Shown: positions 1 through 64,000 of the stretch, piece after piece
Layout: each line of letters starts with the position of its first letter
How positions within the stretch are numbered: position 1 is the first letter of the stretch
Source of the DNA: Nocardioides lijunqiniae
Lineage (GTDB): Bacteria; Actinomycetota; Actinomycetes; Propionibacteriales; Nocardioidaceae
Direction of reading: 5' to 3'
Assembly (NCBI RefSeq): GCF_015024225.1
Contig: NZ_JACJGM010000001.1
Coordinates: 372,001-436,000, forward strand
Length of the DNA: 64,000 nt
Notes under the pieces: model-generated
Databases searched by the model: none
Told to the model about the DNA's origin: nothing
What the model saw: only the letters and a program-made list of their open reading frames with translations
Program-made: the position numbers and the translations under genes

Positions 1-543
1 GACGGCGAGCTCACCTACCCCACGGCCCGCACCGAGCCGCGCTACCTCTACCGGCCCTACGTCGCACCGCACGACCCGTCCTCGGCGCGGAGTCGACCGG
101 CGGGACAGCTGCGCATCGACCGCATCGGGCTGCGGGCGCCGGTCGACCCCGTGGGCCTGGACCGCGGCACCATGGCGATCCCCAACGACCGGTTCCGCCT
201 GGGCTGGCTGAGCGCCACGGCGGCGGCCGACGACCTGATCGGCTCCAGCGTGGTGTCGGGGCACGTCTCCGACCGCAGTGACCGCCCCGGAGCGCTGTGG
301 CGCCTGCGGCAGGCGCGCGTGGGCGACGTCGTGCGCTGGGCGGAGCCCGGTGGGAAGGTCCACCGCTTCGTCGTCCGGAGCATCCGCCGCTACGACCGTC
401 GCCGCGGGGTCCCGGGGACCGTGTTCCGCACCGACGGGCCCCACCTCCTGCACCTCGTGACCTGCACCAACAGGCGCAGCACCGGGGGCGGCGGGTTCCA
501 CTACGCCGACAACCTGGTGGTCACCGCGCAGGAGGTGTCCTGA
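1..543 (+). CDS. Class F sortase, C-terminal part (5' end outside window)
   Basis: This is the C-terminal 180 codons of a sortase-like transpeptidase that is cut by the left window edge. The reading frame runs open from base 1 to TGA at 541-543. The class F pattern is visible: a RIDRIGLRAPVDPVGL segment, the catalytic His in SGHVS, and the catalytic Cys in LVTCTNRRS with a following Arg, ending in HYADNLVVTA. Sortases of this class are anchored in the membrane and cleave sorting signals or act as housekeeping transpeptidases; no substrate with an LPxTG-type signal is visible next to it. The Asp/Gly-rich usual GGxFD after the Cys is replaced by TNRRSTGGG, still consistent with the family. Confidence 0.85.
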   Translation, partial: DGELTYPTARTEPRYLYRPYVAPHDPSSARSRPAGQLRIDRIGLRAPVDPVGLDRGTMAIPNDRFRLGWLSATAAADDLIGSSVVSGHVSDRSDRPGALWRLRQARVGDVVRWAEPGGKVHRFVVRSIRRYDRRRGVPGTVFRTDGPHLLHLVTCTNRRSTGGGGFHYADNLVVTAQEVS

Positions 544-596
544 CTCACCCCCGCGGGATGTGAGTTCCGCGGAGGTGTTTGGCACCCTGGAAGGAG

Positions 597-1388
597 ATGA
601 GTGACGACACTGAGACCGACAACCCGCCCAAGATCGACTGGCTCAAGACCATCGCCGGGGCCTTGGCCGCGGTCACGACCGCGGTCCTGCTGTCGACCCT
701 CGGCGCCGCCGGCACCCTGATCGGCGCCGCGCTCGGCAGCATCGCGGTGACGATCTCCAGCCAGGTGTACGCGCAGGGACTGGCGCGCAGCAAGCGCACC
801 ATGGCGAAGGCGCAGGAGACCGCGCTCGCCAAGGTGGGCATCGCCCAGGCCGAGGTCCGCCGCGCCGGTCGTCGACAGAACGACACCGGCGCGGTGGAGG
901 CGCACCTCGAGGTGGCCGACGACCGTCTCGAGCAGGCGCGCGAGGAGCTGGACGACGCGGCCCCGGCGCAGCTCGGCCTGCGCGAGCGGCTGCTGCTGCT
1001 GCCGTGGAAGCGGATCGGGCTGCTGGCCGCCGCGACGTTCCTCCTGGTGCTGGTCGCGATAGCCTCGTTCGAGGCGCTGACCGGCCGGAGCGTGGCCTCC
1101 TACACCGGCGGCAGCGACAAGGACTCGAGCTCGACCTTCACCGGCGGCGGCTCCTCGGACCGCGGCGACCGCAAGGACGACCCGAAGCAGCAGCCCTCCG
1201 AGGAGCCGAGCGACGAGGCGCCCAGCGACGATCCCACCGCGGAGACGCCGTCCGACGATCCCACCGAGGAGCCGTCGGAGACCCCGAGCGACGAGCCCAC
1301 CGAGGAGCCGTCGAGCACGCCGACCGGGCAGCCCACCACCCAGCCCTCGCCCACCCCGACCGCGCCGGCGCCCACGCCCGCGCCGTGA
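597..1388 (+). CDS. Two-helix membrane protein with Ser/Pro/Glu/Thr-rich tail
   Basis: I do not recognise a named family. The protein (263 aa from ATG 597) has a hydrophobic segment near residues 18-50, a charged coiled-coil-like stretch with many Lys/Gln/Glu (about 60-125), a second membrane segment near 135-155, and then about 90 residues of low-complexity tail built from PSDDPTEEPSETPSDEP-like repeats. Such tails usually face outward and span the cell wall. The start is uncertain: AAGGAG lies directly against ATG 597, and an in-frame TTG at 579 sits behind GGAGG at 571-575. The gene ends in GTGA overlapping the next gene. Confidence 0.7.
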   Translation: MSDDTETDNPPKIDWLKTIAGALAAVTTAVLLSTLGAAGTLIGAALGSIAVTISSQVYAQGLARSKRTMAKAQETALAKVGIAQAEVRRAGRRQNDTGAVEAHLEVADDRLEQAREELDDAAPAQLGLRERLLLLPWKRIGLLAAATFLLVLVAIASFEALTGRSVASYTGGSDKDSSSTFTGGGSSDRGDRKDDPKQQPSEEPSDEAPSDDPTAETPSDDPTEEPSETPSDEPTEEPSSTPTGQPTTQPSPTPTAPAPTPAP

Positions 1389-1717
1389 GCGAGGCCCGCG
1401 AGCTGCTGCTGGCCGACCGGGCACGGACGGCGGCCAGGCTCGCGACGCTGCGGGGAGACTTCCGCAGCGTCGTGGACGCCTCGCGCGACACGAATGCCGA
1501 CGACGAGCACGACCCCGAGGGCGCGACCATCGCCTTCGAGCGCTCGCAGGTCGGTGCGCTGGTGCGCCAGGCGTCCCAGCACCTCGAGGAGGTGGAGGCC
1601 GCGCTCGCCCGTCTCGACGACGGGAGCTACGGCCGCTGCGCCGTGTGCGGGCAGCAGATCGCCGCCGGGCGGATGAAGGTCCGCCCGACGGCGCGCACGT
1701 GCGTGTCCTGCGCCTAG
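1385..1717 (+). CDS. DksA/TraR-type C4 zinc-finger protein
   Basis: The GTG start at 1385 overlaps the TGA of the preceding gene (GTGA), implying translational coupling. The 110-residue protein has an N-terminal helical hairpin rich in Arg/Glu/Ala and a C-terminal four-cysteine zinc knuckle (CAVC, then 17 residues, then CVSC), with the typical DGSYGRCAVCGQ lead-in. DksA/TraR family members bind RNA polymerase through the secondary channel; the coiled-coil tip Asp/Ala pattern of true DksA is not obvious here, so the exact function is inferred only from the finger. It converges on the catalase gene with a 3-bp gap. Confidence 0.85.
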   Translation: MSEARELLLADRARTAARLATLRGDFRSVVDASRDTNADDEHDPEGATIAFERSQVGALVRQASQHLEEVEAALARLDDGSYGRCAVCGQQIAAGRMKVRPTARTCVSCA

Positions 1718-1720
1718 CTC

Positions 1721-3997
<2,277 letters not shown>

Positions 3998-4120
3998 CGT
4001 TGCTCCTCGAGAGGGGCCCTCAGGTACCCGGGCCCGGACGGTGCGACTCCACCCCTTCGGGCGAACGTGGTGATGGGAGGGAGGGGCACCGGGAGCCTTC
4101 CCCATGAGAGGAGCGGGCCC

Positions 4121-4600
4121 ATGTCCGTCCACGACCACCACGCGAGCACGGCCCACGACGGCCGGGACAAGCTCACCCGCACCCTCGCCCTGGCGACCGG
4201 AGCGGTCTTCCTCCTCGCCGGAGTCCTCGGGTTCGTCCCGGGTGTCACGACCGACTACGACACGATGGAGCTCGCGGGCCACGAGAGCGGCGCCAAGCTG
4301 CTCGGCATCTTCCAGGTCTCCGTCCTGCACAACATCGTCCACCTCCTCTTCGGCGTCGCCGGGCTGGTGCTGGCGCGCAAGGCCACGACGGCGATCGCCT
4401 ACCTCGTCGGAGGCGGGATCGTCTACCTCGTCCTGTGGGTCTACGGACTGCTGGTCGGCCACGGCAGTGACGCCAACTTCGTCCCGCTCAACGACGCGGA
4501 CAACTGGCTGCACCTCGTCCTCGCCATCGGCATGGTCGGGATGGGCCTGGTGGGCCAGCGCGCCCTGCGCGGCGACGTCGGCAGCCAGACCCCGATGTGA
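4121..4600 (+). CDS. DUF4383-type four-helix membrane protein
   Basis: ATG 4121 follows GAGAGGAG at 8-nt spacing. The 159-aa product has four predicted membrane helices: ALATGAVFLLAGVLGFVPG, a middle helix around VLHNIVHLLFGVAGLVL, IAYLVGGGIVYLVLWVYGLL, and LHLVLAIGMVGMGLV. The His-Asn pattern LHNIVHLLFG and the NDADNWLHL segment before the last helix are typical of actinobacterial DUF4383 proteins, whose function is not established. It is divergent from the catalase gene and is followed by a gene whose GTG overlaps its TGA. Confidence 0.85.
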   Translation: MSVHDHHASTAHDGRDKLTRTLALATGAVFLLAGVLGFVPGVTTDYDTMELAGHESGAKLLGIFQVSVLHNIVHLLFGVAGLVLARKATTAIAYLVGGGIVYLVLWVYGLLVGHGSDANFVPLNDADNWLHLVLAIGMVGMGLVGQRALRGDVGSQTPM

Positions 4601-5283
4601 AGGGCCTGAGCCCGGAGCTGGGACGTCGCGCAGCGTCGGTCGGCGGGGCGGTGCTGGCGACCGGCACGCGCGCCCTGGCAGCCGTACGGCCGGCGGCCAA
4701 GCCGCTCCACCCGCGCGGCTCGGTGGCGAACGCGTGCCTCTACCGACACGGCCTGCAGCCCCCGCTGGGGGTGGATTTCCTCGACGCCGTCTCGACCGAC
4801 GAGGTCGTCGTGCGCGAGTCGCGCTCCGTCGGCCTGCCCGGCTGGCTGCCGGACGTGCACGGACTGGCGATCAAGGTGACCAACCCCGACGGCAGCCACG
4901 GCGACCTGCTGTTCTCCACCACCGGGATGGGGCGTCTCACGCGCTACGCGCTCACGCTGAGCAGGAGCCAGTACGGACGACCGATGACGACGCTGCTGCC
5001 CTACCGCACCGTCGCCGGCCCAGTCGTGCTCGCCGCGCGATCCAGCGGTGGGTCGACCGTGGAGATCCTGTGCGCGGTCGGTGACGGCGACTGGCGCCAC
5101 GTGGCGGACCTGCGCCTGAGCCATCTCGAGGCCGACGACCAGTCGGTGTCGTTCGACCCGGTGCGCCACCAGCTGCCCGGGCTCGAGCAGTACGGGTGGG
5201 TGCGGCGGCTGCGCGCCCCGTCGTACGTCACGGCGCGCAGCAGTCGTGGCGAGGACGCTGTTGGGGCCACCGGGGATAGTTGA
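4597..5283 (+). CDS. Conserved protein of unknown function, weak catalase-like pattern
   Basis: GTG 4597 overlaps the stop codon of the DUF4383 gene (ATGTGA), so the two are co-translated. The 228-aa product has no signal peptide or membrane helix. The stretch DVHGLAIKVTNPDG...GDLLFSTTG loosely follows the catalase-core layout (RGFAxKFYTxxG...DLVGNN), and the catalase gene lies two genes away, so a distant heme-free catalase-fold relative is possible. Catalase distal His and proximal Tyr motifs are not recognisable, so activity cannot be claimed. Actinobacterial homologues are often labelled phosphodiesterase without clear evidence. Confidence 0.6.
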   Translation: MKGLSPELGRRAASVGGAVLATGTRALAAVRPAAKPLHPRGSVANACLYRHGLQPPLGVDFLDAVSTDEVVVRESRSVGLPGWLPDVHGLAIKVTNPDGSHGDLLFSTTGMGRLTRYALTLSRSQYGRPMTTLLPYRTVAGPVVLAARSSGGSTVEILCAVGDGDWRHVADLRLSHLEADDQSVSFDPVRHQLPGLEQYGWVRRLRAPSYVTARSSRGEDAVGATGDS

Positions 5284-5287
5284 GCGC

Positions 5288-5971
5288 GTGCAGGCCCAGC
5301 CGCGTCTCCTCCCCGTCCGTGAGCCCGAGCTCCCCACGGGCGTCGTGCTCGTGCTGCACGGCGGCGCCAGCCGTGGTCAGCAGATGATGGTGAGCCCCAC
5401 CCAGCTGTCGGTCGTGCGGATGATCCCCACGGCCAAGCGGGTCGCGCGCGAGGGACGCGGCAAGCTCGCCGTCTACCGCGTCCTGAACTCCTACCGCGGC
5501 TGGGACACCCAGCACACGCCCGTCGCCGACGTCGAGTGGGCGCTCGGGCAGGTCCGCGAGCGCCACGGCGAGCTGCCGGTCGGTCTCGTCGGTCACTCGT
5601 TGGGTGGCCGCGCCGCGCTGCTCGCCGGCGACCAGCGCGGTGTGGAGTCCGTCGTGGCGCTCAACCCGTGGGTCTACCCCGACGACTCCGTCGACCTGTC
5701 CGGGCGGCGGGTGCTCGTCGTGCACGGCACGGCCGACCGGATCGCGCTCCCACAGCGCGCCGAGCTCGTCGCGCGCCGCATCGCCCGCACCACCGAGGTC
5801 GGCTTCATCAAGATCCCCGGCGGCAAGCACGCCATGCTGCGCCGCGGGCGGGCGTTCGACGGCTACGCCGCGGAGTTCACCGCGGTCTCGCTGCTCGGCC
5901 ACGTGCCGCGCGGCTCGGTGTCCGACCCGGTCATGCGCGTACTCGACGGCGAGGACTGGGTCACCGCCTAG
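5288..5971 (+). CDS. Alpha/beta-hydrolase (dienelactone-hydrolase-like)
   Basis: Serine hydrolase with an intact triad: nucleophile Ser in LVGHSLGG, acid Asp in VVHGTADRIA, and His in PGGKHAML. The oxyanion region VVLVLHGGASRG is at the start of the 227-aa protein. No signal peptide, so cytoplasmic. GTG 5288 has no Shine-Dalgarno but sits 7 nt after GATAGT (5275-5280), a -10-like hexamer inside the 3' end of the upstream gene, so a leaderless transcript is likely. Substrate cannot be told. It converges on the papain-like peptidase gene. Confidence 0.85.
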   Translation: MQAQPRLLPVREPELPTGVVLVLHGGASRGQQMMVSPTQLSVVRMIPTAKRVAREGRGKLAVYRVLNSYRGWDTQHTPVADVEWALGQVRERHGELPVGLVGHSLGGRAALLAGDQRGVESVVALNPWVYPDDSVDLSGRRVLVVHGTADRIALPQRAELVARRIARTTEVGFIKIPGGKHAMLRRGRAFDGYAAEFTAVSLLGHVPRGSVSDPVMRVLDGEDWVTA

Positions 5972-5974
5972 ACG

Positions 5975-6592
5975 TCACGGTCTGACGAGCACCGGGATCT
6001 CGTCGCCCAGCCGGGCGCCGCGCTCGAGGTCGAGCCCGTCGCCGGACCAGAACGTGCCGGGGTCGTAGAAGTTGGTCGGGCGGCGCTCGTCGAGCAGTCC
6101 CATCGCCTGGTACGTCGCCGCGACGACCTCCGCGCAGTAGGTCAGCTCGGCCGGCGCCTTGCTGCGCACCCGTCCGCGTGCCCACCGCGTCGCGAGCTTG
6201 GCCGTCGACGGGAACGGCGTGCCGTCCAGCCGCGCGATCGTGCGCAGCACCGCCGCCTCCATGTCGGGCGTCACCTCGGTGTCGAGCTGGCGCAGCCAGG
6301 CGCGTTGCTCGTAGCGGCCGCACCACTGGGTGACCGCGTCGCGCAGGTCGTGCAGCTGCACGCCGCGGTGGTGGTCTCCGGTCCACACGTCGAGCAGGCC
6401 CTTGCCGAGCTCGGCGTGCCACATCAGCGGTGGCAGGTCGTCGATCACGACCGCCATGCCGACGTGGTTGACCGGCGCGTTGGTCACGACCCGGATAGCG
6501 TGGTCGGCGGCGGAGCGACCGCGGAAGAGCCAGAGGTCGCCGGTGCGGGTGATCTCGACCGCCGCGTCGAGCGTCAGCCTGGAGGTGTCCAA
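5975..6592 (-). CDS. YiiX/NlpC-P60-type (permuted papain-fold) cysteine hydrolase
   Basis: The layout is that of circularly permuted NlpC/P60 enzymes: an early His in PVNHVGMAVV and a late Cys in LTYCAEVVAATYQAMGLL, followed by the RPTNFYDPGTFW segment. It lacks a signal peptide, so a cytoplasmic amidase, thioesterase or lipid hydrolase is possible. The start is unsure; TTG 6592 is the best in-frame choice (LDTSRLTLDAAV), 18 nt from the divergent small gene at 6611. Product is 205 aa from this start. Confidence 0.65.
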   Translation of the reverse strand: MDTSRLTLDAAVEITRTGDLWLFRGRSAADHAIRVVTNAPVNHVGMAVVIDDLPPLMWHAELGKGLLDVWTGDHHRGVQLHDLRDAVTQWCGRYEQRAWLRQLDTEVTPDMEAAVLRTIARLDGTPFPSTAKLATRWARGRVRSKAPAELTYCAEVVAATYQAMGLLDERRPTNFYDPGTFWSGDGLDLERGARLGDEIPVLVRP

Positions 6593-6610
6593 CGTGAGGG
6601 AGTCCTGTCG

Positions 6611-6769
6611 GTGAAGCTGTGGAAGATCCTGGGGATCGCGGGACTGACCGGGGTGGCCGCCACGGGAGCCATTCTCGCCCGTGACCAGCGCAAGCGCGCG
6701 CAGGTCACGCCGGACGACGTACGTCGGAAGCTGCACGAGCGGCTCGCGGAGCTCGACGGTCAGCGGTAG
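6611..6769 (+). CDS. Small (52-aa) single-helix membrane-anchored protein
   Basis: GTG 6611 opens a 52-residue product with an N-terminal hydrophobic helix (LWKILGIAGLTGVAATGAILA) and a basic/acidic amphipathic tail (TPDDVRRKLHERLAELD). GAGG at 6595-6598 and GAG at 6600 precede it. Good codon use and the clean anchor-plus-tail layout argue that it is real although short. Its function is unknown. The last 10 bases overlap the end of the secreted-protein gene on the other strand. Confidence 0.6.
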   Translation: MKLWKILGIAGLTGVAATGAILARDQRKRAQVTPDDVRRKLHERLAELDGQR

Positions 6770-7482
6770 CCGACCAGCGTGGGCGAGGCCTCGACCACGT
6801 CGAGCGCCACGGGCGCGCCGGGGATCGTGACCGTGCCGCTCACCGGCTGCCACGGACCGCCGCCGACGCGCCAGTCGGCGGAGTAGGTGGTGTCCACCGA
6901 CGGCCGCACGGCACCTCGGTCCTGGTAGCGGTGGGTGATCTCCAGCCGCGGGTACGGCGACCCCGGCTCGCTCGTCGTCACCCGCTCCCCGTCGCCGAAG
7001 CGCCACCCGAACGCGCTCGGCCGGATCCGCAGGTCGACCTGCTGCCCGAGCAGCGTGATCGTCCGCGTGAACGGCTCGGTCTCGGTGTAGAAGTTCGTCG
7101 CGAAGTTCACCAGCGTGCGGCCGTTGGGTGGCTGCACCACGAGCTGGGACGGGGGAAGCGGGAGGCGACGCAGAGCAGCAGCCACAACATCGTCCGTGAG
7201 GACAGGTTGCGCGGGGGGTCCCGCACAATAGTCCGCTGGGGCATCCTCCAAGAGCAGTGAAGCCGCAACACATGCGGCTCCACCGATGGTCGGAGTAGCC
7301 GCGTCGGTGGCTGACGAGTCGCCGCCGGTGTTCTCCGAGCAGGTCTCGACGACAGTCACGACAGCGGTGTCCATGACGAAGTTGACCACTTCAGTTCTAA
7401 CGCACCCCGCTTGAGTCGCCGACGCAGGGAGATACACGAGCCCACCCATCAGGGCCAGTGCCAATAGATGGATGGGCTTCAT
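6760..7482 (-). CDS. Secreted protein with a PKD-like domain
   Basis: ATG 7482 overlaps the stop of the upstream lipoprotein gene (ATGA), so the pair is coupled. The 240-aa product starts with a signal peptide (KPIHLLALALMGGLVYLPASATQA). The C-terminal half carries a PKD-like core: FGWRFGDGE, ITHRYQDRGA, and the closing DTTYSADWRV. Such domains are beta-sandwiches on secreted or surface proteins. The N-terminal part (bases roughly 7140-7450) is clearly less GC-rich than its surroundings. Role unknown; the tight link with a DUF6318-like lipoprotein suggests a shared envelope function. Confidence 0.75.
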   Translation of the reverse strand: MKPIHLLALALMGGLVYLPASATQAGCVRTEVVNFVMDTAVVTVVETCSENTGGDSSATDAATPTIGGAACVAASLLLEDAPADYCAGPPAQPVLTDDVVAAALRRLPLPPSQLVVQPPNGRTLVNFATNFYTETEPFTRTITLLGQQVDLRIRPSAFGWRFGDGERVTTSEPGSPYPRLEITHRYQDRGAVRPSVDTTYSADWRVGGGPWQPVSGTVTIPGAPVALDVVEASPTLVGYR

Positions 7483-8021
7483 GGCAGGAACACCACCTCG
7501 GCGACCAGCCAAGCCGAGTCGCGTCGGATGAGATCGAACTGAAGGATGTGCTTTTCTTCGGAGAACTGAGAAGGGGGCTTCCCCGAGGCCCGGATTATCT
7601 GACCAGCCGCAAAGGTCATGGCCGCGATAACTTGTCGATTGCTCGAGAAGTCTGGGCGGCGCTCAATGCTGTCGATTAGCCAGCCTTTCGAATCAATTGA
7701 TCCGCCAGCCGCGTAGACCTTTGCGAAGGGCTCAGTGAGGTCTCGACAACTCTTGCAATCCGACGAGCTGAGTTCGTAGACGGCGGTGGTTGAACCGTTG
7801 GTTAGCGCCTCATTGCGGGCGGCGACCCACGCTCGGACGGTCTGCACTGGGTTGAGGGCCGCCGGTGCGCTTGACGTCGCAGTCGGTTCCGTCGGCGAGG
7901 GGGACTCGGTGGGGGTTGCGCTGGGCGGAGGCTCCACGCGCGGCTGAGGGGCGTCGTCGGAGCAGCCGGCGGCGAGGAGGGTCGCGGTGGCGAGGAGAGC
8001 GGCGAGGCGGAGGTGGGGCAC
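7479..8021 (-). CDS. DUF6318-like lipoprotein
   Basis: GTG 8021 is preceded by GGAAGGA with about 7-nt spacing. The 180-aa product has a lipoprotein signal with lipobox LLAAGC, a Pro/Ser/Thr linker, and then a domain matching the DUF6318 layout: VRAWVAARNEALTNGSTTAVYELSS, a paired-cysteine motif SDCKSC, and YAAGGSIDSKGW. The domain resembles nuclear-transport-factor-2-like folds of unknown role. Bases 7500-7850, which encode the domain, are about 57% GC in the two lines I counted by hand, far below the window norm. It forms a two-gene unit with the PKD-like gene. Confidence 0.75.
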   Translation of the reverse strand: MPHLRLAALLATATLLAAGCSDDAPQPRVEPPPSATPTESPSPTEPTATSSAPAALNPVQTVRAWVAARNEALTNGSTTAVYELSSSDCKSCRDLTEPFAKVYAAGGSIDSKGWLIDSIERRPDFSSNRQVIAAMTFAAGQIIRASGKPPSQFSEEKHILQFDLIRRDSAWLVAEVVFLP

Positions 8022-8152
8022 GAGCGGTCCTTCCCGAGAAGGTGGAGCCGAAATTACCGCTCGAGGCGCGTGGCCGGAAGGGGCGGCGTGACGCCTGTGG
8101 ACAACGTGACGCGGGTCGTCGAACGTGATGGCTCCGGGGGCCCTGGTGGCAC

Positions 8153-8158
8153 TACGGT
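8153..8158 (+). promoter_or_regulatory. Leaderless -10 (TACGGT)
   Basis: TACGGT ends 7 nt before GTG 8166, which would place the transcription start on the start codon; this decides the start of the DUF1707 gene over GTG 8157, which overlaps the hexamer. Confidence 0.55.
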
Positions 8159-8165
8159 GCTCAGC

Positions 8166-9110
8166 GTGGACCCGGTCAGCGACAGCGAGCGCAACGCGGC
8201 GATCAAGGCCGTCGAGGCGGCGCTGGCCGACGGCCGGATCGTGCAGGCCGACCGCGACCACCGCGTGATGCAGCTGCGCGGCGCGCAGACGGCGTCCGAG
8301 GTGCGGATGGTCGTCCACGACCTGGCCTACCGCGACCAGCCCGGCGCGACGCAGACCCCGAGCACGACGCCGGCTACGGGAGCGCCGACCTCGTGGCCGA
8401 CGTACGAGGCGCCCGCGACCCCGGTCTCGACGAACCCCTACGGCCCACCCCGGGGGACGGCGGCGACCGCCAAGCAGCTCTTCGGCACGCGGAAGTCCTC
8501 CGGGGGGCAGGGCTGCGCGATCGTGTTCTTCGTCGTCATCTTCGTGGTGGTCGGCAGCGTCATCCTCGGTGTGTTCTCGGCGATCAGCGACGACCCCTTC
8601 GAGTCCGACCCGTTCGGGTCCGACACGTTCAGCGAGGGCGTCGGCCCCGACGGTGTGCCCGAGGAGGGACGTCCCAGTCTCTTCCGGCCCGCCGACTTCG
8701 ACGCCCTCCGCGACGCGATCGAGGCCGAGACCGGCACGACCACGGTGTTCCGGGTGGTGCTCTACCCGACGTACGCCTCCGTCGCCGTGCCGGCGCAGGC
8801 GACCGGACCGCGGGAGCTGAGCTACTACTACGACGGCGACCTCGACACCGATCCGTCGCCGGGGCGCTCGAGCTTCCAGCGCTTCGACCTGGCGCGGATC
8901 GACCCGTCGGTGATCGCGCCGCTCGTGCGTCGCGCCCGCAACAACCTGGTCGAGGACCCGACGAGCGTCTACGTCATCCTGCAGAAGCCCGACGAGTTCG
9001 GCGCCGCGGACGCGTGGATCTCGGTCTACGCCTCCAACGACTTCCAGGAGAGCGGCTACCTCGAGGCCGACCTCACGGGCAAGGTCGTCAACCGCTACGT
9101 CAGCGAGTGA
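8166..9110 (+). CDS. DUF1707-containing single-pass membrane protein
   Basis: The 314-aa protein begins with a DUF1707-type helical domain (VSDSERNAAIKAVEAALADG, then QADRDHRVMQLRGAQT), continues through a Pro/Thr-rich linker, a membrane helix (CAIVFFVVIFVVVGSVILGVF), and a C-terminal domain of about 170 residues, probably outside. DUF1707 is frequent in actinobacterial membrane and regulatory proteins, role undefined. No Shine-Dalgarno is visible. The 3' end overlaps the convergent EthD-like gene by 11 bp. Confidence 0.75.
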   Translation: MDPVSDSERNAAIKAVEAALADGRIVQADRDHRVMQLRGAQTASEVRMVVHDLAYRDQPGATQTPSTTPATGAPTSWPTYEAPATPVSTNPYGPPRGTAATAKQLFGTRKSSGGQGCAIVFFVVIFVVVGSVILGVFSAISDDPFESDPFGSDTFSEGVGPDGVPEEGRPSLFRPADFDALRDAIEAETGTTTVFRVVLYPTYASVAVPAQATGPRELSYYYDGDLDTDPSPGRSSFQRFDLARIDPSVIAPLVRRARNNLVEDPTSVYVILQKPDEFGAADAWISVYASNDFQESGYLEADLTGKVVNRYVSE

Positions 9111-9774
9111 GCGGGTAGAGGTACCGGCTCGTCGGCACCAGGTCCAGGTCGCGGTCGGCGCCGATCCTCGCGACGCTGGTCATGAGGCGGGTCAGCCGCG
9201 CGGCCAGCTCCGCGTCGTCCCCGCCGCTGCCGTAGAACGCGTGCATGTCGCTCATCCCCTCGATCGGGAAGAGCTCCTCGACGAGCGCGCTGACCGGCGG
9301 CGCTTCCGCCGTGACCGGGCGCACGACGACGTTCTGCAGGTAGCCGAACGTCGCCTGCGTGGCGATCGCGACCGGGGTGTGGTCGACGAGCCAGCGGTGC
9401 AGCCACTCCTCCTGCGTGAGCTCGGCCGGCCGTCGCAGCACCGCGACGTTGGCGAGACCGTCGCCCCGAGCGCCGTCCCAGGTCTCCGGCGGGTCGATCG
9501 GGCGACGTTCCTCGACCTCCCAGCCGGCGACGCGGGCGGCGACACCGGCCAGCACCTGCGCGACCGGCTCGGCCGGGCCCGACGTCCAGACGCTGACGAT
9601 CGCTCCGATGGGCTCCTCGGACGTCGGGATCCGCATGGCCGGCGCGACGTGCTCGTCGTCGACGTTGAGCTGCACCCGCTCGCCCCCGGCGGCGGCGAGC
9701 GCGTCGCGCAGCGTCGGCAGGTGCAGGGAGGTGGCGAGGTCCGAGCCCCACAGCGCGAACATCAGCTTGGTCAC
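9100..9774 (-). CDS. EthD-domain-like protein
   Basis: The 224-aa product has a ferredoxin-like repeat pattern and the typical EthD segment [24 protein letters not shown] followed by LQNVVV. EthD-type proteins are small cytoplasmic dimers associated with degradation clusters; catalytic roles have been shown only for a few. No degradation genes flank it. GTG 9774 lies 7 nt downstream of TAGATT on the minus strand, so the message is probably leaderless. Confidence 0.55.
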
Positions 9775-9781
9775 GCCGGCG

Positions 9782-9787
9782 AATCTA
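9782..9787 (-). promoter_or_regulatory. Leaderless -10 (TAGATT)
   Basis: On the minus strand TAGATT, 7 nt and then GTG 9774 reproduces the leaderless layout seen elsewhere in the window. Confidence 0.55.
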
Positions 9788-9835
9788 GCGGCCCCCGACC
9801 GCTGCGTTACAGCCGGCCGGACGGCCGCGCGCGGC

Positions 9836-11023
9836 TCAGGCCAGCGAGCGGTAGATGTCGACGGTGCGGTCCGCGATGGCGGGCCAGCCGAAGGACTCGA
9901 TGGCGCGCCGGCGGCCGGCGACGCCCATCTGCGCCGCGCGGGCCGGGTCGGCCACGACCTCGAGGAGGGCGGCGGCGAAGTCGGCGACGTAGCGGTCGGG
10001 GTCGAGGGGGGTGCCGGTGCCGTCGGTGGCCTGCTCGATCGGGACCAGTCGGCCGGTCTCCCCGTCGACGACGACCTCGGGGATGCCGCCGGTGGCGGTC
10101 GCGACGACGGCGGTCTCGCACGCCATGGCCTCGAGGTTGACGATGCCCAGGGGCTCGTAGATCGAGGGGCAGGCGAAGACGGTGGCCTGGGTGAGCAGGG
10201 CGACGACGTCGGGGCGGGGGAGCATCTCGGTGATCCACACGACGCCGGTACGCCGGGCGGCGAGCTCGCTCACGAGCCCCTCGACCTCCGCGGCGATCTC
10301 GGGGGTGTCGGGGGCGCCGGCGCACAGCACGATCTGCACCTCGGGAGGCAGCTCGGCGACCGCCCGGAGGAAGAGTGGGAGGCCCTTCTGCCGGGTGATG
10401 CGGCCGACGAAGACCACCGAGGGGCGGTCGGGGTCGACGCCGAGCTCGCGCACCCGGTCGGGCGCGGTGAGCGGCGCCCACTGCTCGGTGTCGATGCCGT
10501 TGTGGACGACGTGGACGCGGGCGGGGTCGATGGCGGGGTAGGAGGCGAGCACGTCGTCGCGCATCGCGGCCGACACCGCGATCACGGCGGCCGCGGCCTC
10601 GTAGGACGTGCGCTCCACCCACGACGACACGGCGTACCCGCCGCCGAGCTGCTCGGCCTTCCACGGCCGCAGCGGCTCCAGCGAGTGCGCCGACACGACG
10701 TGCGGGACGCCGTGCAGCAGCGACGCGACGTGGCCGGCCATGTTGGCGTACCAGGTGTGGGAGTGGACCAGGTCGGCGCCGGCGCACGCGTCGGCGATGG
10801 CCAGGTCGACGCCGAGGGTCTGCAGGGCGGGGTTGGCGCCGGCGAGCTCCGCGAGGTCGGGGTACGACGCCGTGCCGGCCTCCTGGCGCGGCGCTCCGAA
10901 CGCGTGCACCCGGGCCTCGACGTCGCGCCGCGCCCGCAGCGCTCGCACGAGCTCGGTCACGTGGACACCCGCGCCGCCGTAGACCTCGGGCGGGTACTCC
11001 TTGCTCAGCACGTCGATCCTCAC
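9836..11023 (-). CDS. glgA: GT4 glycogen synthase / alpha-maltose-1-phosphate synthase (GlgM type)
   Basis: GT4-type retaining glycosyltransferase of 395 aa. Visible are the N-terminal loop [19 protein letters not shown], the His in [11 protein letters not shown], the donor site [15 protein letters not shown], and the nucleotide-binding [14 protein letters not shown]. In actinobacteria this short enzyme, divergently paired with glgC as here, makes maltose-1-phosphate from ADP-glucose for the GlgE alpha-glucan pathway and contributes to glycogen; the exact activity is inferred from family knowledge. GTG 11023 lies 7 nt after TAACGT on the minus strand, consistent with a leaderless message. Confidence 0.93.
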
Positions 11024-11030
11024 GTGAGGC

Positions 11031-11036
11031 ACGTTA
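11031..11036 (-). promoter_or_regulatory. Leaderless -10 of glgA/glgM (TAACGT)
   Basis: Minus-strand TAACGT ends 7 nt before GTG 11023; it lies 20 bp from the divergent glgC -10, so both promoters are packed into 45 bp. Confidence 0.6.
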
Positions 11037-11056
11037 CTCGGACGTGGCTCGAGGGA

Positions 11057-11062
11057 TACGGT
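11057..11062 (+). promoter_or_regulatory. Leaderless -10 of glgC (TACGGT)
   Basis: TACGGT, GCATCC, ATG 11069: a 6-nt gap places the transcription start at or next to the start codon. Confidence 0.6.
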
Positions 11063-11068
11063 GCATCC

Positions 11069-12310
11069 ATGAGCGCCCCGAACCGCAAGAAGGTCCTGGC
11101 CATCGTGCTCGCGGGCGGCGAGGGCAAGCGACTGATGCCGCTGACCGCCGACCGCGCCAAGCCCGCCGTGCCGTTCGCGGGGATCTACCGCCTGATCGAC
11201 TTCGCGCTGTCCAACGTCGTCAACAGCGGCTACCTCAAGGTCGTCGTGCTGACGCAGTACAAGTCCCACAGCCTCGACCGCCACGTCACGCAGACCTGGC
11301 GGATGTCGACGATGCTCGGCAACTACGTCACCCCGGTGCCCGCGCAGCAGCGCGTCGGGAAGCACTGGTACCTCGGCAGCGCCGACGCGATCTTCCAGTC
11401 GCTCAACCTGCTCAAGGACGAGAAGCCGGACATCGTGGTGGTCGTGGGCGCCGACCACGTCTACCGCATGGACTTCGCCCAGATGGTGCAGCAGCACTGC
11501 GAGAGCGACGCCACGTGCACCGTGGCCGCGATCCGGCAGCCGATCGAGCTGGCCGACCAGTTCGGGGTCATCGACGTGCACCCCGACGACCCGTCGCGGA
11601 TCCGCGCGTTCCTCGAGAAGCCCACCAACCCCGTTGGCCTGCCCGACAGCCCCGGCGAGGTGCTGGCCTCCATGGGCAACTACGTCTTCGACGCCGACGC
11701 CCTCATCGAGGCCGTCACCCGCGACGCCACGATGGAGGGCTCCAAGCACGACATGGGCGGCGACATCGTCCCCGCCTTCGTCCGGCGCGAGCTGGCGGGC
11801 GTCTACGACTACAAGGACAACGTCGTGCCCGGCGCCACCGACCGCGACCGCGGCTACTGGCGCGACGTCGGGACGCTCGGGTCCTACTACGCCGCCCAGA
11901 TGGACGTCGTCTCCCCGCTTCCGGTGTTCAACCTCTACAACTTCGCCTGGCCCATCTACACCTCCTACGGCCCGCAGCCCCCGGCCAAGGTCGTGCAGGG
12001 CGTCGACGGCAGCGAGGCGGCCGTCGACGAGGCGCTGCTCTCGCCCGGCGTCGTGGTCAGCGGCGCGAGCGTGCAGCGCTCGGTGCTCTCGCCCGGGGTG
12101 CGCGTCGAGGCCGGCGCGGTCGTCGAGGGCTCGGTGCTGATGAACGACGTGCGCATCGGCGCCGGCGCGATCGTCCGCAACGCGATCCTCGACAAGAATG
12201 TCGTCGTGCCCGACGGCGCCCAGGTGGGCGTCGACCACGAGGCCGACCGGGCGAGGGGGTTCGTCGTCGAGGACGGCCTCACCGTGCTCGGCAAGGACCA
12301 GTCCTTCTAG
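11069..12310 (+). CDS. glgC: Glucose-1-phosphate adenylyltransferase (ADP-glucose pyrophosphorylase)
   Basis: Makes ADP-glucose from ATP and glucose-1-phosphate, the donor for the divergent GlgM/GlgA. The 413-aa protein shows the nucleotidyltransferase signature [13 protein letters not shown] followed by [20 protein letters not shown], the metal site [12 protein letters not shown], the sugar-binding EKP, and a C-terminal left-handed beta-helix (residues about 300-390, [14 protein letters not shown]...). Length and motifs are complete. The last four bases overlap the convergent mug gene. Allosteric control by sugar phosphates is usual in the family but not readable here. Confidence 0.97.
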
Positions 12311-12915
12311 GCCGCCACGATGCCCGCGGCGCGGGCGGGCTCGGCGTAGGCCTCGGCGAGGGTGGCGACGGTGTGGTGGGCGTTGAGCCCGCTGGGGTTG
12401 GGCACCACCCACAGCTGCGCGCCCTCGAGGTCCTCGGGCTGGCGGCCGAGGACGGCCTTGGGGTGGCCCCAGCCCGTGCGGTAGGCGGTGATGCCGGCGA
12501 CGGCCACCACCGCCGGCGTCGTACGGCGGACCAGTGCGGCGAGCCGCTCCTTGCCCTCGCGCAGCTCCTCGGCGCTGAGGTCCGAGGCGCGAGCGCTCGC
12601 GCGGGCCACGATGTTGGTGATGCCGATGCCCCGGGCGCGCAGGTAGTCGCGGTCCTCGTCGGTCATCCCGGCCGACGGGCTGATCGGTCGCTCGAGGATG
12701 CCCGCCTGCAGCAGCGCCGGGTAGAACCGGTTGGCCGGGTGGGCGAAGTGGCTGCCCGTGGCGGCGGTCCAGAGGCCCGGGTTGATGCCGACGAAGAGCA
12801 GTCGGAGCTCCTGGCCGGGTCCGGGCAACAGGTCGGCCACGAGGGCGTCGCGGAAGGCGTCCAGCTCGGCGCGGGTGAAGCTGCGGCGTCGCTCGGCGGG
12901 AGGTGGCGCGGTCAC
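12307..12915 (-). CDS. mug: Mug-type G/U(T)-mismatch uracil-DNA glycosylase
   Basis: Base-excision repair enzyme that removes uracil or thymine from G mismatches. The 202-aa protein carries motif 1 [13 protein letters not shown] (the catalytic Asn) and motif 2 [13 protein letters not shown] (DNA-minor-groove wedge), with [12 protein letters not shown] between. The GTG at 12915 opens the frame. It converges with glgC with a 4-bp overlap. In a genome of this GC content cytosine deamination repair is expected to matter. Confidence 0.93.
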
Positions 12916-12972
12916 GCCGCCAGCGTGCCAGGGCGGCGGGAACCGGCCCCCGAGGGGTAGCGTCCAACCACC

Positions 12973-13521
12973 ATGAGACGGACTCTCGGACCCCTCCTGC
13001 TGCTGACGCTGCTCGCCGGCTGCGGCGACGGCGATGACGGTGGGGACACGACCGCGGAAGACGTCCCGGCGTCCTCGTCCTCCCCTTCACTAACACCGAC
13101 ACCGGGCGAGCCGTCCTCCGGCGGGACGACGGAGCCGCCGCCCACGGGCGAGCCCGTCGTGGTCGCCCTGCTGAGCGAGACCGCAGCGGGCGGGAGCGCC
13201 GCCGACGTGCTCACCCCGGTGGAGGGCGCGGCGGTCGACGCCTTCCTCGCGCAGCTCGACTCCGCCACCCTGGGCGAGCAGGTGCGCGCCGCCGTCGACC
13301 AGCACTCCCTGGCCACGGGGCACAGCCTGGGCGCGGCGGTCGTGGCGTTGGGCTGCGACGTGCCACCCGAGGTGTTCGTGACCCGTCAGGACGGCGCCTG
13401 GACGGTGACCCCGGCCAAGGTCGCCAGCCCGCTGCAGGAGTGCTTCGCCCCGGTCACGACCGTCGTGGTCGTCGACGTGCCCGGCGACATCGCCCCGGCC
13501 GCGGCCGACCCGGCGACGTAG
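12973..13521 (+). CDS. Lipoprotein of unknown function
   Basis: The 182-aa product has a lipoprotein signal with lipobox LLAGC (residues about 13-17), an acidic and Ser/Pro/Thr-rich linker (SSSSPSLTPTPGEPSSGG) and a small globular domain with two cysteines (LGCDVPP and LQECFAP) that could form a disulfide. I do not recognise the family. TAGCGT at 12957-12962 is a plausible -10 with a very short leader before ATG 12973. Confidence 0.7.
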   Translation: MRRTLGPLLLLTLLAGCGDGDDGGDTTAEDVPASSSSPSLTPTPGEPSSGGTTEPPPTGEPVVVALLSETAAGGSAADVLTPVEGAAVDAFLAQLDSATLGEQVRAAVDQHSLATGHSLGAAVVALGCDVPPEVFVTRQDGAWTVTPAKVASPLQECFAPVTTVVVVDVPGDIAPAAADPAT

Positions 13522-13524
13522 GGG

Positions 13525-14796
13525 TCAGCTGGGCTTGCGGTAGCGGACGGTGAGGCCGTTGGCGACCTTGCGCTGAGCGCCGTCCGAGGGGCTGTTGCGC
13601 ACGCTGACCCGCTCGCCGGGCTTGGGCGCGACCATCGTGGTGGACCCGCCGCCGTCGAGGTTGAGCGCCTCGTCGGCGCCCAGGTCGATCATGAGCTCGG
13701 CGAGCTCGACCATCGTGTAGCCGCGGCTGAAGCTCTGGCGGCCGTCGACGACCAGCATCAGGACGTCGCCGGTGTCGCGGTCGTAGCCGATCGCCGTGCG
13801 CGGGTGCATCTCGCGGTCGTCGACCACGTCGATGACCCCGTCGCGGACCAGGATCTTGTTGCCGGTGATGGCCAGGCGCGGCGAGCCGGCGATGCCGCGC
13901 TGCAGCCGCACCCGGTCGCCCTTGCGCAGGGCCATCAGGCTGCGCGCGCCTCGGCCGCGACCGACGAGGATGACGCCTCGCACGCGCTTGCCCTGCGACA
14001 GCCGGCGGCCGGTCTCGACGACGCGCTGGCGCACGACGCGGACGTAGCGCACCCCGCGGCGGCGGCCGTCGGTCACGCTGTAGCCGGAGGTCAGGCCCCA
14101 GCGCGGGGTGTAGGCGCCGATGCCGCCGGGCGGCACGGCGGGGGAGTTGTAGTTGGTGATGGTCATGCCCGGCCGCTTGGCGACCCGCAGGACCGGCTGC
14201 AGGGGCCCGATGTCGGGGCGCCCGCGGGAGTCGAGGAAGAAGGCGGCGTTCCAGCCGGCCTTCGGCGCGTGCAGCAGCCCGGCGCTCGGGCTGCGGCCGA
14301 TGCCGAGCGGCGCACCGGTGTCGCCGATGTCGAAGAAGTCGCCGTTGACGCCGGCGACGGCCTTGCTGCGGGCCACGATGTCGCTGACCTCGTCGGTGCG
14401 CGCGACGTAGCCCGGCGAGCCGTAGCCGAGGCTCACGCCGCGCGTGCGCAGGTTGACGGTCAGCAGGTGGGCGCGGATCGGACCGCGGGCGTCGACCTGG
14501 TCCCAGCGGTGGTAGCGGATGCCGGGGGCGACCCGCCACTCGGCCGAGGGCGCGGTCGCGCGGGCGAGGCCGCGCAGCCGGCGCGGGATCGGGCGCGCGA
14601 TCTCGCCGCGCACGCCGTCGGAGGTCTGCGGGATCCGCGGGCGGGTGGAGAGCTGGGTGCTCGCGGGCCGGCCGTCGGACGGGAGGCCGGTCGAGAGACG
14701 CGTGTCGTCGTCCGCCCCGCCGCCGCTCGAGGGCGACGGCGCCGCGAGGAGGCTGCAGCCCAGCAGGAGGGCGGCGACCCGAGGAAGTGTGCGCAC
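13525..14796 (-). CDS. Secreted phosphodiester glycosidase-domain (NAGPA-like) protein
   Basis: The 423-aa product begins with a signal peptide (LPRVAALLLGCSLLAAPSPS) and carries the phosphodiester glycosidase hallmarks AGVNGDFFD, MHPRTAIGYD, VDGRQSFSRGYTMVELAELM, and EALNLDGGGSTTMV. Such enzymes remove N-acetylglucosamine phosphodiesters or, in bacteria, act on cell-wall polymers and exopolysaccharide; the actual substrate is not deducible. GTG 14796 lies 7 nt after minus-strand TACCCT, a leaderless layout. It is 18 bp from a second secreted enzyme gene. Confidence 0.85.
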   Translation of the reverse strand: MRTLPRVAALLLGCSLLAAPSPSSGGGADDDTRLSTGLPSDGRPASTQLSTRPRIPQTSDGVRGEIARPIPRRLRGLARATAPSAEWRVAPGIRYHRWDQVDARGPIRAHLLTVNLRTRGVSLGYGSPGYVARTDEVSDIVARSKAVAGVNGDFFDIGDTGAPLGIGRSPSAGLLHAPKAGWNAAFFLDSRGRPDIGPLQPVLRVAKRPGMTITNYNSPAVPPGGIGAYTPRWGLTSGYSVTDGRRRGVRYVRVVRQRVVETGRRLSQGKRVRGVILVGRGRGARSLMALRKGDRVRLQRGIAGSPRLAITGNKILVRDGVIDVVDDREMHPRTAIGYDRDTGDVLMLVVDGRQSFSRGYTMVELAELMIDLGADEALNLDGGGSTTMVAPKPGERVSVRNSPSDGAQRKVANGLTVRYRKPS

Positions 14797-14803
14797 CGTG
14801 TCG

Positions 14804-14809
14804 AGGGTA
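14804..14809 (-). promoter_or_regulatory. Leaderless -10 (TACCCT)
   Basis: Minus-strand TACCCT ends 7 nt before GTG 14796 of the phosphodiester glycosidase gene. Confidence 0.5.
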
Positions 14810-14814
14810 GGCGC

Positions 14815-16404
14815 TCAGCGGCCGACAACGGGTAGTGAGACGACGGTGTCGTCCAGGACGACGACGCCGGGGGTGCGCGAGCCCATGGTCACGAAGGTGT
14901 CGCTGGTGGCCGAGGCGAGCAGGTAGAGCGTCTGCCCGGCCGGCACGTCGACGGCCACGGACGGCAGCGCCACCCGCCGGGTCACGCCCGTGACCGGGGT
15001 GGGCTCGCGCAGCGGGAGCACGTTGTTCTGGACGAGCCGGGCGGTGGCGGGGGAGGTGCCCATGGCGAGGCCGTAGAAGGCGCGGTTCTCCACGCCGAGG
15101 GCCGTCACGGCGCCGGTGAGGTACGGCGACCCGGCGACGCGCACCGGGCCACGGACGACCGGGACGGCCACCGGGGCGCCGGCCGGTCCGGTCGTCGTGG
15201 CGACCCTGCCGACGGCGTACCGCTTGGTGGGCGCGACCGACCGCACGGTGGTGCAGCGGCTCGCCGGGGTGGCGAGGTGGATGCGACCGAAGCCGCGGAG
15301 CCGGGTCGTGCGTCCCTTCAGCTTCGCGTCGAAGAACCTCACCGTCAGCGCGCGGAAGTCGCCGCCCGCGAGCTTCCTGCTGCACGGGTCGGAGGTGACG
15401 CTCACGCCGGCTGGGAGGACCGCGGGCAGCACGTGTCCGCCGTTGTAGCCGACGAAGATGCTCTGCCGGCGCGCGCGCTCGGTGAGTGCGCGCCGCCAGT
15501 TGGCGAGCCCCTGCTGGAGCGGGAAGAGGGTGTCGGTGGTGCCCTGGCCGAGCAGCACCGGGATGCTCAGCCGGCGGCCGTGGTCGGCGTGCCACTTGGG
15601 CCCGTTGCGCTCGAAGAACCGCACCAGGTCCTCCCCGCCCGGCAGCGAGCCGTCGGGCCACCGGCCGGTCGCGGCGCCCTCGACGAGGGCCTTGTAGACG
15701 CGCTCGGGGAGGGCCTGGGAGGGCAGGGCCGCGGCGCTCAGCCCGAGCGCCCACTCGGTGCGGGTGACGCCCTCGGGGGCGAGGCTCTGCGACAGGTCGT
15801 GCCAGGTGATCTCGGGGGCGAGCGCGTCGAAGATCGGCCTGCCGCGCAGCCGTAGCGACTCGAACGCGCCCACGAACTGGTAGCCGCCGCCGTAGCTGCC
15901 GCCCACCGCGCCGATGCGCGGGTCGCCGCGGCCGTCCTGCCGCACCCAGCGCAGGCGGCTCACGAGCCGCACGAGCGCGCGCACGTCGCGGCCCTCGAAG
16001 GCGGGGCTCTCGACGTGCGCCTTGCCGCCGGACTCGCCCCAGCCGCGCTGGTCGAAGGAGATCACGCCGTAGCCGGCGCGCGTGAAGGCCCGCAGCTGGG
16101 CCGGGTCGGTGGTGCGCGATCCGCCCCAGCCGTGGCTGTGCATGATCATCGGGACGCGCCGCTCGGCGCTGGCCCGCGCCGGCCTGAAGAGGGTGTAGCA
16201 GATCCTGACCGGCGCGCCGCCCTTCGCCTCCGGGACGCTGCGCAGGCAGCCGTTCGTCACCCTGACCCCGGGCTTCGCGACGGGCGCGGCCTCGGCGCTG
16301 GTCGCGACCGCCCCCGCCGACACCGCCCCCGCCGACGTCGGTACGACGGTCAGGGTGGCGGCGGCCAGGGCGAGGCCGAGCAGCGGCGCGAGGCGGGTCT
16401 TCAT
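14815..16404 (-). CDS. Secreted S15/CocE-like alpha/beta hydrolase (tripeptidyl/X-Pro peptidase-like)
   Basis: The 529-aa product has a signal peptide (LAPLLGLALAAATLTVVPTSAGA) and an alpha/beta hydrolase core: oxyanion region MIMHSHGWGGS, SFDQRGWGESGG, nucleophile Ser in AVGGSYGGGYQ, Asp in LLGQGTTDTLF, His in YNGGHVLP. The C-terminal 160 residues form the jelly-roll domain typical of X-prolyl dipeptidyl aminopeptidases and CocE esterases (VAVDVPAGQTLYLLASATS). Likely an exported peptidase or esterase. Two cysteine pairs could be disulfides (GCLR/RICY). Confidence 0.85.
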   Translation of the reverse strand: MKTRLAPLLGLALAAATLTVVPTSAGAVSAGAVATSAEAAPVAKPGVRVTNGCLRSVPEAKGGAPVRICYTLFRPARASAERRVPMIMHSHGWGGSRTTDPAQLRAFTRAGYGVISFDQRGWGESGGKAHVESPAFEGRDVRALVRLVSRLRWVRQDGRGDPRIGAVGGSYGGGYQFVGAFESLRLRGRPIFDALAPEITWHDLSQSLAPEGVTRTEWALGLSAAALPSQALPERVYKALVEGAATGRWPDGSLPGGEDLVRFFERNGPKWHADHGRRLSIPVLLGQGTTDTLFPLQQGLANWRRALTERARRQSIFVGYNGGHVLPAVLPAGVSVTSDPCSRKLAGGDFRALTVRFFDAKLKGRTTRLRGFGRIHLATPASRCTTVRSVAPTKRYAVGRVATTTGPAGAPVAVPVVRGPVRVAGSPYLTGAVTALGVENRAFYGLAMGTSPATARLVQNNVLPLREPTPVTGVTRRVALPSVAVDVPAGQTLYLLASATSDTFVTMGSRTPGVVVLDDTVVSLPVVGR

Positions 16405-16460
16405 GGGGTGTTCAACTGCCGCGGCCGGGTGAGGTCACGCGCCGCCGCACGAGGGTGGAC

Positions 16461-17378
16461 TCAGCCGCAGGGCGCGTCGCCCAGGATCGCGAGCCCGCTG
16501 CGGTCGCCCGGCCCGAGCTCGGTCGTCTCGGTGGTGGGGTGCATCAGCTCGCCGGGGTCGTCGACGTGGGCCAGCCCGACCAGGTGCCCCAGCTCGTGCA
16601 GGACGATCGCCTCCCGCTGCTCGTCGCCGCCGCGCACCGACTCGATCTCCTCGAAGGCCTCCTTGTCGAGGACGACCCGGCCGGTGACGTACCTCTGGAA
16701 CATCCCGTCGTCGCGCGAGATCGGCCCGGCGAGGCCGGCGACGTCGCCGCCCAGCCCCGGCACCTCGTCCTCGTCGGCCCAGGCGATGAGCACCGGCTGG
16801 GCGCGCCCGCCGAGGCCGAAGCGGCCCTCGAAGTCGCGGTCGTCGGTGGTGCCGCGGTCCTCGAAGACGAGTCCGGACGCCTCGGACAGCCGCTCGGTCG
16901 CGTCGTCGACCAGCTCCTCCCAGTCGCCGGGCGCCCCGTCGGTGTTGACGACGTACTGGATCGGCTCGCAGCTGCTCCAGCCCACCGGCTCGTCGGTGCC
17001 CGGCCGCGTGGCCAGGAACTCGTAGGAGCCGCTGCCGTCGCCGTCGACCTGGGTGCCGAAGCGGTCGTCGAAGCCCAGCCACGCCCGGACCTGCGCCGAC
17101 CCCGGCCCGACGTTGAGCAGCACGAGCGAGAGGATCGCGGTGGTGGTGAGGAGCACGGTCACGACGGTGCGGCGGCGCTCGTGGGCGACCGGCTCGCGGC
17201 GCCCGCGTCGCGGGGCGCGGGGCGCCCGCGGCAGACCGCCGCGGACGGGGGTCACCCTGCCGCCGTCGGGGCCCTCGTCGGTGGTCTCCATCGCCCGGAT
17301 CTCGCGCAGCAGGTCGCGCTGCCACTGCCGCTCGGCGCGCCGCCGCGACCACCCGGACCCTGCCACGCCCGAAATCAT
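16461..17378 (-). CDS. Membrane-anchored metzincin-type zinc protease
   Basis: The catalytic zinc site HELGHLVGLAHV (HExxHxxGxxH) and a following Met-turn DPGELMHPT define a matrixin-like metzincin. The 305-aa protein starts with an Arg-rich cytoplasmic region, one membrane helix (VVTVLLTTTAILSLVLLNV, about residues 73-92), and an outward catalytic domain with a Cys pair (SSCEP, DAPCG at the C-terminus). The substrate is unknown. ATG 17378 is only 26 bp from the divergent methyltransferase start, so the promoters overlap. Confidence 0.88.
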   Translation of the reverse strand: MISGVAGSGWSRRRAERQWQRDLLREIRAMETTDEGPDGGRVTPVRGGLPRAPRAPRRGRREPVAHERRRTVVTVLLTTTAILSLVLLNVGPGSAQVRAWLGFDDRFGTQVDGDGSGSYEFLATRPGTDEPVGWSSCEPIQYVVNTDGAPGDWEELVDDATERLSEASGLVFEDRGTTDDRDFEGRFGLGGRAQPVLIAWADEDEVPGLGGDVAGLAGPISRDDGMFQRYVTGRVVLDKEAFEEIESVRGGDEQREAIVLHELGHLVGLAHVDDPGELMHPTTETTELGPGDRSGLAILGDAPCG

Positions 17379-17392
17379 CGCCCACGACCGGC

Positions 17393-17398
17393 TACGGT
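17393..17398 (+). promoter_or_regulatory. Leaderless -10 of DNA methyltransferase (TACGGT)
   Basis: TACGGT then GCGGCC then GTG 17405: the same hexamer and spacing as in front of glgC. Confidence 0.6.
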
Positions 17399-17404
17399 GC
17401 GGCC

Positions 17405-18595
17405 GTGACCGTCGACGAGACCCCGTGGAACGCGTTCGTCGCGGGCGACAACCTCGACGTGCTGCCCACCCTGGCGCCGGGCAGCATCGACCTGGTCTAC
17501 ATCGACCCGCCCTACAACACCGGCAACGACTTCGCCTACCGCGACGACATCCGCGGCGACGAGTCGCTCAGCCGCCACGAGGCCTGGGTCGCGATGATGC
17601 GACCGCGGCTCGAGGCCGCGCGCGTGGTGCTGGCCGCGACCGGGGCGATCTTCGTCAGCATCGACGACCACGAGGCGGCTCACCTGCGGTTGCTGATGGA
17701 CGAGGTCTACGGCGAGGACAACCTGCTCGCGCAGGTCGTCGTCAACCTCAACCCCAAGGGCCGCCAGCTCGGGAAGGGCTTCGCGACCAGCCACGAGTAC
17801 CTGCTCGCCTACGCGCGTGACGCGCGGCGCTGCGTGCTGGACGCCAGCACCAGCGACACCGTCGACGAGCGCGACTTCCCGCTCGTGGACGCCGAGGGTC
17901 GGCGCTTCCGGCACCTGCCGCTGCGCAACACGAACAAGAAGTTCAACCCCGCGACGGCGCGCACGCTGCACTTCCCGGTGTGGGGCGACCCTGTGACGGG
18001 CACGGTGCGCACGGCGCCGTTCGAGGGGGCCGTGGAGGTGCTGCCGGTCTTCGGCGACGGCACCCCGGCCGTGTGGCGGTGGAGCCGGCCGCGGATCGAC
18101 GAGCGCCCCGACGACCTGGTCTGCCGCACGATCAACGGCGCCCTCGGCGAGCGGGTCGACGTCTTCCAGCGGGACTGGCTGCACCGAGACACCCCGGGCG
18201 GGCGCCGCAAGAAGCTCCGCACGATCTGGATGGCCGAGGAGGTCGGCTCCACCGACACCGCGGTCGCCGAGCTCAAGGAGATCCTGGGTCACGTCTTCGA
18301 GTCGCCCAAGCCGACCGGCCTGCTGCTGCGGATCCTGCAGACGATGCCCTCCGACGCCCGCGTGCTCGACTTCTTCGCCGGCAGCGGCACGACGGGGCAC
18401 GCGGTCGCGCTGGCCAACGCCGCCGACGGCGGCTCGCGGACCTGCCTCTCGGTCAACTCCACCGAGCCCACCCGCGTCGGCTCCAACGCCCGCCTCGCGG
18501 GCTACGCCACGGTCGCCGACATCACCCGCGCCCGGCTGCGGGCGGTCGCGGAGCGGGTCGGGGGCGGGTTCGTCGACCTGACGCCGTCGCGCTAG
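17405..18595 (+). CDS. Orphan Mod-type adenine-specific DNA methyltransferase
   Basis: Beta-class amino-methyltransferase: the catalytic DPPYNTG (motif IV) comes first (VYIDPPYNTGNDF, residue about 33), and the SAM-binding FFAGSGTTGHA (motif I) near residue 325. A central target-recognition region separates them. The 396-aa length is short for type III Mod (usually 500-700 aa), and no Res helicase/nuclease gene is adjacent, so it is an orphan modification enzyme as far as this window shows. After motif I the usual VQLPE-like strand is CLSVNSTEP. Target sequence unknown. Confidence 0.88.
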   Translation: MTVDETPWNAFVAGDNLDVLPTLAPGSIDLVYIDPPYNTGNDFAYRDDIRGDESLSRHEAWVAMMRPRLEAARVVLAATGAIFVSIDDHEAAHLRLLMDEVYGEDNLLAQVVVNLNPKGRQLGKGFATSHEYLLAYARDARRCVLDASTSDTVDERDFPLVDAEGRRFRHLPLRNTNKKFNPATARTLHFPVWGDPVTGTVRTAPFEGAVEVLPVFGDGTPAVWRWSRPRIDERPDDLVCRTINGALGERVDVFQRDWLHRDTPGGRRKKLRTIWMAEEVGSTDTAVAELKEILGHVFESPKPTGLLLRILQTMPSDARVLDFFAGSGTTGHAVALANAADGGSRTCLSVNSTEPTRVGSNARLAGYATVADITRARLRAVAERVGGGFVDLTPSR

Positions 18596-19452
18596 CCGCA
18601 GAGCCGGTCCGGCATCGCGACGAAGCGGGTCCCTTCCTGGCTCGCCATGGCGATCGTGAGGTAGGGCTCGCCGTCCTTCAGGACGACCCACGGCTCGGTC
18701 GCCCGGTCGTCGTAGCCGCTCTCCGTCGGTCGGGCCGTGTAGTCCGCCTCGCCGGCAGGCAGCCCGTCGACCCCGGCGCGCAGGCCGTTCAGGGTCTCCT
18801 CGACCGCGTCCTCGGGGGTCGGGCCCGAGCCGGTCAGGGCCGGCCCCCACTCGGGGACCCCGCCGGCCTCGCACCCCTCGACCGCGTCGCCGCGCCAGTG
18901 GCCGTCGGGGTCCGTCACGGTCAGGACGATCTCCTGGAGGATCCCGTCGAGCGGCTCGCACGCGAGGGTGACCTTGCCGGGGGCGAGCGGCATGGTCCAC
19001 GTGCCGTTGCGTGCGGGCAGCCGGTGAGCTCCCGTGTCCGCGAACGGCAGCTCGTAGGTGTAGCCCATCAGGGAGCCGGGAGGCATCGTGCTCGAGACGC
19101 GCAGGACGACCCCGGAGGGCTGGGCGATGACCGTGGGCGGGCCGAGCCCCTGCCCGTTGGTCTCGCAGGTGTAGTCGGTGGCGGGGCGCGCGGAGAGGTC
19201 GATCACCGGCGGCGTGCTCGACGGGGCCGTCGTGGGGTCGGTGACCGGCGGCGCCATGCGGTCCTCGCCGGGGGTCGCCACGAGGGCGATGCCGCCCCCG
19301 ACCACGAGCACGGCCGCGAGGCCGGCGGCGCCGGTGACCGCACGTCGTACGGTGCGACGGCGGGTGCCGCGGGCGACGACGCGCTCGACGTCGAGGGGGT
19401 CGGGCGGCGGGTCGGTGAGCACCGACTCGAAGAGCGTGCGGACGTCGTTCAC
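18592..19452 (-). CDS. Anti-sigma-factor-like single-pass membrane protein
   Basis: GTG 19452 overlaps the TGA of the sigma gene (GTGA) and has AGGAGG upstream, so both products are made from one message. The 286-aa protein has a short N-terminal cytoplasmic part (LFESVLTDPPPDPLDVERVV), a membrane helix (AVTGAAGLAAVLVVGGGIALV), and a 230-residue extracellular domain with four Cys (CETN, ACEP, GCEA, RLCG). It lacks a zinc-binding anti-sigma motif, so the anti-sigma role is inferred from position only. The same layout recurs at 38.7 kb. Confidence 0.7.
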   Translation of the reverse strand: MNDVRTLFESVLTDPPPDPLDVERVVARGTRRRTVRRAVTGAAGLAAVLVVGGGIALVATPGEDRMAPPVTDPTTAPSSTPPVIDLSARPATDYTCETNGQGLGPPTVIAQPSGVVLRVSSTMPPGSLMGYTYELPFADTGAHRLPARNGTWTMPLAPGKVTLACEPLDGILQEIVLTVTDPDGHWRGDAVEGCEAGGVPEWGPALTGSGPTPEDAVEETLNGLRAGVDGLPAGEADYTARPTESGYDDRATEPWVVLKDGEPYLTIAMASQEGTRFVAMPDRLCG

Positions 19453-19955
19453 GGCGTCTCCTCCTGGTACGTCGCCAGGGCGCCGCGCAGCGTCTCGAGG
19501 CCGCGGCTGGTCTGGCTCTTGATGTTGCCGGTGCTGACGCCGAGCGCCTGGGCGCTCTGCTCGACCGAGAGGTCCTCCCAGAAGCGCAGCACCAGCACGG
19601 CGCGCTGGCCGGGGGCGACCTGGCGCAGGGCGGCGAGGAGGTGCTCGCGCTCGCCGAGGTCGTCGGCGGCGCTGGCGGGCGACGGCTCGTCGGGCAGGTC
19701 GGCCCAGGCAGCCTCGCGGCGCGCGGGCCGGCGGCGGTGGTCGAGGTAGAGGTTGAGGAGGATCTTGCGCACGTAGGCGTCCGGCTGGCCGCGCCTGGCG
19801 ATCCGGCCCCAGGCCGCGAACGCCCGCGTCAGAGCCTCCTGGACCAGGTCGTCGGCGAGGTGCCAGTCGCCGCACAGCAGGTAGGCGGTCCGCCGCAGGT
19901 GGGAGCGGCGCGCCGCCACCCACTTGCGGAACTCCGGCTCCGGGTCCTGTCTCAT
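19449..19955 (-). CDS. SigE-family ECF RNA polymerase sigma factor
   Basis: The 168-aa product shows region 2 (RTAYLLCGDWHLADDLVQEALTRAF, AWGRI..PDAYVRKILLN) and region 4 (LRQVAPGQRAVLVLRFWEDLSVEQSAQALGVSTGNIKSQTSRGLETLR). The spelling matches the actinobacterial SigE-type ECF group in which genes lie beside membrane partner genes. GTG 19964 (VRGMRQ) is an alternative start. The gene starts 6 bp after the end of the LysR gene and may also have its own promoter. Confidence 0.9.
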   Translation of the reverse strand: MRQDPEPEFRKWVAARRSHLRRTAYLLCGDWHLADDLVQEALTRAFAAWGRIARRGQPDAYVRKILLNLYLDHRRRPARREAAWADLPDEPSPASAADDLGEREHLLAALRQVAPGQRAVLVLRFWEDLSVEQSAQALGVSTGNIKSQTSRGLETLRGALATYQEETP

Positions 19956-19960
19956 GCCCC

Positions 19961-20869
19961 TCACACGGGATCGACGCGCTCGGAGGTTGCACCGGCGCGC
20001 AGCCGGTCCAGGACCAGCCGCAGCGGGGGCCAGTCGTCGCGGCCGCGGCGGGTGAGCGCGTAGGCCCGCAGCACGACGCCCGGATCGGCCAGCGGCAGCA
20101 CGCGCACGCCGGGGCCGCAGGCCCGGTCGAGGGGCAGCAGACCGACGCCGAGGCCGGCGACGATGAGGTCCTCGACCAGGTCGAGGCTGTCGATCTCGTG
20201 GCGGATGCGCGGCGTGAACCCCGCCAGGGAGCCCAGCGTGCGCACCGCGTCCTCGTCGGCGGTGTTGCGGGAGTTGACGATCCACGAGTGCTCGGCGTGC
20301 GCGGCGAAGACCGCGGCGGCGTCGCCGCGCGGGGTCGGGGAGCCGGCCGGGACGCCCAGGCCCCAGGTGAGGTCCCACAGGTGCAGCGCGTCGAGGTCGT
20401 TGCGCAGGGCGGCCGGGGCGAGGTTGTAGTCGTAGGTAAGAGCCAGGTCCACGTCGTCGCTCGCGAGCAGGTCGAAGGCCTCCAGGGGCTCGTACTCGCG
20501 GACCAGCACCCGCACGCCCGGGTGCGTGGTGGCGAGGTCGTCTATGACCGGCAGCAGCGAGCGGCGTACGGCGGTCGCGAAGCCCGCGACCCGCAGCGTC
20601 CCGGCCGGCTCGGCGTCGGGGTCCAGGTCGAGGCGGGCCGCGTCGACCGCGGCCAGGATGGTGACGGCGTGGTCGGCCAGCCGGCGGCCCGCGGGGGTGA
20701 GCCGCACCCGGCGTCCGTCCGGCTCCACCAGAGGCGTGTGCACCTCCCGGGCCAGCGCCGCGATCTGCTGCGACACCGTGGACGTGGTGAGGCCGAGCTC
20801 GTCGGCGACCTCGCGCATGGACCCGAGGCGGGACAACTCGAGCAGCAGCCGGAGGCGGCGGACGTCCAT
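19961..20869 (-). CDS. LysR-family transcriptional regulator
   Basis: The 302-aa regulator has the N-terminal winged HTH ([42 protein letters not shown]) and a two-lobe effector domain ([32 protein letters not shown]). It is divergent from an EamA transporter gene 82 bp away, the usual arrangement of a LysR protein with its target. ATG 20869 lies 6 nt after minus-strand GACAAT, a plausible leaderless -10. Ligand unknown, presumably the substrate of the transporter. Confidence 0.93.
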
Positions 20870-20886
20870 CGCCGCATTGTCCGTGC

Positions 20887-20898
20887 ATCGTGAACGAT
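20887..20898. promoter_or_regulatory. Candidate LysR operator (ATCGT-GA-ACGAT)
   Basis: An inverted repeat with 5-bp arms and a 2-bp centre lies between the divergent LysR and EamA genes, flanked by a wider ATTG/CAAT pair at about 20876 and 20910. Position and symmetry fit a LysR site; the T-N11-A rule was not tested by alignment. Confidence 0.4.
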
Positions 20899-20951
20899 AT
20901 GTCCAGCAATCACACGTGGACGCGAACGGTCCGGGCTCCCACACTGAGGAC

Positions 20952-21821
20952 ATGCGTTCTCGTTCGGGTGCCTCGATGGCCGTCGTCTCCATGCTCTGCG
21001 TCCAGCTCGGGCTGGCCGTCTCGGTCGGCCTGATCGACGACCTCGGCCCCGAGGGTGCTGCGTGGCTGCGGCTCGCCTGGGCCGGCGTGATCATGCTCGC
21101 CGTGGTCCGCCCGCGACGCGCGGACTTCCCGGCGGGGTCGCTGCTGGCCTGCGTGCTGCTCGGCGTCGTGACCGCCGGGGTGACGATGCTGTTCATGGCG
21201 GCCGTCGACCGGCTGCCGCTCGGCACGGCCAGCGCGCTGGAGTTCCTGGGGCCTCTCGGGGTGGCGGTCGCGCGAGGCCACGGCGGCCGACGGATCTGGC
21301 CGGCGCTCGCGGCGGTCGGCGTGCTGCTGCTCACGCAGCCGTGGACCGGCGCGGCCGACCCGGTCGGGGTGGCCTACGCGCTCGGCGCGGCGGTCTGCTG
21401 GGCGGCGTACATCCTGCTGACGCAGCGTGTCGGCGACGAGGTCACCGGCCTCAAGGGCCTGGCGATCTCGATGCCGGTGGCGGGGCTGGTCGCCACGCTC
21501 GTCGCCGGGCCGTCGACGTTCGGCCGGCTCACGCCCGAGCTGCTGCTCATCGGGGTCGGTCTCGCGATCCTGCTGCCGGTGGTGCCGTTCGCGCTCGAGC
21601 TGCTGGCGCTGCGGCGGCTGACCACGTCGGCGTTCGGCACGCTGATGAGCCTGGAGCCGGCGTTCGCGCTGGTGATCGGCTTCCTGGCCCTGAGCCAGGC
21701 GCCGGGCTGGCTGGCCGTGGCCGGCGTCGGGTTCGTCGTCGTCGCGGGCGTCGGCGCCGAGCGCACCGGCGCCCGCGACCCCGAGGAGCTAGAGCCCCAC
21801 GGCGTTCTCCAGGTGACCTAG
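20952..21821 (+). CDS. EamA/DMT-family exporter
   Basis: The 289-aa protein has about ten hydrophobic helices in two repeats, as in the drug/metabolite transporter superfamily; the second repeat starts near [24 protein letters not shown], and the typical [26 protein letters not shown] is present near the end. Members such as RhtA export amino acids and related metabolites. It is divergent from a LysR gene and overlaps the end of the convergent acyltransferase gene by 33 bp. Confidence 0.9.
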
Positions 21822-23210
21822 CTCGTCGTCGAGGTGGGTCAGCAGCCGCTGCAGGTGGGGCACGGTGCGGCGGCAGCCGGTGAGCCCGAACGCCATGTTG
21901 CCGTCGTAGGACATGCAGGTGATGTTGAGCGCCATGCCGTTGATGGGGATCGAGAGCGGGTAGGTCCCGACCAGCTGCGCGCCGTTCCAGTAGTGGGTCG
22001 TGCGGGGGCCGGGCACGTTGCTGATGATGAGGTTGTACGGCGGACGCACGATGCCCTGCATCCGCAGGATCGGCGTCAGGATCGCCGGCGCCTGCCCGAT
22101 CGCGCTCATGGCCAGGATCTGCATCGGAGTCATCGACGACAGCGCCTCCTTGCCGTCCTTCATCGACCGGTGGATGGCGGCCAGGCGCCGAGCGGGGTCG
22201 GTCAGGTCGGTGGCGAGCTGCACCATCACCGCGCCGAGCGCGTTGCCGCCCTCGGCCGAGGCGACCTGCGACTGCTTGGCGTTGAGGCCGACCGGGACCA
22301 TCGAGACGAGCGTCTGGTCGGGCAGCGCGTCGAGCTCGAGCAGGTAGGCGCGCATGGCGCCGCTGCACATCGCGAGCACGACGTCGTTGACGGTGGTGCC
22401 GGTCGCCTTGCCGATGGCGCGCAGGCGCTCGACGGGCCAGTCCTGGGCGGCGAAGCGGCGCGAGCCGGTGATCTTCTGGTTGAGGATCGTGCGCGGGGCG
22501 TAGAGCGACAGGGCGGAGGTCTCGTTGCGCAGGCCCTTGCTGAGCGTCTTGACCAGCGCGCCGGGCATCCCGGCCGCCTCGGCGGTGATGCCGAGCGCCG
22601 TGCGCAGGGCCTGGACGGGCAGGTCGGAGAGCTCGGGCGCCGCCTCGCGACGCGGCTTGCGCCCTCCCGGCTGCGCCGCCCAGGGCGCCGGCATGCCGCG
22701 CTCGTCGGGGTCGGTCGACAGCACGCTCGCCAGGAGCCGCATCGCGGAGACGCCGTCGACCAGGGCGTGGTGGGTCTTGGTGTACATCGCGACCCGGCCG
22801 TCGCGCAGGCCCTCGATGACGTGGGCCTCCCACAGCGGGCGCTCGCGGGCGAGCCGGGTGCTGTGCAGGCGCCCGCACAGGTCGAGCAGCTCACGGATGC
22901 GGCCGGGCTTGGGCAGGGCGCTGTGCCGGACGTGGTGCTCGATGTCGAACTGCTCGTCGGGCTCCCAGACCCACTGCCCGGCGGTGCGCACCGAGCGGTA
23001 GGGCCGCTTGAGGAACAGCGGCGCGACCTCCTCGACGTCGCTCATCTGCTCGAACATCTCGCGGACGTAGCCGCGCCCCGCGCCCTCCGGCTTCTTGAAG
23101 AGCTGCAGCCCACCCACGTGCATCGGCATGTTCCTGTTCTCGGCGAACAGGAAGCCGGTCCCGGTGGGATCGATCGGAGTGACCACGGTGAGCCTTTCGT
23201 AGGAGCGCAT
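21789..23210 (-). CDS. Wax ester synthase/diacylglycerol acyltransferase (WS/DGAT)
   Basis: Bifunctional O-acyltransferase that makes triacylglycerol and wax esters from acyl-CoA, a storage route common in actinobacteria. The active-site HHxxxDG is intact ([17 protein letters not shown]), and C-terminal [21 protein letters not shown] and [22 protein letters not shown] are typical. ATG 23210 gives 473 aa ([17 protein letters not shown]); GTG 23186 with GAAAGG upstream is a realistic alternative start that would begin at the conserved VTPIDPTG. Membrane-associated by family knowledge. Confidence 0.93.
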
Positions 23211-23440
23211 CCTTGCGGGCGGTGACCGCCGCCACAAGCACCGAGGGTTCTCCCTCCGCTCGTCCGCGTCGACGGCGGGGGCCCTGCGGGGCCCCTGCGT
23301 CGCAGTCGGGTGTCGGGCTGCTCGAGGACGCTGACGGTCACGCCGGCCCGCTGACGCCACCTTCCGCGCACAGGCGACTGCTCGGGACGCCGTCGTCCCC
23401 AGGGCGCTCCGCGGTGCGGGCAGACCATGGCCGCGGCTCC

Positions 23441-23446
23441 TAGCGT
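23441..23446 (+). promoter_or_regulatory. Leaderless -10 (TAGCGT)
   Basis: TAGCGT, 7 nt, ATG 23454 in a stretch with no Shine-Dalgarno. Confidence 0.55.
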
Positions 23447-23453
23447 CGCGGCC

Positions 23454-23786
23454 ATGAAGACCCTGACCGCCCTGCTCACCGGGCTCCTGCTGACCCTCGC
23501 CGTCGCCGGCCTGGCCCGCGCCGACGACCACCACCGCGTCCCCGAGCCGCCGCTCGGGGACGTCCCTCCCGTCATCGTGGAGGTGGAGGGCGACGCGGCC
23601 GACGGCTTCGGCATCCACTACGACGACGGCACGGCGCTGTTCCCGCCCACCGACTCGGAGGCCTACGCCGAGTGCGGCGAGTACGACCGTCGCGTCGCCC
23701 GCGTCCGCTGCCGCACGGAGGTGCGCGTCTGGTACCGCGACCTCGCCGACCTGCGGCGCGCACTGGAGCACGCGCATGGCGGGTGA
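23454..23786 (+). CDS. Small secreted protein of unknown function
   Basis: The 110-aa product has a clean signal peptide (KTLTALLTGLLLTLAVAGLARA, cleavage after ARA) and an acidic mature part with two or three cysteines (AECGEYDRRVARVRCRTEV). No family recognised. The 243 bases upstream, between it and the WS/DGAT gene, hold no convincing gene. The leaderless layout supports this ATG rather than the in-frame ATG at 23427. Confidence 0.65.
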   Translation: MKTLTALLTGLLLTLAVAGLARADDHHRVPEPPLGDVPPVIVEVEGDAADGFGIHYDDGTALFPPTDSEAYAECGEYDRRVARVRCRTEVRVWYRDLADLRRALEHAHGG

Positions 23787-23806
23787 GCGTCTGAGAGCAT
23801 GCCGTC

Positions 23807-24904
23807 ATGGAGGCCGGAGCGCTCGACCGCATGCGGGCACGCAGCCGCACGTCGCTGAGCGAGCGCCTGGTGCGGCTGCGGGTCAAGCGCTGGCACATCG
23901 TCCAGTGCGCGCTGGCGGCAGGGGCGGCCTGGTTCGTCGCCGCCGACCTGCTGGGCCACGCCACCCCGTTCTTCGCGCCCATCGCGGCGGTGGTCAGCCT
24001 CGGGACGTCCTACGGCCAGCGGCTGCGCCGCGTTGCCGAGGTGACCCTGGGCGTGGCCATCGGGGTCTTCATCGCCGACCTCCTGGTGATCCAGCTCGGC
24101 TCCGGCGCCTGGCAGCTGGTCCTGATCGTGGGGCTGGCCATGACCACCGCGTTCCTGCTCGACGGAGGGCAGCTGTTCGTGACCCAGGCGGCGGTGCAGT
24201 CGATCGTGGTCAGCACGCTGATCCCCGACCCCGGCGCCGCCCTCACCCGGTGGACCGACGCGCTGGTCGGGGGCGCGGTGGCGCTGGTGGCCGCGACGGT
24301 CGCGCCGGCAGCTCCGCTGCGACGCCCGCGGGAGCAGGCGGCGATGGTGATGGGCAAGGTCGCCGACCTGCTGCGCGCCGCGGCGGAGGTGATGGTCGAC
24401 GGCGAGGCCGAGCGAGGGCTGGCGCTGCTCGCCGACGCCCGCTCGACCGACCCGCTCATCCGGGAGCTCCAGTCGGCGGCCGACGAGGGGATGTCGGTCG
24501 TGGCGTCCTCGCCGTTCCGGGTGCGCCACCGCGACAACCTGCGCCGGATGAGCGACCTGGTCGACCCCTTGGACCGCACCCTGCGCTCCACCCGGGTGCT
24601 GGTGCGCCAGACCGCGGTCGCGGCCTACCGGGACCGGCCGGTGCCGGCCTCCTACGCCGAGCTGGCGCGAGAGCTCGCGGACGCGACCGAGCTGGTGGCC
24701 GCCGAGCTGGCGGCCGACCGCATGGCCGTCGCCGCGCGGCCCGCGGTGCTGGAGGTGGGCGAGGGCACCGGGCACGTCGAGCGCTCCGACGTCCTGGCCG
24801 CCGAGGTGATCCTGGCCCAGCTGCGCTCGATCGTCGTCGACCTGCTGCTGCTCACGGGCCTGGACGAGACGGAGTCCACCGACGCGCTGCCACCGCCGCG
24901 ATGA
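23807..24904 (+). CDS. FUSC/aromatic-acid-exporter-family membrane protein
   Basis: The 365-aa protein opens with a cytoplasmic basic segment and then a membrane block of about five to six helices (CALAAGAAWFVAADLL, FFAPIAAVVSLGTSYGQRLRRVAEVTLGVAIGVFIADLL, LIVGLAMTTAFLL, ALVGGAVALVAATVAPA), followed by a long helical cytoplasmic domain. The TPFFAPIAAVVSLG..GQRLRRV signature is that of FUSC-like proteins, some of which export aromatic acids. Its TGA overlaps ATG of dinB (ATGA), so the pair is co-transcribed though functionally unrelated. Confidence 0.85.
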   Translation: MEAGALDRMRARSRTSLSERLVRLRVKRWHIVQCALAAGAAWFVAADLLGHATPFFAPIAAVVSLGTSYGQRLRRVAEVTLGVAIGVFIADLLVIQLGSGAWQLVLIVGLAMTTAFLLDGGQLFVTQAAVQSIVVSTLIPDPGAALTRWTDALVGGAVALVAATVAPAAPLRRPREQAAMVMGKVADLLRAAAEVMVDGEAERGLALLADARSTDPLIRELQSAADEGMSVVASSPFRVRHRDNLRRMSDLVDPLDRTLRSTRVLVRQTAVAAYRDRPVPASYAELARELADATELVAAELAADRMAVAARPAVLEVGEGTGHVERSDVLAAEVILAQLRSIVVDLLLLTGLDETESTDALPPPR

Positions 24905-26034
24905 GCGACGCACCGCCGACGGCTCCCACCCGGTGGGTCCTGCACGTCGACCTCGACCAGTTCGTCGCGGCGGTCGAGGTGCTGCGCCGTCCGGAGCTGG
25001 CCGGCCTGCCGGTGGTCGTGGGTGGACGGGGCGACCCCACGGAGCGAGCGGTGGTCTCGACCGCGTCCTACGAGGCTCGCGAGCTCGGCGTCGGCTCCGG
25101 CATGCCGCTGCGGCTGGCGGTGCGCAAGGCGCCCGACGCGGTGTTCCTGCCGGTCGACGCGCCGGCCTACGACGCGGCGTCCGCGGTCGTGATGGAGGCG
25201 CTGCGCGCCCAGCGGTGGGACGGCGTGCCGGTCGACGTCGAGGTGCTCGGCTGGGACGAGGCGTTCGTGGCCCAGCGTTCGGGCGAGCGTCCGGGTGAGG
25301 GGGAGGGGGGTGGGTTCCCCCGAGAGCGTGACCGCCCTCGCGACCCGGTCGCGTTCGCCGAGCAGCTGCGAGCGGCGGTGCTGGAGGCGAGCGACCTCCA
25401 CTGCTCGGTCGGGATCGGCAACAACAAGCTGCAGGCCAAGATCGCGACGGACTTCGGCAAGCCTCGAGGGGTCTACACGATCACCGACGAATCCTGGTTC
25501 GAGGAGATGGGCGAGCGTCCCACCCGGGCGCTGTGGGGGATCGGTGCCAAGACGGCGAAGCGGCTCGCGGGGCTCGGCATCGACACCGTGCGGCAGCTCG
25601 CCGAGTCCGACGTGCGGGTGCTGGCGGCGGAGCTGGGGCCGACCATGGGGCCGTGGTACCACCGCCTCGGCCGTGGCGTCGACAGCAGTCCGGTGGACCC
25701 CCAGCCCTACGTGCCTCGCGCCCACGGCCGGGAGGAGACGTTCCAGGTCGACCTCGAGGAGTGGGCCGACGTCGAGGACGCCGCGCGCCGGCTGACCCGC
25801 CGGGTGGTGGCCGACATCGACGCCGAGGGCCGTCCGGCGGCGCGCGTGGGCATCAAGGTCCGGTTCAAGCCGTTCTTCACGGTCACCCGGAGCCTGACGC
25901 TGCCCACGCCCACCAACGACCCCGACGCGCTGGCCGCGGCCGCGGTCGAGCTCCTCGGCCGCGTCGACCAGGACCGGCCGGTGCGGCTGCTGGGCGTGCG
26001 GCTGGAGATGACCGAGCCGCCGGGCGGCTACTGA
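24901..26034 (+). CDS. dinB: Y-family DNA polymerase IV
   Basis: Translesion polymerase with the Y-family core: WVLHVDLDQFVAAVE (metal Asp residues), the steric/YEAR region STASYEARELGVGSGMPLRLA, the second carboxylate pair in VLGWDEAF (usually S-x-DE), and the GIGNNKLQAKIATDFGKP helix-hairpin-helix lead. The 377-aa protein carries a Gly/Glu/Arg-rich insertion of about 24 residues (bases 25276-25347) in the palm, right after the catalytic DE. The ATG overlaps the FUSC stop. No SOS box was recognised upstream. Confidence 0.93.
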   Translation: MSDAPPTAPTRWVLHVDLDQFVAAVEVLRRPELAGLPVVVGGRGDPTERAVVSTASYEARELGVGSGMPLRLAVRKAPDAVFLPVDAPAYDAASAVVMEALRAQRWDGVPVDVEVLGWDEAFVAQRSGERPGEGEGGGFPRERDRPRDPVAFAEQLRAAVLEASDLHCSVGIGNNKLQAKIATDFGKPRGVYTITDESWFEEMGERPTRALWGIGAKTAKRLAGLGIDTVRQLAESDVRVLAAELGPTMGPWYHRLGRGVDSSPVDPQPYVPRAHGREETFQVDLEEWADVEDAARRLTRRVVADIDAEGRPAARVGIKVRFKPFFTVTRSLTLPTPTNDPDALAAAAVELLGRVDQDRPVRLLGVRLEMTEPPGGY

Positions 26035-26053
26035 CCCGTGGCGCCCGAGGCGG

Positions 26054-27529
26054 CTAGCGCCCGGTGACCAGCCGGACGGCGCCCTCGCGGCGCGGGTCGG
26101 CCGCGGCGCTGAGCCGCCCGTCGGCCCCGACGACGGCGGCGCCGACGCCCCCGAAGTACATCGTGAGCTCGCCCTCCACCTTGAGCTCCTCCGTGGGCCG
26201 TCCGGCCCGGTGCAGGTGCACGCGCGGGTGGTCGACGGCGTCGCGCAGCGACAGGCCGCCGCTCACGTACGCCGCCAGCACCTGGGTGATCGCGGTCGTG
26301 ATGCGGTCGGCGCCGGGGGAGCCGATCGCCAGCGCCGAGCCGTCGTCGTGGCGGCCGACGGTGGGCGCCATGTTGGAGAGGAGTCGCGTGCCGGGCGCCA
26401 GCCCGTGCAGGCCGCGCGGGTTGAGCTCCTGCTCGCCGAGGCAGTTGTTGAGCCAGATGCCGGTCCCGGCGGCGATGAAGCCGGCGCCGTAGCCCGAGGA
26501 GACGGTCACCGAGCAGGCCAGGCCGTCGCTGTCGGCTGCCGAGACGTGCGCCGTGGAGCCGGACTCCAGGACCGCGAGGTGGTCGCGGTCGACCTGCGCG
26601 AGGAACGCAGCGGCGGCGCCGGCGACGTCGTCGGTGTGGTCGAGCACGTCGAGGCGGTGCCCGAGCACCGCGCGCTGCGCGCGCACCAGGTGCGCGACGT
26701 CCTCCGGTGTCCAGGGTCCGCGCGGACGGTCCTCGAGCAGCCGCAGCATCGCCGCGACGCAGACCCCTCCCACCGACGGCGGCGGGGTGGTGGCCAGGGT
26801 CCACGGCCCGATGCGGGTCGAGAGCGAGGGACGCACGACCGGCGCGTACGCCGCGAGGTCCTCGTGGCCCAGGATGCCGCCGCGCTCCAGCACGTCGTCG
26901 GCGATGCGCCGCGCGAGGTCGCCGGTGTGCAGGGCCGACGGCCCGACCCTCGCGATCTCCTCGAGCGAGTCCACCAGCTCGGGCAGCAGCACGAGCCCGG
27001 TCGTCACGTGCCCCTGCTCGTCGAGCAGCGCGCGCCGGCTGGCGTCGTCCCAGCCGAAGATGTCCAGGTGCACGTAGTCGAGGTAGTAGCGCGAGGCCCG
27101 GCTCAGCGCGAAGCCGCCGCGGGCGACGTCGACGGCGGGCGCCACCAGCTCGCGCCAGGGCAGCCGTCCGTCGCGGGCGTGCACCTCGCCGAACGCCGCG
27201 ACCGACCCGTGCGTCGCCACCGAGCCCGGGCCGATCGTGACGTCGACCCCGCCGCCGTAGTCGGTGGAGACGTCCCAGGTCCCGCCGCCGAGCTCGCGCC
27301 CGCCGCGCCCGGGCATGTCCATCCACCCGTCGACGGTGTACGGCGTGTCGTCCGGCGGCTGCACCGTGACGAAGCCGCCCGAGCTGAGGGAGACGATGCC
27401 GACCTCGTTGACCATGGTGACCAGCGCGGCCGCCAGGGCGGCGTCGACGGCGTTGCCGCCGGCCAGCGCGACCCGCTCGCCCGCGGCGGCGGCCGCCTCG
27501 TTGGGCGCCGCCAGCGCGACGTCGGGCAC
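26054..27529 (-). CDS. ggt: Gamma-glutamyltransferase-family (Ntn-hydrolase) protein
   Basis: The 491-aa protein shows the GGT layout: AGGNAVDAALAAALVTMVNEVGIVSLSSGGF near the N-terminus, the autoprocessing site with the nucleophile Thr in SGSTAHVSAADSDG, and the downstream SNMAPTV and GSPGADRI substrate-binding loops. No signal peptide, so it is cytoplasmic, unlike classic periplasmic GGT. It lies 2 bp downstream of a glutamate-cysteine-ligase-like gene, suggesting metabolism of a gamma-glutamyl or amide compound. The usual TTH is STAH here, with the nucleophilic Thr retained. Confidence 0.88.
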   Translation of the reverse strand: MPDVALAAPNEAAAAAGERVALAGGNAVDAALAAALVTMVNEVGIVSLSSGGFVTVQPPDDTPYTVDGWMDMPGRGGRELGGGTWDVSTDYGGGVDVTIGPGSVATHGSVAAFGEVHARDGRLPWRELVAPAVDVARGGFALSRASRYYLDYVHLDIFGWDDASRRALLDEQGHVTTGLVLLPELVDSLEEIARVGPSALHTGDLARRIADDVLERGGILGHEDLAAYAPVVRPSLSTRIGPWTLATTPPPSVGGVCVAAMLRLLEDRPRGPWTPEDVAHLVRAQRAVLGHRLDVLDHTDDVAGAAAAFLAQVDRDHLAVLESGSTAHVSAADSDGLACSVTVSSGYGAGFIAAGTGIWLNNCLGEQELNPRGLHGLAPGTRLLSNMAPTVGRHDDGSALAIGSPGADRITTAITQVLAAYVSGGLSLRDAVDHPRVHLHRAGRPTEELKVEGELTMYFGGVGAAVVGADGRLSAAADPRREGAVRLVTGR

Positions 27530-27531
27530 GC

Positions 27532-28659
27532 TCAGAGCCCGTCGCGCAGCTCGCGCACCACCGAGTCGACGACGGCGACCAGGTCGCCGCCGGTGCGCTC
27601 GGCGACGGCGCGCTGACGCTGGTACGACGCCCCGCGCCGCACGATGTCGAGCACCGAGCGGAGCTCGGCCTCACAGCCGAGCCGGTCGGCGACCGGCGAG
27701 AGCCGCTCGACGAGGTCGACGAGGTCGTCGGTCACCAGCCGCTCCTGCGACTGCGCGTCGAGGATCACGATGGCGTCGAGGCCGTAGCGCGCCGAGCGCC
27801 ACTTGTTCTCCTGCACGTGCCACGGCGGCATGGTCGGCAGGGTCTCGCCCCCGGCCAGGCGGGTGTCGAGGTCGACGACCAGGCAGTGCACCAGCGCCGT
27901 CAGGGCGGCCAGCTCCTCGAAGGTCGAGACGCCGTCGCAGACCCGGGTCTCCAGCGTGCCGAGGTGCGGCGCGGGCCGGACGTCCCAGCGCACCTCCGAG
28001 AGCACGTCGATCACCCCGGTGGTGAGCTGGTCCTGCACGAAGCGCTCGTACTCGGTCCAGGTCTCGAACTGGAACGGCAGGCCGGCGGTCGGCAGCTGCT
28101 GGAACATCAGCGCCCGGTTGGAGGCGTAGCCCGTGTCAACCCCGGCCCAGATCGGCGAGGACGCCGAGAGGGCCTGGAGGTGCGGGTAGTAGGTGAGCAG
28201 CGCCGAGAGCACCGGCATCACCCGGTCGCGCTCCGGGAGGCCGACGTGCACGTGGACGCCCCAGATGAGCATCTGCCGCCCCCACCACTGGGTGCGGTTG
28301 ATCAGCTCCTCGTAGCGGTGTCCCTCGGTCAGCTGCTGCGCGGTCCAGGACGCGAAGGGGTGGGTGCCGCCGCCGAACAGGTCGAGCCCCAGCTCGTCGG
28401 CGGCCGGGACCACCGCGCCCAGGGTGTCGCGCAGGCTGCCCATGGCCTCGTCCACGGTGTGGCAGACGGGCGTGACGACCTCGACGGTGTTGCGCAGCAG
28501 CTCCTGGTGCAGCCGCTCGGGGTCCGCCATCCGGTGCCGCGCCCGGGCGAAGAGGTGGGAGGCGTCGTTGCGCAGGTCGCGGGTCCTGCGGTCGACCAGC
28601 GCGAGCTCCCACTCGACGCCCAGCGTCGGCTCGGGTGACCCGTGGAAGTCGATGCGCAC
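27532..28659 (-). CDS. YbdK-type carboxylate-amine ligase (GCS2 family)
   Basis: The 375-aa protein belongs to the GCS2/YbdK family: TLGVEWELALVD (metal-binding Glu), NTVEVVTPVCHTVDEA, GGGTHPFASW, WGVHVHVGL and NKWRSARYGLDA. Enzymes of this family couple a carboxylate (often glutamate) with an amine using ATP; YbdK shows weak glutamate-cysteine ligase activity. Actinobacteria use mycothiol rather than glutathione, so the product is probably not glutathione. GTG 28659 is the best start; the ggt-like gene follows after 2 bp. Confidence 0.88.
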   Translation of the reverse strand: MRIDFHGSPEPTLGVEWELALVDRRTRDLRNDASHLFARARHRMADPERLHQELLRNTVEVVTPVCHTVDEAMGSLRDTLGAVVPAADELGLDLFGGGTHPFASWTAQQLTEGHRYEELINRTQWWGRQMLIWGVHVHVGLPERDRVMPVLSALLTYYPHLQALSASSPIWAGVDTGYASNRALMFQQLPTAGLPFQFETWTEYERFVQDQLTTGVIDVLSEVRWDVRPAPHLGTLETRVCDGVSTFEELAALTALVHCLVVDLDTRLAGGETLPTMPPWHVQENKWRSARYGLDAIVILDAQSQERLVTDDLVDLVERLSPVADRLGCEAELRSVLDIVRRGASYQRQRAVAERTGGDLVAVVDSVVRELRDGL

Positions 28660-28685
28660 GCGACAAGCGAAGCACACGCCGCAGG

Positions 28686-29216
28686 TCAGCGGCGCGCCAG
28701 GCGCTCCAGCCACGCCTCGGCGCTGCCGTCGAACGGCGCCAGCCGGCGGTCGACCGCGGCGTGGATCCGTGCGGCGGTGGCGACGGCGAGCTCGACGACG
28801 TCCTCGGGGTAGCCCAGCTCCACCCGGTGCTGCTCGAACTCGTCCTCGTCGTCGACCCACACGCGCCCGTCGTTCCCGCGGATCACGTCGAGGTCCAGGT
28901 CGACCGCTCGCACGACGTGGTCGTCCCAGGACGGCGGCGTCGTCATGTCCACATAGGTGTGGACCGGGCCGCGGTCGGCGTGGAACGTCGCCAGCCAGCC
29001 ACGCTGGTCGTCGGGGCCGGGCGCCGGCACCAGTCCCACCTGGTCGACCGGCGAGACCACGGACAAACCGGGGCGCGCCATCGGCGTGCCGCCCGGGAAG
29101 CCGAGCCAGTCGCCGTGCTCGTCGCTGCCGAGCACCACTGCGTCGAACTCCCAGTGCGGGCGGTCGCCCCACTTGGTCATCACGACCCGCACGGCGTCGC
29201 CCGGCCGGACGGTCAC
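28686..29216 (-). CDS. DUF402-domain protein
   Basis: GTG 29216 overlaps the stop of the SDR gene (GTGA), so it is the last gene of the three-gene unit. The 176-aa product has the DUF402 beta-barrel pattern: TKWGDRPHWEFDAVVLGSDEHGDWLGF, then VHTYVDMTTPPSW, then RAVDLDLDVIRGNDGRVWVDDEDEFEQH. DUF402 proteins include nucleoside di/triphosphate phosphatases and RNA-binding proteins; a link to the upstream oxidation genes is not obvious. Confidence 0.8.
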   Translation of the reverse strand: MTVRPGDAVRVVMTKWGDRPHWEFDAVVLGSDEHGDWLGFPGGTPMARPGLSVVSPVDQVGLVPAPGPDDQRGWLATFHADRGPVHTYVDMTTPPSWDDHVVRAVDLDLDVIRGNDGRVWVDDEDEFEQHRVELGYPEDVVELAVATAARIHAAVDRRLAPFDGSAEAWLERLARR

Positions 29217-30034
29217 AGCACGCGCTTCGAGGCCCGGGCCACGACGTCCTGGTAGCGCGAGCCCAGCAGCTTGGCCCCGTGGTGCAGGGCGTGGGCGTCC
29301 CAGCCGACCAGCACCCGCGCCTTGTTGCCCAGGATCCCCTTGACGATGACCGAGGCGGCCTTCTCGGGCGTCATCTTGGCGAGCTTCTCGTCGAAGAGCT
29401 TGGCGTTGGACTCCTGGTCCTCGGCCAGGGCGGAGCGCGCGTTGCGGGCGATCGCGGTCTTGATGCCGCCCGGGTGCACCGCCGTGACGCCGACCGGGTG
29501 ACCGGCGGCGAGCATCTCCTCGCGCAGCGCCTCGGTGAGGCCGCGGACGGCGTACTTCGTGGCGTTGTAGGCGCTCTGGCCCGGCATCGAGACCAGGCCG
29601 AAGAGCGAGGACAGGTTGACGACGTGCCCGTCGCCGGAGGCGATCAGGTGGGGGAGGAACTCCTTGGTGCCGTGGACCACGCCCCAGAAGTTGATGCCGA
29701 CGATCCACTCCATGTCGTCGTAGTCCAGGTCGGCGAGGTTGCCCGCCAGGGCGACGCCGGCGTTGTTGATGACGACGTTGACCCGGCCGAAGTGCTCGGC
29801 CACGGCGGCGGCGTAGGCCGCGAAGGCCTCGCGGTCCGAGACGTCCAGCCGGTCGCTGCGCACCTCGGCGACGCCGAGCGCCCTCACCTGCGCGACGGTC
29901 TCGGCGAGCCCGGCCTCGTCCACGTCGGAGAGCGCGAGCAGCGAGCCGCGTCCCGCGAGGTCGAGGGCGAGCGCGCGCCCGATGCCGGAGCCGGCGCCGG
30001 TGACGACGACGACCTTGCTGTCCAGGGTCCTCAT
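29213..30034 (-). CDS. Short-chain dehydrogenase/reductase
   Basis: Classical SDR, 273 aa: NAD(P)-binding TGAGSGIG, NNAG, catalytic Ser in VVNLSSLFG, and YNATK (Tyr/Lys pair). Asp after the second strand (LSDVDEAG) favours NAD. Its ATG overlaps the stop of the monooxygenase gene by 4 bp. In such pairs the SDR oxidises an alcohol to the ketone that the Baeyer-Villiger enzyme then converts to an ester; this is inference. The C-terminal tail (HALHHGAKLLGSRYQDVVARASKRVL) is typical of actinobacterial SDRs of this group. Confidence 0.92.
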   Translation of the reverse strand: MRTLDSKVVVVTGAGSGIGRALALDLAGRGSLLALSDVDEAGLAETVAQVRALGVAEVRSDRLDVSDREAFAAYAAAVAEHFGRVNVVINNAGVALAGNLADLDYDDMEWIVGINFWGVVHGTKEFLPHLIASGDGHVVNLSSLFGLVSMPGQSAYNATKYAVRGLTEALREEMLAAGHPVGVTAVHPGGIKTAIARNARSALAEDQESNAKLFDEKLAKMTPEKAASVIVKGILGNKARVLVGWDAHALHHGAKLLGSRYQDVVARASKRVL

Positions 30035-31485
30035 GAGTAGGCCTCCATGTCGAAGGACGCCAGGCGGCGTCGGAAGTCCGCGGTGGACCGCGGCCACAGG
30101 GTGGTGTTGCGTCCGTGCTCGTCGAGGTACCAGCTCTGGCAGCCTCCGGTCGTCCAGACGGTGCGTCTCATGCGTCGTTGCAGGGAGCGGTTCCAGCTCG
30201 CCGCGACGTCGGCCCGCGGCTCGACCGCGGCGAGGCCGCGGCGGCGTACGGTCCGGATCGCGTCGAGCACGTAGGCGACCTGCGACTCGATCATGAAGAT
30301 CATGCTGGTGTGCCCCTGTCCGGTGTTGGGGCCGACCAGCAGGAACAGGTTGGGGAAGTCCGGCACGGTCGTGCCCTTGTACGCCGCCATGCCGGTGCGC
30401 TCCCACGTCTCGGCGAGCGTGTGACCGGTCCGCCCGCGCAGGTGGTGGGCGATCGGCAGGTCGGTGGTGTGGAAGCCGGTCGCCACGACCAGGACGTCGA
30501 TCTCGCGCTCGGTGCCGTCGGCGGTGACGACCGCGGTGCCGGTGACCTTGGCGATCGGGTCGGTCACCAAGTCGGCGTTGTCGGCGGCGAGCGCCGGGTA
30601 GTAGGTGTTGGAGCGCAGCACCCGCTTGCAGCCGAAGGCGAACGTCGGCCGCACCCTCTCGCGCAGGGCGGGGTCGGCGATGCCCTTGTCGATGTTCCTC
30701 AGGGCCAGCAGCCGGGCCGGCGCCGCGATCCTCGGTTGCAGCGTGAAGGCCGGGACGTAGGCCTCGTGGGACCAGTAGAGGCCGGTCCGGTAGAGCCGAC
30801 GCAGCCCGGGGACCCGGCGCAGCGCGGCGCGCTCGAGCCGGGAGTAGGGCCGGTCGTTGCGGGGGATCACCCACGGCGCGGTGCGCTGGTAGACGTCGAG
30901 GCGGCCGACCACGCGCTGCAGCTCCGGGATGATCTGGATGGCCGAGGCGCCGGTGCCCACCACCGCGACCCGCTTGCCGGTCAGGTCGACGCCGTGGTCC
31001 CACCGGGCGGAGTGGAAGACCTCGCCCTGGAAGCCCTCCAGGCCCGCGAGGTCCGGCAGCTTCGGCTCCTCGAGCGCGCCGGCCCCGACGACCAGGAACC
31101 GCGCCGACCACACGCCACGCGGGGTCGTGACCGTCCAGCGCCGCTCCGCCTCGTCCCAGGCGGCGTCGGTCAGGGGCGTGTCGAAGAGGAACCGGTCGAG
31201 CGTGCCCGAGTCGGCCGCGACCTGGCGGATGTAGCTCTGGATCTCGGGCTGCGGGGAGTAGCTGTTGGACCAGTCGTAGCCGGCGAAGGAGTAGGAGTAG
31301 AGCTGGCTCGGCACGTCGCAGGTGGCGCCGGGATAGGTGTTGTCGCGCCAGGTGCCGCCGACGTCGCTGCCCTTCTCGAGCACCACGAAGTCGGTCTCGC
31401 CGGCCTCCTGGAGCTTGATCGCGGCGCAGAGCCCGGCGAAGCCGGACCCGACGATCGCGTGGTCGACGAGGCGGGGAGTGGTCAT
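30031..31485 (-). CDS. Baeyer-Villiger-type flavin monooxygenase
   Basis: The 484-aa enzyme has the FAD-binding GSGFAGLCAAIKL near residue 13, the Baeyer-Villiger fingerprint FQGEVFHSARW (FxGxxxHxxxW), the NADPH-binding GTGASAIQIIPEL, and the ATG motif VVATGF. It turns ketones into esters/lactones with O2 and NADPH. It heads a divergently regulated operon (monooxygenase-SDR-DUF402) opposite a TetR gene. ATG 31485 sits 6 nt after minus-strand TACCGT, a leaderless layout. Confidence 0.93.
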   Translation of the reverse strand: MTTPRLVDHAIVGSGFAGLCAAIKLQEAGETDFVVLEKGSDVGGTWRDNTYPGATCDVPSQLYSYSFAGYDWSNSYSPQPEIQSYIRQVAADSGTLDRFLFDTPLTDAAWDEAERRWTVTTPRGVWSARFLVVGAGALEEPKLPDLAGLEGFQGEVFHSARWDHGVDLTGKRVAVVGTGASAIQIIPELQRVVGRLDVYQRTAPWVIPRNDRPYSRLERAALRRVPGLRRLYRTGLYWSHEAYVPAFTLQPRIAAPARLLALRNIDKGIADPALRERVRPTFAFGCKRVLRSNTYYPALAADNADLVTDPIAKVTGTAVVTADGTEREIDVLVVATGFHTTDLPIAHHLRGRTGHTLAETWERTGMAAYKGTTVPDFPNLFLLVGPNTGQGHTSMIFMIESQVAYVLDAIRTVRRRGLAAVEPRADVAASWNRSLQRRMRRTVWTTGGCQSWYLDEHGRNTTLWPRSTADFRRRLASFDMEAYS

Positions 31486-31491
31486 GCCGCG

Positions 31492-31497
31492 ACGGTA
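31492..31497 (-). promoter_or_regulatory. Leaderless -10 of monooxygenase operon (TACCGT)
   Basis: Minus-strand TACCGT, 6 nt, ATG 31485; it lies 8 bp from the TetR-type operator. Confidence 0.55.
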
Positions 31498-31504
31498 TTG
31501 CCCT

Positions 31505-31523
31505 TATTGAACGAGTGTCAATA
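31505..31523. promoter_or_regulatory. Candidate TetR operator (TATTGA-N7-TCAATA)
   Basis: A perfect inverted repeat with 6-bp arms and a 7-bp spacer lies in the 48-bp gap between the divergent monooxygenase and TetR genes. Its right arm touches the regulator's own -10 (TAGAAT, 31522-31527), so occupancy would block both promoters. Confidence 0.65.
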
Positions 31524-31527
31524 GAAT
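31522..31527 (+). promoter_or_regulatory. Leaderless -10 of tetR-type gene (TAGAAT)
   Basis: TAGAAT, GGGCGT, GTG 31534; overlaps the right arm of the inverted repeat. Confidence 0.6.
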
Positions 31528-31533
31528 GGGCGT

Positions 31534-32130
31534 GTGACGGCACCCGCACGGACCCGCCTCTCGCCCGACGAGCGCCGCTCCCAGCTGCTCGACCTGGGGG
31601 TGCGGCTCCTCGCGACGCGCTCGCTCGAGGAGCTGTCGATCGACATGCTCGCCGAGGAGGCCGGCATCTCCCGTGGGCTGCTCTACCACTACTTCGGCAG
31701 CAAGCACGCCTTCCACGAGGCCGTCGTACGCCGCGCGGCCGACGACCTGATCGCCCAGACCGCGCCCCCCGGGGAGGGCGAGCCGCTGGAGCGGCTGCTG
31801 GTCTCGGTCACCGCCTACGTCGACTACGTGGACGCCAACTACGAGGGCTACCTCTCGCTGGTCAAGGGCGCCGCCGGCAACGACACGCTCCGCGAGATCT
31901 ACGAGGAGGCCCGCGCGGCGCTCACCGACCGGATCTTCCGCGAGGACGCCCAGGGCCAGATCATCACCGACAGCGCGACCAACCGGCTGCTCGTGCGCGG
32001 CTGGTCGGCCATGATCGAGGAGCTCGTGCTGTCCTGGCGCGCCGCACCCGACGGCGTCGCCCGCGACGAGCTGATCGCCCTCATGGCCGCCTCGCTGCCG
32101 GCCATCGTCGGGGTCATCCCGCCCGGGTGA
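31534..32130 (+). CDS. TetR-family repressor
   Basis: The 198-aa protein has a TetR N-terminal HTH (RSQLLDLGVRLLATRSLEELSIDMLAEEAGISRGLLYHYFGSKHAF) and a C-terminal ligand-binding helical domain. It is divergent from the Baeyer-Villiger operon, and its promoter carries the inverted repeat at 31505-31523, so it very likely represses itself and that operon, with a ketone/steroid-like inducer as a guess. The 3' end overlaps the convergent glycosyltransferase gene by 17 bp. Confidence 0.94.
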   Translation: MTAPARTRLSPDERRSQLLDLGVRLLATRSLEELSIDMLAEEAGISRGLLYHYFGSKHAFHEAVVRRAADDLIAQTAPPGEGEPLERLLVSVTAYVDYVDANYEGYLSLVKGAAGNDTLREIYEEARAALTDRIFREDAQGQIITDSATNRLLVRGWSAMIEELVLSWRAAPDGVARDELIALMAASLPAIVGVIPPG

Positions 32131-34018
32131 GGTCGTAGACCGTCACCCCGTCGACCGTCTGCGCCGGGTACGTCGCCGCGACCCAGGCGCTGATCTCCGC
32201 GGCGGCCTGCGACCCGCCGTCCTGGCCGCCCATGCCCATCCCGCCGCCGCCGACGAAGTAGTGGACCTCCCCGTCGGCGACGTGCTGCTGGAACTGCGCG
32301 AGAGTCGGGCTCGGGTCGCTGCCGTTGAAGCCGCCGAGCGGCATCACCGATCGCTCGGTGGCCAGCTGGTAGCCGGCCGCGGAGTTGGCGCCCACCGTCG
32401 CGGCGACCCAGGTGTAGGAGTCGGCGTCGTCCAGGAGCATCGCGGTCAGCGCGTCCGTCGACGTGCTCCCGGCGAGCAGTCCGCCGGCGCCGCCCATCCC
32501 GCCCATCCCGCCCATCCCGCCCGGGCCGCCCGTGCTGGGTCCAGCCGTGGGGATGGAGCCGGTGTGGGCGGTGCCCACCGTCGCCAATGAGTACGCCGCC
32601 GGGCCGGCGAGCGCGGAGACCAGGGCGGCGGCCGCCACCACCGCCGCGACGCGGCGCGGCAGGTGCCGCACGCCGACGACCATCAGCGCCGCCGCGAGGC
32701 CGACCGTGGCGACGACGTAGCGCAGCCAGGGCAGCCAGTCCGGGGTGCGGTCGAGGAGGAAGAACGCCCACGCGCTGGTGAGCGCGGTCGCCACTCCGAG
32801 GGTCGCGCTGACCACCAGCGAGTCGCGCCGGTCCCAGAGCGCCCAGGCGCCGGTGCCGACGAGCGCGCCGATGGCCGGGGCCAGCGCCACGGTGTAGTAG
32901 GCGTGGTAGATCCCGGCCATGAGGCTGAACGTCAGCATCGTGACGACCAGCCAGGTCAGCCACAGCGTCAGTGAGGCGCGGGTCGCGCGGCTGCCGCGGC
33001 GGGCCAGCCACAGGGCTGCGACGCCGAGGACCAGCGCGGCCGGCACCAGCCAGGCGACCTGCCCGCCGTTCTCGGAGCCGAAGAGCCGCAGGACGCCGGT
33101 GGAGCCCCACCCGCCGCCACCGCCGACGGACCCGGTCTCCTCGCCGGTGAGCCGACCCAGACCGTTGTAGCCGAGCGTCAGCTCGAGGATCGAGTCGTCC
33201 TGCGAGCCGCCGATGTAGGGGCGGGAGCCGGCGGGCCACAGTTCGACGATCGCGACGTACCAGGCGGTGCTGGCGACCAGTGCCGCCAGCGCCACCAGCA
33301 GGTGCCCGAGGCGTCGCCAGAGCGGGACGGTCGCGAACAGGCCGTAGGCCAGCGCCAGCGCCGGCAGCACCAGGAACGCCTGCAGCATCTTGGTGAGGAA
33401 CGCCAGTCCGACGAGGGCGCCGCCGAGCGCGAGCCAGCGCGCCGGGTGCACGCCCTCGACCGCGCGCAGCGTCGCGTGGGCCGCGCCGACCATCAGCAGC
33501 ACCAGCAGGGCGTCGGGGTTGTTGAAGCGGAACATCAGCGCCGCGACCGGCGTCAGCGCCAGCGTCGCCCCGGCGAGGATCCCGGCCCACGCCGACCCCG
33601 TCGTACGGCGCACGGTCGCGGTCAGCAGGGCGACGGTGGCGACCCCGGCCAGCGCCTGGGGGACCAGGATGCTCCACGACGACAGCCCGAACACCCGCAC
33701 CGACAGCGCCATCGGCCACAGCGCGAGCGGCGGCTTGTCCACGGTGATGGACCCGGCCGCGTCGGAGGCGCCGAAGAACATCGCGGTCCACGACTCCGAG
33801 CCGGCCTGCGCGGCCGCGGAGTAGAAGGCGTTCGCGTAGCCGGACGCACCCAGCCCCCACAGGTACAGCACCGCGGTCGCCGCCAGCAGCACGACGTACG
33901 CGCCGCGCTCGGGGCCGATCCGTCGCAGCCGCCGCAGCCGAGAGCCGGGAGGGGAGCCGGAGGGTGAGTCAGGGGAGGTGGTGGCAGCGGGTGCCCGCGT
34001 CGGCGCCGTGATCGTCAT
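32114..34018 (-). CDS. GT39-family membrane glycosyltransferase (ArnT/PMT-like)
   Basis: The 634-aa protein has an N-terminal Pro/Ser/Arg-rich cytoplasmic tail, the catalytic loop with Asp-containing ITVDKPPLALW, and about twelve membrane helices, ending in an external domain of about 160 residues. Such enzymes move sugars from polyprenyl-phosphate donors to lipids or proteins on the outer face. A Gly/Met run (GGMGGMGGMGG, bases 32491-32520) is encoded by a 9-bp tandem repeat and forms a flexible linker after the last helix. Acceptor unknown; annotated in relatives as a YkcB/mannosyltransferase-like protein. Confidence 0.85.
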   Translation of the reverse strand: MTITAPTRAPAATTSPDSPSGSPPGSRLRRLRRIGPERGAYVVLLAATAVLYLWGLGASGYANAFYSAAAQAGSESWTAMFFGASDAAGSITVDKPPLALWPMALSVRVFGLSSWSILVPQALAGVATVALLTATVRRTTGSAWAGILAGATLALTPVAALMFRFNNPDALLVLLMVGAAHATLRAVEGVHPARWLALGGALVGLAFLTKMLQAFLVLPALALAYGLFATVPLWRRLGHLLVALAALVASTAWYVAIVELWPAGSRPYIGGSQDDSILELTLGYNGLGRLTGEETGSVGGGGGWGSTGVLRLFGSENGGQVAWLVPAALVLGVAALWLARRGSRATRASLTLWLTWLVVTMLTFSLMAGIYHAYYTVALAPAIGALVGTGAWALWDRRDSLVVSATLGVATALTSAWAFFLLDRTPDWLPWLRYVVATVGLAAALMVVGVRHLPRRVAAVVAAAALVSALAGPAAYSLATVGTAHTGSIPTAGPSTGGPGGMGGMGGMGGAGGLLAGSTSTDALTAMLLDDADSYTWVAATVGANSAAGYQLATERSVMPLGGFNGSDPSPTLAQFQQHVADGEVHYFVGGGGMGMGGQDGGSQAAAEISAWVAATYPAQTVDGVTVYDLTRAG

Positions 34019-34083
34019 GGAACGACCCTCGCGCCGGCGCCTGAGCCACCCCCCAGCCCGACCTGTCAGTCACCTGTGGATGC

Positions 34084-34103
34084 CCGCCGGACTACCCCGG
34101 CGG
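34084..34103 (-). terminator. Possible rho-independent-like hairpin after rocD
   Basis: CCGCCGG and CCGGCGG pair with a 6-nt loop just downstream of the rocD stop on the minus strand. There is no U-tract, as is common in high-GC actinobacteria. Confidence 0.4.
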
Positions 34104-34108
34104 CGCGG

Positions 34109-35329
34109 TCAGGCGGAGACCACGGCGGCGAGCTGGTCGAGGCCCCAGGAGAGGTCCTCGGCGGAGATGACGAGCGGGGGCGCGAGGCGGATGGTGGAGC
34201 CGTGGGTGTCCTTGGCCAGGACGCCGCGGGCCATGAGCGCCTCGCAGACCTCGCGGCCGGTGCCGACCGCCGGGTCGATGTCGACGCCGGCCCACAGGCC
34301 GCGCACGCGCACGCCGACCACGCCGTGGCCGATCATCGACTCGAGGCGCTCGCGCAGCAGGACCGACAGCTCCTCGGCGCGACGCTGGAAGTCGCCGGTG
34401 GCCAGCATGTCGACGACCGTGTGGCCCACGGCGCAGGCCAGCGGGTTGCCGCCGAACGTCGAGCCGTGCTGACCGGGCTTGAGCACGCCGAGCACGTCGC
34501 GGTCGGCCACGATCGCCGAGACCGGCACGATGCCGCCGCCGAGGGCCTTGCCGAGGATGTAGATGTCGGGGACGACGCCCTCGTGGTCGCACGCGAAGGT
34601 GCGGCCCGTGCGACCCAGACCCGCCTGGATCTCGTCGGCGGCGAAGAGCACGTTGCTGCGGGTGCAGGCCTCGCGGATGCCGCGCAGGTAGCCCTCGGGC
34701 GGGATGACCACGCCGCCCTCGCCCTGGATCGGCTCGATCAGGACGGCGACGGTGGTCTCGTCGATGGCCGCCTCGAGCGCGGCGAGGTCGCCGTAGGGCA
34801 CGGTCACGAAGCCGGGGGCGAACGGGCCGAAGCCGTCGCGGGCGTCGGGGTCGTCGGAGAAGCCGACGATGGTGGTGGTGCGGCCGTGGAAGTTGCCGGA
34901 CGCGACGATGATCGTGGCCCGGTCGGCGGGCACGCCCTTGACCTCGTAGCCCCACTTGCGGGCGACCTTGATCGCGGTCTCGACGGCCTCGGCGCCGGTG
35001 TTCATCGGCAGCACGAGCTCCTTGCCGCACAGGTCGCCGAGCGCGGCGCAGAAGTCGGCGAACTGGTCGTGCACGAACGCGCGGCTGGTCAGCGTGAGCT
35101 TGTCGAGCTGGGCGTGCGCGGCGGCGACGAGCGCGGGGTGGCTGTGCCCGAAGTTGAGCGCGGAGTAGCCGGCCAGCAGGTCCAGGAAGCGACCGCCGTC
35201 GACGTCGGTCATCCAGGCGCCCTCGGCGTGCGCGACGACGACCGGCAGGGGGTGGTAGTTGTGCGCGGTGCGCTCCTCGGCGCGCGCGAACTCCGCTCCG
35301 TTGGTCGCGGGCAGGTCGGTAAGCGTCAT
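34109..35329 (-). CDS. rocD: Ornithine aminotransferase
   Basis: PLP enzyme converting ornithine + 2-oxoglutarate to glutamate-5-semialdehyde + glutamate. The 406-aa protein has RAFVHDQFADFC, PMNTGAEAVETAIKVARKWGY, IEPIQGEGGVVIPP, the Asp in FAADEIQAGLGRTG, and the PLP Lys in YILGKALGGG; HGSTFGGNPLAC follows. All point to class III ornithine aminotransferase. ATG 35329 has GAGGAG at good spacing. The 80-bp gap upstream holds a strong palindrome at 35381-35399, so it is probably regulated by a dedicated repressor or activator, e.g. for arginine/ornithine catabolism. Confidence 0.94.
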   Translation of the reverse strand: MTLTDLPATNGAEFARAEERTAHNYHPLPVVVAHAEGAWMTDVDGGRFLDLLAGYSALNFGHSHPALVAAAHAQLDKLTLTSRAFVHDQFADFCAALGDLCGKELVLPMNTGAEAVETAIKVARKWGYEVKGVPADRATIIVASGNFHGRTTTIVGFSDDPDARDGFGPFAPGFVTVPYGDLAALEAAIDETTVAVLIEPIQGEGGVVIPPEGYLRGIREACTRSNVLFAADEIQAGLGRTGRTFACDHEGVVPDIYILGKALGGGIVPVSAIVADRDVLGVLKPGQHGSTFGGNPLACAVGHTVVDMLATGDFQRRAEELSVLLRERLESMIGHGVVGVRVRGLWAGVDIDPAVGTGREVCEALMARGVLAKDTHGSTIRLAPPLVISAEDLSWGLDQLAAVVSA

Positions 35330-35380
35330 CGGGCACTCCTCGTGGTTCCGGCCGGGACTCGGTCCGTGGTTCAGCGGGTC

Positions 35381-35399
35381 AGGATTGTCAGACAATCCT
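35381..35399. promoter_or_regulatory. Perfect 19-bp operator-like palindrome before rocD
   Basis: AGGATTGTC, one central A, GACAATCCT: 9-bp arms without mismatch, AT-rich for this genome and without a U-tract, so a protein site rather than a terminator. The TTGTCnGACAA core is of the kind bound by GntR-type dimers. Confidence 0.6.
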
Positions 35400-35409
35400 C
35401 ACGAGGAGC

Positions 35410-36795
35410 CTAGCGCAGGTCCACCCGGAAGCGGGTCTCGCCGGGCTCGCTGGCCAGCCGTACGACGCCGCCGTGCGCCGCCACGATCGCCTGGACCAGC
35501 GCCAGCCCGAGCCCCACGCCCCCCTCGCGCTGACGGGCCGCGTCGCCGCGGGCGAACCGCTCGAAGGCGTGCGCGACCAGGTCCGGCGCGAGGCCGGGTC
35601 CGTCGTCGGCCACCTCGAAGCCCCGCTCGGTCAGCTGCACGGTGACGTGGGTGCCCGGCGGGGTGTGCTTGCGGGCGTTGGCCAGCAGGTTGGTGACGAC
35701 CTGGTGCAGCGCCTGCTCGTCGCCGATCACCTCGACGGCCTCCTCCGCGAGCTCGAGCGACCACCGGTGGCCGGGGGCGACCACGCGGGCGTCCTCGACG
35801 GCCTCCAGGAGCAGCCGGGTCAGGTCGACGGGCTCGCGGGCCAGGGGCCGCCCGGCGTCGAGGCGCGCGAGCAGCAGCAGGTCCTCCACCAGCCGGGTCA
35901 TGCGCGCCGACTCCTCCTCGACCTTGGCCAGCGCGGTCGCCGCGGCCTCGGCGTCGCCGGGGCGGCGCCGCGCCAGCTCGGCGTAGCCCACGATCGTCGT
36001 CAGCGGCGTGCGCAGCTCGTGGGAGGCGTCGGCGACGAACTGGCGCACCTGCTGCTCGCTGCGGTGCCGCGCGTCCAGCGACGACTCCACGTGCGAGAGC
36101 AGGGTGTTGAGCGCGGCGCCGACCTGCCCGACCTCGGTCCGCTCGTCGGTCAGGTGCTCGGGGACCCGCTCGGTCACGCCCACCTCGCCCGACGACAGCG
36201 GCAGCGTGGCCACGGCGTGCGCGGTCTCGGCGACCTCGGTGAGCGGACGGAGCTGGCGGCGTACGACGCTCGAGGCGAGCGCGCCGGTGCTCACCAGGGC
36301 CAGGAGGGTGAGCAGCAGCTCCCAGCGCACGACCGAGGCGACCGCGTCGTCGACCGGCTCGGTCGGCAGGCCGGTGACCAGCGGGCCGTCGGCGGCGACC
36401 CGGTAGCGGCCGTGACCGGGCACGTCGACGACGTGCACCTCGCCGTCGGCGGGCACGTCGTCGAGGAGGTCGAGGGTGGCCTCGGGAAGGGACTCGCGCT
36501 GCGAGCGCTGCGCCCCCAGGATGTCGCCCTCGCCCTCGCCCCGGTCGAGGCGGGCGATCAGCGTGCCGGGCTCCTGGTTGCCGAACTCCGCCTGACCGCC
36601 CGGCGGCGGCATCGCACCGGGCCGCGGTCCGTCGCCCGCGCGTCGCACCGAGGACAGGACCTTGTCGTCCAGCTGGTCGTGGAGGTAGCCGCGCATCGCG
36701 AGTGCGGTCGCGCCACTGACCAGCAGCGCCGCCACGGCGACCAGCGCGACGGTGGTGACGACCAGCCGCGAGGCCAGCGAGCGGGGCAGCCTCAT
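35410..36795 (-). CDS. Sensor histidine kinase (OmpR-type partner)
   Basis: The 461-aa kinase has a first membrane helix near the N-terminus (LVVTTVALVAVAALLVSGATAL), an external sensor of about 140 residues, a second helix (LLLTLLALVSTGALASSVV), a HAMP domain, the H-box FVADASHELRTPLTTIVGYAEL with the phosphorylated His, the N-box NLLANARKHTP, and G boxes VADDGPGL and VGLGLALVQAIVAAHGG. The ATG overlaps the end of the response-regulator gene by 4 bp. The layout resembles actinobacterial MprB/TrcS-type kinases. The signal is unknown. Confidence 0.95.
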   Translation of the reverse strand: MRLPRSLASRLVVTTVALVAVAALLVSGATALAMRGYLHDQLDDKVLSSVRRAGDGPRPGAMPPPGGQAEFGNQEPGTLIARLDRGEGEGDILGAQRSQRESLPEATLDLLDDVPADGEVHVVDVPGHGRYRVAADGPLVTGLPTEPVDDAVASVVRWELLLTLLALVSTGALASSVVRRQLRPLTEVAETAHAVATLPLSSGEVGVTERVPEHLTDERTEVGQVGAALNTLLSHVESSLDARHRSEQQVRQFVADASHELRTPLTTIVGYAELARRRPGDAEAAATALAKVEEESARMTRLVEDLLLLARLDAGRPLAREPVDLTRLLLEAVEDARVVAPGHRWSLELAEEAVEVIGDEQALHQVVTNLLANARKHTPPGTHVTVQLTERGFEVADDGPGLAPDLVAHAFERFARGDAARQREGGVGLGLALVQAIVAAHGGVVRLASEPGETRFRVDLR

Positions 36796-37523
36796 GTCGC
36801 CGGCTTCAGGACGTACCCCGCGCCGCGCATCGTGTGGATCATCGGCTGGCGGCCGGCGTCGATCTTCTTGCGCAGGTAGGAGATGTAGAGCTCGACGACG
36901 TTGGCCTGGCCGCCGAAGTCGTAGTTCCACACCCGGTCGAGGATCTGTGCCTTGCTCAGGACCCGCCGCGGGTTGCGCATCAGGAAGCGCAGCAGCTCGA
37001 ACTCCGTCGCCGTCAGGCTGACCTCCGCGCCCGCGCGCCGTACCTCGTGGCTGTCCTCGTCGAGCTCGAGGTCGCCGACGACGATCACCGCCGACGACCG
37101 GGCCTGCTGCGCGCCGGCGCGACGCATGAGTGCACGCAGCCGGGCCACGACCTCCTCCAGGGAGAACGGCTTGGTGACGTAGTCGTCGCCGCCGGCGGTC
37201 AGGCCGGCGATCCGGTCCTCGACGGCGTCGCGGGCGGTGAGGAACAGGACCGGCACGCTCGGGTCGGCGGTGCGCATGCGGCGCAGGACCTCGAGGCCGT
37301 CGAAGTCCGGCAGCATCATGTCGAGCACGACGGCGTCGGGGCGCAGCTCCTTGGCGGCGGCCACCGCGCGGGTGCCGGTGTGGGCGGCCTCCACCTGCCA
37401 GCCCTCGTAGCGCAGCGCCATGCAGATCAGCTCGGCGATGTTGACCTCGTCGTCGACCACCAGCACGCGCAGCGGCGTGCCGTCGGGGCGGAGCAGGTCG
37501 CGGCTCTGGTCGGGGGCTGCCAT
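36792..37523 (-). CDS. OmpR/PhoB-type response regulator
   Basis: The 243-aa protein has a receiver domain (VLVVDDEVNIAELICMAL; phospho-Asp in AVVLDMMLPDFDGLEVL; the switch Thr in LFLTAR; Lys in YVTKPFSLEEVV) and a winged-helix DNA-binding domain (VSLTATEFELLRFLMRNPRRVLSKAQIL...YISYLRKKID). It is translationally coupled to the downstream kinase. A perfect GGGCAC/GTGCCC repeat sits immediately before the ATG and could be an autoregulatory site. Its upstream neighbour across a divergent promoter is a Gly-rich membrane protein. Confidence 0.96.
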   Translation of the reverse strand: MAAPDQSRDLLRPDGTPLRVLVVDDEVNIAELICMALRYEGWQVEAAHTGTRAVAAAKELRPDAVVLDMMLPDFDGLEVLRRMRTADPSVPVLFLTARDAVEDRIAGLTAGGDDYVTKPFSLEEVVARLRALMRRAGAQQARSSAVIVVGDLELDEDSHEVRRAGAEVSLTATEFELLRFLMRNPRRVLSKAQILDRVWNYDFGGQANVVELYISYLRKKIDAGRQPMIHTMRGAGYVLKPAT

Positions 37524-37539
37524 GGGCACCACTGTGCCC
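37524..37539. promoter_or_regulatory. Inverted repeat adjacent to the response-regulator start
   Basis: GGGCAC, 4 nt, GTGCCC abuts ATG 37523; it overlaps a CACAGT -10-like hexamer (minus strand) 7 nt before the ATG. Could be an autoregulatory site or a leader hairpin. Confidence 0.35.
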
Positions 37540-37653
37540 CTCGGCGCTGTGGGTTTCCTGTGAGCCACGTGTGCGGACGCCACGTGCCGGCTCACGCCGT
37601 CCTCACCGGCCGGGCACAGCGTGCGCACAGCCTGCGTGACGATGCTCGGTGCC

Positions 37654-38076
37654 ATGACCGACGAGAACCCGACCTCCCAGCCCGTAGCCCAGTCCGAGGC
37701 GCAGGCCCAGCCGCAGGCCGCATCCCAGCCGAGCCCCCAGCCCGAGCAGCGGCCCGGCTGGCGCCACCGTGTCCTGGGCCTGCGCGGCGTCGCGGCCGTC
37801 GCGATCGCCAGCCTGATCCTCGGCGGTGCCGGCGGCGCCGCCCTCGGCGCGCTGAGCGACGGCGCCGACGACGGCGGCGGTCGCGGTGGCTTCCCCGGCG
37901 GCGGACCGGGCCAGATGCAGCAGCGCGACGGTGGTCCCCAGGGTGGCCAGCAGGGCGGCCAGCAGGGTGGGCCCGGCGGCGGCCTGCCACCGGGCGGCGT
38001 GGTGCCGCCGGGCACGACCCCGCCCGACGACGTCCAGCCCGACGGCGGGACGACGGGCTCGGGCAGCACCACCTGA
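37654..38076 (+). CDS. Gly/Gln-rich single-pass membrane protein
   Basis: The 140-aa product has a Gln/Pro/Ala-rich N-terminus (SQPVAQSEAQAQPQAASQ), one membrane helix (VAAVAIASLILGGAGGAALGAL) and a Gly/Gln/Pro-rich C-terminal tail (GGQQGGQQGGPGGG). No catalytic motif. It lies across a 130-bp divergent promoter from the two-component system, and small proteins of this make-up are often found there in related actinobacteria, so it may be a regulon member. Start ATG 37654 is chosen because it lies 7 nt after GATGCT; the in-frame GTG 37621 is less likely. Confidence 0.65.
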   Translation: MTDENPTSQPVAQSEAQAQPQAASQPSPQPEQRPGWRHRVLGLRGVAAVAIASLILGGAGGAALGALSDGADDGGGRGGFPGGGPGQMQQRDGGPQGGQQGGQQGGPGGGLPPGGVVPPGTTPPDDVQPDGGTTGSGSTT

Positions 38077-38157
38077 GCCGTCGCGGCCGCCGCACCCAAC
38101 CGATCCGCGGGCTCCTCCGTCTGGAGGGGTAGAAGAGACTGCAGACCGGGAGGTGGC

Positions 38158-38679
38158 ATGGACACGCGCGACGACGAGTTCAGCGCATACGTCGTCGAGC
38201 GCCGCGCCCACCTGTACCGCACGGCGTACCTGCTGTGCGGCGACCCGCACCGCGCCGAGGACATCACGCAGCAGGCGCTCGCCAAGCTGTACGGCGCGTG
38301 GTCGCGGGCGGTCCGCATGGACTCCGTCGACGCCTACGCACGCCGCATCGTCGTCAACGCGCACCTCGACGAGGTGCGGCGACCCTGGCAGCGCCGGGAG
38401 CGACCGTCCGCGGAGCCGGCCGAGGGCCGCGTGGCCGTGGCCGCCGGACTCAGCGTCGAGGACTCCGATGCTCTCTGGGCGGCCCTGCGGGGGCTGGCTC
38501 CCGGACAGCGGCGCGTGGTGGTGCTCCGGCACTACTGGGGCCTGTCCGTCGACGAGACCGCGGCCGACCTGGGGATCAGCCCCGGCACGGTGAAGAGCCA
38601 GACGTCCGAGGCGCTCGCGCGGCTGCGCGGCGTGCTCGGTCCGGTCGGGCAGTCCTCCACCACGGGAGAGCAGCGATGA
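38158..38679 (+). CDS. SigE-family ECF sigma factor (second copy)
   Basis: The 173-aa protein has the same architecture as the sigma factor at 19.4 kb: region 2 (FSAYVVERRAHLYRTAYLLCGDPHRAEDITQQALAKLYGAW) and region 4 (LRGLAPGQRRVVVLRHYWGLSVDETAADLGISPGTVKSQTSEALARLR). GGGAGG lies a few bases before ATG 38158. The stop overlaps the ATG of the downstream membrane protein (ATGA), as in the first pair. Target promoters are unknown. Confidence 0.92.
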   Translation: MDTRDDEFSAYVVERRAHLYRTAYLLCGDPHRAEDITQQALAKLYGAWSRAVRMDSVDAYARRIVVNAHLDEVRRPWQRRERPSAEPAEGRVAVAAGLSVEDSDALWAALRGLAPGQRRVVVLRHYWGLSVDETAADLGISPGTVKSQTSEALARLRGVLGPVGQSSTTGEQR

Positions 38680-39917
38680 GCCAGCACGACCACCGTCCGC
38701 ACGAGAGTGACCGCGAGGACCTGGAGGAGGCGCTGCGCCGGCTGGCCGCGTCCGTCGACCCGCCCTCGGTGCCGGCCTCCGCCGACCTGGCTCGCGGCCG
38801 GCGCCGCCGCCGGCGCCAGCGGCTGGCGGTCTCGGCGGGCGTCGTCGCCGCGGTGGCCGCCATCGGCGTCGGCACCGCCGTGGTCGACGGGAGGTCGTCG
38901 GCCGAGGGCGACCCCCGCCCGCCCGTGGCCACGACGTCGCCCACGCCGGAGGTACGCGAGATCCGGCCGACTCCGGGACCGCCGGGCGGTGCGGCGGCCC
39001 CCGGCGCGCTCGACGCCGCCGACGCGATGAAGGAGATCCGCACCGATCCCGACCTCAACCGCTACCGCGACGTCCTGGCCGAGTACCTCGACCCGGAGGG
39101 CGAGCACCTCGAGAAGGGCGTCTCCAACCGGCAGTCCGGCGGGATGTCGCAGGGCACCAAGCTCGCCTGGACCAACGACGGCGAGAGCGGCATGGGCATG
39201 GTCCAGGTCACCGTCAGCGCCGGGTGGGGCGGCGTCGACGTCTGGGACTGCGGAGCCGGGTGGACCTGCCGCGACATCCCCGCGGGGCGCGGGCTGACGG
39301 CCGAGGTCGCCGAGCACGACGGGGTGACCGAGGTCGCCGTCGAGCACGACGACGGGATCGTCGTGGTCGTCGCCGTCGACGCGCTCTTCGGCAACAACTC
39401 CACCGTGCCGGTCTCCGGCATCGACCTCGGCGACGACCTGCTCGCCCGCGCGGCCGCCGACCCCCGCCTCGACCTGCCCGACTACGCCGCCGGCATCCCG
39501 CCCACGCTCGACCAGCGCACCTTCGCCCGGGTCGGTCAGCGGTTGCTGGCGGTCGGCACCGACGAGCTGGCGACGACGTACTCCGGCACCGACGCGCAGC
39601 CCTGGGTCGAGGCGGACTGGAGCGACGGCGTCGCCCGCGGGAGGCTCACCTGGGACGCGGCCCAGTCCGGCCAGCTCCAGGGCGAGGCCTACGCCTGCAT
39701 GGAGGTGCAGTACCGCCGCTGCGAGATGCACCGGGTCGGCGATCGTGAGGTGTTCGTCGGCTACGCCCGTGCCACGTGGGGCGGCGGCTGGCGCGCGCTC
39801 TACGCCGGACCGTCGTACACGCTCACGGTGTCCTTCGAACCGGCAGGCGGAGGCGACCTGCCACCGGAGCGGGCGTTCGCGTTCGTCACCGACCCGCGGT
39901 GGCAGCCGACGCGGTGA
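38676..39917 (+). CDS. Sigma-coupled single-pass membrane protein, anti-sigma candidate
   Basis: The 413-aa product has an N-terminal cytoplasmic region with a helical motif (REDLEEALRRLAASVDPPS) and an Arg-rich stretch (GRRRRRRQRLA), a membrane helix (VSAGVVAAVAAIGVGTAVV), a Pro-rich linker, and a 300-residue extracellular domain with Cys pairs (DCGAGWTC; ACMEVQYRRC). Coupling by ATGA to the sigma gene suggests a regulator of that sigma, but no known anti-sigma domain is recognised. Paralogous in layout to the gene at 18.6 kb. Confidence 0.7.
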   Translation: MSQHDHRPHESDREDLEEALRRLAASVDPPSVPASADLARGRRRRRRQRLAVSAGVVAAVAAIGVGTAVVDGRSSAEGDPRPPVATTSPTPEVREIRPTPGPPGGAAAPGALDAADAMKEIRTDPDLNRYRDVLAEYLDPEGEHLEKGVSNRQSGGMSQGTKLAWTNDGESGMGMVQVTVSAGWGGVDVWDCGAGWTCRDIPAGRGLTAEVAEHDGVTEVAVEHDDGIVVVVAVDALFGNNSTVPVSGIDLGDDLLARAAADPRLDLPDYAAGIPPTLDQRTFARVGQRLLAVGTDELATTYSGTDAQPWVEADWSDGVARGRLTWDAAQSGQLQGEAYACMEVQYRRCEMHRVGDREVFVGYARATWGGGWRALYAGPSYTLTVSFEPAGGGDLPPERAFAFVTDPRWQPTR

Positions 39918-39984
39918 GTTTCGCCGGTCGACCGGCGAAACTGGACCTTGACCGACGAAGATCTGTCGGTCAGGGTCCAGTTTC
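39918..39984. terminator. Overlapping hairpins forming a bidirectional terminator
   Basis: A perfect 24-bp palindrome (arms GTTTCGCCGGTC and GACCGGCGAAAC, 39918-39941) shares its 3' GAAAC with a second hairpin whose 20-nt arms (39937-39956 and 39965-39984) pair with one T-G wobble around an 8-nt loop. The two structures exclude each other. They lie between convergent genes; the second includes the stop codon region of the dehydrogenase gene. Confidence 0.6.
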
Positions 39985-41527
39985 AGCGGTCAGGCTCCGC
40001 GGCGAGCAGGTCGCGCACGGCCAGCGAGGCGAAGACCATCGCCGAGCCGAGCGGCGCGCCCGGGCCGGGGTAGACCTGGCCGAACAACGAGGCGGCGGAG
40101 TTGCTCGAGGCGTAGAGGCCGGCGATCGGTGAGCCGTCCTGGCGCAGCACCCGGCCGGCGGCGTCGGTGACCAGGCCGCCCTTGGTGCCGAGGTCGGAGA
40201 GGACGAAGCGGGCGGCGTAGTAGGGCGGCCGGTCGCAGGGGGTCAAGGCCTTGTTGGGGCCCTCGCCGCCGGCGAAGAAGGTGTCGTACTCGTCGCCGCC
40301 GCGGCCGAAGTCCTCGTCGACCCCGGTCTCGCAGAAGCCGTTGAAGCGCGCGACGCTGGCACCCAGCGCGTCGGCCGGGAGGCCGGTCGCCTGTGCGAGT
40401 CCCTCCAGCGTCTCCGCCGTGACCCAGGTGCCGGCGGCGAGGTGCTCGGCCGGCTCCCCCTCGGGCATCGCGATCGCGGGGAGCCGCCCTCCCTCGCGGG
40501 AGTCGAAGACGAACCACGATGGCACCCGCGCGGGGGCCGCGTCGCCGGCGGCAGCCATCTCGCGGCCGAAGCGGTCGTAGGGGAGGCACTCGTTGGCGTA
40601 GCGCTGTCCGGCGGCGTCGACCATCAGTCCGCTGCGGAACCCGAGCGTGAAGGAGCCGCTGCCGTCGGGGTGCTCCAAGCCCGGGCAGAACCACCCCACC
40701 GCGCTGAAGTCGGTCGCGGCGCCCAGGGCGATCGCGGCCTCGATCGGCTCGCCGGTGTTGGTGCCGGCCGGAGCCATCGTCCACGCCGTGTCGCCGGGTA
40801 CGCCGCGCTCCTCGCGCAGCGCGGCGTTGCCCTCGAAGCCACCGGCCGCCACCAGCACGCCGCGGGTCGCGCCGATCGTGATCGGGCCCTCGGGGGTCAT
40901 CGCCGCGACGCCGACGACCCGGCCGTCGTCGTCGGTGAGCAGGCCGGTGACGGGGAGGTTGGTGCGCAGCTCGCCGCCCTCGCGCACGAGCACCGTCGCC
41001 AGCCGGGCGATCAGGGACTGACCGCCGCTGAGGGTGTTGCGCCCACCCTCGCCCGCACGGTCGCGCTCGACCGGCGGGCGCACGAGCTCGGCGACCTCGG
41101 CGGGCAGGTCGCCGCGCTTGACGTTGGTCGGCTGGATCGAGCGCCCGAGGGCCACGCGACCCGGGGCGTCGTAGTACTCCGGGAACGGCAGCCACTCGAA
41201 GTCCAGGTCCTCGTCGGCCTCGAGCTCGGCGACCAGCTCGGGCGCGTGGGCGAGGAACGCCTCGACCTTGTCCGGGTCGGCGTCCTCCAGGATCGCCTCG
41301 AGGTAGGTGCGCGCCGACTCCGTCGAGTCCGCGATGCCGGCGCGCTGCTGCACCTGGCTGCCGGGCAGCCAGCACGCGCCGCCGGAGTACGCCGACGTGC
41401 CGCCGATCAGCGGCGTCTTCTCGACCACGACGACCGACAGCCCCGCCTTCGCCGCAAGGGCCGCGCCGGTGAGCGCGCCCCCGCCCGAGCCGACCACGAC
41501 CACGTCGTACTGCAGCTGTTCGGTCAC
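39983..41527 (-). CDS. FAD-dependent 3-ketosteroid dehydrogenase-like (KstD/fumarate-reductase-type) oxidoreductase
   Basis: The 514-aa flavoprotein has the FAD motif VVVVGSGGGALTGAALAAKAG, the GGTSAYSGGACWLPGS loop typical of KstD, an Ala/Gly-rich AAGGFEGN segment, and the C-terminal FAD-site GGLVTDAAGRVLRQDGSPIAGLYASSNSAASLFGQVYPGPGAPLGSAMVFA. KstD removes hydrogens from C1-C2 of 3-ketosteroids. A KstR-consensus palindrome at 41544-41559 directly upstream supports a sterol-related role. GTG 41527 is the start. The closest specific substrate remains open (delta-1 or delta-4 dehydrogenase). Confidence 0.85.
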   Translation of the reverse strand: MTEQLQYDVVVVGSGGGALTGAALAAKAGLSVVVVEKTPLIGGTSAYSGGACWLPGSQVQQRAGIADSTESARTYLEAILEDADPDKVEAFLAHAPELVAELEADEDLDFEWLPFPEYYDAPGRVALGRSIQPTNVKRGDLPAEVAELVRPPVERDRAGEGGRNTLSGGQSLIARLATVLVREGGELRTNLPVTGLLTDDDGRVVGVAAMTPEGPITIGATRGVLVAAGGFEGNAALREERGVPGDTAWTMAPAGTNTGEPIEAAIALGAATDFSAVGWFCPGLEHPDGSGSFTLGFRSGLMVDAAGQRYANECLPYDRFGREMAAAGDAAPARVPSWFVFDSREGGRLPAIAMPEGEPAEHLAAGTWVTAETLEGLAQATGLPADALGASVARFNGFCETGVDEDFGRGGDEYDTFFAGGEGPNKALTPCDRPPYYAARFVLSDLGTKGGLVTDAAGRVLRQDGSPIAGLYASSNSAASLFGQVYPGPGAPLGSAMVFASLAVRDLLAAEPDR

Positions 41528-41543
41528 CGCGCGATCCTCGCAA

Positions 41544-41559
41544 CTAGAACCTGTTCTAG
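41544..41559. promoter_or_regulatory. KstR-type operator (CTAGAAC-CT-GTTCTAG)
   Basis: The perfect 16-bp palindrome contains TAGAACCTGTTCTA, which fits the published KstR consensus TnnAACnnGTTnnA at every fixed position. It is 16 bp upstream of the KstD-like start. Confidence 0.8.
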
Positions 41560-41614
41560 CAAGCGGGGCGGTTCTGAGACAGGCGCCGGGGCGCCTTCCT
41601 CGACCTCCGGGCCC

Positions 41615-41654
41615 GGTGGTTGAGGAGGTCGCGCAGCGACCGTCTCGAAACCAC
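41615..41654. repeat. Solitary family-A palindromic repeat
   Basis: GGTGGTTGAGG at one end and CTCGAAACCAC at the other enclose GGTCGC/GCGACC arms around GCA. The ends match the repeats at 59.7-60.5 kb almost exactly while the inner stem differs but stays paired. Confidence 0.8.
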
Positions 41655-41694
41655 GGTGATCCCGGTGGGGGCCACCAGGCAGAATGGGACGGTC

Positions 41695-44600
41695 ATGACC
41701 GAGACCCAGCTCCAGATCGTCTACCCCGCGGAGCTGCCCGTCAGCCAGCGGCGCGAGGACATCGCCGCGGCGATCCGCGACCACCAGGTCGTGATCGTGG
41801 CGGGGGAGACCGGCTCGGGCAAGACGACCCAGCTGCCCAAGATCTGCCTCGAGCTCGGCCGCGGCCGGGGCAGGGGCGGCGACGACCCCGACGGCAAGCT
41901 GATCGGTCACACCCAGCCGCGGCGGATCGCCGCGCGCTCGGTGGCCGAGCGCATCGCCGAGGAGCTCGGCACCGACCTCGGCGACCTGGTGGGCTACCAG
42001 GTGCGCTTCACCGACCGCACCTCGCGCAGCAGCCGGGTCAAGCTGATGACCGACGGCATCCTGCTGGCCGAGCTGCAGCGCGACCGCGAGCTGCGCCGCT
42101 ACGACACGATCATCATCGACGAGGCCCACGAGCGCAGCCTCAACATCGACTTCCTGCTCGGCTACCTCAAGCGGCTGCTGCCGCGGCGACCCGACCTCAA
42201 GCTGATCATCACCAGCGCCACGATCGACGTCGAGCGGTTCGCGAAGCACTTCGACGCGCCCGTGGTCGAGGTGTCGGGCCGGACCTACCCCGTCGAGATC
42301 CGCTACCGGCCCCTCGTCGAGCGCCCCGAGGAGGACGAGGAGGGCGAGACCGTCGTCCGCGACCAGACCGAGGCGATCGTCGAGGCCGTGCGCGAGCTCT
42401 GCGCGGAGGGTCCCGGCGACATCCTGGTCTTCCTCCCCGGCGAGCGCGAGATCCGCGACACCGCCGACGCGCTGGGCGACGCCAAGCTCGAGCGTCTCGG
42501 CACCGTCGAGATCGTGCCGCTCTACTCCCGGCTCTCCGCCGCCGAGCAGCACCGGGTGTTCTCGTCGCACTCCGGCCGCCGGGTGGTGCTCTCGACCAAC
42601 GTCGCCGAGACCTCGCTGACCGTGCCCGGCATCCGCTACGTCGTCGACTCCGGCGTCGCGCGCATCTCGCGCTACTCCGTGCGCACGAAGGTCCAGCGCC
42701 TGCCCATCGAGGCCATCAGCCAGGCCTCGGCCAACCAGCGCTCCGGCCGCTGCGGGCGCGTCGCCGCGGGCATCGCGATCCGGCTCTACTCCGAGGAGGA
42801 CTTCGAGTCCCGCCCCGAGTTCACCGAGCCCGAGATCCTGCGCACCAACCTCGCCTCGGTCATCCTCCAGATGGCCTCGCTCGGCCTCGGCGAGGTCGGT
42901 CGGTTCCCGTTCGTCGAGCCGCCCGACAAGCGCAACGTCTCCGCCGGCGTGCAGCTGCTCGAGGAGCTCGGCGCGCTGTCGTCGGGCAAGCTCACCAAGC
43001 TCGGACGCCGCCTGGCGCGCCTGCCGATCGACCCCCGCCTGGCGCGGATGATCATCGAGGCCGAGCGGCTCGGCTGCGTGCGCGACGTCGCCGTCATCGC
43101 GGCCGCCCTGTCCCTGCAGGACCCGCGCGAGCGCCCGGCCGAGATGCGCCAGCAGGCCGACGAGCAGCACGCGCGCTTCAAGGACGAGACCTCCGACTTC
43201 CTGACCTTCCTCAACCTCTGGCGCTACCTCAAGGAGCAGCAGGCCCAGCTGGGCAGCAGCGCCTTCCGCCGCCTGTGCAAGCGCGAGTTCCTCAACTACC
43301 TCCGGGTCCGCGAGTGGCAGGACTTCGAGTCCCAGCTGCGTCGGGTGGCCAAGGAGATGGGCATCGAGACCGGCCCGGCCAAGGACCCGCGCAGCGAGGG
43401 GATGGACTCAGACGCGATCCACCAGGCGCTGCTCTCCGGGCTGCTCAGCCACATCGGGATCCTGGAGGAGCGCGACCGCGACAACCCGGTGCGCAAGGGC
43501 GCCCGGCGGCCGATGCGCGAGTACGTCGGCGCCCGCGGCGCCAAGTTCGCGATCTTCCCCGGTAGTGCCCTGGCCAAGCGCAACCCGCCGTTCCTGATGG
43601 CCGGTGAGCTGGTCGAGACCTCCCGGCTCTGGGCCCGCCAGAACGCCGCGATCCAGCCGGAGTGGGCGGAGCGGCTGGGCGGCGACTTGGTCAAGCGCAG
43701 CTACTCCGAGCCCCACTGGTCCAAGAAGCGCGCGGCGGTCATGGCCCACGAGAAGGTGTCCCTCTACGGCGTGCCGCTCATCGCCGACCGGCTCGTCAAC
43801 TTCGGCAAGGTCGACCCCGATTACAGCCGCGAGCTGTTCATCCGTCACGCGCTCGTCTACGGCGAGTGGTCGACCCACCAGAAGTTCTTCGAGCGCAACC
43901 GCGCCCTGCTGGAGGAGGTCGAGGAGCTCGAGCACCGGCTGCGCCGCCGCGACATCGTGGTCGACGAGCACACCCTGTTCGACTTCTACGACGCCCGCGT
44001 GGGGCGCGACGTCGTCAGCGGCGCCCACTTCGACCAGTGGTGGAAGCTCAAGCGCCGCGAGGATCCCGAGTACCTCACGTTCGACCCCGAGATGCTGCGC
44101 CACACCACGGCCGGCGACGTCCGCGAGGAGGACTACCCGCAGCAGTGGTCCAGCGAGGGGCTGACCTTCCCGATCAGCTACCACTTCGAGCCCGGCAGCG
44201 CCCAGGACGGCCTGACCATCGACGTGCCCGTCGCGACGCTCAACCGGGTCGCGGCGGACGACTTCTCGTGGAACGTCCCCGGGCTGCGCGAGGAGCTCGT
44301 GACGGCGCTGATCCGCAGCCTGCCCAAGCACCTGAGGGTGAGCGTCGTGCCGGCTCCCAACACGGCGCGGGAGTTCCTCGCGGCCGTGCCGGCGGGGGAG
44401 GAGCCGCTGCTGGACGCGCTGGAGCGCCACCTGCGCTCGACCCGGGGCGTGGTCGTCCCGCGCGACGCCTGGGACTGGGCCAAGGTGCCCGAGCACCTGC
44501 GACCGACCTACCGCGTCGTCGGCGACGACGGCCGCGAGCAGGCCCGGGGCAAGGACCTGGAGGCGCTCAAGGAGCCCCTGCGCCCGCAGTTCGCGCGGGC

Positions 44601-45504
44601 GATGGCCGAGGTGGCCAACGACAGCGGCCTGGCCCGCACCGGGGCGACCTCCTGGGTGTTCGGCACGATCGAGGAGTCGTTCCGGCAGGTGCGCGCCGGC
44701 CACGACGTCCAGGGCTACCCCGGCCTCGTCGACGAGGGGGAGACCGTCGGGCTGGCGGTCGTCGGCTCCGAGGACGAGCGCGACGCGCGCCACCGGCTCG
44801 GCGTCACCCGGCTGCTGTCGCTCACGCTGCCGCGCGTCGACCGCCCGGTCCTCGACGCGCTGTCGAACGCCGACAAGCTCGGCCTGGCCGGCTCGCCGTA
44901 CCCCTCGGTCGCCGAGCTGCTCGAGGACTGCCGGCTCGCGGTGCTCCAGGCGGTGGTCGACGAGCGGCCGCCGGTGCGCGACCAGGCGGCGTACGACGCG
45001 CTGGTCGCCGCGGCGCGTCCGGCCCAGGAGCCGGCGCTGCGCGAGGTCGTCGCCGACGTGCTGCGGGTCCTGGAGGCGTGGCGGACGACCGAGAAGCTGC
45101 TCAGCGGTCGCGCCGACATGGCCATGCTGCCGGCGCTGGCGGACATGAAGGGCCAGCTCGAGCGGCTGGTGGGTCGCGGCTTCGTCCGCGACGCCGGCGT
45201 CGCCCAGCTGCGCGCCTACCCGCGCTACCTCGCCGCCCTGCAGTCGCGGCGCGAGCGGCTGTCCCGCGGTGGGGGCGCGGTCGCGCAGGACCGGCAGCTG
45301 ATGGACCGGGTCACCGAGCTCCAGGAGGCCTACCTGCACCAGGTGGCCGCGCTGCCCGAGGGCCGTCCGGCAGGCGAGCGGCTGCGCGAGGTGCGCTGGA
45401 TGCTGGAGGAGTACCGGGTCTCGCTGTGGGCCCAGCAGCTCGGCACGCCCTACCCGGTCAGCGACAAGCGCCTGCGCAAGGCACTCGCCTCGACCGCGAC
45501 GTAG
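41695..45504 (+). CDS. hrpA: HrpA-type DEAH-box ATP-dependent RNA helicase
   Basis: The 1269-aa helicase has motif I GETGSGKTTQ, motif II DEAH (IIIDEAHERSLNIDF), motif III TSATI, motif VI QRSGRCGRVAAG, and the large C-terminal HA2/OB-fold and DUF3418 regions of bacterial HrpA (about residues 480-1269). Family members act in mRNA processing and in rescue of collided ribosomes. ATG 41695 is the conserved start; a TTG at 41620 would put 25 residues encoded by the palindromic repeat onto the N-terminus and is rejected. TAG overlaps the next promoter. Confidence 0.96.
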   Translation: MTETQLQIVYPAELPVSQRREDIAAAIRDHQVVIVAGETGSGKTTQLPKICLELGRGRGRGGDDPDGKLIGHTQPRRIAARSVAERIAEELGTDLGDLVGYQVRFTDRTSRSSRVKLMTDGILLAELQRDRELRRYDTIIIDEAHERSLNIDFLLGYLKRLLPRRPDLKLIITSATIDVERFAKHFDAPVVEVSGRTYPVEIRYRPLVERPEEDEEGETVVRDQTEAIVEAVRELCAEGPGDILVFLPGEREIRDTADALGDAKLERLGTVEIVPLYSRLSAAEQHRVFSSHSGRRVVLSTNVAETSLTVPGIRYVVDSGVARISRYSVRTKVQRLPIEAISQASANQRSGRCGRVAAGIAIRLYSEEDFESRPEFTEPEILRTNLASVILQMASLGLGEVGRFPFVEPPDKRNVSAGVQLLEELGALSSGKLTKLGRRLARLPIDPRLARMIIEAERLGCVRDVAVIAAALSLQDPRERPAEMRQQADEQHARFKDETSDFLTFLNLWRYLKEQQAQLGSSAFRRLCKREFLNYLRVREWQDFESQLRRVAKEMGIETGPAKDPRSEGMDSDAIHQALLSGLLSHIGILEERDRDNPVRKGARRPMREYVGARGAKFAIFPGSALAKRNPPFLMAGELVETSRLWARQNAAIQPEWAERLGGDLVKRSYSEPHWSKKRAAVMAHEKVSLYGVPLIADRLVNFGKVDPDYSRELFIRHALVYGEWSTHQKFFERNRALLEEVEELEHRLRRRDIVVDEHTLFDFYDARVGRDVVSGAHFDQWWKLKRREDPEYLTFDPEMLRHTTAGDVREEDYPQQWSSEGLTFPISYHFEPGSAQDGLTIDVPVATLNRVAADDFSWNVPGLREELVTALIRSLPKHLRVSVVPAPNTAREFLAAVPAGEEPLLDALERHLRSTRGVVVPRDAWDWAKVPEHLRPTYRVVGDDGREQARGKDLEALKEPLRPQFARAMAEVANDSGLARTGATSWVFGTIEESFRQVRAGHDVQGYPGLVDEGETVGLAVVGSEDERDARHRLGVTRLLSLTLPRVDRPVLDALSNADKLGLAGSPYPSVAELLEDCRLAVLQAVVDERPPVRDQAAYDALVAAARPAQEPALREVVADVLRVLEAWRTTEKLLSGRADMAMLPALADMKGQLERLVGRGFVRDAGVAQLRAYPRYLAALQSRRERLSRGGGAVAQDRQLMDRVTELQEAYLHQVAALPEGRPAGERLREVRWMLEEYRVSLWAQQLGTPYPVSDKRLRKALASTAT

Positions 45505-45507
45505 CCT
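45502..45507 (+). promoter_or_regulatory. Leaderless -10 (TAGCCT) inside the hrpA stop
   Basis: The TAG stop of hrpA forms the first half of TAGCCT; 7 nt later is ATG 45515. Confidence 0.5.
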
Positions 45508-45514
45508 GGACGCC

Positions 45515-46111
45515 ATGACGAGTCGGCCCCATCACCGTCCGATGCAGCGCGACGTCTCCTACTTCGACGAGATCGTCGGCGGAGCCGACCCGGCCCTGCT
45601 CACCGAGGCCGGCGACCGCGCCGCCGAGCTGCTCGTGCGCGGTGCGCGCGAGAGCGGCGACGACGCCGTGGCCGAGCGGCTGCTGCGCCTCGCTGACACC
45701 GAGGGCATCGAGTCGATCGCCGAGGTGTGGTCGGGCTCCCCGGCCGACTCGCTCGCCGGGTGCCTGTGGCGCCTCTACCTCCTGCGCTCCTGGGTCTACG
45801 CCGACTCCGCCGGGGTCGCCCGCGAGTTCGAGGCCGGACGAGCCCGCGCCCAGGTCGCCCGGGTGGTGGCCGGCGTCGCCGACCCGCCGGGCGTCGACGA
45901 GCTGCGCACCATGGTCGACGAGGTGCTGCGCGGCATCGCCGGCGGCGACTTCGCCGACGTGCTGTTCCGCGCGGCGGCCTTCGCCCGGGTGGTCGCGACC
46001 GGCCGCGCCATCCTCTCCGAGCCCTCTGACCAGCAGGTCCGCAGGATGCTGCTGCTCGCCGAGCAGCTGGAGGCGGCGGGTCACACCGAGCTCGTGCGTG
46101 GGCTGGCCTGA
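45515..46111 (+). CDS. Conserved helical protein of unknown function
   Basis: The 198-aa product is mostly helical, Ala/Arg/Glu-rich, without signal peptide or membrane helix (core GGDFADVLFRAAAFARVVATGRAIL). I do not recognise a domain. It starts 10 bp after hrpA, with a likely leaderless start of its own. Possibly a co-inherited partner of hrpA. Confidence 0.7.
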   Translation: MTSRPHHRPMQRDVSYFDEIVGGADPALLTEAGDRAAELLVRGARESGDDAVAERLLRLADTEGIESIAEVWSGSPADSLAGCLWRLYLLRSWVYADSAGVAREFEAGRARAQVARVVAGVADPPGVDELRTMVDEVLRGIAGGDFADVLFRAAAFARVVATGRAILSEPSDQQVRRMLLLAEQLEAAGHTELVRGLA

Positions 46112-46116
46112 CCCGC

Positions 46117-46122
46117 TAAAAT
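46117..46122 (+). promoter_or_regulatory. Strong -10 (TAAAAT) of candidate structured RNA
   Basis: TAAAAT is the most AT-rich and consensus-like -10 noted in the window. Seven nt later begins the 11-bp closing stem of the RNA; no start codon follows in a useful frame. Confidence 0.55.
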
Positions 46123-46128
46123 AGAGTC

Positions 46129-46217
46129 AGAGTGCGCCGGGTCGTGAAGCCCCGGGTCCCAAAATAAGCCGCTACGAGCGGCCACGCGCCGTGAGGTGCT
46201 CTTGGTCCGGCGCACTC
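46129..46217 (+). ncRNA. Candidate structured small RNA (unknown family)
   Basis: A perfect 11-bp stem joins GAGTGCGCCGG (46130-46140) to CCGGCGCACTC (46207-46217). The enclosed 66 nt hold an inner perfect 6-bp hairpin (GCCGCT-ACG-AGCGGC, 46168-46182) and an AT-rich CCCAAAATAAG segment left of it. With the -10 just upstream, the predicted product is about 90 nt. It is not a tRNA, SRP or tmRNA that I recognise, and no ORF occupies the 182-bp gap. There is no obvious U-tract. Confidence 0.5.
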
Positions 46218-46281
46218 GCCTACCTCAGGTCCTCTCGGGCCGACGTGGAGGCGCGCGAAGACCGGCTTGCGGGCCCGCGCC

Positions 46282-46287
46282 TAGGCT
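46282..46287 (+). promoter_or_regulatory. Leaderless -10 of PemK/MazF-like gene (TAGGCT)
   Basis: TAGGCT, CGGCGC, ATG 46294 reproduces the leaderless spacing, so this gene has a promoter separate from the RNA candidate. Confidence 0.55.
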
Positions 46288-46293
46288 CGGCGC

Positions 46294-46794
46294 ATGAGTG
46301 CCACCCGCCGCCTGCTGGCCGCCCTGCGCCCGATCCTGCGACCGCGCGGGCCGGTGAGCACCACCGTCCCCGCGGAAGACCGGGCCGGCGCCGACGGCGG
46401 CACCGGTGCCGAGGGGATCGGCTACGCACCCCGCGCCGACGGGCTGCCCGACCCGGGCGAGGTCGTGTGGGCCTGGGTGCCCTACGAGGAGGACGCGAGC
46501 CGGGGCAAGGACCGGCCGGCGCTGCTGATCGGACGGCGTGGCGGGCAGCTGCTGGGTCTGATGCTCACCAGCAAGGACCACGACCGCGACGCCCAGGACG
46601 AGGCGCGGCACGGCCGGCACTGGATGGACGTCGGGAGCGGCGGCTGGGACCGGGAGGGCCGCCCCAGCGAGGTGCGTCTCGACCGGCTGCTGGTCCTCGA
46701 CCCCTCCGCCGTACGCCGCGAGGGCGCGGCCCTGGACCGGCAGGTCTTCGACGCGGTCGTGTCGGCGGCCGCGCGCTTCCACCCCGGGGCGTGA
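46294..46794 (+). CDS. PemK/MazF-like toxin-fold protein
   Basis: The 166-aa protein carries a PemK/MazF-type barrel after a 50-residue basic N-terminal extension: PDPGEVVWAWVPYEED, GKDRPALLIGRRG, LMLTSKDHD, and RPSEVRLDRLLVLDPSAVRREG. MazF toxins are RNases, yet no antitoxin gene is adjacent and this subgroup is widespread in actinobacteria as solitary genes, so toxicity is not shown. Start supported by the leaderless -10. Confidence 0.75.
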   Translation: MSATRRLLAALRPILRPRGPVSTTVPAEDRAGADGGTGAEGIGYAPRADGLPDPGEVVWAWVPYEEDASRGKDRPALLIGRRGGQLLGLMLTSKDHDRDAQDEARHGRHWMDVGSGGWDREGRPSEVRLDRLLVLDPSAVRREGAALDRQVFDAVVSAAARFHPGA

Positions 46795-46900
46795 CATATC
46801 CGGGCACCGTCGTGGGGTGCTCGCCGGTAGGGTGGCGCCGGCGTGACCCGGCGGCCTCATCCAGGACGGACCGGCTCGTGGCGCGCGGACAAGGACCCAG

Positions 46901-48301
46901 ATGACGCACGGACTTCGCGGCGCACGACGCCCCCGACTGGCCGCCGTCGCGCTCGCGAGCGTGCTGGCGATGAGCCTGGGGCTCGCCGGCTGCGACGGCT
47001 CGGGCGATCCCGAGCCCAGCCCGGCGCCCACGTCCTCGAAGCCGCCGAAGCCGCCCAAGACCACCGAGCTCACCTTCGGCGTCTGGGGCGCCAAGGAGGA
47101 GGTCGCGGCCTACCAGGACCTCGTCGACACCTACAACGCCGAGACCGAGGGCAGCCGGATCGAGCTGATGACCTGGCCGACGCACGAGGCGTTCGCCAGC
47201 GGCCTGCGCTCCGGCGACCCGACCAAGGTGCCCGACCTCTACCTCGTCTCCCGCGGTGACGTCGCCACGCTGCGCGAGAAGGAGCTCAACCAGCCGCTGC
47301 TGGAGCTGCTCGACGAGCGGGGCGTCGACTACAGCGACGACTACGCCCGCGACGCGCTCCTGTCGTTCTCCGCCGACAACGAGCTGCAGTGCATGCCCTA
47401 CGGCATCTCGCCCATGGTCATGTACTACAACACCAAGCTGATCGACTTCGAGCGGATGCGGGCCCTCGACCTGCCCGCCCCCGACGACGACCTCCACGAG
47501 GGCTGGAACTTCGAGCAGTTCACGGCCGCGGCCAACTTCGCCACGCGACCGCGCCGCGGCACCCGCGGCGTCCACGTCGACCCGACCCTGCGCGGCCTGG
47601 CGCCGTTCATCTACTCCGGCGGCGGCGACCTCTTCGACGACGACGACGACCCCACGTCGCTCGCGCTCTCGGAGGACGACTCCCGCGAGGCGCTGACCCG
47701 CACCCTGGAGCTGCTGCGCGACGCCTCCGTGACGCTCACCGACGAGCAGCTCAGCCGGGCCAGCGCGCTGGAGTGGTTCAAGCGCGGCAAGCTCGGCATG
47801 ATCCCGGGCTTCCGCGAGCTGACGCCCGAGCTGCGTCAGGTGCCGGGGCTGGAGTTCGACGTGATGCCGATGCCCACGCTCGACGACGACGCCACGATCG
47901 GCGACATCACCGGCCTGTGCGTCTCCTCGGAGGCCGCGAGCATCGCCAAGGCGGCCGACTTCCTCGTCTACGTCGTCTCCCGCGAGTCGACCGCCCGCGT
48001 GGCCGCCGAGGGCTACCTCGCGCCGGCCAACCTGCCGGTCGCCGTCTCCGACGACTTCCTGCAGCCCGGCCAGATGCCGGAGCACGCCGGGGTCTTCACC
48101 GAGACCGTGCGGTCCATGGTGGTCCCGCCGCTGCTGGAGGACTGGCCCCAGCTGGAGCGCGCCGTCCGCTCGACGCTGCGGCTGATGCTCACGACCACCC
48201 TGCCCGACATCGAGGCGCTCACGACCCAGATCGACGAGCAGTCGCGCGAGGTGCTCGACCCCGAGCTGCCCTCGGATAGCCCGAGCCCCAGCGAGGAGTA
48301 G
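46901..48301 (+). CDS. Extracellular sugar-type solute-binding lipoprotein
   Basis: The 466-aa product has a lipoprotein signal with lipobox LGLAGC, then a family 1 solute-binding fold: ELTFGVWGAKEEVAAYQDLVDTYNAE, DLYLVSRGDVATL, MVMYYNTKLID, GIYS-like FIYSGGGDLFDDD, and GKLGMIPGFREL. It should bind a sugar outside the membrane and hand it to an ABC permease, but no permease or ATPase gene is adjacent. AAGGA lies upstream of ATG 46901. The gene abuts the end of rnd with no gap. Confidence 0.85.
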   Translation: MTHGLRGARRPRLAAVALASVLAMSLGLAGCDGSGDPEPSPAPTSSKPPKPPKTTELTFGVWGAKEEVAAYQDLVDTYNAETEGSRIELMTWPTHEAFASGLRSGDPTKVPDLYLVSRGDVATLREKELNQPLLELLDERGVDYSDDYARDALLSFSADNELQCMPYGISPMVMYYNTKLIDFERMRALDLPAPDDDLHEGWNFEQFTAAANFATRPRRGTRGVHVDPTLRGLAPFIYSGGGDLFDDDDDPTSLALSEDDSREALTRTLELLRDASVTLTDEQLSRASALEWFKRGKLGMIPGFRELTPELRQVPGLEFDVMPMPTLDDDATIGDITGLCVSSEAASIAKAADFLVYVVSRESTARVAAEGYLAPANLPVAVSDDFLQPGQMPEHAGVFTETVRSMVVPPLLEDWPQLERAVRSTLRLMLTTTLPDIEALTTQIDEQSREVLDPELPSDSPSPSEE

Positions 48302-49648
48302 CTACTCGCCGTCCGCCTCGGCGTCGGTCCGGGCCGTCTCGTCGGGTTGCGGTGCCTCCGCGGCCTCGGTGGCCTCGGCGGCCTCCCGGTCGGCCTGCAG
48401 GATCGCGGTCACGATGACGGGTGCGGCGAGCGCGATCTGCCACCCACGGGCGCCGTAGCCCGACAGCTGGGTGACGACCGCGTCGACGAGCTCGTCGCCG
48501 CGACGCGTCGCCGGCGGGCTCCACAGGGTGCGGCGCAGGAAGTCGGGGGTGAGGACGTTCTCCACCGGCAGGTGGCGCTGCTCGGCGAGCTCGGTCATGG
48601 CCTCGCGGGCCAGCTGGAGGCGCCGGGCCGCGACCGGGTCCTTCTCGGCCCAGGCGCGCGGCAGCGGGGGGCCGTCGCCGCGCGGGGCGCGGCTGGGCAG
48701 GTCGTCCTCGTCCATCTCGGCCACCTCGCGCAGCGCGGTGGCGAACCGGCTGGCGTAGCGGTCGGCGCCCCGGCCGTGGAAGCCCTTGGTGGCCAGCAGC
48801 GCGGCGCGGTCCTGGGGCATCGCCTGGGCCGCGGCCACGATGGCGGAGTCGGGCACGATCCGGCTGGGGGTGACGTCGCGCTGCTCGGCGATCGAGTCAC
48901 GCAGCTCCCACAGGGCGCGCACGGCGCCGAGGGCGCGGCGTCCTCGCACCCGGTGCAGGCCGGAGGTGCGCCGCCAGGCGTCGACGCGCGTGGGCAGCTC
49001 GAAGGTGCGCAGGTAGTCGAACTCCTGGCGCGCCCAGTCGTCCTTGCCGGTCTCGACGAGCTCGGCGGCGATCAGGTCGCGCAGCTCCACGAGCACCTCG
49101 ACGTCGAGGGCGGCGTACTCGAGCCAGTCGCGCGGCAACGGCCGGGTCGACCAGTCGACCGCGGAGTGCTCCTTCTTCATGCGACGGCCGAGCAGGGTCT
49201 CGACCAGCGTGGCCAGGCCGACGCGGGGGTAGCCGAGGAGCCGGCCCGCGAGCTCGGTGTCGAAGAGCGCGGTGGGGTAGAGGCCGACCTCGTTGAGGCA
49301 GGGCAGGTCCTGGGTGGCGGCGTGCAGGATCCACTCGGTGCCCTTCAGGGCCTCCTGGAGCGGGGCCAGCGACTCGAAGGCGATCGGGTCGACGAGCGCG
49401 GTGCCGGCGCCCTCGCGGCGCAGCTGGATGAGGTAGGCGCGGTTGGAGTAGCGGTAGCCGGAGGCCCGCTCGGCGTCGATCGCCACCGGGCCGGTGCCGC
49501 CGGCGATCGCCTCGCAGACCGCGAGCAGCGCCTCCTCGGTCTCCACGACGTCGGGCAGGCCGTCGCGCAGGGTCAGCAGCTCGGCGAGCGGCGCGGGCGC
49601 GTCGTCCTCCGGCGTCTCGTCCTGCGGCGTCTGGGGTGCCTCGGTCAT
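48302..49648 (-). CDS. rnd: Ribonuclease D with HRDC domain
   Basis: The 448-aa 3'-5' exoribonuclease has DEDD-type motifs: VAIDAERASGYRYSNRAYLIQL (Exo I, Asp-Glu), LHAATQDLPCLNEVG with TELAGRLLG (Exo II), and DWLEYAALDVEVLVELRDLI (Exo III), followed by an HRDC domain (about residues 225-305). It matures structured RNAs. Its ATG overlaps the stop of the DUF3000 gene by one base (TGATG), so they are translated together. The C-terminal acidic tail (EAAEATEAAEAPQPDETA) is low complexity. Confidence 0.94.
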   Translation of the reverse strand: MTEAPQTPQDETPEDDAPAPLAELLTLRDGLPDVVETEEALLAVCEAIAGGTGPVAIDAERASGYRYSNRAYLIQLRREGAGTALVDPIAFESLAPLQEALKGTEWILHAATQDLPCLNEVGLYPTALFDTELAGRLLGYPRVGLATLVETLLGRRMKKEHSAVDWSTRPLPRDWLEYAALDVEVLVELRDLIAAELVETGKDDWARQEFDYLRTFELPTRVDAWRRTSGLHRVRGRRALGAVRALWELRDSIAEQRDVTPSRIVPDSAIVAAAQAMPQDRAALLATKGFHGRGADRYASRFATALREVAEMDEDDLPSRAPRGDGPPLPRAWAEKDPVAARRLQLAREAMTELAEQRHLPVENVLTPDFLRRTLWSPPATRRGDELVDAVVTQLSGYGARGWQIALAAPVIVTAILQADREAAEATEAAEAPQPDETARTDAEADGE

Positions 49649-50277
49649 CAGCGGCCCGAGCCCCGCTGGCCGCGGCGGCCGGGCATGACCGTCACGCCGT
49701 CGGGGACGGGCGGGAGGCCCACCGCGGTGCAGAGCAGCTCGCCCCAGGCCTCGACGTGCGGGCCGACGTCCAGGCCACCGCCGGGCGTGGCGGCGAGGGG
49801 GGTCCAGGAGGCCCGGATCTCGAGCTGTGCGGCGCCCTCCTCGTCCGACATGCCGCCGAAGCTCTCGGTGGCCACCCGGGTGACGGTGCCGGAGACGGCG
49901 GTGTAGCCGGCGCCGTGGGAGGCCAGCGCCTCGGTGAGCCAGGTCCAGCCGACGTCGGCCAGGAGGGGGTCGGTGATCATGTCCAGCTCGATCTCCGCGC
50001 GGGCGTAGGCCACGCAGCGGAAGGTGCCGTCCCAGGCGTCGTTGCCGGCCGGGTCGTGGAGCAGGATGATCCGCCCGGTGCCCACGTCGGTGCCGTCGAC
50101 GGTGACGTCGGCGGAGAGCGCGGCCGCGTAGGGGGCGATGCGCTGCGGCGCCGGCATCTCCTCGCAGAAGATCTCCGGGCGCAGCGTGGCGTCGCGCATC
50201 GTCGCGACGGCCTCCTGGAACTCCGGAGGGCTCGCGTCTGCTCCGGAGCCCGGACGAGACTCCTGACGGACCACCAT
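49648..50277 (-). CDS. DUF3000-family protein
   Basis: The 209-aa product carries the DUF3000 pattern FQEAVATMRDATLRPEIFCEEMPAPQRIAPYAAALSADV, then RIILLHDPAGNDAWDGTFRCVAYARAEIE. The family is nearly confined to Actinomycetota, has no known function, and commonly neighbours hemE and rnd as here. ATG 50277 lies 6 nt after minus-strand TACTGT (leaderless). It is divergent from hemE across 72 bp. Confidence 0.9.
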   Translation of the reverse strand: MVVRQESRPGSGADASPPEFQEAVATMRDATLRPEIFCEEMPAPQRIAPYAAALSADVTVDGTDVGTGRIILLHDPAGNDAWDGTFRCVAYARAEIELDMITDPLLADVGWTWLTEALASHGAGYTAVSGTVTRVATESFGGMSDEEGAAQLEIRASWTPLAATPGGGLDVGPHVEAWGELLCTAVGLPPVPDGVTVMPGRRGQRGSGR

Positions 50278-50283
50278 GGGCCC

Positions 50284-50289
50284 ACAGTA
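50284..50289 (-). promoter_or_regulatory. Leaderless -10 of DUF3000-rnd (TACTGT)
   Basis: Minus-strand TACTGT, GGGCCC, ATG 50277. Confidence 0.55.
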
Positions 50290-50349
50290 AGGCGGGGTGA
50301 GTCGAACCCTTGTGCGAACACGCCGGGGCCCACCTGGGAGGCTGGGGTC

Positions 50350-51396
50350 ATGGTCCCGCCCACGCCCCACCCCGGACTCGCCGACAGCGCCTTCCTCAAG
50401 GCCGCGCGTGGCGAGCCCGTGCCCCACACGCCGGTCTGGTTCATGCGTCAGGCCGGCCGCTCGCTGCCGGAGTACCTGAAGCTGCGCGAGGGCGTCGGGA
50501 TGCTCGAGTCGTGCATGCGCCCCGAGCTGACCGTGGAGATCACGCTGCAGCCGGTGCGCCGCTACGGCGTCGACGCCGCGATCTTCTTCTCCGACATCGT
50601 CCTGCCGCTCAAGGCCGTCGGCGTCGACCTGGACATCAAGCCGGGCGTCGGCCCGGTCGTCGCGAAGCCGGTCCGCACGCTCGAGGACGTCGCGGCGATC
50701 CCCGACCTCACCCCCGAGCACGTCCCGTTCATCACCGAGTCGGTGCGGGCGCTGGTGGGCGAGCTCGGCGCCACCCCGCTGATCGGCTTCGCGGGCGCGC
50801 CGTTCACCGTGGCGTCGTACCTCGTGGAGGGCGGTCCGTCGAAGGAGCACGCCAAGACCAAGGCGATGATGTTCGGCGCCCCCGACGTGTGGGACGCGCT
50901 GATGCGCAAGATCGGGCAGATCTCCGCGGCCTACCTGGAGGTCCAGGTCCAGGCCGGGGCGTCCGCGGTGCAGCTGTTCGACTCGTGGGCCGGGGCGCTC
51001 ACGCCGGTCGACTACGAGGCGCTCGTGATGCCGCACTCCGCGCGGGTCCTGGCGCGGGCCGGCGAGCTGGGCGTGCCGCGCATCCACTTCGGCGTCAACA
51101 CCGCCAGCCTGCTGACGCTGATGGGCGAGGCCGGCGCCGACGTGGTCGGCGTCGACTGGCGCACGCCGCTGGCCTCCGCCGTACCGCTCGTGGGGGAGCG
51201 CAGCGTCCAGGGCAACCTCGACCCGACCCTCGTCTTCGCCCCCACCGAGATGATGACCGCGCGGGCCGCGGACGTGATCGAGGCCGGGCGGGCCGCGCGC
51301 GGCCACATCTTCAACCTCGGCCACGGCGTCATCCCCTCCACCGACCCCGACCAGCTCAAGAAGCTGACGGAGTTCGTGCAGTCCTTCCCGCTGTAG
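50350..51396 (+). CDS. hemE: Uroporphyrinogen-III decarboxylase
   Basis: Converts uroporphyrinogen III to coproporphyrinogen III, the last step shared by heme routes before the coproporphyrin branch. The 348-aa enzyme shows [15 protein letters not shown], the catalytic Asp in [25 protein letters not shown], and the HIFNLGHGV close. GGGAGG precedes ATG 50350. Next heme genes (hemY, hemQ) lie 6 kb downstream rather than adjacent. Confidence 0.97.
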
Positions 51397-51409
51397 CCGC
51401 GAGCCGATC

Positions 51410-52102
51410 GTGGTCGTCACCGAGCAGGACCGGGTCCACCTCGACCTCGTCGCGTCCTGGCTCCGGCTCGAGGACGAGCCGGAGCGCGCCGACGTGACGC
51501 TGCTGTTCGGCGGCTCGCTGCCCGACACGTGGGACGCCGCGGCCGCCGCCGTGCGCGATGGCCTGGCCGGGACGCTCGTGCTCGTCGGCGGCGTCGGCCA
51601 CACCACCGACGCGCTTCGCGACGTGCTGCGCCAGCGGGGGCGGGACGTCGACCCCGCCGCCACGGAGGCGGACCTCATGGCCGGCTACCTCGCCGACGAG
51701 CACGGCCTGGTCGACCTCCTCCTGGAGCGCGAGTCCACCAACTGCGGCGACAACGTCACCCTGGCCCGCGACCTGCTGGCCCGCCGCGGACTGGAGCCCG
51801 AGGTCGTGGCGCTCGTCCAGGACCCGACCATGCAGCGGCGCATGGACGCCGTCACCCGCCACCACTGGCCGGCCGTGCGTCCCCTCAACCGCCCCGGACC
51901 GGACAGCCGCGGCTGGCCCCTCGAGCGCTGGGTGGCGCTCGTGGTCGGCGAGGTGCCTCGTCTGCGCGACGACGCCCAGGGCTACGGACCTCGAGGATCC
52001 GGCTACCACGCCCACGTCGACGTGCCCGCGGACGTCGAGGCCGCCCACGCCGCCCTCCTCGCCGCCCACCCCGACTGGGGCCGCCCCGCCGTCCTCCGCT
52101 GA
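51410..52102 (+). CDS. YdcF/SanA/DUF218-family protein
   Basis: The 230-aa product has the DUF218 layout: [45 protein letters not shown], and the [20 protein letters not shown] loop that matches the ExSxNTxEN motif. Members bind or remodel envelope or nucleotide-like substrates; function is unproven. GTG 51410 starts 14 bp after hemE, so it is probably co-transcribed with hemE. Downstream come the tandem hairpin repeats. Confidence 0.8.
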
Positions 52103-52141
52103 GGGATGCGTCCGGTGTCGGGTGGGTCGGTGGTCGCGGCC

Positions 52142-52333
52142 GGGTCGTGTGCCGCAGGCAGCGCTGGGCCGGGGTCTCCGGCACACGACCCACATCGGCG
52201 TGGTCGAGCGCTCGGGTCGTGTGCCGCAGGCAGCGCTGGGCCGCGGTCTCCGGCACACGACCCACATCGGCGTGGTCGCGGCCGGGTCGTGTGCCGCAGG
52301 CAGCGCTGGGCCGGGGTCTCCGGCACACGACCC
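52142..52333. repeat. Three tandem near-identical hairpins
   Basis: Three units 70-72 bp apart each have a perfect 13-bp stem (GGGTCGTGTGCCG / CGGCACACGACCC at 52142-52191, 52214-52263, 52284-52333) and a 24-nt loop that is identical except for one G/C change. Spacers differ (CGCGGCC against CGAGCGCTC). The array fills most of the 280-bp gap between convergent genes. Confidence 0.85.
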
Positions 52334-52382
52334 ACACCCGCGAGTCCCCGGACCGCGGCCCCGGCGCCCCCCGGACCGGGGG

Positions 52383-53159
52383 TCAGGCCTTCTTGGTCGC
52401 GGCCTTGCGCGTCGAGGCCTTCTTCGTCGCGGGCTTCGTGGCGCGCAGCCGGACGCGGGCCTGGCCGGTGGCGGAGAGGTCGACGTCCAGGTAGTCCTGA
52501 GCGCTGAGCAGCGCGCCGAGGCGGGGGGAGCCGTAGTCGCGGGCGTCGAACGAGGGGTTGTTGGCGCTGATGTAGCTGCCGACCGCGCCGAGGGCGGCCC
52601 AGCCGTCCTCGTGGGAGGTGTTGTCGATGGCGGCGACCAGGATCCTGCGCAGGTCGGGGCGACGCGGGGGCGACTCGACGTCGGCGTCGGGCTCGTCGGA
52701 GGGCTCCTCGTCCTTGGCGTCGGAGGTGAGCAGCTCGAGGTAGATGAAGCGGTCGCAGGCGGCGACCAGGGAGGCGGGCGTCTTGCGCTCGCCGAGCCCG
52801 TAGACGGTCAGGCCGGACTCGCGCAGCCGCGTGGCGAGCCGGGTGAAGTCGCTGTCGCTCGAGACGATCGCGAAGCCGTCGAGGTGACCGGCGTAGAGCA
52901 GGTCCATGGCGTCGATGATCATCGCGGAGTCGGTGGAGTTCTTGCCCGACGTGTTGGCGAACTGCTGCACGGGCTGGATCGCGTGCTGGGGCAGGGTGTT
53001 CTTCCAGCCGACGAGGTTCTGCGTGGTCCAGTCGCCGTAGGCGCGCTTGACCGTCGGCAGCCCGTAGCGCGCGACCTCGCGCAGGACGGCCCCCGCGTGC
53101 CGGGGGGAGGTGTTGTCGGCGTCGATCAGGACGGCCAGGCGGCTGGTCTCGGAGGGCAT
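52383..53159 (-). CDS. NYN (PIN-like) nuclease with OST-HTH/LOTUS-like C-terminus
   Basis: The 258-aa protein begins with the LabA/NYN domain: RLAVLIDADNTSPRH, KNSTDSAMIIDAMDLLYAG, and FAIVSSDSDFTRLATRLRESGLTVYGLG, with the acidic metal-binding residues intact. Residues about 165-235 form an OST-HTH/LOTUS-like segment (LVAAIDNTSHEDGWAALGAVGSYI, SPRLGALLSAQDYLDVD), and the tail is Lys/Ala-rich (ATKKASTRKAATKKA). A cytoplasmic RNase is likely; the substrate is unknown. Converges on the YdcF gene across the hairpin array. Confidence 0.9.
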   Translation of the reverse strand: MPSETSRLAVLIDADNTSPRHAGAVLREVARYGLPTVKRAYGDWTTQNLVGWKNTLPQHAIQPVQQFANTSGKNSTDSAMIIDAMDLLYAGHLDGFAIVSSDSDFTRLATRLRESGLTVYGLGERKTPASLVAACDRFIYLELLTSDAKDEEPSDEPDADVESPPRRPDLRRILVAAIDNTSHEDGWAALGAVGSYISANNPSFDARDYGSPRLGALLSAQDYLDVDLSATGQARVRLRATKPATKKASTRKAATKKA

Positions 53160-53178
53160 CCGCCCATGATGCTGCAGG

Positions 53179-54162
53179 TCAGGCGTCGGCGGCAGCCGGG
53201 GCGCGGCGCCGCGCCGCACGGCGTACGACGAGGCGCGCGGGGAAGGCGAGCAGGGCGAGGACGGCGAGGAAGGGCAGGGCCGCCCCCAGCGCCGTGGCGA
53301 GCGCGACCGTGACGTTCTTGAACCCCGTCCAGCCGCTGTCGAGGCCGGCCAGGAAGCCGTCGCGGTCCTTCTTCTTCTCGGCCGGGGCCTTCTTCGCCGG
53401 GGTGCGCTCGATCGACACCGTCAGGGTGGCCTGGGAGGTCTGGTCGGCGAGGTAGGCCTGCTGACGCTCGAGCGAGCCCAGGCGCGCCTGACGCTGCGCG
53501 AGCTGGCCCTCGATGTCGACGATGTCGCGGATGCTGGTCGCCTGGTCCAGGAGCACCTCGATGCGGCGGATGCTGCGGCGCTGGACCCGCACCTTGACGT
53601 CGGTATCGATGACCTGGGTGGTCACGTCCTCGACGTTGGTGCTCGAGGCGATCAGGTCGGCGGCCCCCTCCAGGCCCGCGACGGCCTTCGCGAAGCTCGC
53701 CGAGGGCACCCGCAGGACCAGGCGGGCCCGCTTCACCTCGCCCTGCTTGTCGGTGACCGTGTCGTTCTGCGCGATCTCGCCGGCCAGGGAGTCGACGACC
53801 TTCTGGACGTCGAAGAGCGCCTTGCCGACGTCCGGGGAGCGCAGCTGCACGCTGCCCTGGGAGATGAGCTTGCGCTCGGTGGCGGGTGTCGTGTCGGCCG
53901 ACTCCTGCGCCGGGTCGGCCGCGAGCGCGTTCGGCGCGCTCGCGTCGCGGTCGGCGCTCGAGAGCGCGTCCGCTCCGCCCTCGAGCCGCTCCTCGGCGGC
54001 TGAGTCGCCGCCGCCGCTGTCCTGGCTTGCCTCGCCGGCGTCCGAGCCGCCGGCGGAGTCCGAGCCGGACGAGCAGGCGGCGACGGAGCCGACCAGGACG
54101 GCGGCGAGCGCGGAGGTGGCGAGGAGCCGGCGGAGGGGCGAGGGACGTGAGGCGCGGGTCAT
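53179..54162 (-). CDS. DUF4349-family lipoprotein
   Basis: The 327-aa product has a lipoprotein signal (LATSALAAVLVGSVAACSSG), a Ser/Gly/Asp-rich linker, the DUF4349 core (RKLISQGSVQLRSPDVGKAL, VLRVPSASFAKAVAGLEG, NVEDVTTQVIDTDVKVRVQRRSIRRIEVLLDQATSI) with a coiled-coil hairpin (EGQLAQRQARLGSLERQQAYLADQTSQATL), and a C-terminal membrane helix (VALATALGAALPFLAVLALLAFP). This gives two membrane anchors. Function unknown. Confidence 0.85.
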   Translation of the reverse strand: MTRASRPSPLRRLLATSALAAVLVGSVAACSSGSDSAGGSDAGEASQDSGGGDSAAEERLEGGADALSSADRDASAPNALAADPAQESADTTPATERKLISQGSVQLRSPDVGKALFDVQKVVDSLAGEIAQNDTVTDKQGEVKRARLVLRVPSASFAKAVAGLEGAADLIASSTNVEDVTTQVIDTDVKVRVQRRSIRRIEVLLDQATSIRDIVDIEGQLAQRQARLGSLERQQAYLADQTSQATLTVSIERTPAKKAPAEKKKDRDGFLAGLDSGWTGFKNVTVALATALGAALPFLAVLALLAFPARLVVRRAARRRAPAAADA

Positions 54163-54212
54163 GGTGCTTCGACGGCCCGGCGCCCCGGCCGGTTCCCCCG
54201 GTCGAGGAGGTC

Positions 54213-55127
54213 TCAGGAGGCGCGTGCCTGCTGGTACTGCCGGGCGCGGGCCACGAGCGCCGCGTGGAGGTCGCGGACCGGCTCGGGCGCGTGCGCGACC
54301 TTGCGGCGGCGCAGGACCAGCGTCACGACGGCGGTGTCCTCCGCGATCGGGCGGTGGGCGATCAGCCCGGCCCGCTCCAGCGGGTCGCCGGCGACGCTGA
54401 AGTCCGGCAGCAGGCTCAGCCCCAGCCCCTCCGCGACCAGCAGCTTGCCCATCTCCGCCCCGTCGGTCGTGTGGCTCACGGACGGCAGGTCCTGGCCGAA
54501 GAGCCGGTGGGCGAAACGGTGCATCAGGTAGCCGGCGCGCATCGCCACGAACCGCTCGGCCCGCAGCTCCTCGACCGTCACCGCCTCGCGGGCGCAGAGC
54601 GGGTGCCCGCCCGGGAGCACGACGACGGGCCGGCCGTGGAGCAGGTCGGTGCCGAGCAGGTCGACCGGCGGGTCGTCGCCGCTGAGGGTGTTGACCAGAC
54701 CCAGGTCGAGCGACCCCTCCAGCAGGGCCCGGTCGATCTCGGCCTGCTGGAGGTTGAGCACCTCCACCGTCGAGCCGGGGTGCGTGACCTGGAAGTCGTG
54801 CACCGCCGGCACCAGGAGGGTGGCGGTGGCGGCGTTGACCGTGCCCACGCGCACCGCGCGCGCCGTCGTCGTCCGGTCACCGGCGGCCACCCTCAGCTGG
54901 TCGACGGCCTCGAGCACGCCCTCCACGTGCTGCAGCAGCTGGCGTCCCTCCTGGCTGATCCGCGCCCCCGAGCGACGCCGGTCCAGCAGGGTCACGCCGA
55001 GCTCGCGCTCCAGCTTGCTGATGGCCTCGCTCAGGGCCGGCTGGGAGAGGTGCAGGCGCTCGCTGGCCCGCCGCAGCGAGCCGTGCTGGGTCACGGCGGC
55101 GAAGTACTCGAGCTGCTCGATGCGCAC
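54213..55127 (-). CDS. LysR-family regulator, likely of the sulfonate operon
   Basis: The 304-aa protein has a LysR HTH (MRIEQLEYFAAVTQHGSLRRASERLHLSQPALSEAISKLERELG) and an effector domain (VRVGTVNAATATLLVPAVHDF; AEGLGLSLLPDFSV). It lies divergent from the ssuD-ssuE-flavin-reductase operon with 182 bp between, filled with palindromes. LysR proteins of the Cbl/CysB type control sulfonate use in other bacteria, so the same role is inferred here. The GTG 55127 start is fixed by the conserved MRIEQLEYF. Confidence 0.92.
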   Translation of the reverse strand: MRIEQLEYFAAVTQHGSLRRASERLHLSQPALSEAISKLERELGVTLLDRRRSGARISQEGRQLLQHVEGVLEAVDQLRVAAGDRTTTARAVRVGTVNAATATLLVPAVHDFQVTHPGSTVEVLNLQQAEIDRALLEGSLDLGLVNTLSGDDPPVDLLGTDLLHGRPVVVLPGGHPLCAREAVTVEELRAERFVAMRAGYLMHRFAHRLFGQDLPSVSHTTDGAEMGKLLVAEGLGLSLLPDFSVAGDPLERAGLIAHRPIAEDTAVVTLVLRRRKVAHAPEPVRDLHAALVARARQYQQARAS

Positions 55128-55150
55128 GATGCTGTCTCCCGGGTTGGTTA

Positions 55151-55202
55151 ACTCAACTGAGTAACTATAGTTTAGGGCACCGTGACAGGCATCGCCTGTC
55201 AC
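55151..55202. promoter_or_regulatory. Three palindromes in the LysR-ssuD intergenic region
   Basis: ACTCA-AC-TGAGT (55151-55162) is directly followed by AACTATAGTT (55163-55172), and 10 bp later by GTGACAGGC-ATC-GCCTGTCAC (55182-55202, 9-bp perfect arms). The first two are AT-rich and near minus-strand TATAGT; they are likely regulator and polymerase sites. Confidence 0.6.
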
Positions 55203-55309
55203 CCCGTCGTCCGAACCTCGCCCGCGCTGCACCGTCCCGCCTTGCATCCGGGGCAAAAGTCCAGCAACCTAATACACATAAGCGTGAAAACGCGGAAGGG
55301 GGAGATCCC

Positions 55310-56470
55310 ATGTCCAAGCTGACGTTCCACTGGTTCCTGCCCACCAACGGCGGGGACGGCCGCCAGGTCGTCGGCGGTGGCCACGGTGTCGCCGCCGGTG
55401 CCTCGGGGCGTCCCGCCTCCGTGCCGTACCTCGGTCAGATCGCCCGCAGCGCCGAGCAGCTCGGCTTCGAGGCGGCGCTCACGCCGACCGGCGCCTGGTG
55501 CGAGGACGCCTGGATCTCCACCGCGATGCTCAGCAGCCTCTCGGAGCGCCTGAAGTTCCTGGTCGCCTTCCGTCCCGGGCTCACCGCGCCCTTCCTGGCC
55601 GCCCAGATGGCCGGCTCCTTCCAGAACCTCTCCGGCGGGCGGCTGCTCCTCAACGTCGTCACCGGCGGGGAGAGCCACGAGCAGCGGATGTTCGGTGACT
55701 TCCTCGACAAGGACGGCCGCTACGAGCGCTGCGACGAGTTCCTCACGATCGTCCGCCGCCTGTGGGCCGGCGAGACCGTGACCTACGAGGGCAAGCACCT
55801 CTCGGTGGAGGACGCCACGCTGTCGCAGATCCCCGACCCGCTGCCCGAGATCTACTTCGGCGGCTCCTCGCCCGCCGCCGGCGACGTCGCGGCCAAGCAC
55901 GCGGACGTCTACCTCACCTGGGGCGAGCCGCCCGAGGCCGTCGCGGAGAAGGTGGCCTGGGTCCGCGGCCTGGCCGCCGAGCAGGGCCGCGAGCTGCGCT
56001 TCGGCATCCGGCTGCACACCATCACCCGCGACACCTCCGAGGCGGCGTGGGCCGAGGCCGACCGGCTGCTTGCCGGCATCGACGAGGAGCAGATCGCCAA
56101 GGTCCAGGCCGGGCTCAAGAAGAGCGAGTCCGAGGGGCAGCGCCGCATGCTCGCGCTCAACCAGGGCTCCAAGGACGGCCTCGAGATCTACCCCAACCTC
56201 TGGGCGGGCGTCGGGCTGGTCCGCGGCGGCGCGGGCACGGCCATGGTCGGCAGCCACGCCGAGGTCGCCGACCTCGTCGAGAAGTACGCCGAGGTGGGCA
56301 TCTCGGAGTTCGTGCTGTCCGGCTACCCGCACCTGGAGGAGTCCTACGCGTTCGGCGAGGGCGTCCTGCCCGAGCTCGCGCGGCGCGGCCGCTGGGAGCA
56401 CCCGGCCCCCGTGGCCGGCACCGCCTCCGTGCCCTTCGGCGCGGCACCCCGTGCGAAGGCCGCCTCGTGA
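55310..56470 (+). CDS. ssuD: FMNH2-dependent alkanesulfonate monooxygenase
   Basis: Cleaves alkanesulfonates to aldehyde and sulfite for sulfur supply. The 386-aa protein matches SsuD along its length: TFHWFLPTNGG, the Cys region TPTGAWCEDAW, LKFLVAFRPG, VTGGESHEQ, YFGGSSPAAG, DVYLTWGEPPEAVAEKV, RFGIRLHTITR, NLWAGVGLVRGGAGTAMVG, and FVLSGYPHLEESYAFGE. GGGGGAGAT precedes ATG 55310. Its GTGA end overlaps ssuE, and a flavin reductase gene follows. No ssuABC transporter is in the window. Confidence 0.96.
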   Translation: MSKLTFHWFLPTNGGDGRQVVGGGHGVAAGASGRPASVPYLGQIARSAEQLGFEAALTPTGAWCEDAWISTAMLSSLSERLKFLVAFRPGLTAPFLAAQMAGSFQNLSGGRLLLNVVTGGESHEQRMFGDFLDKDGRYERCDEFLTIVRRLWAGETVTYEGKHLSVEDATLSQIPDPLPEIYFGGSSPAAGDVAAKHADVYLTWGEPPEAVAEKVAWVRGLAAEQGRELRFGIRLHTITRDTSEAAWAEADRLLAGIDEEQIAKVQAGLKKSESEGQRRMLALNQGSKDGLEIYPNLWAGVGLVRGGAGTAMVGSHAEVADLVEKYAEVGISEFVLSGYPHLEESYAFGEGVLPELARRGRWEHPAPVAGTASVPFGAAPRAKAAS

Positions 56471-57015
56471 GCGCGCCCGGCCACGCGCGCGTCGCGGTCG
56501 TCGTCGGCAACCCCAAGCCGGCCTCGCGCACCCTCGACGCGGCGACCTACGTCGCCACCGAGCTCGGCGGGCGGCCCCCCGACCTGGTCGTCGACCTGGC
56601 CACGCTCGGCGCCGGGCTGCTCGACTGGGCCGACCCGACCGTGGACGACCTGGTCTCCCAGGTGAGTCGCGCCGACCTGGTAGTCGTCGCGTCGCCGACC
56701 TACAAGGCCACCTACTCCGGGCTCCTGAAGCTCTTCCTCGACCGGTTCACGCCGGCGCGCGGCACCGGCCTGCACGGGACCGCCGTACCCCTGATGCTGG
56801 GGGCCGGCCCCGCCCACGCCCTCGCGCCCGAGCTCACCCTGCGACCGCTCCTGGCCGAGATCGGCGCCCCGGTGTCGCTGCGCGGGCTCTACGTCCTCGA
56901 CAGCGCCCACGACGACCCGGCGGCGTACGCCGACTGGCTGGCCTCGGCCCGCCCGGTCGCGCGCGCCCTGCTCGCCGCCTCGTCTGAGCTCTCGACGACG
57001 GGAGTCCCGGCGTGA
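56467..57015 (+). CDS. ssuE: NAD(P)H-dependent FMN reductase (SsuE-type)
   Basis: The 182-aa flavodoxin-fold reductase has VVVGNPKPASRTLDAATYVA (FMN phosphate loop), VVASPTYKATYSGLLKLFLDRF and LGAGPAHALAPELTLRPLLAEIGA, as in SsuE, which supplies FMNH2 to SsuD. Its GTG overlaps the ssuD TGA and its stop overlaps the next start (GTGA), a tight three-gene unit. Confidence 0.93.
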   Translation: MSAPGHARVAVVVGNPKPASRTLDAATYVATELGGRPPDLVVDLATLGAGLLDWADPTVDDLVSQVSRADLVVVASPTYKATYSGLLKLFLDRFTPARGTGLHGTAVPLMLGAGPAHALAPELTLRPLLAEIGAPVSLRGLYVLDSAHDDPAAYADWLASARPVARALLAASSELSTTGVPA

Positions 57016-57521
57016 ACGTCGCCCCTCTCTCGACCAACCAGGACCTCGACCCCACGCGCCTGCGCGAGGCCTTCGGGATCTTCCCCAGCGGCGTGGTCGC
57101 GGTCGCCGCCGAGGTCGACGGCGAGCCCGTCGGCCTGGCCGCCAGCTCGTTCACGTCGGTGAGCCTGGACCCGCCCCTGGTGTCGTTCTCGGTCGCCAAC
57201 ACCTCCAAGACCTGGCCGCAGCTGCGTCGCGCCGCCCACCTCGGCGTCACGATCCTGGCCGCCCACCACGGCGACGTCTGCCGCCAGCTGGCCGGTCCGG
57301 TCGGCGAGCGCTTCGACGGCATCGACGTCACGGCCACCGAGGAGGGCGCGGTGACCCTCGACGAGGGCCTGGCCCGCTTCGACTGCACCATCCACCGCGA
57401 GGTCGAGGCCGGGGACCACACGATCGTGCTCCTCGAGCTGCACGCCGTCGAGCACGCCGACACCTCGCTGCCGCTGGTCTTCCACCGCAGCGGCTTCGGA
57501 CGCATGGCCAAGCCGGCCTGA
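57012..57521 (+). CDS. Flavin reductase (RutF/HpaC-like)
   Basis: The 169-aa split-barrel flavin reductase shows LREAFGIFPSGVVAVAAEVDGEPVGLAASSFTSVSLDPPLVSFSVANTSKTWP and FHRSGFGRM near the end. It is a different fold from SsuE, so the operon carries two independent sources of reduced flavin for SsuD. GTG 57012 overlaps the ssuE stop by 4 bp. Confidence 0.94.
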   Translation: MNVAPLSTNQDLDPTRLREAFGIFPSGVVAVAAEVDGEPVGLAASSFTSVSLDPPLVSFSVANTSKTWPQLRRAAHLGVTILAAHHGDVCRQLAGPVGERFDGIDVTATEEGAVTLDEGLARFDCTIHREVEAGDHTIVLLELHAVEHADTSLPLVFHRSGFGRMAKPA

Positions 57522-57536
57522 GCGTCCCCTCGAGCA

Positions 57537-57580
57537 CCTCGTGCCGTCGCGGCCGTGCACCCGGTCGCGGCGGCACGAGG
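57537..57580 (+). terminator. Hairpin terminator after the sulfonate operon
   Basis: A 15-bp stem with one wobble (CCTCGTGCCGTCGCG pairing with CGCGGCGGCACGAGG) and a 14-nt loop lies 16 bp after the flavin reductase stop and just before hemY. No U-tract follows. Confidence 0.6.
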
Positions 57581-57598
57581 GTCTGAGACGATGAGGAC

Positions 57599-58978
57599 GT
57601 GGGTGCGAGCGTCGTCGTCGTCGGAGCCGGGATCGCGGGACTGACCGCAGCCCACGACCTGGTTGCCGCCGGGCACGACGTGCTCGTGCTGGAGTCGTCC
57701 CCCCGCGTCGGCGGCAAGGTGCTCCGCCACGAGGTCGCCGGCGTGACCGTCGACGTCGGCGCCGAGGCGATGCTCAACCGGCGCCCCGAGGCGGTCGGCC
57801 TCGCCCGCTCGCTGGGCCTCGACCCGATCCACCCCGCGCTCGTCTCGTCGCGCATCTGGACCCGCGGCGCCCTGCGGCCGCTCCCGCGCTCGCTGATGGG
57901 CGTCCCCCTCGACCTCGACCAGCTCGCGGCGTCGGGCGTGCTGTCGGAGGCCGGGCTGGCCCGCGTGCGGGAGGAGCCGACGATCCCGCCCGAGCGCATC
58001 GACGGTGACATCTCCGTCGGCGACCTCGTCGCCCGGCGCTTCGGCGACGAGGTGACCGACCGCCTGGTCGAGCCGCTGCTCGGCGGTGTCTACGCCGGTC
58101 ACGCGCGCCGGCTCTCCGCCCGGGCCTCGGTGCCGCAGCTGGTGACCTTCGCCGAGCGGGGCTCGCTGCTCGAGCAGGGTTCGTCGGTCCCGACGACGTA
58201 CGACCTGCCGGTCTTCGCCGGGCTCGCCGGCGGCATGGGCGGCCTGACCGACGCCCTGGCGGCCGGCCTCGACGTCCGCACCGACGCCACCGTGCGGTCC
58301 CTGGCGCGCGCCGGCGACGGCTTCGTCCTCACCGTCGGCCCCACGACCTCCACGGAGCGGCTGCGCGCCGACGCCGTCGTGCTCGCCACGCCCGCGGCGG
58401 CGACGGCCCGGCTGCTCGCCGAGGTCGCACCGGCCGCGGCCGAGGAGCTGCGGGCCGTGGAGTACGCGTCGATGGCCGTCGTCACGCTCGCCTTCCGGGT
58501 CGAGGACGCGGCGGCGTTCGAGGACACCGGCTCGTCCGGCTTCCTGGTGCCGCCCGTCGACGGGCGTCGCATCAAGGCCTCGACCTTCTCCTTCGCCAAG
58601 TGGGAGTGGGCCCGCGAGGCCGGCGCCGCGGCCGGGGTCGTGCACGTGCGCACGTCGCTGGGCCGCCATGGCGAGGAGGTCGCCCTGCAGGCCTCCGACG
58701 AGAAGCTGGTGTCCGCCTCGCTCGCCGACCTCGCCGACGCGATCGGTCTGTCCGCCCGCCCCGTGGACACCCACGTGCAGCGCTGGGGCGGGGGACTGCC
58801 CCAGTACGCCGTCGGCCACCTCGACCGGGTGGCCCGGGTCCGCGCCGCGGTGGCCCGGGTGCCGGGCCTGGCCGTGTGCGGCGCCGCCTACGACGGCGTC
58901 GGCATCGCGCCCGTCGTCGCCTCCGCGCACCGGGCGGCTGCCGACGTCCTGGGTGGCAGCGTCACAATGGACCCATGA
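57599..58978 (+). CDS. hemY: Coproporphyrinogen III oxidase / protoporphyrinogen oxidase (HemY/CgoX type)
   Basis: The 459-aa flavoprotein has the FAD motif [51 protein letters not shown], the [17 protein letters not shown] loop typical of PPOX/CgoX, and the C-terminal [22 protein letters not shown]. Together with hemQ it belongs to the coproporphyrin-dependent route, in which it oxidises coproporphyrinogen III. GTG 57599 lies 6 nt after GACGAT. The stop overlaps the hemQ start. Confidence 0.95.
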
Positions 58979-59685
58979 GCGAGACGACCTCCAAAGCAGC
59001 CCGCGTCCGGGAGATCAACGACTCGATCCGCTACACGATGTGGTCGGTCTTCAAGCTCGACACGGTGCTAGGCGACGACACCGACCGCCCCGCCATCGGG
59101 GCGGAGGCCGAGAGGCTCTTCGCCGAGCTCGCCGAGGTCGACGTCGTCGTGCGCGGTGTCTACGACGTCAGCGGCCTGCGCGCCGACGCCGACCTGATGC
59201 TGTGGGTGCACGCGACCACCAGCGAGGAGCTCCAGCTCGCCTACCACCGCTTCCGCCGCACGGCGCTCGGTCGCCGCCTGGAGCCGGTCTGGTCGCAGAT
59301 GGCGCTGCACCGCCCCGCGGAGTTCAACAAGAGCCACGTGCCGGCGTTCCTCAACGACGAGGACCCCAAGCGGCACATCTGCGTCTACCCGTTCGTGCGG
59401 TCCTACGAGTGGTACCTCCTCGAGGACTCCGAGCGTCGCCGGATGCTCGCCGAGCACGGCAAGATGGCCCGCGACTACGTCGACGTGCGCGCCAACACCG
59501 TGGCCAGCTTCGCCCTCGGCGACTACGAGTGGATGCTCGCCTTCGAGGCCGACGAGCTCTACCGCATCGTCGACCTGATGCGGCACCTGCGCGCCTCCGA
59601 CGCCCGCCGTCACGTCCGCGAGGAGGTGCCGTTCTACACCGGCTCCCTCGTCCCCGTCGCGGAGCTGGTCGAGCGACTGCCGTAG
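58975..59685 (+). CDS. hemQ: Coproheme decarboxylase (HemQ/ChdC, chlorite-dismutase family)
   Basis: The 236-aa enzyme has the HemQ pattern [79 protein letters not shown] and the [15 protein letters not shown] close; the proximal and coproheme-binding region is intact. It turns coproheme into protoheme at the end of the coproporphyrin route. ATGA couples it to hemY; CACAAT 6 nt before ATG 58975 could also be an internal leaderless promoter. Confidence 0.96.
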
Positions 59686-59693
59686 CGGCCGTC

Positions 59694-59732
59694 GGTGGTT
59701 GAGGAGGGACGAAGTCCCCTCTCGAAGCCACC
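59694..59732. repeat. Family-A repeat, copy 1 (diverged)
   Basis: GGTGGTTGAGG...CTCGAAGCCACC with inner GGGAC-GAA-GTCCC. Confidence 0.75.
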
Positions 59733-59742
59733 CCGCCACCAC

Positions 59743-59780
59743 GGTGGTTGAGGTGCGAGCGAAGCGAGCCTCGAAACCAC
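59743..59780. repeat. Family-A repeat, copy 2
   Basis: GGTGGTTGAGG...CCTCGAAACCAC; differs from the reverse complement of copy 3 at one base over 38. Confidence 0.85.
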
Positions 59781-59785
59781 GTCTC

Positions 59786-59834
59786 CGGTGGTCGAGCAGT
59801 GAGGAGCGCCAGCGACGAGCGGCCGTCGAGACCC
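59786..59834. repeat. Family-B repeat, copy 1
   Basis: 49 bp from CGGTGGTCGAGC to GTCGAGACCC, followed by the family-C block. Confidence 0.8.
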
Positions 59835-59892
59835 TTGCACCTCTGGCCGCTTCTCGGGGCCGGACTGGGGTGCCGCGCGCGTAGCCGGTCGC

Positions 59893-59965
59893 GTCTCCGC
59901 GTCAAGGATCGCCTGCGGCGCCCGCTTCGCGGCGCCCTTCGGGCGTCCTTGACCCGGAGCCTCTC
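59893..59965. repeat. Family-C 73-bp palindromic unit, left copy
   Basis: Contains GTCAAGGA...TCCTTGAC with an inner GGCGCC...GGCGCC stem; about 90% identical to the reverse complement of 60234-60306 (7 mismatches by eye). Confidence 0.8.
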
Positions 59966-60077
59966 TCGACCGGCTTGACGGCGCACGGGGCGACACGGGC
60001 TTCGCCCGCGCCGCCCGCGCAATGCGCGGCACCCCTGGTGGGGCTGGTGTGACTGGTGGTGCGTCTACCGACACTCA

Positions 60078-60150
60078 GCGTCGGCAGTTGGTCACCACAT
60101 CGGGCCGGCCAAGCGTGAAGACCTCCGCCCGGAGCTTGAACTGCCGACGT
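60078..60150. repeat. Central D inverted pair
   Basis: GTCGGCAGTT (60080-60089) and AACTGCCGAC (60139-60148) flank the centre of the island; weak GGTCACC/GGTGACC extensions follow. Confidence 0.6.
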
Positions 60151-60233
60151 GGGTGACCGACAGGCAGGGCCCGCGCTGTTTGCGGGCGGCGCGGCGAAGC
60201 CGTCGCCGCCCGTGCGCCGCCAAAGCAGCCCGG

Positions 60234-60306
60234 GAGAGGCTCGGAGTCAAGGACGGCCGGAGGCCGCCGCGAAGCGGGCGCCGAAGGCGATCCTTGACGC
60301 CGAGAC
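60234..60306. repeat. Family-C 73-bp palindromic unit, right copy (inverted)
   Basis: Reverse-complement partner of 59893-59965; each unit can also fold on itself. Confidence 0.8.
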
Positions 60307-60350
60307 CCGGGCTGCTAGCGCGCGGGCCAACACCAGCCCCGCACGCAGCA

Positions 60351-60586
60351 GGTGGTTTCGAGGCTCGCTGCGCTCGCACCTCAACCACCGTGGGGTCGGT
60401 CGGCGATCGGCTCACCGGGTCTCGACGGGCGCTCGTCGCTGACGCTCCTCGCTGCTCGACCACCGGAGGGTGGTTTCGAGGCTCGCTGCGCTCGCACCTC
60501 AACCACCGTGGGGTCGGTCCGCAGCCGGCTCACGGGGTCTCGACGGGCGCTCGTCGCTGGCGCTCCTCGCGGCTCGACCACCGTGG
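60351..60586. repeat. Tandem duplication of a 118-bp A'B' unit
   Basis: Family-A copies at 60351-60389 and 60469-60507 are identical over 50 bp including flanking GTGGGGTCGGT, and family-B copies at 60417-60465 and 60535-60583 differ at a few bases; both pairs are spaced exactly 118 bp. Confidence 0.85.
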
Positions 60587-60604
60587 GTCGGTGGCGACGC
60601 AGGG

Positions 60605-61015
60605 TCAGTCGGAGGCGCTGTCGACCGGCTCGAGGGTGAGGCTGATCGAGTTGATGCAGTAGCGGTCGCCCGTGGGGGTGCCGTAGCCGTCGGGGAAGAC
60701 GTGGCCGAGGTGGGAGCCGCAGTTGCTGCAGCGGACCTCCACCCGCTTCATGCCGGCGGAGTTGTCCTCGATGTACTCGATCGTGTCGCTGATCGGCTGG
60801 TAGAAGCTCGGCCAGCCGCAGCCGGAGTGGAACTTCGTGTCCGACTCGAAGAGCTTGGCCTGGCACGCCTTGCAGCGGTAGATGCCGGTCGTCTCGGTGT
60901 CGGTGTACTCACCGACGAACGCGCGCTCCGTGCCGGCCTGCCGCAGGACGGCGTACTCCTCGGGCGAGAGCTCCTCGCGCCACTGCTCGTCGGTCTTCTC
61001 CACCTGGTAACCCAT
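60605..61015 (-). CDS. msrB: Peptide methionine-(R)-sulfoxide reductase
   Basis: Repairs methionine-R-sulfoxide in proteins with thioredoxin. The 136-aa enzyme has two zinc CxxC motifs (YRCKACQAKLF and RCSNCGSHLGHVF), GCGWPSFYQP, and the catalytic Cys in DRYCINSISL. ATG 61015 lies 7 nt after minus-strand TACCGT, so it is probably leaderless. Converges on the repeat island. Confidence 0.97.
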   Translation of the reverse strand: MGYQVEKTDEQWREELSPEEYAVLRQAGTERAFVGEYTDTETTGIYRCKACQAKLFESDTKFHSGCGWPSFYQPISDTIEYIEDNSAGMKRVEVRCSNCGSHLGHVFPDGYGTPTGDRYCINSISLTLEPVDSASD

Positions 61016-61022
61016 GGGGTCA

Positions 61023-61028
61023 ACGGTA
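61023..61028 (-). promoter_or_regulatory. Leaderless -10 of msrB (TACCGT)
   Basis: Minus-strand TACCGT, 7 nt, ATG 61015. Confidence 0.55.
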
Positions 61029-61057
61029 AGGGGCGACCCAAGTCACCCCTCCGGCTG

Positions 61058-61090
61058 GTTGACGGTTTCAGTCAACACATGTTCACTGAA
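61058..61090. promoter_or_regulatory. Overlapping inverted repeats before the desaturase operon
   Basis: GTTGAC-N7-GTCAAC (61058-61076) overlaps TTCAGT-N12-ACTGAA (61067-61090). Both are perfect 6-bp arms. A near-palindrome TCAACA-CA-TGTTCA sits between. This is the divergent gap between msrB and the reductase gene; a TetR-type lipid regulator is a natural candidate. Confidence 0.55.
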
Positions 61091-61094
61091 GCAC

Positions 61095-62165
61095 GTGACG
61101 ACCATTCCCTGGGAGCGGGTCCGGCGAGCCGGGTCCAAGCTGACCACGCCGCTGCACCCCGACGACTACCTCTCGTTGCTGAACCCGCTGTGGAGCTCAC
61201 GGGAGCTGCGCGGGCGCATCGAGAAGGTGGTCCCCGAGACCGAGGACGCCGCGACGCTGGTGATCCGGCCCGGCTGGGGATGGCACTACGAGCACCGCCC
61301 CGGCCAGTACGTCGGCATCGGCGTCCAGGTCGAGGGCCGCTTCCAGTGGCGGTCGTACTCCGTCAGCTCGCCACCGCGGCGCGACGGGCGCACCATCTCG
61401 ATCACCGTCCGGGCCATGCCCGAGGGGCTGCTGTCCGCGCACCTCGTCAACGGCCTCGAGCCCGGCACGATCGTGCGCCTGGCCAAGCCCGAGGGCGACT
61501 TCGTGATGCCCGACCCGCCGCCGGAGCGGCTGCTCTTCCTGGTCGGCGGCAGCGGGATCACCCCGGTCATGGCGATGCTGCGCACGCTGGACCGCCGCGG
61601 CACCATGCCCGACGTCGTCCTGCACTACTCCTCGACCACGCCGGAGCGGATGATCTTCCGCGACGAGCTGGCCGCGCTGGCCGAGAAGCACGAGTCGTTC
61701 ACCTTCCACCAGCTCCACACCGACCTCGACGGGATGCTGGACCTCCAGGAGCTCGACGCGGTCTGCGACGACTGGCACGGACGCGAGACCTGGGCCTGCG
61801 GCCCGGGCCCGATGCTCGACGCCGTGACCGAGCACTGGGAGTCGGTCGACCTCGAGGAGCGCCTGCACGTCGAGCGCTTCTCCCTCGAGCTCGGTGGCGA
61901 GGGCGGTGAGGGCGGCACCGTCACGTTCCGCAACTCCAGCAAGACGGTCGAGGCCGACGGGGCCACGACCATCCTGGAGGCGGGGGAGCAGGCCGGTGTC
62001 GGCATGCCCTACGGCTGCCGCATGGGCATCTGCCACACCTGCACCGTCACCCTCGTCTCCGGCACCCTCCGCGACCTGCGCAGCGGCGACGAGTTCGGCC
62101 AGCCCAACGAGCCCGTCCAGACCTGTGTCACCGCCGCCGTCGGTGACTGCACCCTCGACATCTAA
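61095..62165 (+). CDS. NAD(P)H oxidoreductase with plant-type 2Fe-2S domain (desaturase electron donor)
   Basis: The 356-aa protein has an FAD domain (WRSYSVSSPP), a ferredoxin-reductase NAD(P) domain (LFLVGGSGITPVMAMLRTL; TWACGPGPML), and a C-terminal [2Fe-2S] ferredoxin domain with the Cys cluster YGCRMGICHTCTV and a distal QTCVTA. It resembles Rv3230c of M. tuberculosis, partner of the DesA3 acyl-CoA desaturase, and the desaturase gene follows after 10 bp. GTG 61095 is chosen as the start. Confidence 0.93.
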   Translation: MTTIPWERVRRAGSKLTTPLHPDDYLSLLNPLWSSRELRGRIEKVVPETEDAATLVIRPGWGWHYEHRPGQYVGIGVQVEGRFQWRSYSVSSPPRRDGRTISITVRAMPEGLLSAHLVNGLEPGTIVRLAKPEGDFVMPDPPPERLLFLVGGSGITPVMAMLRTLDRRGTMPDVVLHYSSTTPERMIFRDELAALAEKHESFTFHQLHTDLDGMLDLQELDAVCDDWHGRETWACGPGPMLDAVTEHWESVDLEERLHVERFSLELGGEGGEGGTVTFRNSSKTVEADGATTILEAGEQAGVGMPYGCRMGICHTCTVTLVSGTLRDLRSGDEFGQPNEPVQTCVTAAVGDCTLDI

Positions 62166-62175
62166 GGAGATCACG

Positions 62176-63417
62176 ATGGCCATCGCCGACGTCAAGGAGT
62201 ACACCCACCTCACCGAGGAGGAGGTCGAGCAGCTCGGCCGCGAGCTCGACGCGATCCGCGCCGACATCGAGGAGTCCCGCAACTCCGACGACGCGGCGTA
62301 CATCATCCGGATGATCAAGCTCCAGCGCGGCCTCGCCGCCGCCGGCCGGGTCACGCTGATGGCCGGCACCCAGTCGCGCCGCACCCGCGTGCCGGCCGCC
62401 GTGCTCGGCGGGAGCCTGCTCGGCCTGGCCAAGATCCTCGAGAACATGGAGATCGGCCACAACGTCATGCACGGCCAGTGGGACTGGATGAACGACCCGG
62501 AGATCCACTCCAGCAACTGGGAGTGGGACACCGCGCAGCCGGCCGAGCAGTGGAAGCACTCGCACAACTACGTGCACCACCAGTTCACCAACGTGCTCGG
62601 CCACGACAACGACGTGGGCTACGGCATCCTGCGGATGGCGCGCGAGCAGAAGTGGCACCCCTACTACCTGGGGCAGCCCGTCTACAACGCGCTGCTGGCC
62701 TCGCTCTTCCAGTGGGGCGTCGCGCTCCACGACCTGGACCTCGAGCGGATCCGCAAGGGCGAGAAGGACCCGAAGGAGATGAAGCGGCAGCTGCGCCAGA
62801 TCCTGCGCAAGGGCCGCAACCAGATCCTCAAGGACTACGTCGTCTACCCCGCGCTCTCCGGCCGGCAGTGGAGGACCACGCTGGTCACCAACGCCAGCGC
62901 CAACCTGGCGCGCAACCTGTGGTCCTACATGATCATCTTCTGCGGCCACTTCCCCGACGGGGCGATGCACTTCACCGAGGAGGAGCTCGAGGACGAGACC
63001 CGCGCGGAGTGGTACCTGCGCCAGATGCTGGGCTCCGCCAACTTCGAGGGCGGGCGCACGCTCCACGTGCTCAGCGGCAGCCTCGGCTACCAGATCGAGC
63101 ACCACCTCTTCCCCGACCTCCCGAGCAACCGCTATCCGGAGATCGCGGTGAAGGTGCGGGCGCTGTGCGACAAGTACGACATCCCCTACACGATCGGACC
63201 GCTGCACCGGCAGTACGGCCAGGCGCTGCGCACGATCATGAAGCTGTCGCTGCCCAACCACATGACGTCCTCGGACGACCCGGCCCCGCCGGAGCGCCGC
63301 GACACCGCGAACGAGCCGCCGCGCGACCGCAAGCGCCGCTCCGACGAGGAGCGCCAGCCGCGACGTCGCGAGCTGGGCGCCTACGCCCGCAGCCGCCGCG
63401 AGCGGGAGCACGACTGA
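62176..63417 (+). CDS. Membrane fatty acid/acyl-CoA desaturase
   Basis: Di-iron desaturase, 413 aa, with the histidine boxes GHNVMHGQW, HSHNYVHHQF and YQIEHHLFP, and several hydrophobic stretches. The reductase immediately upstream should supply electrons. AAGGAGAT precedes ATG 62176. Residues about 355-413 form a highly charged, Arg-rich tail (RDRKRRSDEERQPRRREL) not needed for the fold. Likely introduces a double bond into membrane or storage lipid acyl chains. Confidence 0.94.
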   Translation: MAIADVKEYTHLTEEEVEQLGRELDAIRADIEESRNSDDAAYIIRMIKLQRGLAAAGRVTLMAGTQSRRTRVPAAVLGGSLLGLAKILENMEIGHNVMHGQWDWMNDPEIHSSNWEWDTAQPAEQWKHSHNYVHHQFTNVLGHDNDVGYGILRMAREQKWHPYYLGQPVYNALLASLFQWGVALHDLDLERIRKGEKDPKEMKRQLRQILRKGRNQILKDYVVYPALSGRQWRTTLVTNASANLARNLWSYMIIFCGHFPDGAMHFTEEELEDETRAEWYLRQMLGSANFEGGRTLHVLSGSLGYQIEHHLFPDLPSNRYPEIAVKVRALCDKYDIPYTIGPLHRQYGQALRTIMKLSLPNHMTSSDDPAPPERRDTANEPPRDRKRRSDEERQPRRRELGAYARSRREREHD

Positions 63418-63827
63418 TGGACGCCGCGCCCACCACCTTCGCCGAGCTGCCCCGCGACCCCCGGCTGGGGGTGCCGGTGCCGTTCGCCTGCTCCTCTCCG
63501 ACGCAGCTGGACAAGCGCCGGGTCACGCAGTGCGCGCTGAGCCGCGTGTGCGGTGTCTGCGGCACCGGCCTCGGCCGGCCGATCGCGTTCCTCGGATCGC
63601 CCGCCGAGGAGGGCCGCAACGCCTTCCACTTCCCGCCCACGCACGAGGAGTGCGCCACGGCCCTGCTGGCGGCGTACGACGGGGTGGGCGAGGCGGTGCT
63701 CGGCCAGGACGAGCCGCTCGCCTCGTGGGTGGTGGTGACCACCGCCAGCTTCGAGTTCGTGCGGCCCGGGCGCGACGACGAGGACCGGCGGCCGACCTTC
63801 CAGCTCACCCGGGTGCTGTCGGGCTAG
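63417..63827 (+). CDS. Small protein of unknown function with CxxC
   Basis: ATG 63417 overlaps the desaturase stop (TGATG). The 136-aa product has a paired-cysteine CGVCG and a later HEECA that could bind metal, and otherwise unremarkable sequence (FACSSPTQLDKRRVTQCAL). It is the third gene of the desaturase operon by position. I do not recognise a family. Confidence 0.65.
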   Translation: MDAAPTTFAELPRDPRLGVPVPFACSSPTQLDKRRVTQCALSRVCGVCGTGLGRPIAFLGSPAEEGRNAFHFPPTHEECATALLAAYDGVGEAVLGQDEPLASWVVVTTASFEFVRPGRDDEDRRPTFQLTRVLSG

Positions 63828-63830
63828 TTT
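63825..63830 (+). promoter_or_regulatory. Leaderless -10 of ligD (TAGTTT)
   Basis: TAGTTT overlaps the upstream stop codon; GGCTCC then ATG 63837. Confidence 0.55.
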
Positions 63831-63836
63831 GGCTCC

Positions 63837-64000
63837 ATGCCCAAGCCGCCAGCCGCCGAGGTCGACGCCGGAGGACGCGCGGTGCGCGTGTCCAGCCCCG
63901 ACCGGGTGATCTACGAGGCCACCGACACCACGCCCGAGGTCACCAAGCTGATGGTGGCGCAGTACTTCGCCAGCGTCGACGACGGCCTCATGCGCGCGCT
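63837..64000 (+). CDS. ligD: LigD-type polymerase/ligase of NHEJ, first 54 codons
   Basis: The N-terminal residues (VDAGGRAVRVSSPDRVIYEATD, PEVTKLMVAQYFASV) match the start of the LigD polymerase domain of actinobacterial non-homologous end-joining enzymes. Whether it carries the ligase and nuclease domains too cannot be seen because the window ends here. Confidence 0.85.
   Translation, partial: MPKPPAAEVDAGGRAVRVSSPDRVIYEATDTTPEVTKLMVAQYFASVDDGLMRA

Follow-up and report, generated by a model that had tools for sequence, protein, structure and literature searches.

A structured small RNA conserved across the Actinomycetes, with a stress-type promoter motif in many lineages

We report here a structured RNA locus of Nocardioides lijunqiniae whose best reading is that of a member of a new actinomycete small RNA (sRNA) family. 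The locus lies within a 64,000-nucleotide stretch of contig NZ_JACJGM010000001.1, hereafter called the window, in which all unprefixed coordinates are counted. Genome comparison shows the predicted family to span the class Actinomycetes as well as plasmids of Rhodococcus and Gordonia.

Results

Architecture of the RNA locus

The RNA core occupies positions 46129 to 46219 of the + strand, an extent given by matches to two covariance models (R1 and R2) and by the alignments A1 and A4, and not a transcript 3' end. It begins 17 nt past the stop codon of a 198-aa gene, named C0 here (45515 to 46111, +), which is the neighbor of the RNA in many families, and ends 74 nt ahead of the start of a PemK/MazF-like gene (46294 to 46794, +; PF02452, PemK_toxin, E 3.5e-9). 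The core is preceded by a -10 element, TAAAAT (46117 to 46122, +). An earlier note, made from the sequence of this DNA alone, had described an 11-bp perfect stem 7 nt past this box, and we recovered this stem (GAGTGCGCCGG, 46130 to 46140, paired with CCGGCGCACTC, 46207 to 46217). It is predicted to extend to 15 bp, giving the closing stem P1, whose 5' arm (46130 to 46144, +) rests on the fold, on covariation and on an arm-swap test in other copies, and whose 3' arm (46203 to 46217, +) rests on the fold and on covariation. The junction after P1 carries an invariant CCCCGG (46150 to 46155, +) and is followed by an AT-rich (A-rich) stretch, CAAAATAA (46160 to 46167, +), and by hairpin P2, GCCGCT-ACG-AGCGGC (46168 to 46182, +). 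These last two elements correspond to the AT-rich stretch and 6-bp hairpin of the earlier note, which had missed a second hairpin, P3, GCGCC-GTGA-GGTGC (46186 to 46199, +), closed by a GNRA tetraloop (GUGA). On the minus strand, P2 and a following TATTTT (46167 to 46183) form the sole terminator-like site between 45500 and 47000.

The statement that this gap holds no ORF proved correct in that 46117 to 46217 encloses no ORF of 60 aa or more, but longer mechanical ORFs run into it, for example, 46191 to 46904. The downstream gene has a separate -10-like box, TAGGCT (46282 to 46287, +), placed 6 nt before its ATG, which fits the leaderless start that had been proposed for it.

The window copy scored 96.6 bits with the R1 model (E 1.3e-16 in its own genome) and 85.7 bits with R2. 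Folded on its own, the window sequence was only moderately unusual in energy (z -2.43, with 2 of 200 shuffles as good), so that the proof had to be comparative and relatives were needed.

The closing stem changes in sequence but stays paired

We collected a genus set of 55 distinct copies, including 2 from a sister family (L024 and L027), and aligned 51 of them, 2 from the sister family, as A1 (L006, L038, L042, and L051 were left out). In A1, no variation was seen in the core AGCCCCGGGT or in most of P2 and P3, while the closing stem drifted yet stayed paired. A second alignment, A4, comprised 78 class-wide copies; it was fitted to a covariance model, which favors pairing, and much of it, like all of A3, came from a pattern scan that required CCCCGGG. 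Standard pairs filled 92.9% of the A4 pair cells, compared to 76.9% after shuffling and 35 to 42% with the arms slid against each other. Each of the 15 closing-stem pairs showed two-sided changes in some copies, the number of cells with such changes was 349 versus 100.5 in shuffles, and the covariation score reached 0.442 versus 0.157. A weaker measure, the number of pairs with a two-sided change, gave 20 versus 17.8 and was equalled in 19 of 500 shuffles. The small structured RNA proposed in the earlier note is thus supported, and compensatory changes, whose absence the note had named among its grounds for refutation, are abundant among relatives.

We also compared stem arms without any alignment, by swapping them among 77 of the 78 copies (the window copy was excluded, as the script pattern for P3 missed it). 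Cognate arms paired with a mean energy of -28.9 kcal/mol, compared to -18.7 kcal/mol for swapped arms; the cognate partner ranked in the best 10% for 69 of the 77 copies and was the best of all for 31. In both alignments, G-U cells far outnumbered A-C cells (86 versus 9 in A1 and 128 versus 17 in A4), indicating that the + strand is the structured product.

The CCCCGG motif was found in all 117 distinct copies from A1, A2, and A5 with aligned rows longer than 75 nt (rows of 75 nt or less were excluded), a count to be read with the fact that the models that found A2 and A5 reward CCCCGG. The five model pairs of P2 were invariant in the 51 A1 copies, and one pair changed from C-G to U-A in 16 of the 78 class-wide copies. 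In a second Streptomyces copy and in similar copies, P2 was replaced by a longer hairpin and both CCCCGG and P3 were kept. In most copies P3 took the form GCC-GNRA-GGC, with a GUGA, GAGA, or GCGA loop; copies of Actinomyces and Bifidobacterium type had GACA, GACU, or GUCA. The four C's of the motif were partly paired in predicted ensembles, with mean unpaired probabilities of 0.22 to 0.71, and CCCCGG was in part predicted to pair internally, either with the GG it contains or with the 3' arm. We rejected self-dimerization through CCCGGG as a property common to the RNAs, since CCCCGGA or CCCCGGT stands in its place in several families.

The RNA is found throughout the class Actinomycetes

At the DNA level, a search of 58 genomes gave a strong match in each of the 36 others from the same genus (E 3.7e-35 to 4.5e-15), 82 to 94% identical over local alignments of 65 to 124 nt. 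Strong matches also came from 8 members of a second family within the order (E 1.2e-21 to 1.3e-13). Another genome matched at E 3.1e-7 and the other 12 at E 1.4e-4 or weaker; in one of these 12 (G037), a covariance model later found copies. In comparison with the RNA, the neighboring C0 protein was 56 to 88% identical, although this comparison of amino acids with nucleotides is rough.

Two covariance models, whose E-values are rough, were then used on a larger scale; surveys of more than 40 genomes ran with stricter filters, and absence there is no proof. At E <= 1, the A1-derived model had matches in 169 of the 296 genomes of the class, representing 63 of 114 genera, and for 7 of the 169 E lay above 0.001. 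At E <= 0.01, a broader model detected the RNA in 47 of the 396 genomes of the phylum (17 of 245 genera), and all listed phylum matches fell in the class of the window. The distribution of the RNA was patchy in a mycobacteria-like family (f7), with 8 of 20 listed genomes matched. Scanning named genomes of bacteria and archaea for a sequence pattern returned at least 120 stretches. Among the 80 of these that were listed, 79 titles name taxa that we take from general knowledge to be actinomycetes, and one reads "Actinomycetota bacterium." The taxa among the listed matches include Bifidobacterium, Actinomyces, Arthrobacter, Cellulomonas, Microbacterium, Mycobacterium, Nocardia, Gordonia, Geodermatophilus, and Streptomyces. 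All of the 80 listed loci except L132 also matched a covariance model at E <= 0.025.

Promoter motifs differ between lineages

In the genus set, promoters, neighbors, hairpins, and spacings were counted in the 53 of 55 copies that passed the script pattern, and flanks were scanned for GGAA[T/C]-N17-19-GTT, TANNNT, and GTTANNNT. The -10 box assigned to the RNA by the earlier note was borne out: TANNNT stood just upstream of the RNA in all 53 copies (51 from the genus and 2 from the sister family), compared to 8.2 expected from shuffles, and it ended a median of 6 nt before the stem. GGAA[T/C]-N17-19-GTT, the stress-type motif, was present in 8 of the 53 copies (0.18% of shuffles) and absent from the window copy itself. 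In the genus of the window, promoter motifs thus support a housekeeping-type -10 box for the main RNA copy.

Class-wide, 41 of 100 copies had the stress-type motif, compared to 0.44% of base shuffles, which served as the promoter controls throughout. In a set of 98 class-wide copies, from which L165 (flank too short) and the window copy were left out, 45 carried the motif when spacers of 17 to 19 nt were allowed and 53 did not; related Streptomyces are numerous among these sets. A further 40 copies yielded it in 24 cases. The spacer was 18 nt in 31 of 43 measured motifs, 19 nt in 11, and 17 nt in 1, within a pattern that allowed 17 to 19 nt only, and the distances from GTT to the stem are underestimates, as the fold could extend the stem outward. 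The motif was rarer beside C0 (6 of 35 copies) than elsewhere (39 of 63), with a Fisher P value of 1.9e-5 that ignores relatedness.

The consensus given for SigH of Mycobacterium tuberculosis is (G/T)GGAA(C/T)A-16-(C/G)GTT, and that for SigR of Streptomyces coelicolor is GGGAAT(G/C)-16-(C/G)GTTG (both as quoted in PMC3489674). GGAA[T/C]-N17-19-GTT matches this published SigH/SigR thiol-stress consensus, although closely related extracytoplasmic function (ECF) sigma factors are indistinguishable by motif. In many lineages and on plasmids, promoter motifs thus support an RNA gene that is probably read by SigH/SigR-type sigma factors (thiol-oxidative and heat stress).

On the 3' side, 23 of 25 Streptomyces/Kitasatospora copies had a strong hairpin (z below -2) after the RNA, as did 7 of 17 copies of mycobacteria/Nocardia type and 17 of 57 others. 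No downstream terminator hairpin was evident in the genus set, in which 4 of 53 copies had a strong one and the mean z was -0.12.

Neighboring genes vary, and the RNA behaves as its own unit

C0 was present in 146 of 147 genus genomes, the genome of the window included. At E <= 0.001, neither Pfam nor NCBIfam gave a match to it, and up to E 1 the matches were scattered and weak. It is predicted to be all helical, and its structural model (mean pLDDT, 82.3) had no PDB fold match at E <= 0.001. C0 was found in 14 of 24 RNA-bearing genomes tested and, by comparison of coordinates, lay no more than 200 bp from the RNA in 10 of these 14; among 98 class-wide copies, 35 had C0 within 1.5 kb. It was undetected in the RNA-bearing Streptomyces-like (f22, 0 of 3) and mycobacteria-like (0 of 5) genomes and therefore cannot be a universal partner of the RNA. 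In 4 of 53 genus-set copies, the strand of the RNA was flipped relative to C0, which argues for the RNA as its own unit. In many families C0 remains adjacent to the RNA, including where the RNA strand is flipped.

The neighbors vary by lineage, with C0 found in Arthrobacter-, Microbacterium-, and Nocardioides-type lineages. Synteny with the PemK-like gene, suggested as a check in the earlier note, held in part: such a gene was present in the fetched flank of 34 of 53 genus-set copies, but no shared cluster of downstream genes emerged from the class-wide neighbor comparison. In Streptomyces, one neighbor is helD-like (NCBIfam HelR/HelD models, E down to 3e-110, under the model cutoffs), and other neighbors are presumably malic enzyme and HU genes. 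We take the mycobacterial neighbor to be a WhiB6-like gene, for which no NCBIfam match was obtained. Taken together, promoter motifs, covariation, and strand flips, along with the lineage-dependent neighbors and the strong hairpins after the Streptomyces/Kitasatospora copies, point to an independent short unit of conserved structure, as is general for bacterial sRNAs.

Plasmid-borne and additional copies

The window RNA, used as a query, matched 2 plasmid records, while a mycobacterial-type RNA query matched 64 records (57 from Rhodococcus and 7 from Gordonia) at 79 places, with up to 5 places per record; 40 of the 64 records were typed as mobilizable. From these records, 14 regions (L308 to L321) were analyzed. 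In all 14, the RNA lay outside the listed genes, of which the table is incomplete, and matched a covariance model; 13 copies carried the stress-type promoter motif. The fetched flanks contained a DNA ligase gene in 8 of the 14 regions and an Lsr2 gene in 6. The mycobacterial-type query had no match among phage records. A Streptomyces query gave a weak match of 51 nt (80% identity) in a 5.7-kb record from human feces entitled "Bacteriophage sp." (MT838127.1:72-122).

Several chromosomes also carried more than one copy. One genome of the same order had tandem copies about 180 bp apart (L106:1818-1908 and 2001-2089). The second Streptomyces copies L279, L280, L281, and L298 were 117 to 118 nt long with an enlarged P2, and all four had the stress-type motif; the similar enlarged copies L282 to L284 were without it. 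Among second copies in relatives (L286 to L289, L291, and L111), the motif was present in five of six and absent from L111. In the genome of the window, the R1 model gave further candidates at E 0.23 and 5.5. The latter scored 22.1 bits with R2 (E 0.0041 over 70 kb) but was rejected: neither CCCCGG nor P2 is present in it, and the sequence is presumably kinase coding. We therefore count one copy in this genome.

Comparison with known RNAs

The Rfam check suggested in the earlier note returned no match at the curated threshold for the window RNA, and no family of Rfam 15 reached its curated threshold on any RNA copy scanned. Three short scans with the limit relaxed to E 10 yielded nothing beyond weak matches, all far below threshold. 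No description of the RNA family was found in the literature searched, with subscription papers, preprints, and supplements outside the search.

The RNA resembles 6C RNA (B11, RF01066), a short actinomycete RNA with conserved cytosines that acts on mRNAs, among them panD and dnaB, and which provides a precedent for a C-rich actinomycete sRNA (PMC8628891). However, 6C is described as a pair of stem-loops that each contain at least six C's (PMC8388888), whereas the window RNA has a single CCCCGG in a multiloop closed by a long stem. The 6C model (threshold, 47 bits) had no match in the window and scored 21.4 bits at the 3' flank of one Streptomyces copy, on the same strand. Ms1 and 6S RNA are likewise structured actinomycete RNAs of wide distribution, but their lengths are given as about 300 and 180 nt, with a central bubble (PMC9130861), whereas the window core measures about 90 nt and has two hairpins; neither the size nor the central bubble was found in its length and fold. 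OxyS and RsaE/RoxS are sRNAs under redox-stress control, and RsaE/RoxS uses C-rich motifs; both types come from different phyla, and the likeness drawn here is one of description.

One copy of the RNA in Streptomyces sits between the helD-like gene and what we take to be a malic enzyme gene. In S. coelicolor, SCO2952 is HelD and SCO2951 is malic enzyme (PMC8655204 and PMC7494193), and scr2952 is reported as an sRNA that is expressed, with conservation in more than half of the Streptomyces tested (PMC8388888). The S. coelicolor copy may be the catalogued scr2952. However, scr2952 is stated to be in Rfam (PMC8388888), and the Streptomyces locus has no Rfam match at threshold, so that the identity is unproven. 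The accession RF02826, considered as that of Scr2952, proved to be Scr6925.

Discussion

We give about even credence to the reading that this new family consists of independent + strand sRNA genes, linked to SigH/SigR in many lineages, that act in trans through the C-rich motif. Genome comparison shows the RNA gene itself, predicted to yield a core RNA of roughly 90 nt in which the long, drifting but paired stem clamps a small multiloop displaying CCCCGG and two conserved hairpins. The RNA may pair through its C-rich motif with G-rich ribosome-binding regions of target mRNAs and so adjust translation under redox or protein-damage stress, the stem and the GNRA hairpin serving stability or protein contact.

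Since the hairpins are conserved and the motif is partly paired in predicted ensembles, a protein-binding role also has to be weighed, and we regard it as a substantial prospect, though one short of even. The RNA would then be a ribonucleoprotein (RNP) scaffold, a decoy, or a sequestering RNA, comparable to 6S, Ms1, or CsrB, with CCCCGG and the GNRA hairpin as contacts. This would account for the finding that invariance sits in structured parts, with CCCCGG in all 117 copies and P3 mostly of the form GCC-GNRA-GGC, and for the exchange of P2 against a longer hairpin with CCCCGG and P3 retained; the sequence conservation of both hairpins fits protein recognition as well as it fits antisense action. 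Where a lineage has C0, the protein encoded by this adjacent gene is a candidate partner, in keeping with its proximity (within 1.5 kb in 35 of 98 copies and within 200 bp in 10 of 14 C0-bearing genomes), but its absence from the RNA-bearing Streptomyces- and mycobacteria-like genomes shows that such a partnership is not universal, and its predicted all-helical fold is without a PDB match at E <= 0.001. A broader picture, which we consider rather unlikely, makes this undescribed class-wide RNA a standing component of the SigH/SigR thiol-stress response that would act as an RNP through its CCCCGG/GNRA core. Extra copies would be kept on large plasmids behind the same promoter, hence used by mobile elements, and one branch would have been rewired to housekeeping transcription beside the orphan C0.

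The proximity of the core to both genes in the window (17 nt past the C0 stop and 74 nt before the PemK start) would also suit a cis element, either a leader of the PemK-like gene or a 3' untranslated region or terminator of C0, and P2 followed by TATTTT looks like a terminator of the minus strand. We judge such readings very improbable: the RNA has promoter motifs of its own, its orientation to C0 is reversed in 4 of 53 copies, the neighbor genes are different in Streptomyces, mycobacteria, and plasmids, and the G-U versus A-C counts speak against a minus-strand product. It is even harder to see in this locus a diverged housekeeping RNA, whether the signal recognition particle (SRP) RNA, a Ro60-bound Y RNA, 6S/Ms1, or 6C. 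SRP, Y, and 6C RNAs are of similar length and Y RNA has a long closing stem, but no Rfam family reached its curated threshold on any copy scanned, and in three short scans at E values up to 10 nothing came near one. The bacterial small SRP RNA model (RF00169) did not match at the RNA locus and found the SRP RNA of this genome elsewhere (G000:C60:6613-6703, 61.2 bits), and Ro60/TROVE, the mark of a Y RNA, was found in none of 8 same-genus genomes and in 2 of 12 tested overall.

Few sRNAs are known to span the Actinomycetes. The core described here is recognizable from Bifidobacterium to Streptomyces, linked by promoter motifs to SigH/SigR in many lineages, and borne on plasmids of Rhodococcus and Gordonia, and the family thus offers a concrete handle on posttranscriptional control of oxidative stress in actinomycetes. 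In mycobacteria, an equivalent of Hfq is described as still being sought (PMC8628891). In a survey of S. avermitilis, 2 of 139 sRNA units are given as matching Rfam, one being Ms_IGR-5 and the other 6C (PMC8780764). In one region of our collection, a copy of the RNA is followed after about 100 nt by an Ms_IGR-5 sRNA of Rfam (L105:2193-2383), on the opposite strand.
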